The notes under the pieces are model-generated. The model saw only the letters and a list, made by a program, of their open reading frames with translations. It ran no database searches and was not told the origin of the DNA. This document shows positions 1 through 64,000 of a DNA stretch of 64,000 bases, piece after piece. The first letter of the stretch is position 1; each line of letters starts with the position of its first letter. The DNA comes from Oscillospiraceae bacterium (GTDB lineage Bacteria; Bacillota; Clostridia; Oscillospirales; CAG-272). The translations under genes and the position numbers were made by a program. The DNA lies in assembly GCA_015064385.1 (NCBI GenBank), contig SVSI01000003.1, positions 1 through 64,000 on the forward strand, given 5' to 3'.

Positions 1-66
1 AAGCTCACTTGGACACCTAATCCGGCATTACGGTACTACGGTACACAGCCTCCGGTGACATATTAA
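1..66 (+). CDS. C-terminal 21 residues of an unidentified protein
   Basis: An open frame entering from the left edge reads 21 sense codons to a TAA. The visible tail is rich in Pro, Tyr and Thr and matches no family I recognise. A strong hairpin followed by a T-run begins seven bases after the stop, which supports this being a real gene end. The start and most of the gene lie outside the window. Confidence 0.45.
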   Translation, partial: KLTWTPNPALRYYGTQPPVTY

Positions 67-72
67 TTTTGA

Positions 73-110
73 GCCGATTTGACTGTAAAACAGCAGTCAA
101 ATCGGCATTT
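73..110 (+). terminator. Intrinsic terminator of the left-edge gene
   Basis: A 13-base arm (73-85) pairs with its complement (93-105) around a short A-rich loop. It is followed by a T-run on the plus strand. It sits between the partial gene's stop and the end of the minus-strand tRNA. Confidence 0.65.
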
Positions 111-114
111 TTAG

Positions 115-187
115 TCGGAATGACAGGATTCGAACCTGCGACATCCTGGTCCCAAACCAGGCGCGCTACCAACTGCGCTACATCCCG
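115..187 (-). tRNA. tRNA-Pro (anticodon TGG)
   Basis: Read on the minus strand, this folds into a full cloverleaf. The 7-bp acceptor stem starts CGGGATG and ends CATTCCG with discriminator A. The D-arm contains AGTTGGTA, the anticodon loop centres on TGG, and the T-arm contains GGTTCGAATCC. No CCA is encoded directly after the discriminator base. Confidence 0.95.
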
Positions 188-297
188 ATAGCATTTAGTT
201 TATTTTTGAAATATATATATTGACCCCTTCCGAAAACTACGCAAAAACGTTTGCTTGGCACAGCCAAGCTCCATTTTGACCATTTTCGTGCCAAAGT

Positions 298-326
298 ATT
301 ATAACACAAAAAAACGCCTGTGTCAA
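298..326 (-). promoter_or_regulatory. Promoter of tRNA-Pro
   Basis: On the minus strand TTGACA and TATAAT are separated by exactly 17 bases, pointing toward the tRNA about 105 bases downstream. The stretch between promoter and tRNA holds no gene. Confidence 0.8.
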
Positions 327-377
327 CACGAAAAATTGTCAAAATACAGCTCGTGACACATATTTTATCAAAAGCAC

Positions 378-405
378 TTGATTTTTTTTATTTTTCGTGT
401 ATAAT
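378..405 (+). promoter_or_regulatory. Promoter of the first CNNM leader
   Basis: TTGATT and TATAAT are separated by 16 bases. The inferred transcript starts near 412 and carries a leader of about 195 bases before the transporter start. Confidence 0.75.
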
Positions 406-437
406 ATGTAGTACAAATAATTTTGGAGGATCTTTTA

Positions 438-533
438 ATGGACGGCGACAGTACCGGAGACTGTAACTATAACAATTTTATCTCGGTCAACTATCGAAAC
501 TTCATATATATAAATCAGGTATATCCGAATTGA
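438..533 (+). CDS. Putative 31-residue leader peptide upstream of CNNM transporter
   Basis: A GGAGGA ribosome-binding site precedes an ATG. The peptide begins MDGDSTGD, so it is acidic at the N-terminus, and later becomes rich in Tyr, Asn and Ile. It ends with Gln-Val-Tyr-Pro-Asn and TGA. The Val, Tyr and Pro codons plus one base of the Gln codon form the 5' arm of the following terminator, and the stop lies in its loop. That arrangement is expected of a regulatory leader peptide rather than a functional protein. I do not know a named family for it. A similar Met-Asp short ORF lies before the second CNNM gene of the window. Confidence 0.6.
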   Translation: MDGDSTGDCNYNNFISVNYRNFIYINQVYPN

Positions 534-558
534 TACCATCTTTCGGGTATGCCTTTTT
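518..558 (+). terminator. Attenuator-like intrinsic terminator in the CNNM leader
   Basis: GGTATATCCG (518-527) pairs with CGGGTATGCC (544-553) over ten base pairs, including two G-T wobbles, and is followed directly by TTTTT. An alternative short stem pairs GGTAT (518-522) with ATACC (533-537) and would disrupt the terminator. A ribosome finishing the upstream short ORF would cover the 5' arm, so readthrough should depend on translation. Confidence 0.7.
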
Positions 559-606
559 GTGCTTTAACGATAATTTCAAATTACTTTTCAGGAGATATTA
601 AATAAA

Positions 607-1863
607 ATGAACACCCCCTTATACATAATTATTATGGCTTGTCTCGTGCTTATGTCAGCATATTTTTCGGCAACCGAGACTGCCTTTTCCTCACTTAACA
701 AGGCGCGCCTCAAGGTAATGGGCGAAAAAAGCAAAAAAGCGCGTCTCGCGCTTAAGCTTTCCGAAAACTACGATAAGCTCATTTCGTCAATACTTATCGG
801 AAACAATATCGTAAATATCTCGCTTTCCTCGATTGGTACCGTGTTTTTTATCTATCACTTTGACGACGCGGGTGCAACTATCTCGACCGTTGTTATAACG
901 ATCATAGTCCTCATTTTCGGTGAAGTGTGCCCCAAAAGCATCGCAAAAGATATGCCAGAAGCGTTCGCGGTCTTTTCCGCGCCGATCATACGCGTTTTCG
1001 CGTGGGTGCTTTCTCCGATAAACTTCCTTTTCTCCCTTCTTAAAAAGGGACTCTCGAAAATGCTCAAGGTCAAGGACAGCGAAAAGACGTCGCAGGAAGA
1101 GCTTATAATGATGGTTGAGGAAGTGACCGAGGAGGGAACACTTAACAGCGAGGAAAGTACTCTCGTGCAGAACGCAATAGAGTTTTCCGATCTTAAAGCC
1201 GAGGACATACTCACCCACAGAATAGACATAGAGGCGTTCCCCGTAGATGCGACCAAGGAAGAAATCGCCGAGGCGTTCTCTCAGTCGAAATATTCTCGTC
1301 TTCTCGTTTACGAAGAGAATATAGACAACATCGTCGGAGTCGTTCACCAGAAGGATTTCTATACGGGAACGGGCGTTACCCAAAAAGACATCCGCGACGT
1401 AATGACTGCCCCCATCTTCGTTCTTCCGTCCAAGAAAATAGACGAGCTACTTCGCCTTCTTCAAAAAAACAAATCGCACGTTGCCGTCGTTCTTGACGAG
1501 TACGGCGGAACGTACGGACTCGTAACAATGGAGGATATTCTCGAGGAGCTTGTTGGAGACATCTGGGACGAGCACGACGAGGTTACCGAAAATTACCGCA
1601 GTGTCGGAGAAAACGTTTATAGAGTAAACTGTGCTATGTCGGTTGACGATTTCTGCACGCAGTTTGAGGTAGAGATCGAGACAGAAACGATCTCGCTAAG
1701 CGGATGGGTGACCGAGCAGCTTGCAAAGATCCCCGACGTTGGAGACAGCTTTGACTATCTTAATCTTTCGCTTCGCGTAATTGCGACCGAAAGCCACCGA
1801 GTTACCGAGGTCGAGATAGTTGTAAACGAGATACTCGAAGAAAACGAAGAAGTAAACGTATAA
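607..1863 (+). CDS. CNNM/CorC (HlyC/CorC family) membrane transporter with CBS domains
   Basis: This 418-residue protein has the family's usual order. An N-terminal DUF21 membrane domain spans about residues 1-150, with several hydrophobic segments and the small-residue motif SATETAF near residue 22. A CBS-domain pair covers about 200-320, and a CorC_HlyC domain runs to the end. The family includes magnesium exporters such as MpfA and the CNNM proteins; which ion this one moves is inference. AGGAGA lies 11 bases before the ATG. A leader with a short ORF and terminator precedes it, suggesting transcription attenuation. A paralogue with a comparable leader lies at 43359-44711. Strong hairpin terminator follows. 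Confidence 0.9.
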   Translation: MNTPLYIIIMACLVLMSAYFSATETAFSSLNKARLKVMGEKSKKARLALKLSENYDKLISSILIGNNIVNISLSSIGTVFFIYHFDDAGATISTVVITIIVLIFGEVCPKSIAKDMPEAFAVFSAPIIRVFAWVLSPINFLFSLLKKGLSKMLKVKDSEKTSQEELIMMVEEVTEEGTLNSEESTLVQNAIEFSDLKAEDILTHRIDIEAFPVDATKEEIAEAFSQSKYSRLLVYEENIDNIVGVVHQKDFYTGTGVTQKDIRDVMTAPIFVLPSKKIDELLRLLQKNKSHVAVVLDEYGGTYGLVTMEDILEELVGDIWDEHDEVTENYRSVGENVYRVNCAMSVDDFCTQFEVEIETETISLSGWVTEQLAKIPDVGDSFDYLNLSLRVIATESHRVTEVEIVVNEILEENEEVNV

Positions 1864-1866
1864 AAC

Positions 1867-1897
1867 AAACCGCCTCGTGTGAGGCGGTTTTCTTTTT
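1867..1897 (+). terminator. Bidirectional terminator between CNNM gene and yhcH-like gene
   Basis: A perfect 10-bp stem (1867-1876 with 1881-1890) around GTGT is followed by TCTTTTT. It ends next to the stop of the convergent gene and may serve both strands. Confidence 0.8.
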
Positions 1898-2351
1898 ATT
1901 TAATAACCGGAACCTTGACTACGATCTTCTTGATCGGAGAGGAAACTCCGTTAAATGCAAGTCCGGGAGCGTGAGCGTCTCCGGGGTAGAAGATAGCGAA
2001 CTTTCCGCCGTCAAGCGTGATGCTCTGGAAGCACTCGGGAGCGTAGTAGAACTCGATATCGGGTTTATACTCAACTGCGATAGAGGTGTCCGCGGTATCA
2101 CCTGCGAGGAGCGTCTCCTTGCCCGAAACGATTATCTGAATGTCGATGTAATCGTGATGGTTTTCGTAGTTCGGATTTTCCTTGATCTTGGAATCGTACT
2201 CGGAAACCGATGCGTAAACGCCGTTTTCACCGAAGTATTTTCCTGCGGGAGCGTTTTCGGCGATGAGCTTGTTTGCAAGAGCAAATGCGCCTTCAAAATA
2301 GGGATGTGCGCCGCTATAGATGGATGAACGGTTTAAGGTGTCGATGATCAT
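1896..2351 (-). CDS. YhcH/YjgK/YiaL family protein (DUF386)
   Basis: 151 residues, the normal length for this cupin-like family, which includes EbgC. It is annotated in other bacteria as a sugar-related isomerase or epimerase, for example in sialic acid or beta-galactoside gene clusters. The conserved His-rich segment ENHHDYIDIQ (about residues 63-72) and the C-terminal PGDAHAPGLA motif carry the likely metal ligands. AAGGAGA precedes the ATG. It is the last gene of the minus-strand group after mnmG, separated from it by a palindromic repeat. The exact substrate cannot be told from sequence. Confidence 0.85.
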   Translation of the reverse strand: MIIDTLNRSSIYSGAHPYFEGAFALANKLIAENAPAGKYFGENGVYASVSEYDSKIKENPNYENHHDYIDIQIIVSGKETLLAGDTADTSIAVEYKPDIEFYYAPECFQSITLDGGKFAIFYPGDAHAPGLAFNGVSSPIKKIVVKVPVIK

Positions 2352-2377
2352 TTTTCTATCTCCTTTAATATAATTTT

Positions 2378-2430
2378 AAGTAAAGTTTTTGAAAGAGTGT
2401 GAGAAAACTTTTTTCAAAAAGTTGTCTCAC
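2378..2430 (+). repeat. Palindromic repeat copy 1
   Basis: One unit of the window's dispersed repeat. It contains AAGTAAAG, then a hairpin made of GTGAGA plus an A/T-rich arm and its complement ending TCTCAC. It lies between mnmG and the YhcH gene. The stop codon of mnmG falls inside its last bases. Confidence 0.85.
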
Positions 2431-4331
2431 AGAGGATTCTGAGAAAGATAAATAAGCAAGACCGAGACGTCGGCGGGCGAGATGCCCGAGATCCTCGACG
2501 CCTGCCCGATAGTGAGCGGACGGAATTTTTCGAGCTTCTGACGTGCCTCTATGCGTATTCCCGAAACGTCCGAATAGTCTATACCGGAGGGAATTTCCAT
2601 AGCTTCAAGCTTCGCTTTTCTCGCGACCTCTGCGAGCTGTTTCTTGATGTAACCCTCGTATTTTACTGCAGTCTGTATGCTGAGCAGAGCACCTCTGTCC
2701 GAAATCTTCGGTCTGTCGGCATCAAGTACCTCGATATCGCGGTATGTGAGTTGCGGTCTTCTGAGCAGCTCGGCAAGTGATATTCCCGAGACAGAGACCG
2801 AGAGTCCGCGCTCTGCAAGGAAGGGATTTACCTTTTCAGGCGAAAGGAAGGTGTGCTCAAGACGGAAAATTTCGTCCTCTACGAGCTTTCTTTTATTAAG
2901 GTAGCGTGTGTATCTTGCGTCGTCAATAAGTCCTACGCGCCTACCTGTTGGCGTGAGACGCTCGTCTGCGTTGTCCTGTCTCAGAAGCAGTCTGTACTCA
3001 CTTCGCGAGGTCATCATTCTGTACGGCTCGTTGGTGCCTTTTGTTACGAGATCGTCGATAAGCGTTCCGATATAAGAGGAATCGCGCGAGAGTACGAGCG
3101 GTTTTTCGCCCTTTATCGAAAGGGAAGCGTTTATTCCGGCAATAAGTCCCTGCGCCGCCGCCTCCTCGTAGCCCGAGCTTCCGTTAAACTGTCCCGCGCC
3201 GTAAAGTCCCTTTATGCTCTTGAATTCAAGAGTTGCATAAAGCTGTGTCGGATCGATGCAGTCGTATTCTATGGCGTATGCGGTACGCATCACTTTTGCG
3301 CTTTCAAAGCCCTTTATGCTATGAAGCATCTGCATTTGCACCTCTTCGGGCAGGGAAGACGAGAAGCCCTGAAGATATATCTCTTTTGTGTCAAGTCCGC
3401 ACGGCTCAACGAAAAGCTGATGGCGGCTCTTGTCCGAGAAGCGGACTACCTTGTCCTCAATACTTGGGCAGTAGCGGGGACCCGTACCCTCGATAACACC
3501 CGAATAAAGAGGCGAGCGTGACAGATTTTCTCTTATGATGCGATGCGTTTCCTCGTTTGTATAAGCGATATGGCAGGGGATCTGCTTCATATCGGCGTAC
3601 GCGTCCTGATTTGTATAGAACGAAAAGGGAATACACTCGTCTCCCGTCTCGCCGTTTTGGATCTCGAGCACGCTGAAATCAATGCTGTCTGCGTGAATAC
3701 GCGGTGGAGTTCCCGTCTTAAAGCGCATAAGCGTTATTCCGAGATCTCTCAGACAGTCGGAAAGTCCGATAGAAGGAAGCAGTCCATCGGGACCCGAGGA
3801 GCATACTGCTTCTCCCGTGATCGTGCGCGAGTCAAGGAATGTTCCGCTGCATATTATCACCGCTTTTATCTCCCACACGGCGCCCATTGAGGTCGTGACC
3901 GATTTTACGCAAACAGCTCCGTTTTCGTCTTTTTCGGTCTCAATGGAGATTATTTCGGCTTGTATTAAAGAAAGATTTTTCGTGTTTTCAAGGACTTTTT
4001 TTATCTCGCTGCGATATTTCTGACGGTCTGCCTGCACTCTTTTAGAGTGGACTGCCGCGCCCTTACCGAGATTAAGCGTCCTGCTTTGCAGAGTTACCGC
4101 ATCTGCGGCGCGTCCCATTTCTCCGCCCAGCGCGTCTATCTCGTAAACGAGATGTCCCTTGCCCGTGCCTCCGATGGACGGATTGCAGGGCATATTTCCG
4201 ACTGCGTCGAGGTTTATCGTGAAAAGGAGTACGCTGAGTCCGAGACGGGCGGCAGAAAGCGCGGCTTCAACGCCCGCGTGTCCCGCACCGATAACGGCAA
4301 TATCTGCTTTTCCTGCACTGTATTTTATCAT
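2427..4331 (-). CDS. mnmG: tRNA uridine 5-carboxymethylaminomethyl modification enzyme MnmG (GidA)
   Basis: MnmG with MnmE installs the aminomethyl-type group at C5 of wobble uridine in tRNA. The protein is 634 residues, full length for the family. The FAD-binding GAGHAG motif lies near residue 15 and is followed by NPSIGGTGKGH. Both family signatures are present: GPRYCPSIEDK near 285 and AGQFNGSSGYEEAAAQG near 390. mnmE is not in the window, so the usual mnmE-mnmG pairing is absent here. No clear Shine-Dalgarno is seen before the chosen ATG. The stop codon is contributed by the flanking palindromic repeat. Confidence 0.97.
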   Translation of the reverse strand: MIKYSAGKADIAVIGAGHAGVEAALSAARLGLSVLLFTINLDAVGNMPCNPSIGGTGKGHLVYEIDALGGEMGRAADAVTLQSRTLNLGKGAAVHSKRVQADRQKYRSEIKKVLENTKNLSLIQAEIISIETEKDENGAVCVKSVTTSMGAVWEIKAVIICSGTFLDSRTITGEAVCSSGPDGLLPSIGLSDCLRDLGITLMRFKTGTPPRIHADSIDFSVLEIQNGETGDECIPFSFYTNQDAYADMKQIPCHIAYTNEETHRIIRENLSRSPLYSGVIEGTGPRYCPSIEDKVVRFSDKSRHQLFVEPCGLDTKEIYLQGFSSSLPEEVQMQMLHSIKGFESAKVMRTAYAIEYDCIDPTQLYATLEFKSIKGLYGAGQFNGSSGYEEAAAQGLIAGINASLSIKGEKPLVLSRDSSYIGTLIDDLVTKGTNEPYRMMTSRSEYRLLLRQDNADERLTPTGRRVGLIDDARYTRYLNKRKLVEDEIFRLEHTFLSPEKVNPFLAERGLSVSVSGISLAELLRRPQLTYRDIEVLDADRPKISDRGALLSIQTAVKYEGYIKKQLAEVARKAKLEAMEIPSGIDYSDVSGIRIEARQKLEKFRPLTIGQASRISGISPADVSVLLIYLSQNPL

Positions 4332-4345
4332 TTTATTCTAATTTT

Positions 4346-4394
4346 AGGAAACTTTTTGAAAAAAGTTTCCTAAGACCTTCAAAAACTTTTCTGA
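4346..4394 (-). repeat. Palindromic repeat copy 2 (diverged)
   Basis: A diverged unit with the stem AGGAAACTTTTT / AAAAAGTTTCCT (roughly 4346-4371) followed by the partner CTTCAAAAACTTTTC. It lies between the aminotransferase and mnmG, both on the minus strand, and may also act as a terminator. Confidence 0.7.
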
Positions 4395-4425
4395 AAGAAA
4401 AGCTATTTGTTTTTTGAATTTTGTT

Positions 4426-5703
4426 TCAAACGAGTTTCTCGAGAGTTGCTATTTTTGCAGCGCACACGAGTACCGCAACTGCGACCTTCAGCTCATCAAC
4501 TGGCGGGAAGGTGGGAGCAATACGGAGAACGCTGTCGTCGGGATCCTTACCGTAAGGGAAGGTTGCACCCGCATTTGTGAGCGTAACTCCTGCCTTTTTG
4601 CAGAGTTCAAAGGTACGGCTCGCACAGTTTTTGTCGAGATAAAGAGTTATGAAATATCCGCCTCTCGGACGCGTCCAACGTGTGTTGGGCAGGCACGAGA
4701 GCTCGCTCTCGAATGCGTCGAGAACCGTCTCAAACTTGGGACGGAGTATCTCCGCGTGACGCTTCATGTGTGCCTTTAAGCTGTCAAAATCCTTTAAGAA
4801 CTCAACGTGGCGGAGCATATTCATCTTGTCAAAGCCGATAGTCTGCACGGTGAGAATGGATTTGATAAACTCGATGTTTTCTTTTCCCGAAACGATCGCC
4901 GAGATTCCCGAGCCGGGGAAGGTCACCTTGGAGGTCGATGCGAACATTATAAAGATGTTCTCATTTCCCGCTTTTTTCGCCTCGTCGTAGATGCTGAGCA
5001 GCTTGTCGCCCTCGTCGTAAAGATCGTGGACCACGTACGCGTTGTCCCAGAAGATTCTGAAATCGTCTGCGGCGGGTTTAAGATTTGCAAAGCGGCGGAC
5101 GGTCTCGTCTGAATAGGTGTATCCGTCGGGATTGGAATATTTCGGCACGCACCAGATTCCCTTGACCGTGCTATCGTTTTCTACGTATTTTTCAACGAGA
5201 TCCATATCCGGGCCTTCGGGAGTCATGGGAATATTTATCATTTCGATGCCGAAGGTCTCGGTTATCGCAAAATGACGGTCATAACCGGGAACGGGGCAGA
5301 GAAATTTGATCTTTTCCTGCTTGCACCAAGGGGTTGCGCCCTTGTAGGATCCGAAGATCATAGAGCGTGCGATGGTGTCAAACATAAGGTTAAGACTCGA
5401 GTTTCCGCAAACGATGACGTTCTCGGACGGTGCCTCGAGGATAGTGCCGAAAAGACGCTTCGCCTCGGGAATACCGTCAAGAAGACCGTAATTGCGGCAG
5501 TCCGTGCCGTCCTCTGCAAAGGGCGAGGATACGTCAACCTGCATATCTACCGATATCTCAAGCTGGTCTGCGCCCGGTTTTCCTCTTGCCATATTGAGGT
5601 TGAGCTTTTTGTCAAGATAGCTTTCGTATATTTTGCGTTGCTTTTCGAGCTCGGCTATGAGCTCTATATGCGACATATCAGAATAGTTCATTTTATTCTC
5701 CAT
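4426..5703 (-). CDS. Aspartate aminotransferase-like enzyme (class I, subgroup Ic)
   Basis: A 425-residue PLP-dependent aminotransferase. Family features visible are NMARGKPG near residue 38, GNSSLNLM near 100 (phosphate/PLP contact), the conserved NPDGY near 192, and STSKVTFPGSG near 258 with the Schiff-base lysine. The PRGGYFITL segment near 345 carries a substrate-contact Arg region. The overall pattern matches the AspT/subgroup Ic aminotransferases common in Gram-positive bacteria, so aspartate/2-oxoglutarate exchange is the likely reaction. It sits 20 bases downstream of asnS on the same strand, so the two may share a transcript. Confidence 0.88.
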   Translation of the reverse strand: MENKMNYSDMSHIELIAELEKQRKIYESYLDKKLNLNMARGKPGADQLEISVDMQVDVSSPFAEDGTDCRNYGLLDGIPEAKRLFGTILEAPSENVIVCGNSSLNLMFDTIARSMIFGSYKGATPWCKQEKIKFLCPVPGYDRHFAITETFGIEMINIPMTPEGPDMDLVEKYVENDSTVKGIWCVPKYSNPDGYTYSDETVRRFANLKPAADDFRIFWDNAYVVHDLYDEGDKLLSIYDEAKKAGNENIFIMFASTSKVTFPGSGISAIVSGKENIEFIKSILTVQTIGFDKMNMLRHVEFLKDFDSLKAHMKRHAEILRPKFETVLDAFESELSCLPNTRWTRPRGGYFITLYLDKNCASRTFELCKKAGVTLTNAGATFPYGKDPDDSVLRIAPTFPPVDELKVAVAVLVCAAKIATLEKLV

Positions 5704-5723
5704 TAAAAGGTGTCTGTTTTGAG

Positions 5724-7118
5724 TTAAAATTCTGCGTTTCCGGTGGTTCTCGGGAAGCTTTCTACGTCGCGGATGTTGGACATACCGGTAACGTACATAA
5801 TAAGGCGCTCAAATCCGAGACCGAAGCCCGCGTGCTTCGTTCCGCCGTAGCGACGAAGCTCGGTGTACCAGGAATAGGTCTCTTTATCAAGACCGAAGCG
5901 GTCGAACGCCTCTTCGAGATAGTCAACTCTCTCTTCACGCTGGGATCCGCCGATAAGCTCTCCGACGCCGGGAACGAGAAGGTCCATAGCGGCTACCGTC
6001 TTGCCGTCGTCGTTGAGGCGCATATAGAACGCCTTGATCTCCTTCGGCCAGTTGGTAACGAATACGGGACGTTTGAAATATTTCTCGGTGAGGTATCTTT
6101 CGTGCTCGGTCTGGAGGTCTTCGCCCCATCCGACGGGGTATTCGAAGCTCTCTCCGCTGTTTTTGAGGATCTCAATGGCCTGCTCGTAGGTGCAAACTGC
6201 AAAATCCGAGCTTACAATGCTCTCAAGGCGCTCGATAAGGCCTTTGTCAACGCGAAGATTGAAGAACTCAAGCTCGTCGCGGCACTCGGTAAGAAGTGCG
6301 CTGATGACGTATTTGAGCATCTTCTCGGCAAGCTCCATATCGTCGGAGAGATCAGCAAACGCGATCTCGGGCTCGAGCATCCAGAACTCTGCCGCGTGTC
6401 TCGGAGTGTTCGAGCGCTCTGCGCGGAAGGTAGGACCGAAGGTATATACCTTTCCGAATGCCATAGCGTAGGACTCAACGTTGAGCTGTCCCGAAACGGT
6501 GAGGTTTGCGCTCTTGCAGAAGAAGTCCTGACTGTAATCAACGCTTCCGTCGGGGTTTCTGGGAATGTTGTCAAAATCAAGGGTAGTTACCTTGAACATA
6601 TCACCTGCGCCCTCGCAGTCCGAGGTGGTGATAAGGGGAGTGTGAACGTAGATAAATCCGTTCTCGTAGAAGAATCTGTGAAGGATCTGTGCCGCCATAC
6701 TGCGAACGCGGAATACTGCCGAGAAAAGATTGGTTCTCGGACGAAGGTGGGGCTTGGTGCGCAGGAATTCGAGCGACTGTCCCTTTTTCTGCATAGGGTA
6801 ATCGGGAGTGGAGGTTCCCTCTATCTCGATCATCTCTGCCTTGAGCTCGAAGGGCTGCTTTGCCTCGGGCGTGAGCACGAGAGTTCCCGTGATGCAGAAG
6901 GATGCGCCTACGTTCTGCTTTGCGATGGTCTTATAGTTTTCAAGCTTATCTGCCTCGAAAACTACCTGAAGATTTTTGAAGCACGAGCCGTCGTTAAGCT
7001 CGATAAATCCGAATACGTTGCTTGCGCGGATGGTTCTGCACCAACCGCCCACCGTTATCGTTTTCCCGTCAAATGACGCGGGATCTGCAAAGATCTTTGT
7101 GATTTCCGTTCTTTTCAT
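5724..7118 (-). CDS. asnS: Asparaginyl-tRNA synthetase
   Basis: Class II synthetase that charges tRNA-Asn. It has 464 residues, normal length. The N-terminal OB-fold anticodon-binding domain covers about residues 1-110 (VGGWCRTIR near 23). The catalytic domain follows, with motif 2 around [16 protein letters not shown]. Motif 3 is in [15 protein letters not shown] near the C-terminus, and the tail [15 protein letters not shown] is typical of AsnRS. A T-box leader lies further upstream on the same strand, but an oppositely directed gene separates them. TCTCCT on the plus strand shows a good ribosome-binding site. Confidence 0.97.
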
Positions 7119-7141
7119 TTCTTTTCTCCTGATATTAAATG

Positions 7142-7170
7142 TTGCAAATTATTTATCTTTATGTTATAAT
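7142..7170 (+). promoter_or_regulatory. Promoter of the RNHCP gene
   Basis: TTGCAA and TATAAT are separated by 17 bases, about 37 bases before the ATG. It lies in the short divergent gap between this gene and asnS. Confidence 0.65.
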
Positions 7171-7206
7171 AGCCCTATAAAAAGGATTTTTATAAGGATT
7201 TTCACT

Positions 7207-7533
7207 ATGGAAGTAAAAAGATTTTCCAAAAATGACAGCGGATTTATTTGTCAGAACTGCGGCAAGGAGGTCCTGCCTCTCGGCAAAAGCTCGCGCGATC
7301 ACTGTCCGTTTTGTCTCTGGTCTATACACGTTGATATAAATCCGGGCGACAGGGCAAACGAGTGCCAAGGACCAATGGAGCCCGTGTCCGCCGTTACCGA
7401 TCCGCGAAAGGGATATATTATCATATATAAATGCACCAAATGCGGCGAAATACACAGAAACCGCGCGGCGCACGACGCCTCGGTACAGCCCGACAGCATC
7501 AAAAAGCTGATAGCACTCACGGCAATGCACTGA
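7207..7533 (+). CDS. RNHCP domain zinc-finger protein
   Basis: A 108-residue protein with three pairs of zinc ligands: CQNCG near residue 15, CPFC near 32 and CTKCG near 77. The motif CGEIHRNRAAHD gives the RNHCP family its character. Its function is not known; a nucleic-acid-binding role is inferred from the zinc ribbons. AAGGA lies eight bases before the ATG, and I chose this start over an upstream in-frame one because of it. The gene is unusual in lying antisense between a T-box leader and asnS. Confidence 0.85.
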   Translation: MEVKRFSKNDSGFICQNCGKEVLPLGKSSRDHCPFCLWSIHVDINPGDRANECQGPMEPVSAVTDPRKGYIIIYKCTKCGEIHRNRAAHDASVQPDSIKKLIALTAMH

Positions 7534-7536
7534 AAA

Positions 7537-7577
7537 TAAAAAACGTCTCGGAAACGTCTTAAAACGAATCCGGGACG
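7537..7577 (-). terminator. Terminator hairpin of the T-box leader
   Basis: On the minus strand CGTCCCGGA pairs with TCCGAGACG with one mismatch, followed by TTTTTT. It lies right after the T-box sequence, where the regulated terminator of such leaders is found. Confidence 0.75.
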
Positions 7578-7760
7578 AACTAATTTTTAGTCCGCGGTGC
7601 CACCCGCATTTGATACCCATAAAAAGATATCCACTTTCAAAAAATATTAAGCGTGATCTTCAGAGTGTTCCCCAAGCTTACTACTCTCCCGACCGCGCTT
7701 ACAGCCCATGGCGCGGACTCTCTGACGGGATTTCCACAAAAGCGGAGTCTCTTACCGTAT
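7545..7760 (-). promoter_or_regulatory. T-box riboswitch leader
   Basis: The minus strand contains the T-box core GGGTGGCACCGCGG (about 7584-7603). Before it is a stem III-like hairpin. A distal stem I with AGAGAG plus a closing stem (CCGCGC/GCGCGG, about 7690-7715) follows further upstream. T-boxes read the charging state of a cognate tRNA and control synthetase or amino-acid genes. An AAC triplet at 7667-7669 on the 3' side of stem I would fit asparagine and asnS, but I cannot fix the specifier codon with confidence. Confidence 0.88.
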
Positions 7761-7765
7761 TATTA

Positions 7766-7794
7766 TATCCGCAAAGAGATATTTTGTCAAGGGC
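7766..7794 (-). promoter_or_regulatory. Promoter of the T-box transcript
   Basis: On the minus strand TTGACA and TATAAT are separated by 17 bases just upstream of the T-box leader, showing that the leader is transcribed in the minus direction. Confidence 0.75.
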
Positions 7795-7881
7795 TTTCGC
7801 TTAAAATTTGCATCCATTTGCCGTTATCTTGGGCTAAAAGGATAAAATAAATGTAAATTTTCAAAAAAGATCAAAAATATA

Positions 7882-7910
7882 TTGAAAAAAGAAAATAAAT
7901 ATAGTATAAT
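7882..7910 (+). promoter_or_regulatory. Promoter of the small membrane protein gene
   Basis: TTGAAA and TATAAT are separated by 17 bases, 33 bases before the ATG. Confidence 0.7.
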
Positions 7911-7943
7911 CAAAAGGTAAACAACTCACATCTGGAGGAAATT

Positions 7944-8642
7944 ATGGATTTTATTGAATACAAGCGCTTTGTGACCTTCTTCAAAAACGATTACGCAAAG
8001 GTTACAAAACTTATGATAACCGTCGGAATGATCGTTGCGGCAGTGGGAATTATTCCCGCACTTCTCGGATTTGCAAAGGTTCCCGGATTTTACGATTGGA
8101 GAATGCTTTTTATAGCAATCGGTGTAGCAGGTGTAGTATGCTGGGGAATGGGCTCGGGAAGAATAGTTAAGGATTTCGAGTTTGAAGACGTATTTTACAG
8201 AGTCTCGCGCGATATGAAAGAGCAGTGCGAGTCCAAGTTCGGTTATGCGGACGATCTCAAAAACGCCGTTATGTTCGAGGGCTTCGTTATCGATAAGGAC
8301 AATGCGGGCGTAGCTAAAAAGCTTGGTAACAAAAACGTTTCTCCTCTTGGCAGAGTTTGCTACGTTTATGCAAGAAAAGAAAAGTTCTACGTACTCAGCC
8401 GTACCTTCTCGTTTACCGAGGAGTTTGTTGAGGATAAGGAGTACGACGTACATTTCAGTTCTATCAGCAGCGCAGAGTACCTTACCGAAAAGCTCGGCGA
8501 GGATCTGGACGTTATCAGAATACTTATCAAGACTGCCGATAAGACTCTTCTTGACGCGTACATTTCGGAGAGCAACTACGATATTGAGGTGTTCCCCGAG
8601 AATATTATCCACAAAAGAGATCACATTATGTCGAGAATGTAA
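7944..8642 (+). CDS. Hypothetical membrane protein, two transmembrane segments
   Basis: A 232-residue protein that I do not recognise. A charged N-terminus precedes two hydrophobic segments at about residues 22-43 and 52-70. A soluble domain of about 160 residues follows, mixed in charge and without cysteine motifs. The topology suggests a membrane-anchored cytosolic domain. A TGGAGG ribosome-binding site and a clear promoter precede it, and a hairpin terminator follows, so it is a single-gene unit. The function is unknown. Confidence 0.8.
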   Translation: MDFIEYKRFVTFFKNDYAKVTKLMITVGMIVAAVGIIPALLGFAKVPGFYDWRMLFIAIGVAGVVCWGMGSGRIVKDFEFEDVFYRVSRDMKEQCESKFGYADDLKNAVMFEGFVIDKDNAGVAKKLGNKNVSPLGRVCYVYARKEKFYVLSRTFSFTEEFVEDKEYDVHFSSISSAEYLTEKLGEDLDVIRILIKTADKTLLDAYISESNYDIEVFPENIIHKRDHIMSRM

Positions 8643-8657
8643 TTTCAAAAATGCCGA

Positions 8658-8685
8658 GATCCCTTCCGCCCGGAGGGGATCTTTT
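8658..8685 (+). terminator. Terminator after the membrane protein gene
   Basis: GATCCCTTC pairs with GAGGGGATC around CGCCCG, followed by a T-run. Confidence 0.8.
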
Positions 8686-8698
8686 GTGTTTTCGGGAC

Positions 8699-8727
8699 TT
8701 GACATACGTTCGTGGTAGTGATAAAAT
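8699..8727 (+). promoter_or_regulatory. Promoter of the shikimate gene group
   Basis: TTGACA and TAAAAT are separated by 17 bases, 41 bases before aroB. Confidence 0.75.
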
Positions 8728-8768
8728 AAACGGTATGGATAAGCTTTAAGGAAAAGAGGCGTACTCTT

Positions 8769-9833
8769 ATGGAAACAGTAGAGGTAAAAACAGGCGCACC
8801 GTACCGAATAGAGATAGGCAGGGGACTGCTCGACTCACTCGGAGACAAGGTGCGCGCGCTGACCAAGGCAAAAAAAGCAATGATCGTTACCGACGAGACG
8901 GTATATGCGCTGTATTTCGAGCGTGCTGCAAGATCACTTGAGAGTGTTGGTATCGAGGTTCTGGAATTCGTTATACCATCGGGAGAAACTTCCAAATCTA
9001 CCGGAAATCTTATAAAGCTTTGGGAAACGCTTGCCGAAAATGCGCTAACGCGAAGTGACGTCATCGTTGCTCTCGGAGGCGGCGTCGTTGGCGACCTTGC
9101 GGGTTTTGCCGCAGCTACATATCTTCGCGGGATAAAATATATTCAGGTGCCGACCACGCTGCTTGCTATGACCGATTCCTCGGTGGGCGGCAAAACGGCG
9201 GTTGACCTCAAAGCAGGCAAAAATCTTGCGGGTGCGTTTTATCAGCCGTGCGCGGTCGTATGCGATCCCGATACGCTTGCCACTTTGCGCCGCGAGACCT
9301 TCAGCGACGGTATGGCAGAGGTCATAAAATACGCAATGATAAATAACCCCGTAATAATAGACAAGCTCTTTTTATACACGGAGTCGGACAGCGCTTTGCT
9401 TGACGAGATAATAGCCCTTTGCATAGAGGATAAAAGAGATATCGTTTCAAGAGACGAATTTGATCGCGGAGAAAGAGCGCTGCTCAATTTCGGACATACT
9501 CCGGCGCACGCTATCGAGCGCCTTTCAAACTATACCGTAACGCACGGAAGTGCGGTGGCTGTCGGAATGATGATAATATCGCGTGCATCGGCAAAGCTTG
9601 GTCTTTGCAACGCGGACGTTCCCGAAACGCTTGAAAAGCTGCTTGATAAATTTTCTCTGCCCAAGGATACCGAGTTTGGTGCCGAGGATATGGCAAAGGC
9701 GGCGCTCGGAGATAAAAAGCGGTCGGGTGATAGAATAGATCTTATACTTTCGTACGGTGTCGGCGATGCACGAATTTGCCCTACCAAGATAGATGAGCTC
9801 TGTGAAATATTCCGAAAGGGAACCGAAAAATAA
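8769..9833 (+). CDS. aroB: 3-Dehydroquinate synthase
   Basis: AroB cyclises DAHP to 3-dehydroquinate, the second step of the shikimate pathway, using NAD and a divalent metal. It has 354 residues. The NAD-binding GGGVVGDLAGF motif is near residue 100, and the conserved TTLLAMTDSSVGGKTAVD near 130 binds substrate. The LNFGHTPAHAIE segment near 240 carries a metal-binding His. It starts the group aroB-aroC-aroEK-aroQ, only 12 bases before aroC. Confidence 0.96.
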   Translation: METVEVKTGAPYRIEIGRGLLDSLGDKVRALTKAKKAMIVTDETVYALYFERAARSLESVGIEVLEFVIPSGETSKSTGNLIKLWETLAENALTRSDVIVALGGGVVGDLAGFAAATYLRGIKYIQVPTTLLAMTDSSVGGKTAVDLKAGKNLAGAFYQPCAVVCDPDTLATLRRETFSDGMAEVIKYAMINNPVIIDKLFLYTESDSALLDEIIALCIEDKRDIVSRDEFDRGERALLNFGHTPAHAIERLSNYTVTHGSAVAVGMMIISRASAKLGLCNADVPETLEKLLDKFSLPKDTEFGAEDMAKAALGDKKRSGDRIDLILSYGVGDARICPTKIDELCEIFRKGTEK

Positions 9834-9845
9834 AATCGGCAAAAT

Positions 9846-10922
9846 ATGATGAACAGTTTTGGAAAAAATATAAGATTTGAAACGTCGGGCGGCTCGCACG
9901 ATGAGTTCATAGAAGGAAAAATGACCGGATTTCCTTCCGGACTTGCCATAGATAAAGTCAAGCTTCTTGAATTTATGGCGCGTCGCGCACCCGGAAATTC
10001 GGAGTTTGCAACCCCGAGAAAAGAAAGCGACGAGCCGGTATTTATTTCAGGTGTTGACAAAGATCTCGTAACAGACGGAAACGAGATAAAAATAAGAATA
10101 TACAGCAAAAACACGCGTTCAAAGGACTATAACTGCGATATTCCGAGACCCTCTCACGCAGATTACTGCGCGATCATGAAGTACGGAAAAGAGGTTGACC
10201 TTCGCGGCGGCGGACACTTTTCGGGACGTCTGACTGCGCTTTTCTGCGCGTTCGGCGGAATTTGTATTCAGTATCTTGAACAGAGATGCGTGTCTGTATT
10301 TTCGCACGTGTATTCGGTACACGGCATAAAGGACACTCCGTTTTCACTTGCAGAGGTGGGAGAAAAGGAAAAAAACAAGCTCTGCGGATCGCTTTTTCCC
10401 GTTCTTGACGCCGCGTCGGGAGACGAAATGAAAAAAGCTATCTCGGATGCGAGAGCTAACGGTGATTCGGTGGGAGGCGTTATAGAGTGCGCGGTCACGG
10501 GACTGCCGGCAGGACTCGGAGAGCACATGTTCAGCAGTGTTGAAGCGCGTATTTGCGAAATGATATTTGCCGTACCTGCGGTAAAAGGAATAGAGTTCGG
10601 TCTCGGATTTGAGTCGAGCGACATTTTCGGATCGCAGAACAACGATCCCTTTTATACGGACGGAAAAATTATAAAAACGAGAACTAATAACTGCGGCGGA
10701 ATACTCGGAGGAATGACGAATTCAATGCCGGTCGTGTTCAGAGTGGCTATAAAGCCCACTCCGTCGATAGCAAAAGAGCAGGACAGCGTTTCTCTGTCAA
10801 GGATGGAGAACGTGAAGCTGTCGATAGTCGGCAGACACGATCCGTGTATAGTTCCGCGCGCGGCGGCGGCAATAGAGGGCGCGACCGCTATTGCCATACT
10901 CGATCTTTTACTCGACCGTTAA
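9846..10922 (+). CDS. aroC: Chorismate synthase (N-terminal motif divergent)
   Basis: AroC makes chorismate from EPSP with reduced FMN. The 358-residue protein has the conserved PRPSHADY near residue 98, GGHFSGRLTA near 120, the FGSQNNDPF-to-GGILGGMTNSMP region near 260-295, and GRHDPC near 330. The usual N-terminal GESHG signature is changed to GGSHDEFIEG, keeping the His but losing the Glu and second Gly. The enzyme is probably active but belongs to a divergent branch. No clear Shine-Dalgarno is seen, and the start ATGATG is ambiguous by one codon. Confidence 0.93.
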   Translation: MMNSFGKNIRFETSGGSHDEFIEGKMTGFPSGLAIDKVKLLEFMARRAPGNSEFATPRKESDEPVFISGVDKDLVTDGNEIKIRIYSKNTRSKDYNCDIPRPSHADYCAIMKYGKEVDLRGGGHFSGRLTALFCAFGGICIQYLEQRCVSVFSHVYSVHGIKDTPFSLAEVGEKEKNKLCGSLFPVLDAASGDEMKKAISDARANGDSVGGVIECAVTGLPAGLGEHMFSSVEARICEMIFAVPAVKGIEFGLGFESSDIFGSQNNDPFYTDGKIIKTRTNNCGGILGGMTNSMPVVFRVAIKPTPSIAKEQDSVSLSRMENVKLSIVGRHDPCIVPRAAAAIEGATAIAILDLLLDR

Positions 10923-10927
10923 CTTTT

Positions 10928-11194
10928 AAGTAAAGTTTTTGAAAGAGCGTGAGAAAACTTTTTTCAAAAAGTTGTCTCACGTAAGTAAAGTTTTTGAAAG
11001 AGTGTGAGAAAACTTTTTTCAAAAAAGTTGCCTCACGTAAGTAAAGTTTTTGGAAAGGTCTCGGAAAACCTTTTTCAAAAATTTTTAAGTAAAGTTTTTG
11101 AAAGAGCGTGAGAAAACTTTTTTCAAAAAGTTGTCTCACATAAGTAAAGTTTTTGAAAGAGTGTGAGAAAACTTTTTTCAAAAAGTTGCCTCAC
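10928..11194 (+). repeat. Tandem array of five palindromic repeat units
   Basis: Five head-to-tail units begin with AAGTAAAG at 10928, 10983, 11039, 11087 and 11142. Each has the hairpin GTGAGA + A/T arm + complement + TCTCAC, except the third, which is shorter and changed (TCTCGGAAAACC). Copies differ by single bases such as GCGTGAG versus GTGTGAG. The array fills the gap between aroC and the aroE-aroK fusion and holds no gene. A minus-strand open frame through it is only the translated repeat. Confidence 0.9.
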
Positions 11195-11214
11195 GTAAGT
11201 TTTCCCGGAAAAAA

Positions 11215-12453
11215 ATGAAAAACATCAAAGCGGGGCTTCTCGGAAGGAAGCTCGGACATAGCTATTCTAAAATAATACATTCCTTTCTTGCGCCGTACAG
11301 CTACGAGATGTTTGAGTGCGAGGAAAACGAAGTCGAAAGTTTCATAAAAAACGGACCTTTTGATGCGATAAACGTAACCGTTCCGTACAAAAAGACGGTC
11401 ATACCGTATCTGGACGAGCTGTCCGATAAGGCGAAAAAGCTCGGTGCGGTCAATACCGTAGTGCGTCGTAAGGACGGAACTCTTTACGGCGATAATACCG
11501 ACTTTTACGGATTTTCCTATATGCTCGATCTTGCAAAAACGGACGTTTCGGGCAAAAAGGTGCTCGTTCTCGGTGCAGGCGGAGCGTCCGCTACCGTTTG
11601 CGCGGTGCTTTCGGAGAGAGGTGCTGGTGAGGTCACCGTTTTCGGCAGTCGCGACAATACGCTCGAAAACGTAATGCGCTGCAAGGACGCTGAGATAATA
11701 GTAAACGCAACCCCGGTCGGAATGTATCCCGACTGTGACGGCTGTCCGATAGACCTTTCGCTTTTTGAGGACTGCAAGTGCGTGCTCGATATCGTATATA
11801 ATCCCGCGAGAACTACGCTGATCTGCGCGGCAGAGAAGAGAAACATCAAGACCGCCACCGGACTTTCGATGCTCGTGGCGCAGGCAAAACGCGCGTGCGA
11901 AATATTCACGGGCAGTGAGATAGACGACTCAAAAATCCCCGAAATTACCGATAAGATTGAAAAAATGCAAGAAAATATAGTTCTTATCGGAATGCCGGGA
12001 TGCGGCAAGAGCACGATCGGAAGGATCGCCGCCGAGCGACTTAACCGAACTCTCGCCGATACCGACGAGGAGATCGTAAAGCTTGCCGGAAAGGATATCC
12101 CGAGCATCTTTGCGCAGGACGGCGAGGACGTGTTCAGAGCGTATGAATCAAGGGCGATAGCCGCGCTCGGAAAGCTCTCGGGCGCTGTGATCGCAACGGG
12201 CGGCGGTGCGGTTAAAAGAGAAGAAAATTACCTGCCGCTCCACCGAAACGGAAAAATAGTATTTCTCGACAGAGATATCGATTCGCTCGATACGAAAGGC
12301 CGTCCGCTTTCCCAAAGGGACGGAGTTGAAAAGCTTTACAGCGAGCGTATAGGTCTTTACCGCGCTTTCGCGGACGTTACCGTCAAGGTTTCGGACGACG
12401 CCGAAGAGACGTACGAAAATCTGATAAATGCGCTCGGAATGAAAGGAACGTGA
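11215..12453 (+). CDS. aroE-aroK: Fused shikimate dehydrogenase-shikimate kinase
   Basis: A 412-residue bifunctional protein. Residues about 1-255 are AroE: GHSYSKIIH near 13, NVTVPYKK near 53, DNTDFYGF near 92, the NADP-binding GAGGASA near 118, and NATPVGMYP. Residues about 258-412 are AroK: Walker A GMPGCGKST, the DTDEEI metal/substrate motif, FRAYES, and GGGAV. It catalyses two consecutive pathway steps. The start follows the repeat array, with GGAAAAAA before the ATG, a weak ribosome-binding site. It lies eight bases before aroQ. Confidence 0.95.
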   Translation: MKNIKAGLLGRKLGHSYSKIIHSFLAPYSYEMFECEENEVESFIKNGPFDAINVTVPYKKTVIPYLDELSDKAKKLGAVNTVVRRKDGTLYGDNTDFYGFSYMLDLAKTDVSGKKVLVLGAGGASATVCAVLSERGAGEVTVFGSRDNTLENVMRCKDAEIIVNATPVGMYPDCDGCPIDLSLFEDCKCVLDIVYNPARTTLICAAEKRNIKTATGLSMLVAQAKRACEIFTGSEIDDSKIPEITDKIEKMQENIVLIGMPGCGKSTIGRIAAERLNRTLADTDEEIVKLAGKDIPSIFAQDGEDVFRAYESRAIAALGKLSGAVIATGGGAVKREENYLPLHRNGKIVFLDRDIDSLDTKGRPLSQRDGVEKLYSERIGLYRAFADVTVKVSDDAEETYENLINALGMKGT

Positions 12454-12461
12454 TCTGAAAT

Positions 12462-12893
12462 ATGAAAATACTCGTTATAAACGGACCGAATCTTAATTTT
12501 CTCGGTATAAGAGAACCCGAAATATACGGAAATAAAACGTACGCCGATCTTTGTGAATTTATAGAAAACGCGTGCGCGGAGCTTTGTGTGGAATGTGAGA
12601 TATATCAGTCCAACCACGAGGGCGCGATAGTAGATAAAATACAGGAAGCGTACGGCGTTTTTGACGGAATCGTTATAAATCCCGCGGCATATACGCACAC
12701 GAGCGTTGCGATACTTGACGCTGTAAAAGCAGTCGGCATACCGACCGTTGAGGTGCATATATCGAACGTTGACGAAAGGGAAGCGTTCAGACACCACTCC
12801 TATATTGCCGCCGCTGCAAAGGCACGCTTTATAGGACTCGGCTTTGAGGGATACCGTAAGGCGGTAGAATTTTTGAAAAATGAGCTTAAATAA
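12462..12893 (+). CDS. aroQ: Type II 3-dehydroquinate dehydratase
   Basis: A 143-residue enzyme that dehydrates 3-dehydroquinate to dehydroshikimate. Type II hallmarks are NGPNLNFLGIREPEIYG at the start (with the catalytic Tyr), INPAAYTHTSVAI near residue 70, and VEVHISN followed by FRHHS near 95-112. It closes the shikimate group. With aroB, aroE-aroK and aroC it supplies most of the path to chorismate, but DAHP synthase and EPSP synthase genes are not in this window. Confidence 0.96.
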   Translation: MKILVINGPNLNFLGIREPEIYGNKTYADLCEFIENACAELCVECEIYQSNHEGAIVDKIQEAYGVFDGIVINPAAYTHTSVAILDAVKAVGIPTVEVHISNVDEREAFRHHSYIAAAAKARFIGLGFEGYRKAVEFLKNELK

Positions 12894-12895
12894 GT

Positions 12896-12925
12896 AAAAG
12901 GCAGAGATTTTTCTCTGCCTTTTAT
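12896..12925 (+). terminator. Terminator after aroQ, shared with the convergent gene
   Basis: A perfect 12-bp stem (12896-12907 with 12912-12923) around TTTT has A-runs and T-runs on both sides, so it can act on both strands. Confidence 0.85.
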
Positions 12926-12927
12926 TG

Positions 12928-14031
12928 TTAGTCGTTACTTAAATACGTCTTGCTCGTGCTTTTGAGCGATTCCTTTATCAGTACGGAAAGTACGTCCGCC
13001 ATCATTCGCTTCTTTTCCTTGTCGAGGCGGTTTATCGCGCTGAGCACCTCGCGCGCCTTGACGAAGCGGTCTGCCGATAGGTCTGTGAGAGTTTTTGCAC
13101 CCGTTGACTGAAGAATGTCAAAAAAGGTCTCGCAAAATTCTCTGCGCGTTTCAAGATCGCTTGATGCAAGCCATTTTTTTATTACCTTTGCGGTCTTGAG
13201 ATTGCTCTGCGAATTTTCGGGGAGCGTTTCGAATCGGTTGACGTTTACCTTCCAGTTGAACGCATCGTGCTGATAGAGTCCCTTTCCGCCCGAGCGTACG
13301 GTGATAAGCTTTTCGTCGTACGACAGAAGCAGTCCGACCACCGAATTTTCGGGGACGAAGGTTCGTATTCGGTCTCCGAGCGCCTTGTAGTTTTCGTTAT
13401 CCGCGATCGGACCCAGAAGACCGGGACCGTCGAAGCAGTATATCGTCATAATGCGCTCGCGTATCTCCCTACTTGCCGAAAGAGCGGCGAAGGTTGCAAG
13501 ATTTCCGCCTTTTGAGTGACCTGCGATCCTTATCGGAGCGCTCGGATATTCAAGCGCAACCTTTTCAAGAAAGCTTTTCGCGTCGAGCTGCGCGGGGACG
13601 GTCTTAAAATAGCTCATACGGAAGTTTTCCTTCCATCCGACTATCGAATCGTCCGTGCCGCGGTACGCCACGAAAACACATCTGTCCGAGGTGTCAAAGG
13701 CGGTGGCTGAAAACTGCTTTGAAAGAGACGGGTCTGTATCACTTTCAAAAGCGATGACCTTTATCTTTTCAAAACGTCGCGTCCTTGCCGCAAATTTGAA
13801 GATCACGGGTATTGAATCGGGAATTATCAGTCCGAGCGGTTTTATTACACGCCGCGCGTCCGAAAAGAATTTTTTTGCCAGATCCTTGAGCGAGATCCCG
13901 TCTTCGGGTATAAGATCCGAAAAGTCAAGATAAGATATCTCGCTCAGTATCAGAGCGTCGATCTCGTTAAGGGGGGAAACGCAAAGGTCGATATCGCCCC
14001 TCCATTTGAGATAATCAAAAAGGTTTGCCAA
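12928..14031 (-). CDS. DUF2974 (Mbeg1-like) alpha/beta-hydrolase
   Basis: A 367-residue protein of the lipase-like DUF2974 family found mostly in Clostridia and Bacilli. The nucleophile elbow GHSKGGNLA lies near residue 173, preceded by the typical VAYRGTDDSIVGWKENF segment near 118 that forms the oxyanion side. There is no signal peptide, so it acts in the cytosol. The substrate of the family is unknown; an esterase or lipase activity is inferred. It is seven bases downstream of the GNAT gene. Confidence 0.88.
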   Translation of the reverse strand: MANLFDYLKWRGDIDLCVSPLNEIDALILSEISYLDFSDLIPEDGISLKDLAKKFFSDARRVIKPLGLIIPDSIPVIFKFAARTRRFEKIKVIAFESDTDPSLSKQFSATAFDTSDRCVFVAYRGTDDSIVGWKENFRMSYFKTVPAQLDAKSFLEKVALEYPSAPIRIAGHSKGGNLATFAALSASREIRERIMTIYCFDGPGLLGPIADNENYKALGDRIRTFVPENSVVGLLLSYDEKLITVRSGGKGLYQHDAFNWKVNVNRFETLPENSQSNLKTAKVIKKWLASSDLETRREFCETFFDILQSTGAKTLTDLSADRFVKAREVLSAINRLDKEKKRMMADVLSVLIKESLKSTSKTYLSND

Positions 14032-14037
14032 GTGTCA

Positions 14038-14556
14038 TCATCTTCTTTCGGCAAAATGTTGGTATGCTATGCGATGACTGCCGTCCTCAAGATATATTGA
14101 ACCGCAACGAACGAAACCGAGCGTTTCAAGCAGCTTTTGCATAGGCAGGTTATTTTTGTGGGTGTCTATTTTAATATTTCCCGCCGTTTTCAGTGCCCAT
14201 TCAAGACACAGTCGTCCTATTTTTTTGCCTCTGCCGAGGTCTCCGACGCCCACTCTGTGGACAACTCCGTAAGGAGCTGAGCTTATCCAGGCGCCGTCAA
14301 ATATTTTTCTGTACGTCGGATCGTCGGCGTTTTGCTCGAAATAGAATGCAGCGAGTATATTTTCGCCGTCCGTTGCAACGTATCCGCCGCCATTTTCCGA
14401 AAGATCGGATCTTACCGTCTCGGCGGGGGGATAAAAGTCCCCCCACTGATCGGGATTTCCGCTTTTTTTCATAAATTCCCGCGCCTGCGAGTATATGAGC
14501 ATTACCGTGTCAAAATCCTCGGCTCGCGCCTTTCTTATAAAGATCTTGTCGGTCAT
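14038..14556 (-). CDS. GNAT family N-acetyltransferase
   Basis: A 172-residue acetyltransferase. The acetyl-CoA loop lies around RVGVGDLGRGKKIG (residues about 101-114), the beta-strand IKIDTHKNNLPMQKLLE follows, and LGFVRCG is near 150. I placed the start at the ATG overlapping the beta-galactosidase stop (ATGA), because the longer frame is only read-through of that gene. The overlap suggests translational coupling. The acetylated substrate is unknown. Confidence 0.88.
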   Translation of the reverse strand: MTDKIFIRKARAEDFDTVMLIYSQAREFMKKSGNPDQWGDFYPPAETVRSDLSENGGGYVATDGENILAAFYFEQNADDPTYRKIFDGAWISSAPYGVVHRVGVGDLGRGKKIGRLCLEWALKTAGNIKIDTHKNNLPMQKLLETLGFVRCGSIYLEDGSHRIAYQHFAERR

Positions 14557-16520
14557 TTTTTCAGAACGAGAACATCGTAGGGAGAAAGCTCTACCTTGCC
14601 CGAGTATTTCTTTCCTGTGATTATATCGGTCATTTCGTCCTTCAGAACGATAGAGCCGCTTTCGTTCTTGCATTCGGCAACGATAAGACCCTCGTCCTTT
14701 TCGCCCTTTCTGGGAGCAACGACGAGCGTTCCGCTGATCTCGTAGCCGGTCACGCCCGCGTCCGCGCACGCCATATCGATAATCTTTCTCATGTCAGCTT
14801 CGGAGGGAACGGTTCCGATAATATAAACTACGCCCTTTCCGACCTTCTTGCGAATGATGCTTGCCTTGCCAACGAGCGTGGGATAACCCTCGGTGACGGT
14901 AACGAGCGCGTCCTCGTCTGCTTCAAAAAGCTCGTACCATTCGTTTCCGACAAATTCCTCGCCGTTTTTCCATACCGATTTTATGAGCTTATCTCTGTCG
15001 GGTGCCTCGTATGCCTGACGCACGCCCGCAAACTCCTCGAGAGAATTGTACGGACGGTTGGTGAAGCGTGTTCCGATACCGCTTCTGATATCGCTCATAG
15101 GACCGACCACCCAAACGCCGCCGTCCTCTACCCATTTGTGGATACGCTCGGTCAGATCGCCTTGATCTATGCTCATCATATACGAGGAGAAGAGAAGCTT
15201 ATAGGAGGAAAGATCCTTTCTTGCGCCGATAACGTCGGGACGTAGTCCTGCGTTCACTATGGGAGTATAGATCTTATTGTAAAGGCGTCCTCTGTAATCG
15301 TTTTCGGTAATAACGCCCTGCGTTAAGAAAAGATTCCAGTTGAGCGAGGTGAAATGTAGGGCAACCTCGGTATCGACCTTGGTGTTGTTTATGAAATCCG
15401 CGCACTTTTCAAATTCGTCTGCCGTACGCTGAACTTCCTCGAAAATGTGAAGAGGTCTGCCCGAGGGCGCAAGGACTGCGCCGTGCATAAGCTCGTGGCC
15501 CGCCCAGTGAGTACGCCAGAGCCAGTACATCGCCGCCTCGCCGCCGAGCATAACGGGAAGCCAGGTATTTACACGGCAGAAGCCGTAGGGCTTAAGGTCG
15601 TGCGAGGTCATTTCCGAGCCGTTCCAGCAGGTCGAGGTCTCGGTGTTCCAGAAGGGACGGTCTTTGAGCGACCTCATAAAGTCAAACCAAAATCTCTGAC
15701 CGTGGAGATCCTTTGGCTTGTCGTAGTGATTGTACTGAATAATATCGCACTTTTCGGTAAGCGTTTCATAGTCGACCGTGTTGACGGGCATCGTGTCGGT
15801 ACCGATGGGTGCTTTAGTGTACTTTTTGAGTATATCCGCCTGCATACCGATGTAATTTGAATGAGAATCGCTCTGGAAGAGGCGGTACTCAAGCTTTATA
15901 TGAGGATTATGCCAAGCGTTGACGGGAATATTTACGTCACTGAAGCTCGAATATTCCTGACTCCAAAGAGTAAGGTTCCAAGCTTTGTTCATATTCTCAA
16001 TAGTGCCGTATTTCTTTCTCAGATGCTCGCGAAAGAGGGCAACACAGTCGGGACAGGTGCAGTTCTGCGCGTTGATCTCGTTGTCGAGCTGCCAGCCGAT
16101 TATACGCTCGTCCGAGCCGAATTCCTCTCCCATTTTTTTGACGATGCGCTTTGAATATTCGATATAGTGAGGATTGTTAGAGCAGCAGTGACGTCTTCCG
16201 CCGTGCACGCGCGGAATGCCGTTTTCGGGAACAAAGGTGACGTCCGGGTGAAGTTTTGAGAGCCAGATCGGGGGAGTTGCAGTCGGAGTACAGAGAATTA
16301 CAGAGATTCCTGCCGCCGAGAGCTTGTCGATGGCGGTGTGTATCCATCCAAAGTCGTACTCACCGGGCTGCGGCTCAATTCTCGACCAAGCAAACTCGGC
16401 AATTCTTGCGCAGGTAACACCCGCTTCGTTCATTTTCTGAATATCGTAGTCCATTTCGGACTCGTCCCAGTCCTCGGGGTAGTAAGCTGCGCCGATAAAG
16501 GGCTTTTTGTAATTGCTCAT
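14553..16520 (-). CDS. Glycoside hydrolase family 42 beta-galactosidase
   Basis: A 655-residue GH42 enzyme, full length, with no signal peptide, so it acts on galactosides inside the cell. The TIM barrel begins with GAAYYPEDW near residue 10. The acid/base Glu is in GWQLDNEINAQ (near 150), and the nucleophile Glu is in WNTETST (near 300). The cysteines of NCTCPDC near 155 match the zinc site of this family. A C-terminal trimerisation and beta domain follows. It is the first gene of a coupled group with a GNAT gene and the DUF2974 hydrolase. Confidence 0.95.
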   Translation of the reverse strand: MSNYKKPFIGAAYYPEDWDESEMDYDIQKMNEAGVTCARIAEFAWSRIEPQPGEYDFGWIHTAIDKLSAAGISVILCTPTATPPIWLSKLHPDVTFVPENGIPRVHGGRRHCCSNNPHYIEYSKRIVKKMGEEFGSDERIIGWQLDNEINAQNCTCPDCVALFREHLRKKYGTIENMNKAWNLTLWSQEYSSFSDVNIPVNAWHNPHIKLEYRLFQSDSHSNYIGMQADILKKYTKAPIGTDTMPVNTVDYETLTEKCDIIQYNHYDKPKDLHGQRFWFDFMRSLKDRPFWNTETSTCWNGSEMTSHDLKPYGFCRVNTWLPVMLGGEAAMYWLWRTHWAGHELMHGAVLAPSGRPLHIFEEVQRTADEFEKCADFINNTKVDTEVALHFTSLNWNLFLTQGVITENDYRGRLYNKIYTPIVNAGLRPDVIGARKDLSSYKLLFSSYMMSIDQGDLTERIHKWVEDGGVWVVGPMSDIRSGIGTRFTNRPYNSLEEFAGVRQAYEAPDRDKLIKSVWKNGEEFVGNEWYELFEADEDALVTVTEGYPTLVGKASIIRKKVGKGVVYIIGTVPSEADMRKIIDMACADAGVTGYEISGTLVVAPRKGEKDEGLIVAECKNESGSIVLKDEMTDIITGKKYSGKVELSPYDVLVLKK

Positions 16521-16576
16521 ATTATTTACCTCACTTTTAAGATCGATTATACGTGCATAAAGCTTCGCTTACCCAA

Positions 16577-16605
16577 ATTATAGCATACGCAAAATGTAAA
16601 ATCAA
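16577..16605 (-). promoter_or_regulatory. Promoter of the beta-galactosidase gene
   Basis: On the minus strand TTGATT and TATAAT are separated by 17 bases, about 57 bases before the ATG. Confidence 0.7.
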
Positions 16606-16648
16606 TAATAAAAGGAAAAAAGTTTGTTAAAAGCGCGTTTGATCCGCC

Positions 16649-16677
16649 TTGACATTCGCATTTTGTTATGCTATAAT
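16649..16677 (+). promoter_or_regulatory. Promoter of tRNA-Leu
   Basis: TTGACA and TATAAT are separated by 17 bases, 18 bases before the tRNA. Confidence 0.85.
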
Positions 16678-16695
16678 GTCAAAGTAACATGGCAC

Positions 16696-16779
16696 GCCGG
16701 CGTGGCGAAATAGGCAGACGCAAGGGACTTAAAATCCCTCGGTGGAAACACCGTACCGGTTCGACCCCGGTCGCCGGCA
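16696..16779 (+). tRNA. tRNA-Leu (anticodon TAA)
   Basis: An 84-base class II tRNA. The acceptor stem GCCGGCG pairs with CGCCGGC, discriminator A. The anticodon loop centres on TAA, and a long variable arm (CGGTGGAAACACCG) precedes the T-arm with GGTTCGACCCC. CCA is not encoded. Confidence 0.95.
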
Positions 16780-16789
16780 TAAAAGCATT

Positions 16790-16838
16790 CAAACCCGAAC
16801 ATTTTACCAATCGGTGAAACGTTCGGGTTTGTTGTTTT
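16790..16838 (+). terminator. Terminator after tRNA-Leu
   Basis: CAAACCCGAAC pairs with GTTCGGGTTTG with an internal loop that can itself pair (TTTACC/GGTGAA), followed by TTGTTTT. Confidence 0.8.
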
Positions 16839-16870
16839 CTTAAAGGATATCACATAAGTTTTTTGTATTA

Positions 16871-17806
16871 TTAAGTGTCAAGATTTTCTAAATCTGTGCC
16901 TCTAAATATTGTGGCACTGCTTAAGTCAAAGGTTGTTGCTTGTTTTGTCTCTTTTTCTAAAACTCCTGCTTGGCTAAAATTTTCAGCAATTTCATATATG
17001 CCATCAAAATTTTCTGTATAATTATATTTGAAGGTTGCTGTCCATATATCCTTATTTTCTGTAGGTATATCGTTGTGATAATGCTTAGGATATTGTAAGT
17101 AAACATATGTTCCAGAGCTCATGTCTATTGATGGTAAAACATAATCTCTAGCGTTGTTTATTCCTGATGAGGCTTTTTTATCGAAGACTTCGTGGGTTTT
17201 CTTTGTGTATTGTGTTGAGAGTACATTGGTTGGTTGTTTGGTTTCTGAAATTTTATCATTCATGAAGAATGCCGGCCAGCTATATGAATATTCGGTTTTA
17301 TCGCCGTGTACAAGTTTATAATCAGCCATTTCTTTATCGGTTAAGGCGTAGGTGATTAGGAAAGAGTGCCAATAACTATCATCAACTAAAACTCTTGTAT
17401 TTATGTATAGGTTATTAGGTTCGTCATCATACACAAAAGTCATAGTTTCCGCTTTGTACGTGCCATCTAAAATTTTATTTACATCAATGCCTTGATCTTC
17501 TAGGAAAGCATAAGGGTGAGCATCAAATGCTGGGATGTAGTAATCTTCAACTTTTGTGCTTGACATTAAAGAGTTATAGTATTCATCGTTAATAACGCTC
17601 ATTAATAAATTTGAATATTTTCCTGTTTCTTCAGTTCCTTCAGAAGATTCGGTTCCGCCAATGGTAGGGTCATTTGGGTTGTTTGTTGTGTTATTGGTGC
17701 ATCCTATTAGGCCCCCAACAAGTAATGCTCCGACTACAGCAAGAGCGCCAATGCGCTTGACTGCTTCCGTTTTAGATTCTCGTAACTTGTTTAATAAGTT
17801 TGTCAT
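16871..17806 (-). CDS. Hypothetical AT-rich lipoprotein
   Basis: A 311-residue predicted lipoprotein. A hydrophobic signal ends in the lipobox LIGC (Cys36), followed by a Thr/Asn/Gly/Glu-rich linker to about residue 62. The remaining domain is rich in Tyr, Asp and Asn and resembles nothing I know. Its base composition is visibly more AT-rich than its neighbours. It lies next to the 3' side of tRNA-Leu, a common insertion site, so acquisition by transfer is possible. It has its own promoter. Confidence 0.82.
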   Translation of the reverse strand: MTNLLNKLRESKTEAVKRIGALAVVGALLVGGLIGCTNNTTNNPNDPTIGGTESSEGTEETGKYSNLLMSVINDEYYNSLMSSTKVEDYYIPAFDAHPYAFLEDQGIDVNKILDGTYKAETMTFVYDDEPNNLYINTRVLVDDSYWHSFLITYALTDKEMADYKLVHGDKTEYSYSWPAFFMNDKISETKQPTNVLSTQYTKKTHEVFDKKASSGINNARDYVLPSIDMSSGTYVYLQYPKHYHNDIPTENKDIWTATFKYNYTENFDGIYEIAENFSQAGVLEKETKQATTFDLSSATIFRGTDLENLDT

Positions 17807-17875
17807 ATTTAACTCCTCTAAAAAAGATAATCTCCTTCAACCATTTCCGATACGGTAGGATTTAAGCTTTATTGT

Positions 17876-17904
17876 AGTATACAGCAAAAAAGAAAACATG
17901 TCAA
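17876..17904 (-). promoter_or_regulatory. Promoter of the AT-rich lipoprotein gene
   Basis: On the minus strand TTGACA and TATACT are separated by 17 bases, about 70 bases before the ATG. Confidence 0.7.
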
Positions 17905-17949
17905 TAGGGCGAAGAAGGGCGATCGGTTCGATTATAGAATGCTCGGGTG

Positions 17950-17981
17950 TAAAAAAACCACTTCGTAAAGAAGTGGTTTTT
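17950..17981 (-). terminator. Terminator after the glycyl-radical activase gene
   Basis: AAACCACTTC (17955-17964) pairs with GAAGTGGTTT (17970-17979). On the minus strand the hairpin is followed by a T-run, directly after the activase stop. Confidence 0.8.
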
Positions 17982-17986
17982 GTTTA

Positions 17987-18892
17987 TTATGCTTTTTTCA
18001 CGGGAATCTCGGTGTTTGATGCGATGCATTTGATCCACTCGCCGACCGTCTCCTCGGCAGGGAACGAAAGATCTGCAAGAGGATAGATCTTTCCTAAAAG
18101 CTCGGATTTTCCGCTCCCGAGCGGATGGTACGGCTCTACGTTTATTTCAAGAATATTCGTAAGAGAATTTGCTATCTCGGCTATTTTTTCAAAATGATCA
18201 CGGCGATCGTTAAATCCCGGAATAATGGGGCATCGCAGCATCGTTTTTGCGCCGAGCGAATCTATAAAGTGAAGATTTTCGAGAATTTTTTCGTTTGAAA
18301 CACCCGTATATTCCCCGTGCTTTTCAGGGTCGGTCTCCTTGCAGTCAAAAAGGAAAATATCAACGTAGGGGACTATTTTCTCAAAATTTTCGCGGCTTGA
18401 AAATCCGCAGGTCTCGATGCAGGTGTGAAGCCCCTCGCGTTTTGCCGCCTTGAGCAGAGAAAGGGTAAAATCGAACTGGCACATCGGCTCTCCGCCCGAC
18501 AGAGTAATTCCTCCGCCCGAGGTCTCGTAAAAGATCTTGTCGCGCAGGACCTCTTTCATTACCTCGTCAACGGTGCGAAGCGTACCAACCGTCTCAAGTG
18601 CTCCCGTGACACAGACGCCCGTGCAGGCGTGACAAAGCGCACAGCCCTCTCTCATATACTCGTGAGCGCCGCTTTGAAAATCGTGCCGACCGTTCGGGCA
18701 GATGTTCTCACAAGCCCGACAGTTGAGGCATTTTTTTGCATCGAAAAAGATCTCCACGCGTGCCGATTTCGACTCGGGATTGTGACACCACACGCAGTTT
18801 AGAGGGCAACCCTTCATAAACACGGTGGTTCTTATTCCCGGTCCGTCGTTCACCGAAAATCTTTGTACGTTAAATATATAAGCACTATCCAT
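17987..18892 (-). CDS. Glycyl-radical enzyme activating protein (PFL-AE family, with ferredoxin insert)
   Basis: A 301-residue radical SAM enzyme that would abstract hydrogen from a glycine of a glycyl-radical enzyme. The cluster motif CxxxCxxC is at Cys29, 33 and 36 (GCPLNCVWCHNPE). An inserted domain follows with two 4Fe-4S sites (CLNCRACENIC and CALCHACTGVC). The SAM-binding ITLSGGEPM lies near residue 150. The partner enzyme is normally adjacent but is absent here, so whether it activates pyruvate formate-lyase or another enzyme cannot be told. Confidence 0.92.
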   Translation of the reverse strand: MDSAYIFNVQRFSVNDGPGIRTTVFMKGCPLNCVWCHNPESKSARVEIFFDAKKCLNCRACENICPNGRHDFQSGAHEYMREGCALCHACTGVCVTGALETVGTLRTVDEVMKEVLRDKIFYETSGGGITLSGGEPMCQFDFTLSLLKAAKREGLHTCIETCGFSSRENFEKIVPYVDIFLFDCKETDPEKHGEYTGVSNEKILENLHFIDSLGAKTMLRCPIIPGFNDRRDHFEKIAEIANSLTNILEINVEPYHPLGSGKSELLGKIYPLADLSFPAEETVGEWIKCIASNTEIPVKKA

Positions 18893-18921
18893 TAGGCAAA
18901 TCTCCTTAACGTTATATGCGA

Positions 18922-18950
18922 ATTATATCATTATTTGCTTACATTGTCAA
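18922..18950 (-). promoter_or_regulatory. Promoter of the activase gene
   Basis: On the minus strand TTGACA and TATAAT are separated by 17 bases, ending 30 bases before the ATG. Confidence 0.75.
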
Positions 18951-18982
18951 TAAAAAAATCGAAGCGCCGTGACAGCGCTTCG
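18950..18982 (-). terminator. Terminator after the M23 lipoprotein gene
   Basis: CGAAGCGC pairs with GCGCTTCG around a 7-base loop. On the minus strand it is followed by ATTTTTTTATT, which runs into the next promoter. Confidence 0.8.
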
Positions 18983-18990
18983 ATTATATT

Positions 18991-20388
18991 TTACCATTGG
19001 GGCTTAGGATTGCCTGAAAGATACTTTCTGGGATTTATGCGATTTTCGTTTACGTACACCTCGAAATGAAGGTGTGCGCCCGAAACGCGTCCCGTTCTTC
19101 CCATATTTCCGATATATTCGCCCTCATATACTCTTTCGCCTACCGTAACTACCGGTCGCTTATTCATGTGAGCGTAAAGGGTTATAACGCCGTTACCGTG
19201 ATCGATCTTAAGGTGCCAGCCGTACGAATCGCTCCAGCCCGCTTTGATTACCTCGCCCGCGGCTGCCGCAACGATCTTGGGGTTTCCGCTTCTTGCGATG
19301 TCGATACCCTTATGATAGGTTGATGCTCCGGCTACGGGGGCTTTTCTCGGTCCGTATTCGGACGTTACCCAGCCGACAGTAGGCCATGAGAACTTGCCTC
19401 CGTCCCACGTCGTGGACTGCGTTCCGTAAACGGTGACCTCGTCAACGGGAGCAACGGTGATCTCAACGCTGCTGTCAATTCTTACGGTGTGAGAATATAC
19501 TCCGTCTATGTAAACGTCTTCATACTCTACCGTACACTGACCGTCTTTTCCTTTTATATGAACGAATTCGGGATCGTCGTCACCGTATTTCAGTCCGAAA
19601 TCGGTATCGGGACGGCGAACGTGGCCGTACGCGACCGCCTCGGTCTCGGTTCTGACTACTCTCTCGGTGGTTGACGTTATCGCCGCGTCAAGATCCTCGG
19701 GAATACTGCTGCTTCCGAAAAGAAGAGCGGAATCTATGCTTTCGATTATGTCAACGATGTTGCCGTCGAGAGCGTCCATCGTAGCCGAGCTGTCATCTTT
19801 AATTGAAAGAAATGCGTCCTTAAGGTCGTTTGCCTTAACGATGGTGCTGGTCTTTGCATATCCGAGGGTGGCGTAAACCGTGGACTTTTCGTTACGGTTG
19901 TTATCCTTTTCGGATACGTATGCAACTATATCAGCAACTACCGAAGAAAGGTGATCCTTTTCGGAAAGGGGACAGTGTCCAAGCACGTTTCCGTCAAGAT
20001 AGATCGCGTAGCAGTCGCTGTAGAGCGCTTTGGTTTTGCTAAGGATGGTTGAGTACATATCGTCGGATGACGCTACCGTTGCCGTGGTCTCTATCGCGAC
20101 GAGCTTGATGTCAAGATCGTTTTCGACCGAGTGGGGATATCCGAGTGCCTCGGTCATCGTTTCCTCGACCTTGGCAAGGACTGCGAAATATCCTTCAAGA
20201 CTTTCGGTGGTAAAAAGCGTTTCACCGTTCAGGGTGACCTCGTAAAGAAGTCCCGAAACGACGCCTTCCTCAATATGTAGCTCCTCGTCTTCCTTCTCAA
20301 GATCGCAACCGACGAGAGTTACGCCGAGCACCAGGGAGACTGTTAGCATTAAAAGTAAAGCGCTGAATATACGTAAGTTTTTCAGCAT
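18991..20388 (-). CDS. G5 domain and M23 metallopeptidase lipoprotein
   Basis: A 465-residue cell-wall protein. A lipoprotein signal ends in TLVGC (Cys28). A long N-terminal region of unknown fold is followed by a G5 domain at about 240-325 (SHTVRIDSSVEITVAPVDEV). The C-terminal M23 domain covers about 345-455. Zinc and catalytic residues are visible in HKGIDI, the YAHM segment and HLHFEV. M23 enzymes cut peptidoglycan cross-bridges or stem peptides; similar proteins act in cell-wall turnover or spore formation. Single-gene unit with its own promoter and terminator. Confidence 0.93.
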   Translation of the reverse strand: MLKNLRIFSALLLMLTVSLVLGVTLVGCDLEKEDEELHIEEGVVSGLLYEVTLNGETLFTTESLEGYFAVLAKVEETMTEALGYPHSVENDLDIKLVAIETTATVASSDDMYSTILSKTKALYSDCYAIYLDGNVLGHCPLSEKDHLSSVVADIVAYVSEKDNNRNEKSTVYATLGYAKTSTIVKANDLKDAFLSIKDDSSATMDALDGNIVDIIESIDSALLFGSSSIPEDLDAAITSTTERVVRTETEAVAYGHVRRPDTDFGLKYGDDDPEFVHIKGKDGQCTVEYEDVYIDGVYSHTVRIDSSVEITVAPVDEVTVYGTQSTTWDGGKFSWPTVGWVTSEYGPRKAPVAGASTYHKGIDIARSGNPKIVAAAAGEVIKAGWSDSYGWHLKIDHGNGVITLYAHMNKRPVVTVGERVYEGEYIGNMGRTGRVSGAHLHFEVYVNENRINPRKYLSGNPKPQW

Positions 20389-20488
20389 AAATACCTCTCC
20401 TGTTTTCGTTTGAATGTGATTTTTTGTCCGATTCGATGCCTTACAGAGATATCGAGAATGGCTCCAACATCAGACCACATGCTCTGTC

Positions 20489-20517
20489 ATTATACCACTT
20501 TGTCATTAAATTGTCAA
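20489..20517 (-). promoter_or_regulatory. Promoter of the M23 lipoprotein gene
   Basis: On the minus strand TTGACA and TATAAT are separated by 17 bases, about 100 bases before the ATG. The leader between them holds no obvious structure. Confidence 0.8.
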
Positions 20518-20589
20518 GAGTTTTTTTCATTTTTTGTCTTATCTCAGTGAAAAATATCGTTTTTTTACGTTATTTATATATCTTCCATA

Positions 20590-20618
20590 TTGAAAATACT
20601 GCGAGAATATGGTAAAAT
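20590..20618 (+). promoter_or_regulatory. Promoter of tadA
   Basis: TTGAAA and TAAAAT are separated by 17 bases, 39 bases before the ATG. Confidence 0.7.
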
Positions 20619-20657
20619 ATTCACGAAAAGGAAAATTTTTAATTTCAGGGGATTTTT

Positions 20658-21161
20658 ATGGAGCTTAATACGTTTCCCGATACACGTTCGGACATACATA
20701 TAAATTTTATGAAAAAAGCGCTGGAATATGCCAAGCTTGCTCTTAAAAGTGAGGACGTACCCATCGGTGCCGTCGTGGTTTGTGACGGCGAGATAGTCTC
20801 TTGGGGATACAACAGAAGAGAAGGGGAGAAGAACGCGATCCTCCACGCGGAGATCGAGGCGATAGATAAGGCGTGCAAAGCACTGGGCGGATGGCGACTT
20901 CACAAGTGTGATCTTTACGTTACCCTCGAGCCCTGCCCGATGTGTATGGGAGCGATAATAAACGCACGCATACGAAACGTCTATTACGGCGCCGCCGACC
21001 GCAAAGCAGGAGCGCTCGGCGGACTTTTCGATATGAATTCTTTTGCGCTCAACCATCACCCGAACGTCGTGGGAGGCATCTGCGAGGACGAATGCTCGGC
21101 GCTTATCAGCGGCTTTTTTGCAGAGCTTCGCGAAAAGAGAAAAAAAGAAAAGGAAAATTAA
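20658..21161 (+). CDS. tadA: tRNA adenosine(34) deaminase
   Basis: TadA converts the wobble adenosine of tRNA-Arg(ACG) to inosine. The 167-residue protein has the cytidine-deaminase fold with the zinc and catalytic motif HAEIEAI (near residue 69) and PCPMCMGAI (near 98). The C-terminal GGLFDMNSFALNHHPNV is typical of TadA. It carries a short N-terminal extension and a Lys/Glu-rich tail. GGGGA precedes the ATG. Confidence 0.95.
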   Translation: MELNTFPDTRSDIHINFMKKALEYAKLALKSEDVPIGAVVVCDGEIVSWGYNRREGEKNAILHAEIEAIDKACKALGGWRLHKCDLYVTLEPCPMCMGAIINARIRNVYYGAADRKAGALGGLFDMNSFALNHHPNVVGGICEDECSALISGFFAELREKRKKEKEN

Positions 21162-21190
21162 AAAACGCCGACTTTGTCGGCGTTTTTGTT
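21161..21190 (+). terminator. Terminator after tadA
   Basis: A perfect 12-bp stem (AAAAACGCCGAC with GTCGGCGTTTTT) around a 3-base loop. It faces the convergent dapB and may stop both transcripts. Confidence 0.85.
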
Positions 21191-21199
21191 GTATTAAGA

Positions 21200-21970
21200 T
21201 CAGTTCATCTCTCCGATAAGATCGGACATAGAGTACATTCCCGCGGGCATTCCCACCATAAACTCTGCGGCGCGGAGTGCTCCGAGAGCAAATACGGAGC
21301 GCGAGTATGCCGAGTGTGAAATGGTCACCGACTCGTTCTTTGCTCCGAAAAGGACCGAATGCTCACCTACGATCCCGCCCGCGCGTACTGCGTGGATGCC
21401 GATCTCGTTTTTCGGTCTTTCCTGACGTCTTTCGCTTCTGTCGTAAACGTATTCGGGCTTATTTTCAAGAGTTTCGGATATGGCGTCTGCGATCATAAGT
21501 GCCGTTCCGCTGGGCGCGTCCAGCTTTTTGTTGTGGTGCGCTTCGATTATCTCAATATCGAAATCATCGCCGAGCATTACAGCCGCCTTTTTGGCAAGCT
21601 CTATTAAAAGGTTGATTCCGAGAGACATATTGCGCGAGAAAAATACGGGGATAAATTTAGAATACTCGTGCATGAGTGCGGTCTCCTCGGGAGTATGTCC
21701 CGTGGTGGAAACCACTATCGGCAGGCGCTGCGCCTTTGCATATTCAAGATATGAGCCGATTGCCGCGTGAAAGGAAAAATCCACGATGACGTCGGCTTTT
21801 TCTTTAACGTCGGATATGTTTTTATAAACAGGATAGTCACCGCGCCGTGTCGTGTTCACATCTACTCCCGCAACTATTCTGAAATTTTCTTTTTCGGATA
21901 TAAGCTCTTCAACGGCTTGTCCCATTCTGCCGTTTATTCCGCAAAAAATTATGTTGGTTATCTTGGTCAT
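21200..21970 (-). CDS. dapB: 4-Hydroxy-tetrahydrodipicolinate reductase
   Basis: DapB performs the second step of the diaminopimelate/lysine branch, reducing HTPA with NAD(P)H. It has 256 residues. The nucleotide-binding GINGRMGQAV is near residue 12. The catalytic motif EAHHNKKLDAPSGTA is near 140, and GIHAVRAGGIVGEH is near 190. It lies downstream of dapA with a gap of about 76 bases, so they are probably co-transcribed. Confidence 0.96.
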   Translation of the reverse strand: MTKITNIIFCGINGRMGQAVEELISEKENFRIVAGVDVNTTRRGDYPVYKNISDVKEKADVIVDFSFHAAIGSYLEYAKAQRLPIVVSTTGHTPEETALMHEYSKFIPVFFSRNMSLGINLLIELAKKAAVMLGDDFDIEIIEAHHNKKLDAPSGTALMIADAISETLENKPEYVYDRSERRQERPKNEIGIHAVRAGGIVGEHSVLFGAKNESVTISHSAYSRSVFALGALRAAEFMVGMPAGMYSMSDLIGEMN

Positions 21971-22046
21971 TTGCCGTAAAATCCTCCGTGCAAATTATAA
22001 TTTATCAGCCCCGAGAACGCAAAAGCGCCCGAGGCCGTTTGGTTAT

Positions 22047-22934
22047 TTATTTTTTGAGTCCGAGATCCTTCATTATTGCAAGAAGCTTTGCACGATTCTG
22101 GGGCTCTACCTCGGAAAGGGGAAGACGAAGCTCGCCCGAGCAGAATCCGAGCTCTTCCATAACCGCCTTGATCGGTACGGGGTTGACCTCACAGAAGATC
22201 GCTCTTGCAAAGGAGTGAAGCTTGAGCTGAAGCGCTGCGCTCTCCTTTACCTTGCCGTCGAAATAAAGCTGGCAGATGTCGTGGGTTTCCTGCGGCATAG
22301 CATTTGCCATTACCGAGATAACGCCCTTGCCTCCGAGAGAGAGCATAGGAACTATCTGATCGTCGTCTCCACTGTAAATATCGAAAACGTCGCCAAACTC
22401 GTGGAAGGTGTCAACTACCTGCGAGAAGTTGCCCGATGCTTCCTTGATACCAACGATATTCGGGTGCTTTGCAAGCTCTCTGTAAACGGGAGCGGTGATG
22501 TTGCAACCGGTACGAGAGGGTACGTTGTAAACGATAATGGGACAATCAACCGCATCTGCAATAAGATTGTAGTGTCTGATAAGACCTGTCGTGGTTGCCT
22601 TGTTGTAGTAAGGGGTAACGGTAAGAAGTCCGTCTGCGCCCGCCCGGCTTGCAAAGCGGGAGAGCTCAACTGCGTAGCTCGTGTCGTTGCTTCCGGTACC
22701 CGCGATAACGGGTATGCGTCCGTTTACCTTTTCAAGAGTATATTCGAGACACTTTTTATGCTCTGCGTCCGAGAGAGTAGCGCACTCGCCCGTGGTGCCG
22801 CAGATTATAATAGCGTCTGTGTTGTTAGCTATCTGATACTCTATTATATTGCCGAGAGCTTCGTAATCTACGTGATAATCCTTAAAAGGAGTGATGATAG
22901 CTACTCCCGACCCTGTAAAGAGTGTTTTTTTCAT
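22047..22934 (-). CDS. dapA: 4-Hydroxy-tetrahydrodipicolinate synthase
   Basis: DapA condenses pyruvate and aspartate semialdehyde. The 295-residue TIM-barrel protein has CGTTGECATL near residue 43, the catalytic Tyr in VYNVPSRTGCN near 132, and the Schiff-base Lys in VGIKEASGN near 160. I start at the ATG preceded by AAAGGA rather than an in-frame codon 33 bases upstream, because the extra residues are absent from the family. It supplies HTPA to the next gene. Confidence 0.95.
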   Translation of the reverse strand: MKKTLFTGSGVAIITPFKDYHVDYEALGNIIEYQIANNTDAIIICGTTGECATLSDAEHKKCLEYTLEKVNGRIPVIAGTGSNDTSYAVELSRFASRAGADGLLTVTPYYNKATTTGLIRHYNLIADAVDCPIIVYNVPSRTGCNITAPVYRELAKHPNIVGIKEASGNFSQVVDTFHEFGDVFDIYSGDDDQIVPMLSLGGKGVISVMANAMPQETHDICQLYFDGKVKESAALQLKLHSFARAIFCEVNPVPIKAVMEELGFCSGELRLPLSEVEPQNRAKLLAIMKDLGLKK

Positions 22935-23188
22935 TGTAATGACATTCCTTTCTCTATAAGACTGCATCGCAAAACGGGTGCGTCAGTTTTCAAAAAAATG
23001 TGAAATTGGGTTGAAAAATCATACATACTATTGTATAATAGAAGCTGCCGGTTGAAAATAAAATTTCCGACAACAAAATTCGCCATATAATATAATATCA
23101 CAAACGTACTTTTATGTCAAGAAGTTTTGAATTATTTTATTCAACTATTTTGACTGATTTTGGGCGTTATCAAGGAGATAGAGCAAAT

Positions 23189-24250
23189 ATGATATCAAAC
23201 GAAAAGACATTCACCGACCTCAGCGTGCACGATTTTTCGTACGAGCTCCCCGAGGAGCTTATAGCACAGGAGCCGGTGGAGCCGCGCGACAGTTCACGTC
23301 TTATGGTGCTTGACCGTGATGAAAAAACGGTTACGGACAAGACCTTTTCCGATATAATAGATTACTTAAGTGCGGGTGACGTTCTCGTAATAAACGATTC
23401 AAAGGTCATACCGGCCCGCATTTTCGGAGAGAAAGAGGGGAGCGGAGCGCCCATTGAGATAGTACTTCTGCGCAGGCGCGGAACCGACCTTTGGGAAGCG
23501 CTCACCCGTCCCGGCAAAAAAGCAAAGCCCGGTACTGATATTATATTCTCGAGCGAGCTTCGTGCTCACGTTGAGGAGGTAGTTGAGGGCGGAAATAGAA
23601 TACTTCGCTTTGAATACGACAAAACTAAAGAGGACTTCTTCTCGCTCATCGATAAGCTCGGCTCTATGCCCTTGCCTCCGTATATAAAAAAGCCGCTTGA
23701 GGACAAGGATCGCTATCAGACCGTATATGCAAGCGAGCGCGGAAGCGCGGCGGCGCCGACTGCGGGACTTCACTTTACCCCCGAGCTTCTCGAGAAAATA
23801 AGAGAAAAGGGTGTGAAGATAGCACCCGTTATGCTTCACGTCGGACTCGGCACCTTCCGTCCCGTCAAGGTCGAGAAGATAGCCGACCATACGATGCACA
23901 GCGAGTTTATAAGCGTTTCCCCCGAGAGCGCAAAAATAATAAACGAGGCAAAAAAGAACGGCGGACGCGTGGTTGCCGTTGGAACCACCTCCTGCCGTAC
24001 GCTTGAGAGCGTCTCGGACGACGACGGAACGGTACGCGCGCTGTCGGACGATACGGGAATATTCATTTATCCCGGATACAAATTTAAGGTAGTTGACGCG
24101 CTTATAACCAATTTCCACCTCCCCGAGAGCACGCTCATAATGCTGGTCAGTGCACTTGCGGGACGCGAGTTTGTAATGGATGCGTACAAGCAGGCGGTAG
24201 AGAGAAAATACCGTTTCTTCTCCTTCGGAGACGCGATGTTTATAAAATGA
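23189..24250 (+). CDS. queA: S-adenosylmethionine:tRNA ribosyltransferase-isomerase
   Basis: QueA transfers ribose from SAM to preQ1 in tRNA to give epoxyqueuosine. The 353-residue protein shows [15 protein letters not shown] at its start, [10 protein letters not shown] near residue 65, the [14 protein letters not shown] motif near 195, and TNFHLPEST near 310. I chose the ATG preceded by AAGGAG; the frame stays open for 75 bases upstream but without family similarity. tgt, the preceding pathway step on tRNA, is at 39007-40149 in a separate unit. The next gene overlaps its stop by four bases. Confidence 0.95.
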
Positions 24251-25428
24251 GACTGCTTCATAAAAACCGTACGTTAAAAGCAAAAGTGCGCGTAATGCTC
24301 GTTTTTGCCGTGATTTCGGCGCTTACGCTTGGGTGTACCGACGGCGTTTCCGAAGATCAAAGCAAAAACGTTATAAACGCCGCCGAGCACGGACTATCCC
24401 CCTACGCTTCGGGAGAAGACAACAGCAGGATCCTTCAGGCGCTGATAGACGAGGCGTCACTTGACGGAAAGAGTGTATATATTCCTGAGGGATCGTATCA
24501 ATTTGCAGCAAACGGAACTCAAACCATCGGAGCGCATTGTATAAAAATGAGGTCGGGAGTTTCGATCGTCGGGGACGGCGAGAATACCGTGCTGATGCCT
24601 ACCGGGTACACAAGCTACGGGCTTGATATGTTCTATTTTAACGATTATCTGGATACGGGCAGTGCGGTATATCTTGAAAACTGCCGTTTTGAGAATTTCG
24701 TTATAGACGCCCTTAATACCTCGTGCGAGACTTATACCTCGGCGGGTAAGGGCTTTATGTTCAATCTTTTCAGGAACTGTCATTTCAAAAATATTACCGT
24801 TAAAAACACGGACGCTACCGGATTTGGCGTGGACTGCCCGATCGACAGCTCTGTTTTCGGCTGCTCTGCTATCGGATGCGGAAAGGCGGCAGGTGTCGAT
24901 TCAATGGGTGCTTCGGGATTTGGTATAGGTTTTGGGTATAGCAGCGAAGAAAATATCGTTATTTCGGACTGTGTTTCTTCAGATAACAAGAAATTCGGAT
25001 TCTTTTTCGAGCATCAGGGACGCTTTGACGGCGAGAAATACAGTGCCGAGGATTTCGATGGTTTTACGGTTAAAAACTGCTTTTCGGACGGAGATCTTTT
25101 TGGATTTGGCGGAATAAACGCGCTTTGCGTTGATTACAGTGACTGCGTTTCGCAAAACGCAAAGCGTTTCGGATTTTTCTTTGAAAATTCGTTTTCGTGT
25201 CAAGTAAACCGAGGAGAAAGTACAAATGCGAAAGAGGCGTGCTTTGCAGTTGACGGGGCGGATAATATGCCCGAGTCCAAGAAAAAGATCCGCTTTTTTG
25301 AGTGCGTCGGAAAAGCTTGTCCTATCGGAGTACTTATACATGACAAAGGCCCCGATATTTCTGCACCGATTCTTGAAAATTGCACCTTCGCGGACGTCAC
25401 GCTCGAATATGACGTTTCTGAAAAATAA
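24247..25428 (+). CDS. Secreted beta-helix lipoprotein (pectate-lyase-like superfamily)
   Basis: A 393-residue predicted lipoprotein. The signal ends in TLGC (Cys30). A segment with [13 protein letters not shown] and [13 protein letters not shown] follows, the pattern that begins right-handed beta-helix proteins of the pectate lyase 3 type. Many short repeats with Asn/Cys/Phe (NCRFENF, NCHFKNI, DCVSSDN) then form likely helix coils. A glycan-binding or glycan-cleaving role is inferred, and no catalytic residues can be assigned. The start overlaps queA by ATGA, an odd partner for a secreted protein. Confidence 0.85.
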
Positions 25429-25440
25429 GGAGATATTTTT

Positions 25441-26331
25441 ATGAAAAAAGGAAAGATCACAGAAAAGGAAAGTGTAAAAAGAGTGCTTTTTGACTATGTA
25501 CTCATAACGCTCGGCACCTTTATGGTGGCACTCGGAATAAGCGTATTTTTGGCTCCCAACAAGCTTTCTCCGGGAGGAGTTACCGCGGTAGGCACGGTAC
25601 TTTTACATCTTTTTAAGATACGCCTTTCCATAACCAACCTCGTTATAAACGCGATCCTTTTCATATTGGGTTACAGATACCTCGGAAAAAATGCGGTGAT
25701 CAAGACCGTTTACGGAATAGTTGCCCTTTCCGTATTTTTAGAGGTTGCGTCACTTATAACGTCCTACACGGGAGACGTGATAATCTCGTCGATTACAGGC
25801 GGAATACTTATGGGCGTCGGAGTTGGACTCGTCATAAGACGCGAGGGCTCGACGGGCGGAAGCGATTTCGCCGCACTCATACTCAACAGGTTTTTCCCGC
25901 ACATCTCTACCGCAAAGCTCATTATGGTAATAGACGGAGTTATAATCACCGTTGCGGGAATTGTTTTCAAAAGTATTGAAGTTACTTTTTACTCGGCAAT
26001 TACGCTGTTCGTTGCAACGCGCGTAGCCGACGCGATATGCACTCTCGGTAACGCGGCAAAGACCGTTCAGATATTCTCCGAGAAAAACGAGGAGATCGCG
26101 CAGATGATACTTCACGATCTGAACAGAGGAATTACGGGAGTCCACTGCAGGGGTATGTATTCTGACAGAGAGGGAATGATGCTTCTTTGCGTAGTTCCCC
26201 CGAAGCAGCTGCCGATAATAATCAACAGAGTCAGAAAGATAGACAAAAGCGCGTTTATAGTTGTGAACGACACCAAAGAGGTGCTCGGTCAGGGCTTTGC
26301 GCTCGAGAGCTCGTACGATAAAATAAACTGA
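25441..26331 (+). CDS. YitT family membrane protein (DUF161/DUF2179)
   Basis: A 296-residue protein with about five to six membrane segments in residues 15-210, including the conserved FLAPNKLSPGGV near 37 and REGSTGGSDF near 140. A C-terminal DUF2179 domain covers about 220-285. The family is common in Bacillota with several paralogues per genome. Its transport function is not established. A good GGAG site lies before the ATG. It sits between the beta-helix lipoprotein and miaA on one strand. Confidence 0.92.
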   Translation: MKKGKITEKESVKRVLFDYVLITLGTFMVALGISVFLAPNKLSPGGVTAVGTVLLHLFKIRLSITNLVINAILFILGYRYLGKNAVIKTVYGIVALSVFLEVASLITSYTGDVIISSITGGILMGVGVGLVIRREGSTGGSDFAALILNRFFPHISTAKLIMVIDGVIITVAGIVFKSIEVTFYSAITLFVATRVADAICTLGNAAKTVQIFSEKNEEIAQMILHDLNRGITGVHCRGMYSDREGMMLLCVVPPKQLPIIINRVRKIDKSAFIVVNDTKEVLGQGFALESSYDKIN

Positions 26332-26352
26332 AAGCAGAGAGAAACGTAGAAA

Positions 26353-27264
26353 GTGAACAAAAGAGTAATTGCGATAAGCGGACCGACGGCAGTCGGCAAG
26401 ACCGCGCTTGCACTTCGGGTGGCAAGGGAGCTTGACGGCGAGATAATCTCGTGCGACTCCATGCAGATATACAAAGGTATGGATATAGGCACCGCCAAGC
26501 CGACGAAAGAGGAGCTTTCGCTCGTTCGCCATCACATGATAGATATAGTTCCGCCGGACGCACAATTCTCCTGTGCGGACTATAAGAAAATGGCGACCGA
26601 AGCGCTCGAGGATATATTATCAAGAGGTAAGCTCCCCATCTTCTGCGGAGGCACGGGGCTTTATCTTGAAAGTGTCCTCTACAACGGGGGATTTTCGGAA
26701 GCGCCCGCTGATAAAAGCATACGCGAAAAGCTGTCTGCAAAGAGCCCTGAGGAGAACTGGGCGCGCCTTGTAGAGATAGATCCGGAGGCGGCGTCAAAGA
26801 CTCATATAAACAACAGAATAAGGGTGATACGCGCGCTTGAAATATACGAGACGACGGGTATGACCAAGACCTATTGGGACACACTTTCAAAGCAGAAAAA
26901 ATCGGAGTACGATCCAAAGATCGTGGTGCTGTACGCCTCGGACAGAGAGCTCCTTTACAAAAGAATAAACGAGCGCGTTGACGCTATGGTAGAGGCGGGA
27001 CTTGAAAGAGAGGTCAGAGAGCTTTCGCACACCGTTTCGCCTACCGCGCTTCAGGCGATAGGATACAAGGAGCTTATCGAATATTTCGACGGAAAATGCA
27101 CCTTTGACGAGGCGATAGACAAGATCAAGCAGGCAAGCAGAAACTACGCAAAGCGTCAACAGACCTGGTGGAGACGTTGCGAAAGCGCTATTAACGTGGA
27201 CGTTTGCACCGAAAACTTTGAAAATATTGTAAATTTTGTAATTTCTCTTGCGAAAAGTGATTGA
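26353..27264 (+). CDS. miaA: tRNA dimethylallyltransferase
   Basis: MiaA adds a dimethylallyl group to A37 of tRNAs reading UNN codons. The 303-residue protein has the P-loop GPTAVGKT near residue 9, SCDSMQIYKGMDIGTAKP near 33, and FCGGTGLYLES near 100. The C-terminal QAIGYKELIEYFDG and YAKRQQTWWRR motifs bind tRNA. The start codon is GTG. It lies 21 bases after the YitT gene. Confidence 0.95.
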   Translation: MNKRVIAISGPTAVGKTALALRVARELDGEIISCDSMQIYKGMDIGTAKPTKEELSLVRHHMIDIVPPDAQFSCADYKKMATEALEDILSRGKLPIFCGGTGLYLESVLYNGGFSEAPADKSIREKLSAKSPEENWARLVEIDPEAASKTHINNRIRVIRALEIYETTGMTKTYWDTLSKQKKSEYDPKIVVLYASDRELLYKRINERVDAMVEAGLEREVRELSHTVSPTALQAIGYKELIEYFDGKCTFDEAIDKIKQASRNYAKRQQTWWRRCESAINVDVCTENFENIVNFVISLAKSD

Positions 27265-27289
27265 TATATAGAGAAATATATGTTATAAT
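27261..27289 (+). promoter_or_regulatory. Promoter of the division/envelope operon
   Basis: TTGATA and TATAAT are separated by 17 bases, overlapping the miaA stop and 48 bases before the adaptor start. Confidence 0.75.
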
Positions 27290-27336
27290 ACTCTAATAAA
27301 CGGGCGAGAGCAAATGAAAGCAAGGAGGTAAGTGCT

Positions 27337-28572
27337 TTGGACGTATCATACATAAAACGTATCGGACTTTACCTGCTTCTTGCTATTTCCGCTCTTGCTC
27401 TTATCGCAAGCATCGTTTATCACGCGTTCGAAGGAATTTCGGACGATCTTGAGCTTACCTTTCTGAAATCGGTCGAGGTCTCAAACGACGTGGAGATGGA
27501 GGCGTATCTTTGTACGAGCGAGCATTCGATAACTTCCAAATCGGGTAGCGACGGAGCGCTTATAGAGTACGTTTACGGAGATAAGGCGTACGTTTCTATC
27601 GGAGATACGGTTGTAAGAGCGTATTCGGGTGAAAACGATCCTGCCACGCTTGACAAGATAGATGCACTTGAAAAAAATATTGCCTTTTACAAAAAAGCGG
27701 ACGAGTATTCCTCGCGCCGCAGTGTCGAGCAGTTAAAGCAGGGTATTGAAAAATGCGAAAAGAATATTCCGATCGCATCCTCGCAAAAAGAGGAAACGGC
27801 GCTTCGCGAGGAGCTTCGCGTCCTGCTTGCCGCGTATTCGGCAAAGATGGATGCGACCGTTAATTTTCAGAAGCTCATCAAGGACTGCGAGAGCGAGATA
27901 AATAAGGCGCGCACTTCTCTGGGCAAAGTCAAGGCAGAATACAAATCTGACGTAAACGGCGCGTATTTCTCGCAGTGCGACGGATACGAGGGAATGATAA
28001 CGCCGAGTAATCTCGACGGAACTCTTGACGAGCTTTACGGAGCGCTCAGCGAGAAAAAGCAGGCGGAAACCATTCCCGCGCTCGGTAAGGTGGTCGAGAT
28101 GAACACATGGTATCTCGTTTGCCGCACCGACAGAGAAACGTCTCTTCGTATGGTAAAAGGAAACGTGCTGAACGTAACGCTCGAAAGCTCGGGCAAGGTT
28201 TGTAAAATGACGGTTGACCGAGTCGTTTCCGAAAGAGAAAGGGACGAGGCGATAGTGATCTTCAAGTCCTCTCTAATGCTCGAGTGTGACGATTATACCC
28301 ATTTTCAGACGGTAAAAATATCACTTGGTACCGCTAAGGGCTACAAGATACCCACAGGCGCCGTAAGATACGAAAACGGAGTTGCGGGAGTTTACGTTCT
28401 CCGCGGAAGCTTGGTAAGATTCAGACAGGTGGAGATAGTGGGGGCTTTCGACGGATACGTCGTCCTTTCGCCCACCGTTTCCGAGGTCAAAGAAGGTCTT
28501 ACCGCGCTCAACAGATACGACAGGGTTATCGTGCGCGGACACAATCTCTACGACAGAAAAGTAATAATATAA
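27337..28572 (+). CDS. HlyD-like membrane-fusion adaptor protein
   Basis: A 411-residue protein with one N-terminal membrane segment (about residues 9-30) and a biotinyl-lipoyl-like region before and after a coiled coil. The coiled coil covers about 105-195, rich in Lys, Glu and Leu. A beta-barrel-like C-terminal region follows, with IPTGAVRYENGVAGVYVLRG near 335. This order matches HlyD/RND-type adaptors; in Clostridia similar genes precede yggS and sepF. Start is TTG after AAGGAGG. No partner exporter is adjacent, so its cargo is unknown and a role near the division site is only suggested by context. Confidence 0.78.
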   Translation: MDVSYIKRIGLYLLLAISALALIASIVYHAFEGISDDLELTFLKSVEVSNDVEMEAYLCTSEHSITSKSGSDGALIEYVYGDKAYVSIGDTVVRAYSGENDPATLDKIDALEKNIAFYKKADEYSSRRSVEQLKQGIEKCEKNIPIASSQKEETALREELRVLLAAYSAKMDATVNFQKLIKDCESEINKARTSLGKVKAEYKSDVNGAYFSQCDGYEGMITPSNLDGTLDELYGALSEKKQAETIPALGKVVEMNTWYLVCRTDRETSLRMVKGNVLNVTLESSGKVCKMTVDRVVSERERDEAIVIFKSSLMLECDDYTHFQTVKISLGTAKGYKIPTGAVRYENGVAGVYVLRGSLVRFRQVEIVGAFDGYVVLSPTVSEVKEGLTALNRYDRVIVRGHNLYDRKVII

Positions 28573-28586
28573 GGCGAACAGAGAAA

Positions 28587-29306
28587 ATGACGGAGCAGTA
28601 TAAAAAGTCGCTTGCCGAGAATTTTGACAAGCTTTACGAAAACATAAGGCAGAGCGGGCGGGAGGTCCTCGTGGTCGCGGCGTCAAAAACGGTGGACGCG
28701 GAAGTTCTCAACTACGCCGCTGAAAATTTCGGACTTACCGATATAGGCGAAAACAGAGTGCAGGAGCTTCTCTCCAAATACGACGATATTAACAAAGACA
28801 AGCTGAAGATACACTTTATAGGACATCTGCAGAAAAACAAGGTAAAATATATAGTCGGCAAGGTGGCTATGATACATTCGCTCGACTCGGAGGCACTTGC
28901 ACTCGAGATCGAAAAGCAGTCTGCAAAGATGGACGTCGTAACCGACGTTCTGATCGAGGTTAATATCGGTGCAGAGGAAAACAAGAGCGGGGCAGATGCC
29001 TCCGACGTTGAGGAGCTTGCAAAAAAGGTGCTCACCCTTCCGCACCTGAATCTTCGCGGAATGATGACGATAGGACCGAGATGTGAGAGCTCCGAAGAAT
29101 ATGAAGAATATTTCGGCAAGACTTACCGACTTTTTTCTGAAATTTTTCTTGACAAGCTGCCCGAAAACGGTCATAATATAGAGAGTCCGATCCTTTCAAT
29201 GGGAATGTCGGATTCCTACGGGGCGGCAATAAAATGCGGAGCAAACGTCATAAGGCCGGGACGGTGTCTCTTCGGAGCGCGGTCTTATCCGCAGGAAATA
29301 AAATAA
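28587..29306 (+). CDS. yggS: YggS/YlmE PLP-binding homeostasis protein
   Basis: A 239-residue single-domain PLP protein related to alanine racemase N-terminal domains. It balances PLP and amino-acid/keto-acid pools rather than catalysing a known reaction. The PLP lysine is in VAASKTVDAE near residue 34, with IGENRVQE near 55 and HFIGHLQKNK near 75. SMGMSDSYGAAI and GTR-like IRPGRCLFG close the protein. It lies 14 bases after the adaptor gene, in the usual yggS-sepF order. Confidence 0.94.
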   Translation: MTEQYKKSLAENFDKLYENIRQSGREVLVVAASKTVDAEVLNYAAENFGLTDIGENRVQELLSKYDDINKDKLKIHFIGHLQKNKVKYIVGKVAMIHSLDSEALALEIEKQSAKMDVVTDVLIEVNIGAEENKSGADASDVEELAKKVLTLPHLNLRGMMTIGPRCESSEEYEEYFGKTYRLFSEIFLDKLPENGHNIESPILSMGMSDSYGAAIKCGANVIRPGRCLFGARSYPQEIK

Positions 29307-29364
29307 CACACGAATATTTTTGCGTAAGTCGCAAGATAAAATAAAAACTTTTTTGGAGGATACC

Positions 29365-29865
29365 ATGGCAGGATTTAAAAGTATGATAGGGAAGATATTC
29401 TCGCCCGAGGACGACGAGGAGATGCAGAGCTATTCTTCTTCTGATTTTGAGCAGGAGGAGCCCGCAGCAGAATATCAGGCAAAGACCGAGCCCGCAGCAG
29501 CTCCCGCATATAATGCAGAGAGCAGCGCTCCCAAAGCAAGCGCAAAGACTATCGACGCGGCGTTCGAGCTTAAGGTAGTAAAGCCCGAGAACTTTGCTTC
29601 GGTAGGACAGATAGCAGACCATCTTATCAACCGCAGAACGGTAGTTCTCAACCTTGAATCCACCTCTAAGGATACCGCAAGAAGAATTATCGACTTCCTT
29701 AACGGAGTTGCATATACTCTTGACGGACAGATCAAGGCGGTTGCTAACAATACTTACGTTATTACCCCGAGCCACGTTGATATATCGGGCGAGTCTCTCG
29801 CAGAGAGCAAGCCGGCAGCTTCTGTAACTCAGGCACCCGACGATTCGGGATTTGGCGGATTCTAA
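29365..29865 (+). CDS. sepF: Cell division protein SepF
   Basis: SepF tethers FtsZ to the membrane and shapes the septum. The 166-residue protein has an N-terminal amphipathic membrane-binding helix (MAGFKSMIGKIF), an acidic Pro/Ala-rich linker to about residue 60, and the SepF core to about 140 (VVKPENFASVGQIADHL, NRRTVVLNLE, DFLNGVAYTLDGQI). I begin at the ATG after GGAGGA, the only start with a Shine-Dalgarno. A short tail ending GFGGF follows. Confidence 0.95.
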   Translation: MAGFKSMIGKIFSPEDDEEMQSYSSSDFEQEEPAAEYQAKTEPAAAPAYNAESSAPKASAKTIDAAFELKVVKPENFASVGQIADHLINRRTVVLNLESTSKDTARRIIDFLNGVAYTLDGQIKAVANNTYVITPSHVDISGESLAESKPAASVTQAPDDSGFGGF

Positions 29866-29884
29866 TCTGTCCCGGAGTAAGAAT

Positions 29885-30169
29885 TTGAGCTACTTTGTTT
29901 ATTTTATAGTTTATTTTGTCCGCATAATATTATCGCTTCTCCAGTTTCTTATGTTGGCGAGGGCGGTAATGTCGTGGTTCGTTCGGGACGAGGGCTCGAA
30001 GATCTACGATTTTCTGTACTACGCAACCGAGCCGGCGGTCTATCCTGTAAGATGGCTGCTCGGTAAGTTCGGACTTTCCGGAGACTCAATGATGATAGAT
30101 ATTTCGTTTCTGGTGACCGTTATACTTCTTTCACTGGTACAGATCTTTCTCCCCGCGGTATCGTTTTGA
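29885..30169 (+). CDS. YggT family membrane protein (YlmG)
   Basis: A 94-residue protein with two membrane segments (about residues 4-25 and 70-90) and the central RAVMSWF and YPVRW motifs of the YggT family. The family lies next to sepF in many Bacillota and influences envelope or division organisation. The start is TTG with GGAG seven bases upstream; an earlier TTG at 29852 would overlap sepF and is less likely. Its TGA overlaps the next ATG. Confidence 0.88.
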   Translation: MSYFVYFIVYFVRIILSLLQFLMLARAVMSWFVRDEGSKIYDFLYYATEPAVYPVRWLLGKFGLSGDSMMIDISFLVTVILLSLVQIFLPAVSF

Positions 30170-30957
30170 TGAGGGGTACGGACAAGGGCAGCGCTTCCGA
30201 AGAAAAGCTGCTTTATGCAAAAATAGACGATATGAAGGAAAAAGCTCGCCGCGGACGTACGGCGGCGAGCGCTTTTCTGACGCCGAGCGAGATATTTCTC
30301 GCTTCCGAATATCTGCGACGCTCCGTCAAAGAATTTGACTACGCATTCCTCGGTGGATACGAGGACGCGGAGCGCAAGATGCTCGTGATATTTCCCGACT
30401 ATATTTTGCCCGAATATTTCGATACGGACGAGGTGTTTCGCGCGGTGATGATAAAAGCGTCCGGACACGTGGAGCTTGATCACAAGGCGTATCTCGGATC
30501 CCTTATGGGTTTGTCCGTGAAGCGCGAAACGATCGGAGATATAGTTCTTATTCCCGAGGGTGCGGTGGTTTTCTGCACTCTGCCCGTTGCCGATATGCTG
30601 TGCGGACACGAGTGTCCCCTTGAACGGGTCGGCAGGGATAAGGTCAGCGTTTTCTACGCTGACAAAGATATTTGCGCGAATTTCAGCAGGGAATACGAGG
30701 AAATGAGCGTTATTATGGCATCTCTGCGTCTTGACTGCGCGGTAGCCGCTCTTTCAAACGTATCGAGGGCTGTGGCGCAGGATAAGATAACTTCGGGAGA
30801 CGTACGTCTTCGGTACAAAGAAGAATTTTCGCCGAGTGCACAGATAAGCGCGGGTGACGTTCTTTCGGTAAGAGGCGTCGGAAAATTTATAATAGGTGAT
30901 ATCTGCGGCGAAACGAGAAGCGGCAGACAGAGAATTTCAGTTAAACGGTACGTTTGA
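30169..30957 (+). CDS. ylmH: YlmH, S4-domain RNA-binding protein
   Basis: A 262-residue protein. The N-terminal two thirds matches the YlmH family (ARRGRTAASAFLTPSE near 27, HVELDHKAYLGSLMGLS near 105, REYEEMSVIMASLRLD near 180). The C-terminal S4 domain (about 185-260) contains KITSGDVRLRY and RGVGKFIIGDI. YlmH has been linked to division and to rescue of stalled large ribosomal subunits in Bacillus. The ATG overlaps the yggT stop; a TTG one codon upstream is also possible. Confidence 0.92.
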   Translation: MRGTDKGSASEEKLLYAKIDDMKEKARRGRTAASAFLTPSEIFLASEYLRRSVKEFDYAFLGGYEDAERKMLVIFPDYILPEYFDTDEVFRAVMIKASGHVELDHKAYLGSLMGLSVKRETIGDIVLIPEGAVVFCTLPVADMLCGHECPLERVGRDKVSVFYADKDICANFSREYEEMSVIMASLRLDCAVAALSNVSRAVAQDKITSGDVRLRYKEEFSPSAQISAGDVLSVRGVGKFIIGDICGETRSGRQRISVKRYV

Positions 30958-30994
30958 ACGATTCGCGAGATGCGAAAAAGAAAGGGGCGACGAA

Positions 30995-31702
30995 ATGCTT
31001 CCGCCTTATGAACTTGAAAACAAAAAATTTACGAAAGCTATAAAGGGATACAGCAGTGCAGAGGTTGACGAGCATCTTGTGTTCGTTACCGAAAAATACA
31101 CCGAGCTTTATAACGCGTATAACGAGCTTGAAAGACGCCTCAAAAAATCAGAGGCAGAGCTTGCCGTCTATAAGAAGAAGGAAGAGGAAAGCTCTGCAAC
31201 TCTTGCACGAGCAAGAGAGCAGGCGCAGAAGATAATCGAGGAAGCCGAGGCGCGCGCGGACGATATCCGCGAGGCATCCAAGGAAGAGACCGACAAGATA
31301 CTTATCGAGTTCAAAAAACAGATAAAGATAGAAAAGGACGCCCTGAGGATACTTCAGGCACGAATTGCCGAGTTCAGGGACAACATATACAGTCAGTATC
31401 ATCAGCACATAGAGCTTCTTGAGTCGATAGTTCCCGAAATAGAACATCAGGAAGAGGACGACTGGAGTCTGCCCGACAACGAATACGTCACGATGGCAGT
31501 TCACCAGATACAGCTTGACGTTGCGGACAAGCACTCGGATACCGCGCATACCTCCCGAGAGAGAGAGCATATCAGCGACGAGCTGCTTGAACGTCTTGTG
31601 AGTGAAAGAGACAGCTTCGGCACGCTCGGTCAGGCGGCGCTCGGATACGATTTTGAAAATGAACCGCTTATAGACGTTCGCCGTATGAAAAAAGACGGTT
31701 GA
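30995..31702 (+). CDS. DivIVA family protein
   Basis: A 235-residue protein with the N-terminal DivIVA membrane-curvature motif (NKKFTKAIKGYSSAEVDEHL, about residues 9-28). A long coiled coil of roughly 100 residues rich in Glu, Lys, Ala and Arg follows, then a less ordered acidic C-terminal part. DivIVA proteins mark poles and septa and recruit partners. I begin at the ATG after AAAGGGG; the frame upstream overlaps ylmH in another frame. It stands 60 bases before ileS, as in other Bacillota. Confidence 0.93.
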   Translation: MLPPYELENKKFTKAIKGYSSAEVDEHLVFVTEKYTELYNAYNELERRLKKSEAELAVYKKKEEESSATLARAREQAQKIIEEAEARADDIREASKEETDKILIEFKKQIKIEKDALRILQARIAEFRDNIYSQYHQHIELLESIVPEIEHQEEDDWSLPDNEYVTMAVHQIQLDVADKHSDTAHTSREREHISDELLERLVSERDSFGTLGQAALGYDFENEPLIDVRRMKKDG

Positions 31703-31762
31703 ATGCTAAAAGATAATTTAAGATAATCAAAGAACATCATTATAAAGGAGTTCCATACGACA

Positions 31763-34558
31763 ATGGCAAAGGATTACACGAGTACACTTAATCTGCCGCA
31801 GACGAATTTTTCGATGCGCGCAAATCTTCCCCAGAGAGAGCCCGAGACGATAAAATACTGGAACGATATCGGACTTTACGAGCTTCTTGACAAAAACGGC
31901 GCAGACAAGCCCCTTTTTGAGCTTCACGACGGCCCTCCCTTCTCGAACGGACGTCTTCACATGGGTCACGCGCTCAACAAAATACTTAAAGACTTTATCA
32001 ACAAGTCCAAGGTTATGGGCGGATACCGCATATCCTTCATTCCCGGTTGGGATAACCACGGTATGCCTATCGAGAGCGCAATAATCAAGAAAAACAAGCT
32101 CGACAGAAAGAGAATGTCTATTCCCGAGTTCAGAAACGCTTGTCAGGCGTTTGCACAGGACTTCGTCAATATTCAGCGCGACCAGTTTATTCGCCTTGGA
32201 ATAGTTGCCGACTGGGATAATCCTTATCTTACTATGGATCCTAAATTCGAGGAGCGCGAGGTAAAGGTATTCGGCGAGATGTTCCGCAAGGGATATATCT
32301 ACAAGGGACTTAAGCCCGTTTACTGGTGCCCGCACGACGAGACCGCACTTGCAGAGGCAGAGATCGAGTATCAAACCGACAAGTGCACCTCTATCTACGT
32401 GAAATTCAAGGTCTGCGACGCTCTCGGCAAGCTCGACGGTGCGCGTCTTGACAAGACCTATTTCATAATCTGGACGACTACCCCGTGGACTCTCCCCGGA
32501 AACCTTGCTATCGCGGTAAATCCCGACGAGATATACGCAGTAGTCAGAAATATCGACAAGGACGAGGACTACATCGTTGCAAAGGCGCTTGCCGAAAAGA
32601 CGATGAAGGACGGCGGAGTTGAAAACTACGAGATAGTTGCCGAGTTTAAGGGCAGAGACCTTGAGCTTATGAAGGCAAAGCATCCCTTCCTTGACAGAGA
32701 AAGCGTACTTCTTCTTGCAGACTACGTCACTATGGACAGCGGTACGGGCTGCGTTCACACCGCTCCCGGCTTCGGTGCAGACGACTATATCACCTGCAAG
32801 AAATACAATATGGACATAATCGTTCCCGTTGACGACAGAGGTTATCAGACTGCTGATGCAGGCAAGTTTGCGGGAATGTACTACGAGGAATCCAACAAGG
32901 CGATACTTGACGATATGACCGAGAGCGGAGCACTCTTTGCGTCCGAGGTCATTGAGCACGAATATCCTCACTGCTGGAGATGTAAGCATCCTATCATCTT
33001 CCGCGCAACGCCCCAGTGGTTCTGCTCGGTAGATGCCTTCAAGAAGGAAGCTGAAAAGGCGTGCGAGGACGTTGAGTGGATCCCCGCTTGGGGCGGAGAC
33101 CGTATCTCGCAGATGGTACGAGAGAGAGCAGACTGGTGTATTTCCCGTCAGCGTCATTGGGGACTTCCCATTCCCGTATTCTACTGTGAGGACTGCGGCA
33201 AGGCGATCTGTGACGAGGATACCATAAACTCGGTAGCAAAGCGCTTTGGCGAAAAGGGCTCTAACAGCTGGTACGAGGACAGCGTGGAAGCGCTTCTCCC
33301 CGAGAATTACACCTGCCCGCACTGCGGATCCAAGAAATTTATAAAAGAGACCAATACGCTTGACGGTTGGTTTGACTCGGGATCGAGCCACTTTGCCGTT
33401 CTTGAGAATGATAAGAAGGGAAAATGGCCCGCAGACCTTTACCTTGAGGGCGCTGACCAGTACAGAGGTTGGTTCCAGTCCTCTCTCCTTACGTCGGTTG
33501 CTGCAGGCGGCGAGGGTGCGCCCTTTAAGACCGTCCTTACTCACGGCTGGACTGTTGACGGCGAAGGAAAGGCAATGCACAAGTCTCTCGGAAACACGAT
33601 AGCTCCCGACGAGATCGTTAAGAAATACGGCGCAGAGCTCGTTCGTCTCTGGGTTGCTTCGAGTGATTACAGAGTGGACGTTCGCGTTTCGGATAATATT
33701 TTCAAGCAGCTCTCCGAGACCTACCGTAAGATCAGAAATACCGCGAGAATCCTTATGGCTAACCTTAACGGATTTGATCCCGACAGAGATCTTCTTCCCG
33801 CAGAGGCGCTTCAGGATATAGACAAGTGGGCGCTCTCCCGTATGAACGGACTCGTTAAGGCGGCAAGAGAAGCTTACGATAACTACGAATTCCACATTAT
33901 CTATCACGGCGTAAACAATTTCTGCACCACCGATATGTCCAAGCTTTACGTTGACATAACCAAGGACAGAGTTTACACCGAGCGTCCCGACAGCGCGGCG
34001 CGCCGTTCGGCACAGAGTGCTATGTGGTACATTCTCTCCGCCCTTACCAGACTTATCGCACCCCTTATCTCCTTTACTGCAGAGGAGATCTGGCAGGAAA
34101 TGCCTCACCTTTCGAGCGACAAGAAGGAAAGCGTATTCCTTTGCGATATGCCGTCCTTTAACGAAGAGTGGGATTTCAGCGAGCTTGAGGCAAGATGGAA
34201 CAAGCTCTTCGATCTCCGCGATGACGTTATGAAGGCGCTCGAGCTTGCACGTGCCGAAAAGCTCGTAGGTAAGTCGCTTGATGCAAAGATCACCCTTTAT
34301 CTTACCGGCGAGACAATGGATTTCGTAAAATCCTTCGGCGATATGCTTCCCACCGTATTTATCGTTTCGGACGTTGTCCTTTCCTCTGAAAATGCACCCG
34401 CAGGCGCATACACCGAGACCGACAGCGGCATAGGCGTTCTCGTTGAGAATGCCGAAGGCGAAAAGTGCGACCGTTGCTGGATGTACACTAAAGAGCCCAT
34501 CAGCGACGGAGAAGGAATTCTCTGCCCGCGCTGCAAGAGAATAATAGACAGCTTATGA
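31763..34558 (+). CDS. ileS: Isoleucyl-tRNA synthetase
   Basis: A 931-residue class I synthetase, full length. The HIGH-like motif is in NGRLHMGHALN near residue 58. The editing domain with the TTPWTLPGN motif is near 238, and the KMSKS-like MHKSLGN near 603. The anticodon-binding domain follows, and a C-terminal zinc motif CDRCW-CPRC lies in the last 30 residues. AAGGAG precedes the ATG. No T-box is visible in the 60-base gap before it, so it probably follows the operon's promoter. The stop overlaps the lspA start. Confidence 0.98.
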   Translation: MAKDYTSTLNLPQTNFSMRANLPQREPETIKYWNDIGLYELLDKNGADKPLFELHDGPPFSNGRLHMGHALNKILKDFINKSKVMGGYRISFIPGWDNHGMPIESAIIKKNKLDRKRMSIPEFRNACQAFAQDFVNIQRDQFIRLGIVADWDNPYLTMDPKFEEREVKVFGEMFRKGYIYKGLKPVYWCPHDETALAEAEIEYQTDKCTSIYVKFKVCDALGKLDGARLDKTYFIIWTTTPWTLPGNLAIAVNPDEIYAVVRNIDKDEDYIVAKALAEKTMKDGGVENYEIVAEFKGRDLELMKAKHPFLDRESVLLLADYVTMDSGTGCVHTAPGFGADDYITCKKYNMDIIVPVDDRGYQTADAGKFAGMYYEESNKAILDDMTESGALFASEVIEHEYPHCWRCKHPIIFRATPQWFCSVDAFKKEAEKACEDVEWIPAWGGDRISQMVRERADWCISRQRHWGLPIPVFYCEDCGKAICDEDTINSVAKRFGEKGSNSWYEDSVEALLPENYTCPHCGSKKFIKETNTLDGWFDSGSSHFAVLENDKKGKWPADLYLEGADQYRGWFQSSLLTSVAAGGEGAPFKTVLTHGWTVDGEGKAMHKSLGNTIAPDEIVKKYGAELVRLWVASSDYRVDVRVSDNIFKQLSETYRKIRNTARILMANLNGFDPDRDLLPAEALQDIDKWALSRMNGLVKAAREAYDNYEFHIIYHGVNNFCTTDMSKLYVDITKDRVYTERPDSAARRSAQSAMWYILSALTRLIAPLISFTAEEIWQEMPHLSSDKKESVFLCDMPSFNEEWDFSELEARWNKLFDLRDDVMKALELARAEKLVGKSLDAKITLYLTGETMDFVKSFGDMLPTVFIVSDVVLSSENAPAGAYTETDSGIGVLVENAEGEKCDRCWMYTKEPISDGEGILCPRCKRIIDSL

Positions 34559-35100
34559 TGCTTTATATCTACGCCGGGATAATAGTCCTTTCGGTTTTGA
34601 TCGATCAGCTCACCAAATACGCGGTAGTTGCAAATATGGTCGAAGGACAGTCGATACCTCTTATTGAGAACGTCCTGCACCTCACCTATATAACCAACGA
34701 CGGCGCCGCAATGGGTATGATGGATGATTACAGATGGGTGTTTATGTCGGTATCGACCGTAGCGCTTATCGGAATATCCGTTTGGATCTTCTTGTGTCAT
34801 AAAAAGATATCAAAGCTTTCGGGCATCGCCTTTTCGATGGTCGTGGGTGGCGGTATCGGCAATATGATAGACCGAATATTCAACGGAGAAGTTTTCGGTG
34901 ACGGCGTGGTTATCGACTTTATCGATTTTTGCGCCTTTCCCGAGCTGTGGAAGTGGATCTTCAACGGCGCCGACGCATTCGTGTGCGTTGGTGTCGGACT
35001 TGCCGTTCTCGATATAATACTCGAAGAGGTAAGAAGATACAAGACCGAGAAGGCAGAAAAGATAAGTAGTGCCGAAACTCAGATAAAAGAGGATAAGTAA
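34555..35100 (+). CDS. lspA: Lipoprotein signal peptidase (signal peptidase II)
   Basis: LspA removes signal peptides from diacylated prolipoproteins, of which this window encodes at least six. The 181-residue protein has four membrane segments and the aspartates of VLIDQLTK (near residue 14), the TNDGAAMGM motif near 46, and the catalytic GGGIGNMIDRIF and VVIDFIDF near 100-122. A charged C-terminal tail follows. ATGA overlap with ileS indicates coupling. Confidence 0.95.
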   Translation: MMLYIYAGIIVLSVLIDQLTKYAVVANMVEGQSIPLIENVLHLTYITNDGAAMGMMDDYRWVFMSVSTVALIGISVWIFLCHKKISKLSGIAFSMVVGGGIGNMIDRIFNGEVFGDGVVIDFIDFCAFPELWKWIFNGADAFVCVGVGLAVLDIILEEVRRYKTEKAEKISSAETQIKEDK

Positions 35101-36021
35101 ATGACTCATATACCGACCGAAAAAGAAATCGGTTTGAGAATTGACGCTTTTGTGGCGGAACGCGAGGAAATCACGCGTTCCGCCATTCAAAAACTTATAG
35201 AAAAGGGAAATATCAAGGTAAACGACCGACCCGTCAAGAAAAGCTACAAGGTTGAGGCGCTCGACGTTATCGAGATAGATATTCCCGAGCCCGAGGAGAT
35301 ATCGGTGTCCCCCGAGGACATCCCCCTTGATATCGTTTACGAGGACGACGATCTTATCGTTGTCAATAAGCCCAAGGGAATGGTAGTTCATCCCGCACCC
35401 GGAAATTATTCGGGTACTCTCGTAAACGCGCTCCTTTTTCACTGTAAGGACTCGCTTTCGGGAATAAACGGCGAGATCCGTCCCGGTATCGTCCACCGTA
35501 TTGATAAGGACACCAGCGGACTTCTCGTGGTTGCCAAAAACGACAAGGCGCACAACTCGCTCGCCGCGCAGATAAAGGAGCACAGCTGTGAGCGTACTTA
35601 CGAGGCGGTAGTCGTCGGCAATATGAAGGAATTTGAGGGAAAGGTTGACGCTCCGATAGCGCGCCACCCGTATGATCGCAAGAAAATGGCGATAGTCAAG
35701 GGCGGACGCGAGGCGGTCACTCATTGGTCTGTTGTAAATTCTTACGAGGGCTATACCCATCTTAGACTGCGTCTTGAAACGGGAAGAACGCATCAGATAA
35801 GAGTACATATGTCCTCTATCGGACATCCCGTATTCTGCGACGGAGTTTACGGTGGACTTCATACCAAGACCGAGTTGATAAACGCCTCTAAAATCAACGG
35901 ACAGTGCCTGCACGCGCGCACTCTCTCATTTACTCATCCGACGAGCGGAGAAAGAATGCGATTTGAAAGCGAGCTTCCGAAATATTTTACCGATCTTCTC
36001 GGAAAATTAACTCTTAAATAA
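35101..36021 (+). CDS. RluA/RluD family pseudouridine synthase
   Basis: A 306-residue enzyme that isomerises uridine in rRNA or tRNA. An N-terminal S4 domain (about residues 8-65; TRSAIQKLIEKGNIKVNDR) is followed by the catalytic domain. The conserved Asp lies in GIVHRIDKDTSGLLVVAK near 140, and ETGRTHQIRVHMSSIGHPV is near 225. Gene order after lspA is typical of YlyB/RluD-type synthases. It begins immediately after the lspA stop. Confidence 0.95.
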   Translation: MTHIPTEKEIGLRIDAFVAEREEITRSAIQKLIEKGNIKVNDRPVKKSYKVEALDVIEIDIPEPEEISVSPEDIPLDIVYEDDDLIVVNKPKGMVVHPAPGNYSGTLVNALLFHCKDSLSGINGEIRPGIVHRIDKDTSGLLVVAKNDKAHNSLAAQIKEHSCERTYEAVVVGNMKEFEGKVDAPIARHPYDRKKMAIVKGGREAVTHWSVVNSYEGYTHLRLRLETGRTHQIRVHMSSIGHPVFCDGVYGGLHTKTELINASKINGQCLHARTLSFTHPTSGERMRFESELPKYFTDLLGKLTLK

Positions 36022-36032
36022 ATTAGGAAATT

Positions 36033-36809
36033 ATGAAAATAACCGATATTCACGCGCACTACGACGATGCGCGATTTGAAAACGACGTACACGAGATACT
36101 CCCCGAGCTTTTCGATAAATACGCAAACACGATAATAGGCGCGGCAACGAGCATAGAGTCGTGTAAAAGGCAGATCGCTCTTGCCGAAAGGTACGACCGA
36201 TTTTACGCCTGCGTCGGAATACATCCCGAAAATGCGAAAAAAATCGAAGATATAGAAAACACTGTAAACGAACTGGAAAAAATGCTTTTGCACCCGAAAA
36301 CGGTCGCTATCGGAGAAATAGGACTCGATTATTATTGGGAGGACTATCCCGACCGCGAGACGCAAAAGGCGTATTTCAGAGCACAGCTCTCTCTTGCAAT
36401 GAAAACGGGATATCCGGTAGTTGTTCACGATAGAGAGGCACACGGAGACTGCCTTGAGATCGCAAGGGAGTACAGAGGCGTAAAGGGCGTTTTTCACAGC
36501 TTCAGCGGAAGCGCCGAGATGGCAAGAGAGCTTGTAGATCTCGGGTGGTACATATCATTTTCGGGTGTTGTGACCTTCAAGAACGCTCGAAAGACGGTCG
36601 AGGCGGCACAGGTCGTGCCAATAGACAGAATCCTCACCGAGACCGACGCGCCTTATCTTACACCGCACCCCTTCAGAGGGCAAAGAAACGATTCACACTA
36701 CGTTTCGCTTATAGTTGAAAAGCTTGCCGAAATCAAGGGAGTTTCCCCCGACGAGATGGCAGAGCAGGTGGAGAAAAATGCAAAAGAGCTATTTGGAAAA
36801 CTTGTGTGA
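36033..36809 (+). CDS. tatD: TatD family metal-dependent DNase
   Basis: A 258-residue TIM-barrel hydrolase. Metal ligands are visible in TDIHAHYDDARF (residue 3 on), IGEIGLDYYW near 92, VVHDREAH near 130, VFHSFSGS near 154, and the LTETDAPYL motif near 203. TatD proteins have 3'-5' nuclease activity. It is eleven bases after the pseudouridine synthase. Its stop codon is inside the first GTGTGAGAC of a flanking palindromic repeat. Confidence 0.93.
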   Translation: MKITDIHAHYDDARFENDVHEILPELFDKYANTIIGAATSIESCKRQIALAERYDRFYACVGIHPENAKKIEDIENTVNELEKMLLHPKTVAIGEIGLDYYWEDYPDRETQKAYFRAQLSLAMKTGYPVVVHDREAHGDCLEIAREYRGVKGVFHSFSGSAEMARELVDLGWYISFSGVVTFKNARKTVEAAQVVPIDRILTETDAPYLTPHPFRGQRNDSHYVSLIVEKLAEIKGVSPDEMAEQVEKNAKELFGKLV

Positions 36810-36871
36810 GACATTTTTGTGAGACAACTTTTTGAAAAAAGTTTTCTCACACTCTTTCAAAAACTTTACTT
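36803..36871 (-). repeat. Palindromic repeat copy after tatD
   Basis: A full unit (36819-36871) in the opposite orientation to the aroC array, preceded by a truncated GTGTGAGACATTTTT. It contains the GTGAGAC stem, the A/T palindrome and the terminal CTTTACTT. It may also end the tatD transcript. Confidence 0.85.
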
Positions 36872-36935
36872 AAAAGAATTTCGGTTACGTAAACGTCACG
36901 CCCAAGCCCCGATTTTCAAATCAAAATCACTCATA

Positions 36936-36964
36936 TTGACAACTTTCGACAAAAATGTTATAAT
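36936..36964 (+). promoter_or_regulatory. Promoter of the topoisomerase B-subunit gene
   Basis: TTGACA and TATAAT are separated by 17 bases, 44 bases before the TTG start. Confidence 0.8.
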
Positions 36965-37008
36965 TATAAGGATGTAAACCCCTAAAAAACAGTAAGGAGA
37001 AAACGAAC

Positions 37009-38997
37009 TTGGCTAAGAAAGAATACGGCGATCAAAGTATAACCTCGCTGAAGGGCGCGGACAGAGTAAGAAAAAAGCCCGCGGTAATTTTCGGTTCGGA
37101 CGGACTTGACGGATGCGAGCACGCATTCTTTGAAATACTCTCAAACTCGGTTGACGAGGCAAGAGAAGGTCATGGTAACAGGATCATAACCACCGTGTTT
37201 AAGGATAACTCTATCGAAGTTGAGGACGACGGACGAGGAGTCCCGATGGACTACAACGAGAGAGAGGGAAAATATAACTGGGAGCTCGTTTTCTGCGAGC
37301 TTTACGCGGGCGGAAAATACGAAAACAATAACAAAAACGCTTCATATAGCTATTCTCTCGGAACGAACGGTCTGGGCGCGTGTGCTACCCAGTGCGCTTC
37401 GAGATATATGGTCGTAAAATCTCATAACGGTCAGAACTACTACGAGATGAACTTCTCGCGCGGCGAGCCCGAGGGCGAGCTTATAAAAAGAGAGCTGAAA
37501 CGCGGAGAAAAGAAGCACGGAACGATAATCAGATGGCTTCCCGATCTTGACGTTTTCAGAGATATAGCCATTTCTCCCGCACACTATGCCGACGTTTTAG
37601 AGCGTCAGGCGATCGCAAACGCGGGAATCCATTTTATCCTTCGCGTTGAGGCGGACAAGGGCTTTGAGGAAAAGGACTTCTATTACGAGAAGGGTATAGT
37701 TGAAAGAGTTGCAGGACTCGTTGGCGAAAAGTCGATAACTATGCCGTATTTTATCACATCTGAAACGTCCGGACGTGACAGAGAGGACCTTCCTGAATAC
37801 AAGCTCAAGATGGAAGCGGCGTTCTGCTTCTCCAACTACGTACAAAACATCGAGTACTACCATAACTCCAGCTGGCTTGAGCACGGCGGCGCGCCCGATA
37901 AGGCGACCAGAAGCGCTTTCGTCTCCGCTATTGATAAATATATCAAGGATGCGGGAAAATATAAAAAGAATGAAAGCAAGATAACCTTCTCGGACGTTGA
38001 GGATAGTCTCGTTCTCGTAACCAACTGCTTCTCGACCGAGGCAAGCTATGCAAACCAGACCAAAAAAGCGATCACAAACCAGTTCATAGCGTCCGCTATG
38101 ACCGATTTCTTCAAGAAATCGCTTGAGATATATTTTGCAGAAAATCCGGTGGATGCCGAAGCAATTTCCGCACAGGTGCTTCTCAACAAGCGCGCAAGAG
38201 AGACGGCGGAGACAACCAAGCTCGATATTAAGAAAAAGCTCAGCGGAAACACGGACGTTACCAACAGAGTTGAAAAATTCGTAAGCTGCCGTTCAAAGGA
38301 TCCTGAAAGACGTGAGCTTTATATAGTTGAGGGAGATTCCGCACTGTCGTCCTGTAAGCTTGGACGCGACGCTGAATTTCAGGCGATAATTCCCGTAAGA
38401 GGTAAAACGCTCAACTGTCTTAAGAGTACCTACGATAAGATTTTCAAAAACGAGATAATCGTTGACCTTCTCAAGGTTATCGGCTGCGGCGCAGAGATAA
38501 AGAGCAAGAGCAAGGACGTTACCGCTTTTGATATAAACGCTCTCAAGTGGAGCAAGATAATCATTTGTACCGACGCGGACGAGGACGGCTTCCAGATAAG
38601 AGCGCTGATACTCACACTCTTTTACCGACTTCTTCCCACCCTTCTTAAGATGGGCAGGATATATATAGCGGAGTCACCGCTGTTTGAGATCACCGCAAAG
38701 GACGATACCTATTTCGCGTACGACGAAAAGGAAAAGGCGGATATAATCAAAAAGCTTGACGATGAGGGAAAAAAATACACCCTTCAGCGCTCGAAAGGAC
38801 TCGGTGAGAACGAGCCCGAGATGATGTGGAAGACCACGATGAATCCCGCAAGCAGACGTCTTATAAGAGTTTGTGAGGCGGACGCGCAGGAAACTGCCGA
38901 GCTTCTCGACATACTTCTCGGAGACAATCTTGCCGAAAGAAAGCGCTTTATCACCGAAAATTCGAGCAAATACGTTAAGGATGCAGACATAAGTTAA
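37009..38997 (+). CDS. Type IIA DNA topoisomerase B subunit (GyrB/ParE-like, divergent)
   Basis: A 662-residue ATPase subunit. The GHKL ATP-binding motifs are ILSNSVDEAREGH (residues about 44-56), DDGRGVP near 75, and SLGTNGLGACATQC near 118. The TOPRIM domain has EGDSALSSCK near 440 and DADEDGFQIRALILT near 520, where GyrB normally has DADVDGAHI. SKGLGENEPEMMW is near 595. It is more like the second clostridial topoisomerase IV-type subunit than housekeeping GyrB. The A subunit is not adjacent; tgt follows instead. Start TTG after AAGGAG. Confidence 0.9.
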   Translation: MAKKEYGDQSITSLKGADRVRKKPAVIFGSDGLDGCEHAFFEILSNSVDEAREGHGNRIITTVFKDNSIEVEDDGRGVPMDYNEREGKYNWELVFCELYAGGKYENNNKNASYSYSLGTNGLGACATQCASRYMVVKSHNGQNYYEMNFSRGEPEGELIKRELKRGEKKHGTIIRWLPDLDVFRDIAISPAHYADVLERQAIANAGIHFILRVEADKGFEEKDFYYEKGIVERVAGLVGEKSITMPYFITSETSGRDREDLPEYKLKMEAAFCFSNYVQNIEYYHNSSWLEHGGAPDKATRSAFVSAIDKYIKDAGKYKKNESKITFSDVEDSLVLVTNCFSTEASYANQTKKAITNQFIASAMTDFFKKSLEIYFAENPVDAEAISAQVLLNKRARETAETTKLDIKKKLSGNTDVTNRVEKFVSCRSKDPERRELYIVEGDSALSSCKLGRDAEFQAIIPVRGKTLNCLKSTYDKIFKNEIIVDLLKVIGCGAEIKSKSKDVTAFDINALKWSKIIICTDADEDGFQIRALILTLFYRLLPTLLKMGRIYIAESPLFEITAKDDTYFAYDEKEKADIIKKLDDEGKKYTLQRSKGLGENEPEMMWKTTMNPASRRLIRVCEADAQETAELLDILLGDNLAERKRFITENSSKYVKDADIS

Positions 38998-39006
38998 TTT
39001 GTTGAA

Positions 39007-40149
39007 ATGGAATCAAAAATGTTTACAGTACTAAAGACACAAGGAAGAGCAAGACGCGGACGAATGACTACCGTTCACGGTACGATAGAAACTCCCGTGT
39101 TTATGAACGTGGGAACCTGCGCGGCAATACGCGGAGGCGCATCGACGGACGACCTGCGTGACGTAAAATGTCAGGTTGAGCTCTCAAACACGTATCATCT
39201 CCACATTCGTCCGGGAGACGATCTTATATATAGACAGGGCGGACTTCATAAGTTTATGAATTGGGATAAGCCGATCCTTACCGACAGCGGCGGATTTCAG
39301 GTATTTTCTCTTGCGAAGCTGCGCAGAATAAAGGAAGAGGGAGTTTATTTCCAGTCTCACCTTGACGGCGCGCGTATATTTATGGGGCCCGAGCAGAGTA
39401 TGCAGATACAGTCAAATCTTGCATCGACTATTGCAATGGCGTTTGACGAGTGTATTGCAAATCCCGCAGAATATAAATACGTTGAGCAGTCGATAGCGCG
39501 CACAACGAGATGGCTTGAGCGCTGCAAGGCGGAAATGAACCGTCTCAACTCGCTCGAGCGCACTATCAACAAAGAGCAGCTTCTGTTCGGTATAAATCAG
39601 GGAAGCACCTACGCTGACCTGCGAATCCGTCATATGCAGCAGATAGCCGAGCTTGATCTGCCCGGATACGCTATCGGCGGTCTTGCAGTCGGCGAGGAGG
39701 CGAGCGTTATGTACGAGACTATTGACGTAGTTGAGCCGTATATGCCTGCTGATAAGCCGAGATACTTAATGGGTGTAGGAACACCGGTCAATATCCTTGA
39801 GGCAGTTTACAGAGGAGTTGACTTTTTTGACTGCGTTATGCCGAGTAGAAACGCAAGACACGGAAACCTTTTTACATGGCAGGGTAAGCTGACTCTTAAA
39901 AATGAAAAGTTTAAGGAGGACAGCTCTCCGATATCCGAGGGATGCACCTGTCCTGCTTGCAGAAGCTATTCGAGAGCGTATATACGCCATCTTCTGAAGG
40001 TGGACGAGATTCTCGGAATGCGTCTTTGTGTGCTTCATAATCTTCATTTTTACAATGAACTTATGGAAAAGATACGCCAGGCGCTTGACGAGGAAAATTT
40101 TGATCAGTTTTACAAAAAATACGTCGTTCAGCTCGACGAAAGAGTCTAA
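39007..40149 (+). CDS. tgt: tRNA-guanine transglycosylase
   Basis: Tgt exchanges guanine 34 for preQ1 in tRNAs with GUN anticodons. The 380-residue protein has DSGGFQVFSL near residue 95, the substrate-binding GGLAVGEE near 222, and the zinc motif CTCPACRSYSRAYIRHL near 315. The nucleophile Asp lies in the VDFFDCVMPSRNARHG segment near 278. It is nine bases after the topoisomerase gene with a weak ribosome-binding site. With QueA this supports queuosine-type modification. Confidence 0.96.
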   Translation: MESKMFTVLKTQGRARRGRMTTVHGTIETPVFMNVGTCAAIRGGASTDDLRDVKCQVELSNTYHLHIRPGDDLIYRQGGLHKFMNWDKPILTDSGGFQVFSLAKLRRIKEEGVYFQSHLDGARIFMGPEQSMQIQSNLASTIAMAFDECIANPAEYKYVEQSIARTTRWLERCKAEMNRLNSLERTINKEQLLFGINQGSTYADLRIRHMQQIAELDLPGYAIGGLAVGEEASVMYETIDVVEPYMPADKPRYLMGVGTPVNILEAVYRGVDFFDCVMPSRNARHGNLFTWQGKLTLKNEKFKEDSSPISEGCTCPACRSYSRAYIRHLLKVDEILGMRLCVLHNLHFYNELMEKIRQALDEENFDQFYKKYVVQLDERV

Positions 40150-40171
40150 AAATAAACGAATAATTTGTTCA

Positions 40172-40204
40172 AGGCGGCAAATACTATATTTGCCGCCTGA
40201 ATTT
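40172..40204 (+). terminator. Terminator after tgt
   Basis: A perfect 12-bp stem (AGGCGGCAAATA with TATTTGCCGCCT) around CT is followed by GAATTTT, a modest T-tract. Confidence 0.7.
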
Positions 40205-40227
40205 TATACAAACGGGATAGAAAAAAG

Positions 40228-40428
40228 ATGGATAAGTATTCGTTTATTAACGGCAAAAACAAAAGAAAAGATCCTAAAAAGCCGGCGGGTAATGACCAAT
40301 GGTCAAACGCGGAGCTGAGAATGTCCTCCTCCCTTCGCGCAAGAAGCGACGAAAAGGAAAGCGGGGAAAACGTTCGTATCTCTCCTTTCCCGGAGAGCAG
40401 GACTTACACCTACGGTCTTAATTTTTGA
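40228..40428 (+). CDS. Possible small basic protein, 66 residues
   Basis: A short open frame between the tgt terminator and a strong downstream terminator. The product is rich in Lys, Arg, Ser and Asn with no membrane segment or Cys. The spacer before the ATG has only a weak purine run (GGGATAGAAAAAAG). I recognise no family. Its isolation on the plus strand with its own terminator argues for a real gene. Confidence 0.4.
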   Translation: MDKYSFINGKNKRKDPKKPAGNDQWSNAELRMSSSLRARSDEKESGENVRISPFPESRTYTYGLNF

Positions 40429-40451
40429 AACACCTTGTAAAGTGTAAAAAG

Positions 40452-40501
40452 GACCTTGCAAAAGTACGCGGTATGCCCGTGTGTTTGCAAGGTCTTTTTT
40501 T
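40452..40501 (+). terminator. Strong terminator after the small ORF
   Basis: GACCTTGCAAA pairs with TTTGCAAGGTC around a 21-base loop containing a smaller hairpin, followed by TTTTTTT. It faces the convergent yebC. Confidence 0.85.
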
Positions 40502-40514
40502 ATTTTACGTTTAA

Positions 40515-41246
40515 TTATTCGTCAGCATTTTCCCAGTTGTGGTAAATGTCCTGAACGTCGTCGTGATCCTCCAGGTTCTGGATGAGAAGATTCATCTTCT
40601 TGATATCGTCCTCGTCGGTAAGGGTAACGTAGGACGAGGGGATCTTGTCCTCCTCTGCGGAAACGATCGTGTATCCTGCCGCCTCAAGAGCTTCCTTTAC
40701 GGCGTTAAGATCACTCGGCTCGGTGCTTATCTCGAAAACGTCCTCGTCTGCGCTGAAATCACTTGCGCCTGCCTCGAGTGCGTCCTCCATAAGCTTTTCT
40801 TCGTCGATAGAGCCGTCGTTTTCGATAACGATGATGCCCGTGTCGGTGAACATATAGGATACGCATCCGGTCTGTCCGAGATTTCCGCCGAACTTATCAA
40901 AGAAGTGACGGACGTCGCCTGCGGTACGGTTGCGGTTGTCGGTAGCGGTGGTTACGATAACCGCGATACCCGACGGTCCGTAGCCCTCGTAAACGATCTC
41001 CTCGTAGTTCGCCGCATCGGCAGAGGTCGCCTTGTCGATTATTCTCTTTATATTATCGTTAGGCACGTTGAGCCCCTTTGCCTTTGCGATAAGGTCGCGA
41101 AGCTTGCCGTTGACCGAAGGATCAGCGCCGCCCGCTCTGATGGCGATAGCCATTTCCTTGCCTATCTTGGTGAAGACCTTTGCCTTCTGCGCGTCGGTCT
41201 TTTCTTTTTTGTGCTTAATGTTACTCCATTTGCTATGTCCTGACAT
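40515..41246 (-). CDS. yebC: YebC/PmpR family protein
   Basis: A 243-residue member of the YebC family. The family has been described as a DNA-binding regulator and, more recently, as a translation factor easing polyproline stalling. The N-terminal MSGHSKWSNIKHKKEKTDA, AIRAGGADPSVNGKLRDLI near 35, and YEGYGPSGIAVIV near 86 are diagnostic. It is 19 bases downstream of argS on the same strand, so probably co-transcribed. Confidence 0.95.
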   Translation of the reverse strand: MSGHSKWSNIKHKKEKTDAQKAKVFTKIGKEMAIAIRAGGADPSVNGKLRDLIAKAKGLNVPNDNIKRIIDKATSADAANYEEIVYEGYGPSGIAVIVTTATDNRNRTAGDVRHFFDKFGGNLGQTGCVSYMFTDTGIIVIENDGSIDEEKLMEDALEAGASDFSADEDVFEISTEPSDLNAVKEALEAAGYTIVSAEEDKIPSSYVTLTDEDDIKKMNLLIQNLEDHDDVQDIYHNWENADE

Positions 41247-41265
41247 AAAATTATATCTCCTTTAA

Positions 41266-42969
41266 TTATATCTTACGGGGTGTTTTGAGACAGATAAGTC
41301 CAAGCGCTCTGCCGAGAACGTAATTTGTTGCCTCGGTTATCTTTATACGCGATGCGCGGACGCTTTCGTCTTCCGCCGAGTTTATCGGGCAAGAATGATA
41401 GAAGCGGTTAAATCCGGTGCATATATCGAGAATATAGCGCGTGATGTACGAGGGCTCGTACTCGTGCGTTGCACGAAGAACGGTCTCGGGGAAGCGTGCG
41501 AGAACTTTAAGCATTGCCGCTTCTTCGGGGGCTGTGATCTTTATTTCGCTACCGTCGGTGTTTTCTGCCTTTGCAAGAAGCGAGCAGGTACGAGCGTAGG
41601 TGTACTGCGCGTAAGGACCTGTGTTACCCTCGAACGAGAGTGCATCCTCCATACTAAAGTTTATATCCTTGATTATCGTGTTTAAGAGATAGTAAAATAC
41701 GATAGCGCCAACGCCGACCGCCTCTGCGGTCTCGTCCTTGTTTTCAAGGTCGGGGCTCTTTTCGTCGATTATCTCGCGTACCTTATCAATGGCGCTTGCA
41801 AAGAGGTCGCGCAGAAGGATTACGTTACCCGTTCTCGTTGCGAGCTTTGCTCCGCCGATGCTTACCGTGCCGTAAGGAACGTGAACGAGATCCTTTGCCC
41901 AGTCGTAGCCCATAAGCTCAACTACCTTGAACCACTGTGCGAAGTGGAGACTCTGTCCTGCCGAGGTGACGTAGATCACCTTGTCGAAGTCGTAGGTGGC
42001 TTTTCTGTAAACCGCCGCCGCGATATCACGGGTGGGATAAAGAGTAGAGCCGTCACGCTTCAAGATGAGGCAGGGAGGCATATTGTAATCGGAAAGGTCT
42101 ACGATTGATGCGCCGTCGTCTATTTTGAGAAGTCCCTTGGCGCGGATCTTTTCGACCTCGGGCATCATTTTATCGCTGTAAAACGCCTCGCCCTTGTACG
42201 AGTCAAACTCAATACCGAGCTGTGCGTAGGTCTTTTTATATTCGGCTATCGAGATGTCGATAAACCATTTCCAGAGTGCGGTGTTCTTTTCGTCGCCAAG
42301 CTCGAGCTTGTGGAACTCTTCTCTTGCTTTATCGTTAAGAGATGAGTCCTTTTCCGCTTCTTCGTGGAATTTGACGTAAAGAGCAACGAGTGCGTCGATT
42401 CCGCCCTTTTCGATCTCGTCCTTATTGCCCCAGAGGTTAAACGCGGTAATGAGCTTACCGAACTGCGTTCCCCAGTCGCCGAGGTGGTTGATTCCTACGC
42501 AGTTATATCCGCAGAAGGTGTGGAGAAGCTTTAAGGAATGTCCGATGACCGTCGTGCCGAGGTGTCCGATGTGGAAGGGCTTTGCGACGTTAGGGGAGGA
42601 ATAGTCGAGAACGACTGTCTTTCCCTTACCCTCGTCCGAGCTTCCGTACATATCCTTCTTTTCGAGGATCTCGGGAAGGAGTTCTTTTGCGAGATAGTCG
42701 TTTGAGATAAAGAAATTGAGGTATCCCTTGACTGCCTCGATCTTTTCAATGCCGTTGATACGAAGCTTGGAGGCAAGCTCCTCGGCTATCATAACGGGGG
42801 ACTTGCGAAGAAGCTTTGCAAATTTGAAGCAGGGAAGAGCAAGGTCGCCCATAGAGCTGTCGGGCGGATATTCAAGCGAGGTTAAAACGTCGGTATAGGT
42901 GCTCTCAAAGGAGTCTGCGCCGATCGTTTCCGCAAGCTGTTTTGCGATGTTTGCTTTTAAGTTCTGCAT
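41266..42969 (-). CDS. argS: Arginyl-tRNA synthetase
   Basis: A 567-residue class I synthetase. The N-terminal additional domain covers about residues 1-110. The HIGH motif is in SSPNVAKPFHIGHLGTTVIG near 120. The catalytic core contains the YPTRDIAAAVYR segment near 310, and the DALR anticodon-binding domain near the C-terminus ends in LGLICLKTP. The KMSKS site is degenerate (GAKLATRTGNV near 373), normal for ArgRS. AAGGAAAG precedes the ATG. A good promoter lies about 45 bases upstream. Confidence 0.97.
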   Translation of the reverse strand: MQNLKANIAKQLAETIGADSFESTYTDVLTSLEYPPDSSMGDLALPCFKFAKLLRKSPVMIAEELASKLRINGIEKIEAVKGYLNFFISNDYLAKELLPEILEKKDMYGSSDEGKGKTVVLDYSSPNVAKPFHIGHLGTTVIGHSLKLLHTFCGYNCVGINHLGDWGTQFGKLITAFNLWGNKDEIEKGGIDALVALYVKFHEEAEKDSSLNDKAREEFHKLELGDEKNTALWKWFIDISIAEYKKTYAQLGIEFDSYKGEAFYSDKMMPEVEKIRAKGLLKIDDGASIVDLSDYNMPPCLILKRDGSTLYPTRDIAAAVYRKATYDFDKVIYVTSAGQSLHFAQWFKVVELMGYDWAKDLVHVPYGTVSIGGAKLATRTGNVILLRDLFASAIDKVREIIDEKSPDLENKDETAEAVGVGAIVFYYLLNTIIKDINFSMEDALSFEGNTGPYAQYTYARTCSLLAKAENTDGSEIKITAPEEAAMLKVLARFPETVLRATHEYEPSYITRYILDICTGFNRFYHSCPINSAEDESVRASRIKITEATNYVLGRALGLICLKTPRKI

Positions 42970-43012
42970 TTTTATCTTTCCTTACGTTAAAGTTAAATAA
43001 TGATAACAATAT

Positions 43013-43041
43013 ATTATAACACGAAAAAAAGCTATATTCAA
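43013..43041 (-). promoter_or_regulatory. Promoter of argS-yebC
   Basis: On the minus strand TTGAAT and TATAAT are separated by 17 bases, about 44 bases before the argS ATG. Confidence 0.7.
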
Positions 43042-43117
43042 TAGGTGAGTAGCACTAAAATGCAACAAAAATGATCTTTTTTTCGTTATAATGGTATATT
43101 TTCGGAGAAAATGGGAC

Positions 43118-43146
43118 TTGACAAAAGAAACAATTTACTGTATAAT
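43118..43146 (+). promoter_or_regulatory. Consensus promoter of the second CNNM leader
   Basis: A perfect TTGACA and TATAAT with a 17-base spacer. The transcript would start near 43153, giving a leader of about 205 bases before the transporter start. Confidence 0.88.
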
Positions 43147-43203
43147 GCTCATATATGTGTATTGTACACGTAAAAATGCCGAAAGGAAAAGCACAGTTTA
43201 GTT

Positions 43204-43272
43204 ATGGACGAAGGTGGCGGGAAACGCGAAACTTTAGGGCGAAGTACCACTGTTTATATCGTGAATATATGA
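43204..43272 (+). CDS. Putative 22-residue leader peptide upstream of second CNNM transporter
   Basis: An ATG opens a short frame starting MDEGGGKRETLG and ending in Val-Asn-Ile-TGA. Like the leader ORF before the first CNNM gene it begins Met-Asp with acidic residues. The purine-rich AAAGGAAAAG lies about 13-20 bases upstream, which is far for a ribosome-binding site, so translation is less certain. Its stop is 12 bases before the 5' arm of an intrinsic terminator, close enough for a terminating ribosome to affect folding. Alternatively this stretch is a structured RNA element with no peptide. Confidence 0.42.
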   Translation: MDEGGGKRETLGRSTTVYIVNI

Positions 43273-43284
43273 AATTTAGGGCAT

Positions 43285-43326
43285 GGTCTGTATAGCTTTT
43301 TATACAGGCCGGCCTTTTGTTGTTTT
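43285..43326 (+). terminator. Attenuator-like terminator in the second CNNM leader
   Basis: GGTCTGTATA (43285-43294) pairs with TATACAGGCC (43301-43310) over ten base pairs around GCTTTT. It is followed by GGCCTTTTGTTGTTTTT. It lies between the promoter and the transporter start, so it can only serve regulation of this gene. Confidence 0.75.
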
Positions 43327-43358
43327 TCTCAGTAAGTAAAATAATTTTGGAGGTAACT

Positions 43359-44711
43359 GTGGACAGTTATTTATGGGCAATACTTTTGCTCCAGGTCGTG
43401 CTTATAGCACTTAACGCACTCTTTGCAGGCGCAGAGACTGCAATTATCGGAATGAACGACAGCCGTATAGCGAAGCTGGCGGAGGATGGCGACAAACGCG
43501 CCAAAAAGCTTGCAAAGCTTACGTCAAAGCCGTCGAAATTCCTTGCTACCATACAGGTAGCCATAACCCTTGCGGGATTTTTGGGAAGTGCCTTTGCGGC
43601 AGACGCCTTTTCGGGCAAGATCGCCGCGTGGCTGATAGATCTCGGTGCTGATATTCCCGTATCGGTGCTCGACAAGATCGTACTCGTACTTATTACTCTC
43701 GTGCTCTCTTATGCTACTATCGTTTTCGGAGAGCTCGTCCCCAAGAGAATGGCGATGAAAGATCCCGAAAAGCAGGCGCTTAAAATGGCGGGCTTTATCT
43801 GCTTTACCGCGGCACTTTTCCGTCCTTTCGTGTGGTTTCTTACCGCATCGACAAATCTTGTTCTCCGCATATTCGGAATAGATCCTAACGCAGACGTTGA
43901 AAACGTCAGCGAGGAGGATATCAAGATGATGGTTGACGTGGGAAGCGAAAAGGGAACTATCGACGACGACGAAAAAGAATTTATTGAGAACATATTCGAG
44001 TTTGACGATCTGACCGCGGGCGAGATAGCAACGCACCGTACCGATATCGAGCTTCTTTGGCTCGAGGAGGATACGAAGGTGTGGGACGAGACTATCCGTC
44101 AGAGCCGTCACACCAGATACCCCATCTGCAGCGAAACGGTTGACAACGTAGTCGGAGTTCTCAGCGAAAGAGACTATTTCCGTCTCGAGGTCGGTGACCG
44201 CGACGATATAATGAAGAATGCAGTCAAACCTGCGTATTTCGTTCCCGAAACGGTCAAAGCGGACGTTCTTTTCAGAAATATGAAGAATACGCACAACTCG
44301 TTTGCAGTAGTTCTTGACGAGTACGGCGGAGTTACCGGTATCGTTACTATGAACGACCTTATCGAGCGTCTCGTCGGCGATTTCAACGTTGAGGGGGCCG
44401 AAAACGAGGAAAAGGAAGAGCTTTCGATCGAAAAGATCGGAGAAGATCTTTGGGCTATAAGAGGAAACGTTGCACTTGAGGAGCTTGAGGAAGCGCTTGA
44501 GATAGAGCTTTCCAAGGAGGACTATGATACCTTCAGCGGACTCGTGTTCAGCGAACTCGGATCGATTCCCGAAGACGGAAGCGAGTTTGAGATCGAGATA
44601 GGACGTCTGGACATCAAGGTCACCGAGGTTGACGAGCACCAGATAAAGAGTGCTACCGTCAAGCTACTTGAAATTTCAGAGGACGGCGAAGAAGAAAAAG
44701 ACGATGAATAA
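43359..44711 (+). CDS. CNNM/CorC (HlyC/CorC family) membrane transporter with CBS domains, second copy
   Basis: A 450-residue paralogue of the transporter at 607-1863. The DUF21 membrane domain spans about residues 1-190 (ALFAGAETAIIGMND near 20, LAGFLGSAFAADAF near 67, IVFGELVPKRMAM near 120). The CBS pair covers about 215-340 with VVLDEYGGVTGIVTMNDLIERLVGD. The CorC_HlyC domain then runs to an acidic Glu/Asp tail. I place the start at GTG after TTGGAGG; the frame is open upstream through the terminator, which cannot be coding. Ion specificity (magnesium is likely from the family) is inferred. Confidence 0.92.
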   Translation: MDSYLWAILLLQVVLIALNALFAGAETAIIGMNDSRIAKLAEDGDKRAKKLAKLTSKPSKFLATIQVAITLAGFLGSAFAADAFSGKIAAWLIDLGADIPVSVLDKIVLVLITLVLSYATIVFGELVPKRMAMKDPEKQALKMAGFICFTAALFRPFVWFLTASTNLVLRIFGIDPNADVENVSEEDIKMMVDVGSEKGTIDDDEKEFIENIFEFDDLTAGEIATHRTDIELLWLEEDTKVWDETIRQSRHTRYPICSETVDNVVGVLSERDYFRLEVGDRDDIMKNAVKPAYFVPETVKADVLFRNMKNTHNSFAVVLDEYGGVTGIVTMNDLIERLVGDFNVEGAENEEKEELSIEKIGEDLWAIRGNVALEELEEALEIELSKEDYDTFSGLVFSELGSIPEDGSEFEIEIGRLDIKVTEVDEHQIKSATVKLLEISEDGEEEKDDE

Positions 44712-44715
44712 AACG

Positions 44716-44750
44716 AAAAAACACCGACACAGTCGGTGTTTTTGTTTTTT
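44716..44750 (+). terminator. Terminator after the second CNNM gene
   Basis: AAAACACCGAC pairs with GTCGGTGTTTT around ACA, followed by TGTTTTTT. The convergent DUF11 gene ends within it. Confidence 0.85.
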
Positions 44751-45594
44751 ACAGGGTGCCGCGCACGGTGAGGACCGCCGTTCCGGGAATTATATCCCAA
44801 ACGCCGCTCTCTGCGTCCTGAACGTAGCTTGCCGCCGGTACGGTGATAAGACCTTCCGACGTGCTAAAGAGTCCGCTCGCCTCGTTGTAGGTGTAATCGT
44901 CGGGCGAAGAAAGGACTGCTCCGTTAAGAGTTACTACTATATCAGAAAGTCTGGGATCAAACAGATCGGTAACTACTGCGTTTGCATCCGCGCCCACGGG
45001 AGTGCTTCCCGTGTTTTCTATTATAAAGGTGTAGGTCAGCTCGCCGTTTTCCGCAACTGTTGACGGGGATATTGCCTTGCTGATAGAAAGAACGCTTTCG
45101 GAGGATGCGCTTACCGTCTCCTGGGCGCTCGTCGGAGTGGTGATACCCGCGCCGCTGAGCGTTACCGTGTTCGTTATACTTCCCGCAGGAGGCGCAAAGG
45201 GGTTGACTGCCGCGCGATAGATAACTACCGCATTTGCACCTGCAGGGATATCTATTCCGCTGATTACGAGAGGAGGTCCCGGCTGAGCGCTCGGCTCGCT
45301 TTGGAGAACTCCGTCAACGTAAAGGAGAACGTCTCCCGTGAAGGTCAAGGGAGTTAGGGCGGTCTCGCCGAACTCGTATGCACCGAGGTCGTCGGTGAGG
45401 GTTATATCGGTGAAAGCCACGTTTCCGGAGTTGACGATACTTACGGCGTAGCTTACGGTATCGCCCGCACCGTAAGTGTCATTTACTGCCGTTTTGGTAA
45501 CGGACAGGACTTGTACGAGCTCGCCCGTTACGATGTTTGAGCTCGTCACGATGCCGTTATAGGACAGGGTTGCCTGATTTGTGAATACTGCCAT
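44749..45594 (-). CDS. DUF11 repeat protein without signal peptide
   Basis: A 281-residue protein made of two DUF11-type beta-sandwich repeats (about residues 30-160 and 165-281), with phrases such as VSYAVSIVNSGNVAFTDI and LTYTFIIENTGSTPV. It begins MAVFTNQATLSYNG, a start conserved in clostridial DUF11 proteins. No signal peptide, membrane segment or sorting motif is visible, unusual for an adhesin-like fold. I start at the ATG after AAAGGAAG, not the longer frame. The role is unknown; a spore or surface role is only a guess. Confidence 0.85.
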   Translation of the reverse strand: MAVFTNQATLSYNGIVTSSNIVTGELVQVLSVTKTAVNDTYGAGDTVSYAVSIVNSGNVAFTDITLTDDLGAYEFGETALTPLTFTGDVLLYVDGVLQSEPSAQPGPPLVISGIDIPAGANAVVIYRAAVNPFAPPAGSITNTVTLSGAGITTPTSAQETVSASSESVLSISKAISPSTVAENGELTYTFIIENTGSTPVGADANAVVTDLFDPRLSDIVVTLNGAVLSSPDDYTYNEASGLFSTSEGLITVPAASYVQDAESGVWDIIPGTAVLTVRGTL

Positions 45595-45718
45595 TTTCTT
45601 TACTTCCTTTCCGCGAAGACGTATCTTCGCTGATATATAATATGAAAGGGGAGGGAAGCGTGTGAGAAAAAAGACACAACCCACTTTTGAAAAGGGGGTT
45701 GTGAAAATTATTTATACA

Positions 45719-47443
45719 TTACTCAACGGCGTTGGCTTTGAACTGGAGGCGGTAGAGCTCTGCGTACTGACCGCCAAGAGCAACGAGGGCGTCGTGCGTG
45801 CCCTGCTCGATAATTTTGCCGTCCGCCACCACGGCGATCTCGTCCGCATTCTTTATGGTTGAGAGGCGGTGCGCTACGACGAGAGTGGTTCTGCCCTTGC
45901 AGAGCTCGTCGAGAGCGTCCTGAATAAGTATCTCGGTGGTATTGTCGAGAGCGCTCGTCGCCTCGTCGAGAATAAGGATTGGCGGATTTTTGAGAAATAC
46001 GCGGGCAATCGAAAGACGCTGCTTCTGTCCGCCTGAAAGACGTACGCCGCGCTCGCCTATCTGCGTGTCGTATCCCTTTTCAAGCGTCATTATATAGTCG
46101 TGGATGTTGGCGCGCTTTGCTGCCTCGATTATCTCTTCTTCGGTGGCGTCGAGGCGACCGTAAAGGATGTTTTCCCTTATTGAAGCGTTGAAAAGATAGA
46201 TGTCCTGCTGAACGATACCGATATTTTTGCGTATCGACTCTGCCGTGAGCGTATTCACGTTCTTGCCGTCTATGAGTATCTCTCCCGAATTTATACCGTA
46301 AAAGCGGGGAATAAGATGGCAGATGGTGGTCTTTCCGCCGCCCGAAGGTCCAACTAAAGCAAACTTTTTACCTTTTTCAATTACAAGATCAACGCCACAA
46401 AGCACTTCCTTGGTGTCGTCGTACGAGCAGACGACGTTCTTAAATTCGATCTTGCCGTCAACCTCTCCGATATCGACTGCACCTTCGGCATCTTTTTCCG
46501 GCTCCGCGTCCATAATTTCAATAAAGCGCTCAAATCCGGTGACACCGCTTTGATACTGTTCCATAAAGTTTATGAGCGTCATAACGGGCGAAATGAAGAG
46601 ATTTACAGAGACGACGAACGCCGAATAATCTGCGAAATTTATAGATCCGTTATAGAGGAAAAGACCGCCCGCAATAAGAACTATTACGTTGAAAACGTCG
46701 GTAATAAAGGAGTTTGCGGAGTGAAATTGTCCCATTGCCTTGTACGCTTTTCTGCGTGCGGAGACGAATGCGCCGTTACCGTCCTCGAATTTTTCTTTTT
46801 CCTTGTCCGAATTAGTGAATGCTTTGGTTACCCTGATGCCCGAGATACTGCTTTCGAGCGAAGCGTTTATCTGCGCCGTCGAGACGCGGCTTTCCATAAA
46901 CGCATTTCTCATTCTTTTGCGAAGGGTGAATGCAACGATGAAAAGAAAGGGAACGCACGAGAAAACGATAAGCGTCAGCCAGTGGTCTATCGTACAGAGA
47001 TAAACGAACGAGGTAATTATCGAGATGCTTGAGATTATCAGATTTTCGGGACCGTGATGCGCAAGCTCGGAAATGTCCATAAGGTCGCTGGTCATACGGG
47101 ACATTATTTTTCCGGTCTCGTTGTTATCGTAAAACGAGTAGGGAAGCTTTTCGAGATGCGAGAACATATCCGATCGCATCTGCGCCTGCATACGCACGCC
47201 CATAACGTGTCCGTAATACTGAATGAAATAGTTGAGAAACATTCGTATCACATAGATGGCGAGAACGAGAATTCCCGCAAGGACTATCATACGGTAGTTT
47301 CTGTTGGGAATAAAATCGTTCAGCATTTCTCTCGTTACTATCGGATACAAAATACCGATAAGAGCGACTGCGAGAGATGCAAGCATATCAAGCGAAAATA
47401 TCAACTTGTGGGGCTTGTAGTATGAAATGAATCTTTTTAGCAT
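45719..47443 (-). CDS. ABC exporter, fused membrane and ATPase domains
   Basis: A 574-residue half-transporter of the MsbA/LmrA type. Six membrane helices lie in about residues 15-310. The ATPase domain has Walker A GPSGGGKTTI near 366, signature LSGGQKQRLSIARV near 470, and Walker B ILILDEATSALD near 490, followed by the VAHRLSTIKNADEI H-loop. It probably works as a homodimer, because no second half-transporter is adjacent. Substrate unknown; multidrug, lipid or peptide export are all possible. It is 11 bases after the radical SAM gene. Confidence 0.93.
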   Translation of the reverse strand: MLKRFISYYKPHKLIFSLDMLASLAVALIGILYPIVTREMLNDFIPNRNYRMIVLAGILVLAIYVIRMFLNYFIQYYGHVMGVRMQAQMRSDMFSHLEKLPYSFYDNNETGKIMSRMTSDLMDISELAHHGPENLIISSISIITSFVYLCTIDHWLTLIVFSCVPFLFIVAFTLRKRMRNAFMESRVSTAQINASLESSISGIRVTKAFTNSDKEKEKFEDGNGAFVSARRKAYKAMGQFHSANSFITDVFNVIVLIAGGLFLYNGSINFADYSAFVVSVNLFISPVMTLINFMEQYQSGVTGFERFIEIMDAEPEKDAEGAVDIGEVDGKIEFKNVVCSYDDTKEVLCGVDLVIEKGKKFALVGPSGGGKTTICHLIPRFYGINSGEILIDGKNVNTLTAESIRKNIGIVQQDIYLFNASIRENILYGRLDATEEEIIEAAKRANIHDYIMTLEKGYDTQIGERGVRLSGGQKQRLSIARVFLKNPPILILDEATSALDNTTEILIQDALDELCKGRTTLVVAHRLSTIKNADEIAVVADGKIIEQGTHDALVALGGQYAELYRLQFKANAVE

Positions 47444-47454
47444 TTTTCGTTCCT

Positions 47455-48285
47455 TTATATCTTAAATCGCCGTGCGTACGGGCATCTTTGGCAAAGCTCC
47501 TCTACGGCCGTTTTGTTTTGAAATCCGTTTTTAATATTTTTTGCGCGCTCGGAGGACAGTATTTCTTCTATATTTTCGGTATAGACGTTTCCGAGATCTA
47601 TCACCCCGTCGCTGTCAAGACAGCAGGGAATTACCGTACCGTCCGAAAGGATACCGAAATGGTCTCCGAGACCGTGGCAGAAAAGCGCACAACCGATATT
47701 TTCAGAGTCGATATCGGGCCAGACGAAGCGCTCGCCGTACTCAAGATGCAGCTTGTCCCGTATTCGTGCGCCTCGACTTCCGAGATGCCACTGACCGGGG
47801 AATTTTTTGTGAAGCAGGGATAGCGTTTCTTCGTTTTTCGTATCCGAAACTCCGCCGTTCCACAGTCTAAGAACGGTCAAAACACCGCTTTTTGAGGAAA
47901 TATCGGCGAAATTAAGGAACTTTTGTACGTAAGAGGAGTGTTTGTCGTCCTCGCCGAATTCGAAGCTGTGAAGTGAAATATTTACCTTGTAAACACCTGC
48001 GGCAATAAGCGCGTCACCGCATTTATCGAGCAGAGTGCCGTTGGTCGTGATGGCGACCTTGAAGCCCTTTTCTGTGGCGTATCGCACAAAGTCGCAAAGA
48101 AGCGGGTGGGTGAGCGGCTCGCCCATAACGTGCAGATAAAGATACTCGCTGACACCGGAGAGCTTTTCGCATACGAGCGAAAATTCGTCCATAGTCATAG
48201 ACCGCGGCGCTCTTTTCGTGCCGTGACAGAACGAGCAGCTTTTGTTGCAGATATTGGTTATTTCAACGTAAACTCTTGAGTACAT
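47455..48285 (-). CDS. Radical SAM/SPASM domain protein
   Basis: A 276-residue radical SAM enzyme. The cluster motif CNKSCSFCHG (CxxxCxxC) lies near residue 13, and GEPLTHP near 56 replaces the GGEP motif. The C-terminal SPASM-like region has GTVIPCCLDSDGVIDLGNV near 215 and CQRCPYARRF at the end. Members of this group are common in Firmicutes and mostly uncharacterised. Its neighbours are a small conserved protein upstream (two bases apart) and an ABC exporter downstream. The combination recalls peptide-modification clusters, but no precursor peptide is visible. Confidence 0.9.
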   Translation of the reverse strand: MYSRVYVEITNICNKSCSFCHGTKRAPRSMTMDEFSLVCEKLSGVSEYLYLHVMGEPLTHPLLCDFVRYATEKGFKVAITTNGTLLDKCGDALIAAGVYKVNISLHSFEFGEDDKHSSYVQKFLNFADISSKSGVLTVLRLWNGGVSDTKNEETLSLLHKKFPGQWHLGSRGARIRDKLHLEYGERFVWPDIDSENIGCALFCHGLGDHFGILSDGTVIPCCLDSDGVIDLGNVYTENIEEILSSERAKNIKNGFQNKTAVEELCQRCPYARRFKI

Positions 48286-48287
48286 TT

Positions 48288-48620
48288 TTATTTCCTGTAA
48301 TAAGTATAATAAGCAATTATCGTTCTTTCGATGCCGCCGTGCTCGTAGTCGGGAGCAGTCAGGATCACTCCTTCAAGTGACAAAAGCTCGGAGGCGTTCA
48401 GCTCCTCGATCTTTGCGCGCATCACGATATCTCCCGAAGAAAAGACGAGAAATTCCCCGTTTCTCACGGTAAGACTGCCCGCTTTGCCGACGACGTTTTC
48501 AACTCCGTCGATCCGCTCCGAGCAGTACTTGATGGCGCGTCCGTTTAAGAATTCCGCCATTTTCAGACGGTATGCTTTACTGTTTGTATTCTTTGGCATC
48601 TTTTTCTTGAAAATCGACAT
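48288..48620 (-). CDS. Conserved small hypothetical protein
   Basis: A 110-residue soluble protein without Cys motifs. The first 30 residues are Lys-rich. The region GRAIKYCSERIDGVENVVGKAG through GVILTAPDYEHGGIERTIIAYYTYYRK looks like a compact conserved domain I have seen as a hypothetical in Clostridia but cannot name. It directly precedes the radical SAM gene. The frame stays open further upstream, but that part is the palindromic repeat and I exclude it. A later ATG at 48599 is also possible. Confidence 0.72.
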   Translation of the reverse strand: MSIFKKKMPKNTNSKAYRLKMAEFLNGRAIKYCSERIDGVENVVGKAGSLTVRNGEFLVFSSGDIVMRAKIEELNASELLSLEGVILTAPDYEHGGIERTIIAYYTYYRK

Positions 48621-48630
48621 TTTTATTGCG

Positions 48631-48799
48631 TGGAAAACTTTTTCGAAAAGTTTTCCATACCTTTCAAAACTTTTTGCGGGACAACTTTTTTGCGAGACAA
48701 CTTTTTGGAAAAAGTTTTCTCGCGCTCTTTCAAAAACTTTTTTGCGAGACAACTTTTTGGAAAAAGTTTTCTCGCGCTCTTTCAAAAACTTTGCTTGAA
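48631..48799 (-). repeat. Palindromic repeat cluster of about three units upstream of typA
   Basis: One diverged unit (about 48631-48672, stem GGAAAACTTTTT) is followed by a short fragment. Two nearly identical full units follow (48692-48740 and 48744-48799). Their stems read GCGAGA/TCTCGC where other loci have GTGAGA/TCTCAC, a compensated change. The block fills most of the gap between the divergent small gene and typA; the rest (48800-48935) is AT-rich without features. Confidence 0.85.
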
Positions 48800-48931
48800 A
48801 TATTACTTACTCTATATCTATTCTAATTATACATTTTTTTTTCGCCCATTTCAAGTGCCAAAAGTTCAAAATGCGGAAAGTGTAATAAAAACTTAAAAAA
48901 ATTCACAAAATCTATTTTAATTTTCAAGTAA

Positions 48932-48943
48932 ATATGTTATAAT
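48932..48943 (+). promoter_or_regulatory. Extended -10 promoter of typA
   Basis: TGTTATAAT gives an extended -10 element (TG at 48935-48936). The -35 region (TTTTAA near 48915) is weak. Confidence 0.5.
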
Positions 48944-48995
48944 AACTTGTTTGAATAAAATTAAGGAAATTCTAAAGTATAAGAGGTAAAAGAAT

Positions 48996-50834
48996 TTGGT
49001 ACGCAACGAATTAAGAAACATAGCAATAATCGCGCACGTTGACCACGGCAAGACCACTCTTGTGGACGAGATGCTCAGACAGGGCGGTATATACCGTGAC
49101 AATCAGTCCACCACCGAGAGAGTTATGGACTCTAACGATCTTGAAAGAGAGCGCGGAATAACGATTCTCGCAAAAAATACCGCCGTCCACTACAAGGACG
49201 CAAAGATCAATATAATCGATACCCCCGGACACGCAGACTTCGGCGGCGAGGTAGAGAGAATTCTCAAAATGGTAAACGGAGTTCTTCTTCTCGTTGACGC
49301 GGCGGAGGGACCTATGCCTCAGACTCGCTTCGTTCTTCAGAGAGCACTTGAGCTTAACCATAGGGTGATCGTAGTCGTAAATAAGGTGGATAAGCCGGAC
49401 GCCCGAATCCACGAGGTAATCGACGAGGTACTTGAGCTTCTTATAGATCTTGAGGCGACCGAGGAACAGCTTGACTCCCCGATGCTCTTCTGCTCGGGAA
49501 GAGCGGGCACGGCGTCTTTCTCTCCCGAAGAGCAGGGAACGGACCTTACCCCCCTTTTCGATACCATACTCGAATACATCAAGGCGCCCGAGGGCGACGA
49601 GAACGACGGACTTCAGCTCCTCGTTTCTTCGATAGACTATAACGAGTACGTCGGACGAATCGGTGTCGGACGAATCGAGCGCGGAGTTATCAAGGTAGGC
49701 GACGAGGTTGCCGTATGCAACTATCATAAGGACACGCCTCCCGTAAAAACGAGAGTCGTTTCTCTTCAGCAGTTTGACGGACTCGGTAAGGTGTCGGTTG
49801 AAAAGGCGTACCCCGGAGATATCGTTTGTTTCTCCGGCGCCGCCGAGCTCAATATCGGAGATACCATTTGTGACACAGCCGATCCCACACCCCTTCCCTT
49901 CGTTAAGATAAGCGAGCCCACGCTCGAGATGACCATTTCGGTCAACGACAGTCCGTTTGCGGGCAGAGAAGGAAAGTTCGTAACCTCCCGTCAGATAAGA
50001 AAACGCCTTTACGACGAGCTTCTTAAGGACGTTTCTCTCAGAGTATCCGATGGCGATACGACCGACAGCTTCAAGGTTGCGGGACGCGGAGAGATGCACC
50101 TTTCGATACTTATCGAGAATATGCGTCGAGAGGGATTTGAGGTCGCGGTATCCGCACCGAGAGTTATTTATAAGGAAATAGACGGCGTAAAATGCGAGCC
50201 GATGGAGAGAGTTTATATCGACGTCGGAAGCGAGTTTGCGGGCGCGGTTATGGAAAAGCTTGGCGCACGCAAGGGAGAATTCGTTGATATGTCGGTCAAC
50301 TCCAACGGAACGAGAACAAAGCTCGAGTACGTAATTCCCACCCGTTGTCTCTTCGGTTACAGAAGCAAGTTTATGACCGATACCAGAGGAGAGGGAATAC
50401 TCAATACCGTTTTTGACGGCTATCAGCCGTACAAGGGCGAGATCACCGCTCGCTTTACGGGCTCTCTCGTTGCATCCGAAAATGGAGTTACGACCTCCTA
50501 CGGTCTTTACAACACGCAGGACCGCGGTCAGCTCTTTATCGGTGTTCAGACTCCCGTTTACGAGGGTATGGTTATCGGAGAAAATCCGAAGCTTGGCGAT
50601 ATTACGATAAATCCGTGTAAGGAAAAGCATCTTACCGCAGTTCGCTCGAAGGGCGCGGACGAGAAGCTTATTCTCACTCCCGCTAAAATTATGTCGCTCG
50701 AGGAGGCAATCGAGTTCATCAACGCCGATGAGCTTATAGAGGTAACCCCGAGCACTATAAGAATAAGAAAGCAGATACTCAATACGGCAAATCGACTCAA
50801 AGCACAGGCAAAGCTCAAGAATTCAGGAAACTAA
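48996..50834 (+). CDS. typA: Ribosome-associated GTPase TypA/BipA
   Basis: A 612-residue translational GTPase. GTP-binding motifs are [10 protein letters not shown] near residue 11, [12 protein letters not shown] near 76, and NKVDKPDA near 128. The EF-G-like domains II, III and V and the BipA-specific C-terminal domain follow ([18 protein letters not shown] near 465). BipA assists large-subunit assembly and translation under stress. Start is TTG after AGAGG. A sialidase-like lipoprotein gene follows 20 bases later. Confidence 0.97.
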
Positions 50835-50854
50835 TATTTTTGTGAGAGGTGTTT

Positions 50855-52033
50855 ATGCGTTTGCTTATTAAAAAAATAACGTCAGCTTTCCTTGCCGTCT
50901 TCCTTGCGGCGAGCGTGGGGGCGTGCAGTGAAAGTGACCATTCGCAAGGTACGCAAGATCCTCAGAAAGCGACTTTTACCAACTTTTCGTGGAAAGACGC
51001 TGTGGATACCGTCAAGGTTTCCGACAAGGGTGCATATCCCAGACTTTATCAACTAAATGATGGCAGACTTATGTGTGCCAGAGATAACGGCAAGACGATA
51101 CTCATAAGTTACAGTTCGGACGGCGGTGAAAGCTGGGAGGAAAGCAAGGCACAAACCACGTTTCATTCGGAGTTTGCTTGTGCAAATCCGGCTATCATAC
51201 AGCTTGACAGCGGTGAGATACTTCTTGCTTACAGAGCTCTCGGATATATAAACGGTAAGCATTACGGAGCAATACACGTTTCCTCAAGTCTTGATGGAGG
51301 AAAGAGCTGGCAGAAGCATTCTGACGTGATAGTTACTTGTAACGAAAGTGAACCCAATTCCGCTGTTTATGAGCCGCACTTTATTATGATGGAAGATACA
51401 CTTACCGTGTTTTACGCGAATGCAGACGAAGGGTACGTACAAACGCCATATCAGCACGTCGAATACAAGCAATACGTTGACGGAAAGTGGACGAATCGTA
51501 CGGTGGTTTCAAACGGCAACGATCATCGCTCGCGCGACGGTATGCCGTACGTAATACGTCTTTCGAGCGGGGAATATGTTTGCGCTATCGAAGGTTGGAT
51601 CCTCGGAACACGTCAGCTTATGATCAAGCTCGTGTATTCAAAAGACGGTAAAGAATGGAGCGAGCCGATAGACGTTTATGCCGCAGATGGTGTGAACGCA
51701 GGAGCACCTGCGGTAGCAGAGCTTCCCGACGGGCGAATCGTGGTTTCATTTCAAACCGCAGAGGACTGCCCTGACAAAGATTTAAGTACCTGTGCCGTTA
51801 TGAAGTCTGTTGTGTCTGATGGCACCTCGATTGATCGTATTTCAAAGAAAAATTTTTCCTCACCCGAAAAGGTGTTTGGCATACCGGAAGGATATTTCGC
51901 AAAGTGGAATTCTCTTTATGTTACAAGCGAATGGCTATATGCCGCAGCGGGTATGAATTATCCCGAAAGACAAATCGTCATTAAGAGATATTCTTTTGAT
52001 AAAATTATAATGGAGAAAACTCAAAATGCGTAA
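50855..52033 (+). CDS. Sialidase-like (BNR repeat) lipoprotein
   Basis: A 392-residue predicted lipoprotein with a signal ending in SVGAC (Cys near 24). It has at least three Asp-box motifs (SSDGGESWEE near 88, SLDGGKSWQKH near 150, SKDGKEWSEP near 270), the signature of six-bladed propeller exo-sialidases and related glycosidases. RDNG and PAVAELPDGR fit the same fold. Enzymatic activity and substrate are inferred. It begins at the ATG after GAGAGG and overlaps the pyk start by eight bases, so both may be on one transcript. Confidence 0.85.
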   Translation: MRLLIKKITSAFLAVFLAASVGACSESDHSQGTQDPQKATFTNFSWKDAVDTVKVSDKGAYPRLYQLNDGRLMCARDNGKTILISYSSDGGESWEESKAQTTFHSEFACANPAIIQLDSGEILLAYRALGYINGKHYGAIHVSSSLDGGKSWQKHSDVIVTCNESEPNSAVYEPHFIMMEDTLTVFYANADEGYVQTPYQHVEYKQYVDGKWTNRTVVSNGNDHRSRDGMPYVIRLSSGEYVCAIEGWILGTRQLMIKLVYSKDGKEWSEPIDVYAADGVNAGAPAVAELPDGRIVVSFQTAEDCPDKDLSTCAVMKSVVSDGTSIDRISKKNFSSPEKVFGIPEGYFAKWNSLYVTSEWLYAAAGMNYPERQIVIKRYSFDKIIMEKTQNA

Positions 52034-53441
52034 GACTAAAATAATATGCACGATAGGACCTGCATGCAACGACGAAAAGACGCTTGTGAAAATGTGTCAG
52101 GAGGGTATGAACGTTGCCCGTCTCAACTTTTCTCACGGCACGCACGAGGAGCATAAAAAGACGATAGAGCTTATCAAAAAGGTAAGGAACGAGCTTTCTA
52201 TGCCCATTGCGATAATGCTCGATACCAAGGGTCCCGAGTACCGTATCAAGACCTTTAAGGACAAAAAGATAATGCTTAACGACGGTGATGAATTCACGTT
52301 CACCACGGACGATATAATAGGCGACGAGACACGCGTTTCTGTAACGTACAAGCATCTTATCGAGGAGCTTAGCGTTGGAGACACCATACTCGTAAACAAT
52401 GGACTCGTCAGCTTTGAGGTTGAGTCCCTTGAGGGCACGAATGCTCACTGTAAGGTAATTCACGGCGGAGTTCTTTCCGACAGAAAGAGCATGAATTTCC
52501 CGAACAAGCTTCTTGATAACGAATATCTCAGCGAGCAGGACAAGGCAGACCTTATCTTCGGTATCGAAAACGATATAGATTTCGTAGCGGCGTCCTTCGT
52601 ATCCACAAAGAGTGACATTTGGTCTATAAGAGAATTTCTTAACGAAAATGGCGGAAAAGATGTTGATATAATCGCAAAGATAGAGAACCGCGCGGGAGTT
52701 GACAATATCGAAGAGATATGCGACGTCGCCGACGGAATTATGGTCGCCCGCGGTGATCTCGGTGTCGAGATTCCTTTCGTTGAGGTCCCTTCCGTCCAGA
52801 AATATCTTATAAACAAGTGCCGTCTTCTCGGCAAGAGAGTTATCACGGCAACCGAGATGCTCGAGTCTATGATAAACAACCCCCGTCCTACGCGCGCCGA
52901 AATATCGGACGTTGCAAACGCGGTTTACGACGGCTCGTCCGCAATAATGCTCTCGGGAGAGACTGCAGCGGGAAAATATCCCGTAGATGCGGTAAGAAAC
53001 ATGGCGGAGATCGCGGCGTTTACCGAAAAGAGAATAGACTATAAGCACTGGTTCCTTTCGACAGAGTTCAGAATCAGAAACAACCTTGACGCTATTTCCC
53101 ACGCGACCTGCGCTATGGCAATAGACGTCAATGCCAAGGCGATGGTAATAAGCACCAAAAGCGGGCAGACCGCGCGAATGGTCAGCCGCTTCCGTTCTCC
53201 CGTTGACATAATCGGTATGACTACCGAGGAAAGAGCTTGGAGAAAGCTCAATCTCAGCTGGGGCGTAACTCCCGTTCTCAGCGAAGAATTTACCTCGATC
53301 GAGGTCATATTCTATCAGGCAATGAGACAGGCGAAAAAGGTGTTCGGACTCTCTAAAGGGGACAACGTAGTACTTACCGGCGGTCAGATAAACGGTGAGC
53401 CCGGAAACACAAATATTATAAAAGTAGAAGTGGTTAAATAA
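52026..53441 (+). CDS. pyk: Pyruvate kinase
   Basis: Final ATP-forming step of glycolysis, phosphoenolpyruvate to pyruvate. The 471-residue protein begins RKTKIICTIGPAC. It has NFSHGTHEEH near residue 36, the catalytic IAKIENRAGVDNI near 217, MVARGDLGVEI near 242, the ATEMLESMINNPRPTRAE signature near 275, and the C-terminal allosteric domain. It lacks the extra PEP-utiliser domain found in some Bacillota. Its start overlaps the sialidase-like gene. Confidence 0.97.
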   Translation: MRKTKIICTIGPACNDEKTLVKMCQEGMNVARLNFSHGTHEEHKKTIELIKKVRNELSMPIAIMLDTKGPEYRIKTFKDKKIMLNDGDEFTFTTDDIIGDETRVSVTYKHLIEELSVGDTILVNNGLVSFEVESLEGTNAHCKVIHGGVLSDRKSMNFPNKLLDNEYLSEQDKADLIFGIENDIDFVAASFVSTKSDIWSIREFLNENGGKDVDIIAKIENRAGVDNIEEICDVADGIMVARGDLGVEIPFVEVPSVQKYLINKCRLLGKRVITATEMLESMINNPRPTRAEISDVANAVYDGSSAIMLSGETAAGKYPVDAVRNMAEIAAFTEKRIDYKHWFLSTEFRIRNNLDAISHATCAMAIDVNAKAMVISTKSGQTARMVSRFRSPVDIIGMTTEERAWRKLNLSWGVTPVLSEEFTSIEVIFYQAMRQAKKVFGLSKGDNVVLTGGQINGEPGNTNIIKVEVVK

Positions 53442-53449
53442 GAAAAAAG

Positions 53450-53477
53450 GCAAGGACGAAAAGTCCTTGCGTTTTTT
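53450..53477 (+). terminator. Terminator after pyk
   Basis: GCAAGGAC pairs with GTCCTTGC around GAAAA, followed by GTTTTTT. Confidence 0.85.
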
Positions 53478-53497
53478 ATAGTATAATAATTGCAGCT

Positions 53498-53537
53498 AAA
53501 AAACAAATCGGCAAGTAAGATCTTCACTTGCCGATTT
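53498..53537 (-). terminator. Terminator after the second sialidase-like gene
   Basis: AAATCGGCAAGT (53505-53516) pairs perfectly with ACTTGCCGATTT (53526-53537). On the minus strand a T-run follows. Confidence 0.8.
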
Positions 53538-53549
53538 TAATTTTTGAAA

Positions 53550-55259
53550 TTACCAGATCTTTATCGCCTGGAAGCAGATGGTCTGATAGTCATACTTGGC
53601 GGACACCGGGTTGTCCACGTAGTAAAGAAGCGTTTTGTCCGAGCCGAATCCGAGATAAGGGCTGTAAGATTCCTTCTCGACGCCGTTTTTGCCATGATAC
53701 ATCGGGTTTGTTATGCTTATAAACGTCTCGCCGTAGTCAAAGCTGAGGAAAAGAGTCCTGTGCTCGCCGATAACGAAGAGAGTTCCGCATTCTCCGCCTT
53801 CGGGAGTCCAAGCGCACCAGGGAGCGCTTCCAAGGGTCTTGCCGTTTTGATCCTTTATTTCGGTTCCGAGCTTATCCTTGTCGGGCCAGTCTGCGAGGTT
53901 TGTTGTCTTTCTGTAATATATAGGACAGCCGCCGCCAATGCCGCATATCTCGTAAACCATAAAGTATTCGCCGTTACCCATCTTTGCTATCGAGATCATT
54001 CCGGGACGGGCGTTATACTCAGTGCAGTTTGCTACGATAATGGGTTCATCGGTAACTCTGGTCCCGCCGTCTGCTCCGATCCAGGTCTTCATATCGGTTG
54101 AATACTTGTAAACGAGCTTCTGTGCCTTGGGACCGTGCTTGTCGTTTGCCTCATCACTCTCGTCCGAGTAGAAGCAGTAAACTCTTCCGGTCTCTTCTTC
54201 AAACACGAAATATGGCTCCCACAAGCCGTTAGTGTCATCGGCGTTACCCGCAAGGTCAACGTTGCAGTAAGCCGTCCAGCTTTCGCCGAGATCGGTACTG
54301 TAATAAAGAGTCATACTTGACGTTTGCGTAACAAAACCATTGTAATATCCTGTTCCTTTGGAACAAGCACCGAGGAAGAGCGTTCCTTCCTTGAAGTCAC
54401 CCATATCTTTGGGAAGCTCGTAGAGGCAGGGCTGTAAGCAGTAGTTGTTTACCAGGTGTCTTGTAGGATTGTTGATATCGGTCATATCGGTGTTGTACTT
54501 ATCTTCGGCAGTGGAAATGTAATCCCAGCTCTTTCCGCCGTTGGTACTCTTATATATTCTGTAACCCGCTTCATCGTATGTAGCAAATGATGCGAAGAGC
54601 GTTCCGTTTTTATCACCGTTGTGCTCAAGCTCTATAAGAGTTTCGTATGCACAGAGACCGTCAAAGTCTTTGCCGCTTATTGCGATAGTAGAGGTGGTCT
54701 CTACGCTGAATTCGGCAAAGTTATCAAAAATTATCGAGTCAAGATTAACGGTACCGTTATGCACCGTGTTTTCTGCCATAGCTACGCAGTTATCGGTTTT
54801 CGCCGGTTTTGCGTATGTCATAAGGAAGAATTTCATGGCACGGATAAGACCTTGGTCGTTTTTTGCTGCAACAACGATCTTGTCACTCGTGCTTCTTACG
54901 GTAAATGCGTTTTCGGGGGCTTTTTCAAGAGCGGACATAGCGCTTTTGCTCTCTGCGCGGTTGGTTTCTCCGAGAAGTATCTCGCGCTTGCCCTCTCCGG
55001 CGCCGTCATAGTCGGTTTTGACGGTAAGAGACGCACCGGTAAGTCTGAAGAGCTCGTTTTTGAAAAGTAAAAAGTACTCTTTGAGGTCGAGGGAGGCGTC
55101 TTCGCTTCTGACGATAACGTACTCGCTGATGTCGATCTCGGGTGTGCCTTCTTCGGGAAGGGCTGGAACGTCGTCCGGCTGATCCTTACACGCTACGAGA
55201 AGAGTGAGTGTCATAGCGATCAGCAAAAGCGATGCCAAAATTTTTTTGCAGGTTTTCAT
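53550..55259 (-). CDS. Sialidase-like lipoprotein with glycosidase-type N-terminal domain
   Basis: A 569-residue predicted lipoprotein (signal ending LLVAC, Cys24). An N-terminal domain of about residues 45-180 (LFRLTGASLTVKT, REILLGETNRAESKSA) resembles the accessory domain before catalytic domains of GH20/GH67-type enzymes. The C-terminal part has Asp boxes (STNGGKSWDY near 235, STDLGESWTAY near 335, SFDYGETFIS near 510). The fold is a sialidase-like propeller. Substrate and activity are inferred. Convergent to pyk and unrelated in domain order to the lipoprotein on the other side of pyk. Confidence 0.83.
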   Translation of the reverse strand: MKTCKKILASLLLIAMTLTLLVACKDQPDDVPALPEEGTPEIDISEYVIVRSEDASLDLKEYFLLFKNELFRLTGASLTVKTDYDGAGEGKREILLGETNRAESKSAMSALEKAPENAFTVRSTSDKIVVAAKNDQGLIRAMKFFLMTYAKPAKTDNCVAMAENTVHNGTVNLDSIIFDNFAEFSVETTSTIAISGKDFDGLCAYETLIELEHNGDKNGTLFASFATYDEAGYRIYKSTNGGKSWDYISTAEDKYNTDMTDINNPTRHLVNNYCLQPCLYELPKDMGDFKEGTLFLGACSKGTGYYNGFVTQTSSMTLYYSTDLGESWTAYCNVDLAGNADDTNGLWEPYFVFEEETGRVYCFYSDESDEANDKHGPKAQKLVYKYSTDMKTWIGADGGTRVTDEPIIVANCTEYNARPGMISIAKMGNGEYFMVYEICGIGGGCPIYYRKTTNLADWPDKDKLGTEIKDQNGKTLGSAPWCAWTPEGGECGTLFVIGEHRTLFLSFDYGETFISITNPMYHGKNGVEKESYSPYLGFGSDKTLLYYVDNPVSAKYDYQTICFQAIKIW

Positions 55260-55360
55260 ACGGAATCTCCTTTTGGGAACGTGTTTTATTTATTGTAGCA
55301 GAAATAAAGCGGATATAATATGGGAATTTCACTTAAAAATGTAGCTTTTGTAGCGTTTTG

Positions 55361-56401
55361 TCAGTTTTCAAAAAATTCATCGACAAAATAAGCATTTGTG
55401 TTTGCAACCTTGCCGCTTGCATCTCTGACCGAAAGGCGTATGTAATTGCAGTCGGGATCAATAGGAAAGCTTGCTTTTGTAAGAGCTTCTCCGTTGGGAG
55501 CCCAAGCTGCCCCTGCTTTGCGAATGCCTGTGTGGAGCATAATGCACTCGGCGTCCGAGCACTCGATATGCACACGCAGACCGTTTTCGTCCTTTTCAAT
55601 GTATAGCGAATATATTTCGGGACCTGTGGACGCGTAAAAATGTCCGTCCTTAAGCGCCGTTGTAATACTTTCGTATTGCAGCTTATCTGCCTTTATCATT
55701 GTAAATCCCTTGAAAGCCGTATCCGACTTTCTTCCGGGAACACCACCGTTGTGATTGTCGTCTGCTGCGATGCAGTATATCCTGCGACCGGCTCTTAAAA
55801 TGTCGTCATAAACGCGAGGGTTGTAATCGCCGAAACCGTGAACCTCTGTGGAATTATATATTTCAAGAGCGTTCATACCCTCGTATTTTATGTATTCCGG
55901 ATAGCTTTCGAGCGACCACGATGGATGATTGTAGGTAACGAAAAAGCCCTTGTCTCGCGCTATCTTTATCATTTCGTTTATTCTTTCGGGAGTGTAGTAC
56001 CTCTCGAAATCGGGCTCGTCCTCATAGAATTTCACCTCGTCAAGATGCTCTAAAGCGCCCTTAAAAACGTATTTCGATCTGTGATAGCATACCTGCCTGA
56101 AATTATCGCTCTCAAGCGCGATGAGACATAGATGGCAGGTCTTTAGAAATTTATTCTCTCGTCCGTTGCTCGGTTCGGTGATCTCCATTTCGTAGCCGCG
56201 CAGGGGGAGAAAATCGTCGTCGGCAAGATCGTTATGGTCAATCATAATATCGTGATCGGTATAGGCAACTATCGAATATCCGTGGTCCTTGTAGATCTTT
56301 TTTACCTCTTCGGGAGTGAATTTTCCGTCCGAATAGGTAGTGTGGCAGTGTAGATTGGCCTTGTAAAAGTCACCGCTTTCGGGGAGTAAAAACCTTCTCA
56401 T
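55361..56401 (-). CDS. PHP-domain metal-dependent phosphoesterase
   Basis: A 346-residue cytosolic protein of the polymerase-and-histidinol-phosphatase superfamily. Metal ligands are in ANLHCHTTYSDG near residue 16 and VAYTDHDIM near 42. Further His ligands lie in CHLCLIALE near 90, TYNHPSWS near 158, and IAADDNHNGG near 210. Its substrate is not known. A C-terminal beta-rich region of about 100 residues follows. I chose the start at the ATG after AGGAGA instead of the longer frame. Confidence 0.88.
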   Translation of the reverse strand: MRRFLLPESGDFYKANLHCHTTYSDGKFTPEEVKKIYKDHGYSIVAYTDHDIMIDHNDLADDDFLPLRGYEMEITEPSNGRENKFLKTCHLCLIALESDNFRQVCYHRSKYVFKGALEHLDEVKFYEDEPDFERYYTPERINEMIKIARDKGFFVTYNHPSWSLESYPEYIKYEGMNALEIYNSTEVHGFGDYNPRVYDDILRAGRRIYCIAADDNHNGGVPGRKSDTAFKGFTMIKADKLQYESITTALKDGHFYASTGPEIYSLYIEKDENGLRVHIECSDAECIMLHTGIRKAGAAWAPNGEALTKASFPIDPDCNYIRLSVRDASGKVANTNAYFVDEFFEN

Positions 56402-56419
56402 ATCAATGTCTCCTATGTT

Positions 56420-56448
56420 ATTATACGTTTTTGCATTTGTTTTGTAAA
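56420..56448 (-). promoter_or_regulatory. Promoter of the PHP-domain gene
   Basis: On the minus strand TTTACA and TATAAT are separated by 17 bases, just before the gene. Confidence 0.65.
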
Positions 56449-56644
56449 TAAACAAACCGAAGCACTTGACGAAATCGAAACAGCATTGTACAGTATTGTA
56501 TAATAAAACAGAGGTGATAATACGTTTGAAAATCCGAACGCTATCGTTATATCAAGCATCGCGCTCGCCATATACCGTTTTTACTATCTCTATGATTACA
56601 ACTTTATTTCAAGTGCTTGTAACGGATTTGTCAGCATGAGATCG

Positions 56645-57385
56645 TTACTTTTTAATGATATATTCGTTACCTGTGCCAATTTTTCTTACGTGCGGAGCAA
56701 CGAGAGCGTCAACACGGCGGTCGGGATATGCCCATCTTACACCGTTTTTAATAACCGTACGGACGTGCTCGTTGTAGTACGTCGGGAAAGTCTCGTGACC
56801 GGGCTGGAAATAGAATATCTTGCCTTGACCTCTGCGGTAGCAGCAGCCCGAACGGAATACCTCGCCGCCCTCGAACCAGCCGATAAATACGAGCTCGTCG
56901 GGCTCGGGAATGTCAAAGGGCTCGCCGTAGGTCTCCTCGTGCTCAAGATCGAAATACATAGGAAGACCCTTTGCTATCGGGTGAGCGGGATTTACTACCC
57001 AAACTCTTTCAAGGTCGCCGTCCTCTCTCCAGCAAAGATTTGCAGGAGTACCCATAAGACGCTTGAACGGCTTCGAGTGATGTCCCGAGTGGAGGAAAAT
57101 GATTCCCATGCCTTTAAGAACGGCGTCCTGGACCATTTCAGCTACCTCGTCGGGAACGTCTTTGTGCTTCATATGTCCCCACCAGAGAAGAACGTCGGTC
57201 TCGTTTAAGATCTCCTCGGAAAGTCCGCAATTCGGCTCGCCGAGAGTTGCGGTACGAACGGTAATATCTTCCTCTGCGCCGAGAAAGTCTGCAATCACCT
57301 TGTGGATACCCTCGGGATATACCGCCTTCGCGGATTCGTGGTGCTGTTCGTGGAAAAATTCATTCCATACGGTTACTCTGATCAT
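56645..57385 (-). CDS. ThuA-like glutamine-amidotransferase-fold protein
   Basis: A 246-residue member of the ThuA family, linked in rhizobia to trehalose use. Motifs visible are VTVWNEFFHEQ at the start, DVLLWWGHMKHKDV near 65, IIFLHSGHHSKPF near 97, and the C-terminal FYFQPGHETFPTYYN. The family has a class I glutamine amidotransferase-like fold. A trehalose or other disaccharide role is inferred only. The 188-base gap before the PHP gene has no convincing gene. Confidence 0.9.
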   Translation of the reverse strand: MIRVTVWNEFFHEQHHESAKAVYPEGIHKVIADFLGAEEDITVRTATLGEPNCGLSEEILNETDVLLWWGHMKHKDVPDEVAEMVQDAVLKGMGIIFLHSGHHSKPFKRLMGTPANLCWREDGDLERVWVVNPAHPIAKGLPMYFDLEHEETYGEPFDIPEPDELVFIGWFEGGEVFRSGCCYRRGQGKIFYFQPGHETFPTYYNEHVRTVIKNGVRWAYPDRRVDALVAPHVRKIGTGNEYIIKK

Positions 57386-57515
57386 TTTTGATTACCCCCT
57401 TGTTTTGCAATCAATTTATATTATTTATTTTTGTATTTGTGATTATAAGAAATGCTGAAAAATGATTCAACGTTGATATTGACGAAAACTTGCACAAAAT
57501 TGACATTTGTTGAAA

Positions 57516-59720
57516 TTATTTTGCGTAGTGGTTGATAAGACATCCGTCTGCGAGGATCTCGCGCTCACCGCTCGAGAGGTTTTCAAGAAGAAGCTCTATC
57601 TTTTCGCACTTACCTTCGTTTATAACGTAAGCGTCGAGCTTTTCTGCACCCGACATTACCGCGCTTCTTGCACCGGTAATGAAAAGATAGTCGCCCTTTT
57701 CGACCTTAAGCTCGCCTTTGTACGTAAAGGGGAGCATACCCCAGTTGATAAGGTTGGATCGATAACGCTTGGTTGCGTACTCAAGAGCGATATTTGCGCT
57801 TCCGCCGAGTACTCTCTGGCAGGACGCTGCCTGCTCTCTTGCGCTTCCGTCTCCGGGACGCAGAGCACATATAGTGCTTCCTATCTGAAGATCGCCCGCG
57901 CTGACCTTAACTCCCTTGATCTCGGAGATCTTTTCCAGTATTGCCGCGTCGGGCTCCTCAAGTGCCTTTTTTGCCTCGCTAACGTACTGCGGATCCTTTC
58001 TCGACAGAGTGAACTGTGCAAGACGTAGAGGATTCGAGCGGTAGGAGGACGTGTCTCCCGAAGGGATAAGCTCGTCGGTAGTGGTAACGGGATCGTTAAT
58101 TATCGAGACTGCCTTTATGAGCAGATCCTCTGCAAGAGCGGGCATCTCGGGCCAGTCGGTGATGTTCGGGCCGAGAACGAGCTCGGTCTCGGGAATGGGA
58201 TTTCCGTAGCCGTTGTAGATACGGTTGTCGTAAACCGCGTTGTCGAAATTATAATCGTAGGTAGTGAATTCTCCCTCAAATTCGTCTGCGGGAGTGAGGA
58301 TGCCGCCGTTTGCCGCGGTTGCTGCGATCGAACGCGAGTCCATAAGAGCTACCGCTGCGATCTGATTGTCGTTCGGCTTTGAGCCCTCACGGTTGGGGAA
58401 GTTTCTCGTCGAGTGTCTTATCGAGAGTCCGCCGCACGCAGGAACGTCTCCCGCACCGAAGCAAGGTCCGCAGAAAGCGGTACGGAGGGTTGCACCCGCC
58501 GAAACGAGAGTCTCGGCAACACCCTGCTTCATAAGCTCAAGCAGTACGGGCTGGCTTGCGGGATATACCGAAAGCGAGAACGCACCGTTGCCCGTGCTTT
58601 TGTTTTTAAGTATATCAGCCGCCGCGGTGAGGTTGTCAAACGTACCGCCCGCGCATCCCGCTATAACGCCCTGATCGACGTGCATCTTGCCGTCGTAGAA
58701 CTTGCTGACAAGATCAAGGCGACCTTCGGGAACGCCGAGCTGCTCGACGGCAGTCTTTTCAACCTCCGCGAGGATCTTGGGGGCGTTTGCGAGGAATTCT
58801 CTTATCGTATAGGTGTTGCTCGGATGGAAGGGAAGAGCTATCATCGGCTCGACTGCCGAGAGGTCGATCTCAACGAGTCCGTCGTAGTACGCGCCGTCCT
58901 TGGGAGAGAGCTTTTTGTAGTCGTCAGGTCTCTTGTGACCGCTCAGATACTTTTCGGTCTCGCCGTCCGTTTCCCAGATGGAGGAAAGACAAGTGGTCTC
59001 GGTGGTCATAACGTCGATGCCGTTACGGAATTCCATAGGAAGATTTGCAATGCCGTCTCCTACGAATTCAAGCACCTTGTTCTTGACAAATCCCGACTTG
59101 AAGGTCGCGCCGATAAGAGCGAGCGCAACGTCCTGAGGGCCTACACCCTTGCGGGGAGCACCCGTGAGATGTACGCAGATGACCTCGGGATATTTTATAT
59201 CGTAAGTACGGTTAAGAAGCTGCTTTACAAGCTCGGGACCGCCCTCGCCGATAGCCATACATCCGATAGCGCCGTATCTGGTGTGACTGTCCGATCCGAG
59301 GATCATTTTTCCGCATCCCGCGAAATTCTCACGCATAAAGGAGTGAATGACCGCCTGATGCGCGGGGACGTAGATTCCGCCGTATTTTTTAGCCGCCGAA
59401 AGACCGAAAACGTGGTCGTCCTCGTTGATCGTTCCGCCAACCGCACAAAGCGAGTTGTGGCAGTTGGTGAGAACGTAAGGAAGAGGGAACTTTTTAAGTC
59501 CGCTCGCCTTTGCGGTCTGAATGATACCGACGTAGGTTATGTCGTGCGATGCCATAGCATCGAATTTGATGTTAAGAAAAGAGTCGTTTCCCGATACGTT
59601 GTGAGATGTGAGTATCGAGTACGCCATAGTGTTTTTGCGCGCTTCGTTTACGGAAAGCTCGCCTTTGTCCGAGAATTTTCCGTTTTGATAGAAAACGCCG
59701 CTATTTGTGAGTTTTACCAT
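57516..59720 (-). CDS. Aconitase-family hydratase
   Basis: A 734-residue iron-sulfur dehydratase of the aconitase/homoaconitase superfamily. The catalytic domain shows TNCHNSLCAVGG near residue 83, SDSHTRYGAIG near 143, and cluster ligands in FCGPCFGAGDVPACGG near 415. The C-terminal swivel domain has GDGSAREQAASCQRVLGGSANIALEYA near 630. It differs from the long AcnA and short two-subunit forms and resembles the hydratases annotated in Clostridia. Activity on citrate is possible but not shown. Single gene with its own promoter. Confidence 0.9.
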   Translation of the reverse strand: MVKLTNSGVFYQNGKFSDKGELSVNEARKNTMAYSILTSHNVSGNDSFLNIKFDAMASHDITYVGIIQTAKASGLKKFPLPYVLTNCHNSLCAVGGTINEDDHVFGLSAAKKYGGIYVPAHQAVIHSFMRENFAGCGKMILGSDSHTRYGAIGCMAIGEGGPELVKQLLNRTYDIKYPEVICVHLTGAPRKGVGPQDVALALIGATFKSGFVKNKVLEFVGDGIANLPMEFRNGIDVMTTETTCLSSIWETDGETEKYLSGHKRPDDYKKLSPKDGAYYDGLVEIDLSAVEPMIALPFHPSNTYTIREFLANAPKILAEVEKTAVEQLGVPEGRLDLVSKFYDGKMHVDQGVIAGCAGGTFDNLTAAADILKNKSTGNGAFSLSVYPASQPVLLELMKQGVAETLVSAGATLRTAFCGPCFGAGDVPACGGLSIRHSTRNFPNREGSKPNDNQIAAVALMDSRSIAATAANGGILTPADEFEGEFTTYDYNFDNAVYDNRIYNGYGNPIPETELVLGPNITDWPEMPALAEDLLIKAVSIINDPVTTTDELIPSGDTSSYRSNPLRLAQFTLSRKDPQYVSEAKKALEEPDAAILEKISEIKGVKVSAGDLQIGSTICALRPGDGSAREQAASCQRVLGGSANIALEYATKRYRSNLINWGMLPFTYKGELKVEKGDYLFITGARSAVMSGAEKLDAYVINEGKCEKIELLLENLSSGEREILADGCLINHYAK

Positions 59721-59762
59721 CTTAAAAGTCTGCCTTTCGATTAAACATAAAATAACAAAATA

Positions 59763-59791
59763 ATTATATCACGAAGGATTTTGTCTGTCAA
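59763..59791 (-). promoter_or_regulatory. Promoter of the aconitase-family gene
   Basis: On the minus strand TTGACA and TATAAT are separated by 17 bases, 43 bases before the ATG. Confidence 0.78.
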
Positions 59792-59811
59792 TAGAATATT
59801 GGAAAAAGAGC

Positions 59812-60162
59812 GGGCGGATATAGAATCCGCCCCAACGGGGAGAATTTAAGTTCTTGTGAATTTTGATAATTGCAAACCGCATTCGCAGGAGCTAACAGAG
59901 GCGCCCATCCGCGCCGCGCCGACCCGAAACGATAAGGCACAGATAATTATATCTCTGTTGTTTCGCGTTGTGGCGCGGGGGAGGGTTGGATTTTAAGGAA
60001 GGGAGGGGCGATTTCGCCGCTTCCACTCCTTTCCTTAATTGTTCTTTGCGAGACTTTCTGTCAACACAGAAAGTCGGAAAATAATAAATAAAAGCGTTTT
60101 CGTGTTCGCACGGACTCTTTCTTCAAATTGGCTTCGCCGCCACCTTCTCTCGCAAGAGAAGG
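59812..60162. repeat. Hairpin-rich non-coding block
   Basis: About 350 bases without a credible gene but with five inverted repeats in a row. They are GGGCGGAT/ATCCGCCC (59812-59832); a long arm with CCGCGCC/GGCGCGG, GAAAC/GTTTC and an inner stem (about 59909-59978); AAGGAA/TTCCTT (59995-60037); GACTTTCTG/CAGAAAGTC (60052-60075); and CCTTCTCT/AGAGAAGG (60143-60162). Base composition is patchy and GC-rich in the second repeat. It looks like a cluster of REP-like or decayed mobile sequences, or a structured RNA gene. Confidence 0.6.
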
Positions 60163-60191
60163 CTTTTTGGTTTGCGGATTTTCGGTGCCAC

Positions 60192-60220
60192 TTGACAAAA
60201 CACTCAAAACATGATAGAAT
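60192..60220 (+). promoter_or_regulatory. Promoter of the structured leader
   Basis: TTGACA and TAGAAT are separated by 17 bases. The first transcribed base should lie near 60227, where the long leader hairpin begins. Confidence 0.75.
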
Positions 60221-60226
60221 GTTTTT

Positions 60227-60389
60227 GCCAAACGAACCGAATATTCCACGCCATAAGTGTGTATTTTTTATTTTGATAAAAATACACGCTCATTTCTGCA
60301 TACTTGTGGTGTAGGGAAGTGGTTTGTTTGGCGACAATCGGAGCGACGTATTTTTTGTGCGCTGACTTCGGTTGGCGCACTTTTTATTT
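60227..60389 (+). ncRNA. Structured leader RNA ending in a UUCG-capped terminator
   Basis: GCCAAACGAACC at the predicted 5' end pairs over twelve positions with GGTTTGTTTGGC (60323-60334). Inside, TTCC/GGGAA, an 11-bp helix ACGCCATAAGT/ACTTGTGGTGT, and an inner GTGTATTTTT hairpin continue one long folded rod. After a short linker, GTGCGCTGAC and GTTGGCGCAC close a UUCG tetraloop followed by TTTTTATTTT, an intrinsic terminator (about 60358-60389). It lies just before the next gene's GGAGGG. It could be a regulatory leader or an independent small RNA; I match it to no known class. Confidence 0.55.
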
Positions 60390-60409
60390 TATGTTTTGGA
60401 GGGTCACTT

Positions 60410-60952
60410 ATGGAATTTTTGAAAATTATTCTGGTGAGTATAACTGCTGTATTGTGCATTGTTGCCTTTATTTTGTGTTATCGATTTATAAAGAAAATCA
60501 TAAAAAATGGTGTTAATTTTTCCAGTTTACAAAAATGGTACGGTAAAATAGGTAAAAAAGTAAAACAACTTGCCATGTGGATTTTTCTTGTTGGTGCAAT
60601 TTTTATTATTGTGAGCGGAATAGTAATGTTCTTTGTTTCAATAACACGAGTGTTTACTGACGACATCGTTTGGATTTTGGGTATATTTTTTATTCCCATT
60701 TATATACTTGTTTCGATCGTTTTGGAATTCGTAGCAACGTGGCTCATTTACGCATTTGGCGAACTTGTTGACGATGCTCAGATCATAACCAAAAAGCTTG
60801 ATTCGGAAAGTTTTTATGAAGATAACATAAAAGATAGCGAAGATAGTGAAAAAGCAAGCAAAGTTGAATATTTTTGTCCGTCGTGCGATGCCAAAGTAGC
60901 ACATCAATCAGAGCGATGCAATAACTGCGGACAAAAGCTCGATTGGACTTGA
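60410..60952 (+). CDS. Membrane protein with C-terminal zinc ribbon
   Basis: A 180-residue AT-rich gene product with three membrane segments (about residues 4-24, 57-80 and 88-112) and an acidic Ser/Asp/Lys linker. A C-terminal zinc ribbon of about 22 residues has CPSCDAKVAHQSERCNNCG (two CxxC pairs). Zinc-ribbon-tailed membrane proteins are widespread and mostly unassigned. Start is the ATG after GGAGGG; the longer upstream frame runs through the terminator and is not coding. Composition differs from flanking genes, hinting at transfer. Confidence 0.8.
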   Translation: MEFLKIILVSITAVLCIVAFILCYRFIKKIIKNGVNFSSLQKWYGKIGKKVKQLAMWIFLVGAIFIIVSGIVMFFVSITRVFTDDIVWILGIFFIPIYILVSIVLEFVATWLIYAFGELVDDAQIITKKLDSESFYEDNIKDSEDSEKASKVEYFCPSCDAKVAHQSERCNNCGQKLDWT

Positions 60953-60957
60953 TAACT

Positions 60958-60986
60958 AAAAAGGTACGGCTCACCGTACCTTTTTT
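60958..60986 (+). terminator. Terminator after the zinc-ribbon gene
   Basis: AAAAAGGTACGG pairs with CCGTACCTTTTT around CTCA, with a T-run. Confidence 0.85.
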
Positions 60987-60988
60987 AC

Positions 60989-61017
60989 TTGACATATAAC
61001 TCTGTAAATGTTATAAT
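60989..61017 (+). promoter_or_regulatory. Promoter of apbE
   Basis: TTGACA and TATAAT are separated by 17 bases, starting directly after the preceding terminator. Confidence 0.85.
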
Positions 61018-61048
61018 TTCGGTATAAACCAAAAGGAAACAGGAAATT

Positions 61049-62068
61049 ATGCGTAAATTTACGGCAAAAATAATATCTTTTGTTCTTCTTATTTCGCTTT
61101 TTACTGCGTCTCTTTCGTCGTGTGCAAAAAAAGAGCTTAAGAGCGAGACCGCGCTCGATTGGTTCGATACGGTAACGACCGTCAGCGCGCCGAAAAGCGA
61201 TTTTGAAGATGTATGGAAAATATGCTCCGAGATGTTTGAAAAATACGACAAGCTTTTCGATATTTATAACGAATATGACGGCGTAAATAACGTCTGTACG
61301 GTCAACAAAAACGCAGGCAAGGCGCCCGTAGTTGTGGAAAAAGATCTTTTTGAGCTCCTTGAGTATTCAAAAGAGATCTACTCCGTCACAAACGGAAAGG
61401 TCAACGTTGCTATGGGCAGCGTTCTGAAAATTTGGCACTCTTACCGCGAGGCGGGACTTGAAGATAGTGAAAAAGCCGAAATTCCGTCAAAGGAAGAGCT
61501 TTCGGAAGCGGCAAAGCACATAGGTATTAACGCCGTAGAGCTGAACACAGAAGAGCTTTCGGTCTATATAAACGACGAAAACGTTTCTCTTGACGTTGGT
61601 GCTATCGCAAAGGGATTTGCGGTAGAAAAGGTGGCAAAGGCACTTGAGGAGGCGGGATATAAAAGCGTTTTGATCTCCGCCGGCGGAAACGTGCGTGCTG
61701 TCGGAACGAAGCCGGGCGGCGAAAAATGGAAGGTCGGAATAAGCGATCCGAACGGCGGGAATGCCTATCCCGCGATATGCGAAATATCGGACGCATCGGT
61801 CGTGACGAGCGGATCTTATCAACGCTTTTACACGGCAGATGGCAAGAAATATCATCACATAATCGATCCCGAAACGCTGTTTCCGTCCGAGTATTTCGTA
61901 TCGGTCTCGGTATGCTTACGTGACAGCGGACTCGCAGACGCGCTCTCGACTGCCCTATTTCTTATGAATGAGGAACGGGGAAGAGAGCTTTGCGAAAGCG
62001 TTGGTGCAGAGGCATTTTGGATATACGATGACGGAAAAACGTCGGCAACCGCGGGATTTCCAAAATAA
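61049..62068 (+). CDS. apbE: FAD:protein FMN transferase lipoprotein
   Basis: ApbE attaches FMN to Thr/Ser of extracytoplasmic flavoproteins such as Rnf and Nqr subunits. The 339-residue protein has a lipoprotein signal ending SLSSC (Cys25) and the family motifs NVAMGSVLKIW near residue 125, LDVGAIAKGFAVE near 180, ISAGGNVRAVG near 205, and the metal-binding TSGSYQRF and HHIIDPETLFP near 252-275. The usual partner operon (rnf, nqr or a flavoprotein) is not next to it. Confidence 0.95.
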   Translation: MRKFTAKIISFVLLISLFTASLSSCAKKELKSETALDWFDTVTTVSAPKSDFEDVWKICSEMFEKYDKLFDIYNEYDGVNNVCTVNKNAGKAPVVVEKDLFELLEYSKEIYSVTNGKVNVAMGSVLKIWHSYREAGLEDSEKAEIPSKEELSEAAKHIGINAVELNTEELSVYINDENVSLDVGAIAKGFAVEKVAKALEEAGYKSVLISAGGNVRAVGTKPGGEKWKVGISDPNGGNAYPAICEISDASVVTSGSYQRFYTADGKKYHHIIDPETLFPSEYFVSVSVCLRDSGLADALSTALFLMNEERGRELCESVGAEAFWIYDDGKTSATAGFPK

Positions 62069-62071
62069 ATA

Positions 62072-62110
62072 AAAACTCAGAAGCCACAGCTTCTGAGTTT
62101 TGTTTTTTTT
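62072..62110 (+). terminator. Terminator after apbE, shared with the convergent gene
   Basis: A perfect 13-bp stem (62072-62084 with 62089-62101) around CACA, followed by a T-run that overlaps the end of the convergent amidase-fusion gene. Confidence 0.85.
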
Positions 62111-63653
62111 AAGGATTCAAAATATCTATCATCTTATCCCAGTCGAAAAGCTCGCCGGGATCGTTTTTGTTTGCATTATATTCGTCGTGACCGACGATAT
62201 GCTCTCTGTCGGTAGGAATATCGTATCTCTCGCAAATATCCGAAACGAGCTCGCCGAGCGCCTCATACTGTGCGTCGGTATATCCGATAAGCGAGGGATC
62301 TATCTTATCGTACTTTGATCCCGACATATATATCGACATATCGCTTTTCGATCCGATGGCGAGTATCTCGATCCCTATCGCAAGCTGATTCATTGAGCCC
62401 GCGTGATACGCTACCCTGTCCTCGGGGACGTAACAGTATATCGTGCCTTCACGGTCGATAATATAGTGTGCGTCAACTCCGCCGTCTATAAATATATCGC
62501 GCACGAGATCCATATTGTAAGGATCGTCAAAGTCTATCATTATCGCGCTTGAAAAGTGGAGCATTACGTATTCGGGAACGCTCGTGCGAGGCAGAGAATA
62601 GCTCTTTGCTATCGGGAAAAGATCGTTTACAGCGCCCTCGTATATTACGTGCTTTGAGGCATCGACCGTGTATTTAAGCTCGATATAGTCGGTCGAAACG
62701 TATCCCTCGCCGCCGTTATACTGTATTCTGTGCCAGCCACCCGAAGTGCCGACGATGGTGACGAGATCACCCTTTTTAAGCTCTCCGATTTTTGGGTGCT
62801 TGCTTCCTGCACCTTGGTGAACGTTGAGTGTGTCGGGGATCACGATTCCATCAACCGTTTCCGCTTTTGGTTCGGGTTCGGGCTCCGGTTCGGGTTCGGG
62901 CTCCGGTTCGGGAGTCGGCTCTACCGTAGGAAGATCATCGGGAGTCGGTGTTGGCTCGGGGATCGGGCTCGGCTGTGTATCGGGAGACGGCAGAGACACC
63001 TCTGTACCGTTATAGGAAAGGGTGAAAAGGACCATGAAAAAGTCCTTGCAGCGTGCAAGATATTCGCGTACGCTGTATTTCAGCTGGTCGTCGTATTTAC
63101 CGAAGGTCGCCGATGCACCGCTAACACTTATTCCGTTTTGCTCGCCGATATACATAGCCCTCGAAAGATGGTATTTTTGCGATACCACGATAGCGCTTTT
63201 AACACCGAAAAGGTCCGCGGCGCGCGACATCGTATCGTATGTAGAAATGCCGCCGTTATCGACAAAAATATCGTCCTGAGGGACCTCTTTTTTTATAAGA
63301 TACTCTTTCATGGCCAACGGCTCGTTGTTATGGCTCTCACTTGGATTTCCGCTTACTATTATCTTTTGTACCTTGCCCGTAAGATAAAGCTCTGCGCCTA
63401 TATCAAGACGGTGTCGGAGCATATCGCACGGCTCGCCGTTTTTGTAAACCGCGCATCCGAGAACGATCGCATACTCGGCATTTTCCATATTGCCGATATC
63501 GCTCGGATCGCTTATCAGATCTTTATATCTTGACGTCATAAAGATATTTATCGCGGCAGAAAAAATAAGTACTCCAACGAGGACAGCCGCGGCGCATAAA
63601 AGTGCAACGCGGCAGAATTTTTTTATCCTACTGTGCTTTTTTACTTCATTCAT
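62109..63653 (-). CDS. SanA/ElyC-like domain fused to SH3 domain and N-acetylmuramoyl-L-alanine amidase
   Basis: A 514-residue three-domain envelope protein with one N-terminal membrane segment (about residues 15-38). Residues about 58-215 form a DUF218 (SanA/YdcF/ElyC) domain with AIVLGCAVYKNGEP, HRLDIGAELYL, VSGNPS and VVSQKYHLSRA. A Pro/Glu-rich linker with a Glu-Pro run follows. An SH3b domain covers about 270-325 (LNVHQGAGSKHPKIGELKKGD). An Amidase_2 domain then runs to the end, with MLHFSSA, GGVDAHYIIDREG, VAYHAGSMNQLAIGIE and GHDEYN. Start ATG follows GGAGGT. It overlaps the upstream gene's end. Confidence 0.88.
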   Translation of the reverse strand: MNEVKKHSRIKKFCRVALLCAAAVLVGVLIFSAAINIFMTSRYKDLISDPSDIGNMENAEYAIVLGCAVYKNGEPCDMLRHRLDIGAELYLTGKVQKIIVSGNPSESHNNEPLAMKEYLIKKEVPQDDIFVDNGGISTYDTMSRAADLFGVKSAIVVSQKYHLSRAMYIGEQNGISVSGASATFGKYDDQLKYSVREYLARCKDFFMVLFTLSYNGTEVSLPSPDTQPSPIPEPTPTPDDLPTVEPTPEPEPEPEPEPEPEPKAETVDGIVIPDTLNVHQGAGSKHPKIGELKKGDLVTIVGTSGGWHRIQYNGGEGYVSTDYIELKYTVDASKHVIYEGAVNDLFPIAKSYSLPRTSVPEYVMLHFSSAIMIDFDDPYNMDLVRDIFIDGGVDAHYIIDREGTIYCYVPEDRVAYHAGSMNQLAIGIEILAIGSKSDMSIYMSGSKYDKIDPSLIGYTDAQYEALGELVSDICERYDIPTDREHIVGHDEYNANKNDPGELFDWDKMIDILNP

Positions 63654-64000
63654 AAATAACCGCACCTCCGATATCGTGTAGCGGAGAATCTGACGTGGAC
63701 ACGAGCTTTACAGAGTGTTTTTTTGCGAAAGCGGACATTTTTTCAAAGTCGGGGTGATCCTCAATTCTTCCAAAGAAAAATACGGTATCACTGCACGTAA
63801 ATGACGCTCCACCGATAAAGCCGTAACTGCATCCTTCGAGCAGTATATTTCCCTCGGATATTTGCAGAACATCCACCCCGTTGTCTCTCGCGGCAGAGGC
63901 AATGCCCTTATCAGCGGTGATTATCGCGTTTTCTTTGAGCTTACACACACTGCATCTTGCATATCCCTGCCTTACGAAGACGTGCTCCGAGCACATTTCT
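63646..64000 (-). CDS. DUF6873-type protein, C-terminal part
   Basis: The gene enters from the right edge, so only the last 118 residues or so are seen. Motifs CSVCKLKENAIITADKGIA, GCSYGFIGGASF and FFFGRIEDHPD resemble the DUF6873 (GME-fold) family of Clostridia. Its function is unknown. Two Cys in CSVC may bind metal. The stop lies within the start region of the amidase fusion, so the two genes are probably co-transcribed. The start is outside the window. Confidence 0.7.
   Translation of the reverse strand, partial: EMCSEHVFVRQGYARCSVCKLKENAIITADKGIASAARDNGVDVLQISEGNILLEGCSYGFIGGASFTCSDTVFFFGRIEDHPDFEKMSAFAKKHSVKLVSTSDSPLHDIGGAVIYE

Follow-up and report, generated by a model that had tools for sequence, protein, structure and literature searches.

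Among the closest described systems are short leaders and protein N-termini in which acidic residues destabilise the translating ribosome. According to PMC11282234, the trigger lies in roughly the first 30 residues and consists of acidic residues that recur next to each other or one apart, and MgtL (EPDP) is the regulatory case. High Mg2+ suppresses this intrinsic ribosome destabilisation in E. coli (PMC9718836). Among CNNM/CorC-family proteins, Salmonella CorC goes up in high Mg2+ (PMC12421838), and the same paper, citing Chadani 2021, describes CorC's own N-terminus as a destabilising sequence. S. aureus needs its CNNM homologue MpfA in high Mg2+, and internal Mg2+ goes up when MpfA is lost (PMC6711546); direct Mg2+ transport by CNNM proteins is debated (PMC6711546, PMC8242095). 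That leader-ORF attenuation works in Firmicutes is known from vmlR and hflXr, and the literature searched did not mention a leader or attenuator upstream of CNNM/CorC genes of this group.

The window, by which we mean the whole stretch of 64,000 nucleotides that was analysed, comes from a 1.83 Mb genome of an Oscillospiraceae bacterium that is 96% complete. The original prediction placed a promoter, a Shine-Dalgarno (SD) site, a 31-codon ORF, a 10-bp terminator stem and a run of five T residues in front of a CNNM transporter gene, and the positions of all of them were confirmed to the base. The features are as follows:

378..405, + strand: sigma-70-type promoter, TTGATT - 16 nt - TATAAT (-35 at 378-383, -10 at 400-405)
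425..430, + strand: SD site GGAGGA of the short ORF; an SD-like site also precedes the ORF in related loci
438..533, + strand: leader ORF of 31 codons, MDGDSTGDCNYNNFISVNYRNFIYINQVYPN (ATG at 438, stop TGA at 531-533), conserved in relatives
441..461, + strand: acidic N-terminal stretch, codons 2-8 (DGDSTGD), the proposed ribosome-destabilising segment, from the Asp/Glu profile of 48 leaders
518..527, + strand: 5' arm of the intrinsic terminator, GGTATATCCG, overlapping leader codons 27-30; covarying
528..543, + strand: terminator loop, containing the leader stop TGA (from the sequence)
544..553, + strand: 3' arm of the intrinsic terminator, CGGGTATGCC; covarying
554..558, + strand: terminator T tract TTTTT, conserved in relatives as TTTTTGCG or TTTTTGTG
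591..594, + strand: SD core GGAG of the CNNM gene (from the sequence)
607..1863, + strand: CNNM/CorC-family transporter gene, 418 aa, with CNNM, CBS and CorC_HlyC domains

Promoter, SD site, short ORF, intrinsic terminator and gene thus follow one another in the order of a ribosome-mediated attenuator. Two of the ten base pairs of the stem are G-U, and the 5' arm consists of the last base of the Gln27 codon and the codons of Val28, Tyr29 and Pro30. A simple hairpin scan misses this terminator, the loop of which is longer than 8, and the fold of the whole 195-nt leader is unremarkable when taken alone (z = -1.35 against shuffles). As the fold of a single sequence cannot tell an element from chance, relatives were collected. 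On the other side of the leader promoter, the window carries a tRNA gene at 115-187 on the - strand (Rfam RF00005), the perfect TTGACA-17-TATAAT promoter of which (326-298) is divergent from the leader promoter.

The protein encoded downstream matches the Pfam families PF01595 (E 9.8e-50), PF00571 and PF03471, so that the transmembrane domain of CNNM proteins, the CBS pair and the CorC_HlyC domain are all present. Its solved relatives are 7m1t, 4hg0 (CorC) and CNNM4, and structures of both the CNNM/CorB and the CorC type were matched. By analogy with the characterised homologues, the protein is predicted to export Mg2+.

To obtain the relatives, 80 CNNM loci from named genome records were combined with more from the family and the class, giving 199 loci with 192 distinct upstream regions. 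A leader was called where an SD-preceded ORF of 12-65 codons had Asp or Glu at residue 2 and at least 3 Asp, Glu or Pro in residues 2-9. Such ORFs were found upstream of 85 of the 199 CNNM genes, as compared with 0.75% in dinucleotide-shuffled copies of the same regions, and among CNNM proteins with at least 55% identity to that of the window the proportion rose to 49 of 61. Control genes from the same loci gave 3 hits in 41, all three preceding another CNNM gene (a paralogue in Acholeplasmataceae), and none in the remaining 38 genes; genes for MgtE importers, used as a second control, were without an acidic leader, with 2 of 30 reaching the score. In a protein tree the window falls into a supported clade of 62 rows (97% SH-aLRT), about 57 of which have the leader, a count that includes duplicate assemblies, among them six duplicates labelled 'none' by the filter. 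In this clade the layout is a consensus promoter, a short ORF in which about four of residues 2-11 are Asp or Glu, and a covarying terminator. The leader of the window has only three Asp in the first 11 residues, against a mean of 3.9; a stronger one is that of the related locus L047, MDSSDSSDDNGD.

The leader is absent before many of the more distant CNNM genes, both among the rows of the tree and among the class-level loci. The upstream regions of 20 more distant class-level CNNM genes contained one convincing leader, MEDPLIPDSEDEY (L248), and the element is therefore not universal. A search of 146 family genomes with the DNA pattern ATGGAY(RRY)6 gave 8 matches, two of them CNNM leaders and the rest mostly unrelated ORF starts; with 3 matches for the reversed control, the pattern is too coarse to tell if other genes use the leader. 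In the sister species, of the same genus as the window (L003/L004, one genome), the ORF is intact and a deletion removes the 3' arm, leaving no credible terminator. The switch may have been lost naturally here, or the assembly may be wrong.

For the anatomy of the element, the 62 non-redundant leaders that have a hairpin were compared; some few are doubtful. The 5' arm lies at a median distance of 62 nt from the start codon (80 nt in the window). The ORFs range from 13 to 58 codons, many run through the entire terminator, and in none of the 62 does the stop end more than 10 nt before the 5' arm. In the frame of the ORF, from codon 10 to 12 nt before the arm, there was no stop in 501 codons, as compared with 31 in 480 and 57 in 464 in the other two frames; the ORFs had been picked by their first nine residues and not by their end point. 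The ORF thus reaches or overlaps the terminator, and it is under selection. Of 47 leaders, 41 have a consensus promoter ahead of the ORF (4% in shuffles), and a promoter between terminator and gene was seen in only 2 of the 47. In 48 cleaner leaders the fraction of Asp and Glu was 0.43 in residues 2-6, 0.35 in residues 7-11 and approximately 0.05 from residue 12 onwards; the first two values are inflated by the selection of ORFs for acidic content, the subsequent drop is not. Lys and Arg are near zero at the start of the same leaders.

The stem, with the consensus GGCATAYCTG...CAGGTATGCC followed by TTTTTGCG, was analysed in 43 leaders. Altogether 93.4% of the cells were paired and 9 of the 10 pairs had double changes, with 38 double-change cells observed against 10.5 in shuffles, a number reached in 0 of 500 shuffles. 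Sliding the stem partners against each other destroyed the signal. The original prediction had named conservation of the short ORF in relatives and covariation of the stem as checks, and both came out in its favour: ORF and stem are kept, the distance between start and arm is fixed, no in-frame stop intervenes and the arms covary. The comparison also went beyond it, in showing that the element belongs to a large family and that other CNNM genes have leaders of an Asp/Pro type. On these comparative sequence data, the assignment of an attenuator anatomy is strongly supported.

Neither arm of the stem was more complementary to the upstream leader than were shuffles, so no antiterminator of the kind found in trp-, hflXr- or vmlR-type attenuators was detected. 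Direct occlusion, which needs none, is then the simplest switch. A ribosome on codons 2-11 covers the mRNA to approximately nt 48 of the ORF. The 5' arm begins near nt 62 of the ORF in the relatives and at nt 81 in the window. The footprint of a ribosome on the acidic codons thus stops short of the arm and that of a ribosome late in the ORF covers it, so that completed translation should prevent termination.

We read the element as a ribosome-mediated attenuator of transcription in which magnesium-dependent destabilisation of the ribosome is probably the sensor, and we assign this reading a probability of roughly 60%. Transcription would begin just upstream of the short ORF and get to the CNNM gene only by passing the intrinsic terminator. 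Where the leading ribosome moves past the acidic codons 2-11 toward the stop, the 5' arm would be covered, no hairpin would form and the exporter would be transcribed. A ribosome that pauses or drops off on the acidic chain would still be separated from the arm by about 15 nt or more, leaving the hairpin free to form and to terminate transcription. Early Asp/Glu-rich chains destabilise ribosomes, an effect that high Mg2+ suppresses; ample Mg2+ should therefore turn the exporter on, and it would be off when Mg2+ is scarce. As in MgtL, acidic residues come right after the start codon, in the purely acidic type of the clade of the window and, together with Pro, in the Asp/Pro type before other CNNM genes.

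The occlusion geometry that had been suggested for the window fits across the relatives, and the suggested link between early acidic residues and magnesium agrees with the published work on MgtL and on intrinsic ribosome destabilisation. The earlier interpretation thus stands for the anatomy, the conservation and the geometry of the element, while we infer its further parts by analogy, namely the response to Mg2+, the switching on by translation of the ORF with abortion on the acidic stretch, and the export of Mg2+. Two published observations bear on the mechanism. Yeast N-termini with 4 Asp/Glu mostly did not abort (PMC9718836), which argues against it, and in B. subtilis the RNA polymerase outruns the ribosome (PMC9226507), so that the timing may need a pause site.

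Leaders of other kinds were also seen upstream of CNNM genes. In different clades a putative second class of leader ORFs begins with Asp or Glu and Pro (MDEPPRS, MEEPPLC, MDPLPRSC, MDVPLPATD, MDDVPIPRC, MDDPPL and MEDPPK), an acidic-proline start like that of MgtL. Several of these end in Arg-Cys-stop; the class has a conserved CCCCGA(T/A)... stretch and no clear terminator. Members of this class were noted at L098 (229 nt before CNNM), L099 (185 nt before CNNM), L050, L055, L100-L104, L107, L111, L163-L167, L056, L058, L181 and L188. The occurrence of two recipes before one gene family, one rich in Asp, Ser and Gly and one in Asp and Pro, both predicted to destabilise ribosomes, argues that what counts is a property of the nascent chain and not one particular sequence.

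A third class is found at L117, L119, L125 and L130, with ORFs of the forms MGDNPGPARC...EPP-stop, MGDKPAP...EPP-stop and MSENPGPARRC...SPP-stop. Their conserved ending, Pro-Pro-stop, points to a stall at termination. At these loci the CNNM proteins themselves start with MDGDS or similar, and many CNNM proteins without an acidic leader have an acidic N-terminus, for example MDGDSIIM, MDSDSMGQ and MDTDSIPL (L117, L135, L182, L105, L110 and others). By analogy with the proposal made for CorC, these N-termini may act as the same sensor placed within the gene itself. In Acholeplasmataceae (L075, L078 and L081), where two CNNM genes stand in tandem, a conserved leader ORF, MEDCSSRIEDPTYPEFKDIKHDAFFGVFF..., lies upstream of the first; this leader (MEDCSSRIEDPTYPEF...) crosses a hairpin and T run and ends at or beside the CNNM start codon. 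Importer genes of the mgtE type from the same bacterial family have a recurrent leader ORF of their own (MDAGSSS, MDSGSRG, MDSSGGRG or MDTGSSGG), at L213 (-207), L214 (-292), L218 (-155), L219 (-202), L221, L223, L233 and L235, and no M-box was found in 20 mgtE loci. Leader ORFs may thus control the importer as well as the exporter.

The same attenuator could respond to another signal, such as general ribosome stability or translation capacity (polyamines, K+, ribosomal protein L31, EttA-like factors or translation inhibitors), with the CNNM protein exporting, for example, polyamines. Any factor that stabilises ribosomes affects destabilisation, and L31 and EttA modulate it in published work. 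The protein of the window also matches the model of the polyamine exporter PaeA (145 bits) as well as it does that of CorC (108 bits), and though both scores are below the cut-off, polyamines may on this account be the signal or substrate. Polyamine export is, however, known for one subfamily, and Mg2+ is the ion to which the best studied CNNM homologues are linked, so we regard a different signal as unlikely but worth keeping in mind.

The polarity could also be the opposite, with ribosome loss on the acidic stretch turning the gene on and completed translation turning it off, which is the published logic of mgtL and mgtQ. This is difficult to reconcile with the conserved intrinsic terminator, the 5' arm of which is overlain by the final part of the ORF in virtually all relatives. 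A ribosome at codons 2-11 cannot reach that arm, and no competing structure was detected between the arms and the upstream leader. We consider such an inversion improbable.

About equally doubtful, and a little more so than an inverted switch, are two explanations that dispense with ribosome destabilisation. In one, conservation is at the level of RNA, the run of RRY codons or the stem binding a protein or ligand and the frame being incidental. Codons for Asp, Gly and Asn and the AGY codons for Ser are all RRY, Ser is almost always encoded by AGY, and the stem sequence GGCATAYCTG is conserved beyond pairing. On the other hand, the absence of stops up to the arm is specific to one frame, and in codons 2-11 synonymous change is in excess (0.40 per site, against 0.16 for nonsynonymous change, from 74 close pairs that are not independent). 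Glu codons, which are not RRY, are used, Asp and AGY-Ser are favoured over Gly and Asn (GA 170, AG 86, AA 47, GG 39), and no Rfam family matches the leader. In the other explanation, the acidic nascent peptide is itself the binding site for a divalent cation, in the manner of a DxDxDG-like motif, and alters the progress of the ribosome without destabilising its subunits. Some leaders do resemble cation-binding loops (MDDADGDADPD, MDNADGDADPEN), but most lack such spacing, Pro-containing leaders take its place, and there is already a precedent for generic destabilisation. Least credible of all is an amino-acid attenuator of the trp type that would detect scarcity of Asp, Ser, Asn or Cys. Although Asp, Ser and Asn are frequent in the ORF and leaders of this type precede biosynthetic genes, the gene here encodes a transporter, a stall at the early codons would free the terminator and turn the gene off in starvation, which is the wrong sense, Asp and Glu interchange (MEGDSCEDD, MDGDSSDEDN), and Asp/Pro leaders precede other CNNM genes.

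Returning to destabilisation by magnesium shortage, we are inclined, by a narrow measure, to extend it to a widespread and undescribed class of Mg2+ sensors in Clostridia and relatives, in which an acidic leader would control an intrinsic terminator and turn on exporters in the presence of Mg2+. To our knowledge, this would be the first such regulator outside Proteobacteria. Destabilisation by acidic chains, known as a regulator mainly from enterobacterial mgtL and mgtQ, would then be a recurrent Mg2+ sensor in Gram-positive gut bacteria, and a simple one for Mg2+ export genes, the regulation of which is largely undescribed. The family would supply dozens of natural variants with which to work out what kinds of nascent chain destabilise ribosomes, and it would answer whether the translating ribosome can control an intrinsic terminator in clostridia by abortion and not by stalling.

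Among the known systems, the mgtL leader of mgtA in E. coli and Salmonella is like the leader of the window in being a short ORF with acidic residues right after the start (EPDP), placed before a gene of Mg2+ transport (in the window a predicted one); translation of the mgtL ORF decides transcription of the gene (PMC11282234), as is proposed for the window. It differs in using a Rho-dependent terminator and an RNA switch, in preceding an importer and in being turned on by ribosome loss, whereas the window has an intrinsic terminator and a CNNM exporter-type gene, which ribosome loss would turn off. The leader would thus work like the sensor of MgtL without being an mgtL leader, and, if the predicted polarity is right, it is the mirror image of mgtL, with destabilisation wired in the opposite sense, to exporters. 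In mgtQ, the ORF between mgtC and mgtB of Salmonella, Asp2 and Glu5 likewise destabilise the ribosome and control a Mg2+ transporter (PMC8092293), but this ORF acts on mgtB translation through release of the RBS, inside an operon, and for an importer. For CorC (YbeX) of E. coli and Salmonella, PMC12421838, citing Chadani 2021, presents a CorC-family gene with an output that probably rises with Mg2+ by means of an acidic destabilising N-terminus; there the sensor is the protein's own N-terminus, while in the window it would be a separate leader ORF with a terminator. The attenuators of hflXr in Listeria and vmlR in B. subtilis share the short ORF and the intrinsic terminator, with ribosome position deciding readthrough, yet they stall on antibiotics and use antiterminators, whereas in the leader of the window none was detected and the ribosome must not stall. 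The M-box (ykoK, RF00380), without a match in the window or the whole genome, similarly provides Mg2+ control by transcription attenuation in Firmicutes; it is an RNA aptamer, and the element of the window is a coding leader.
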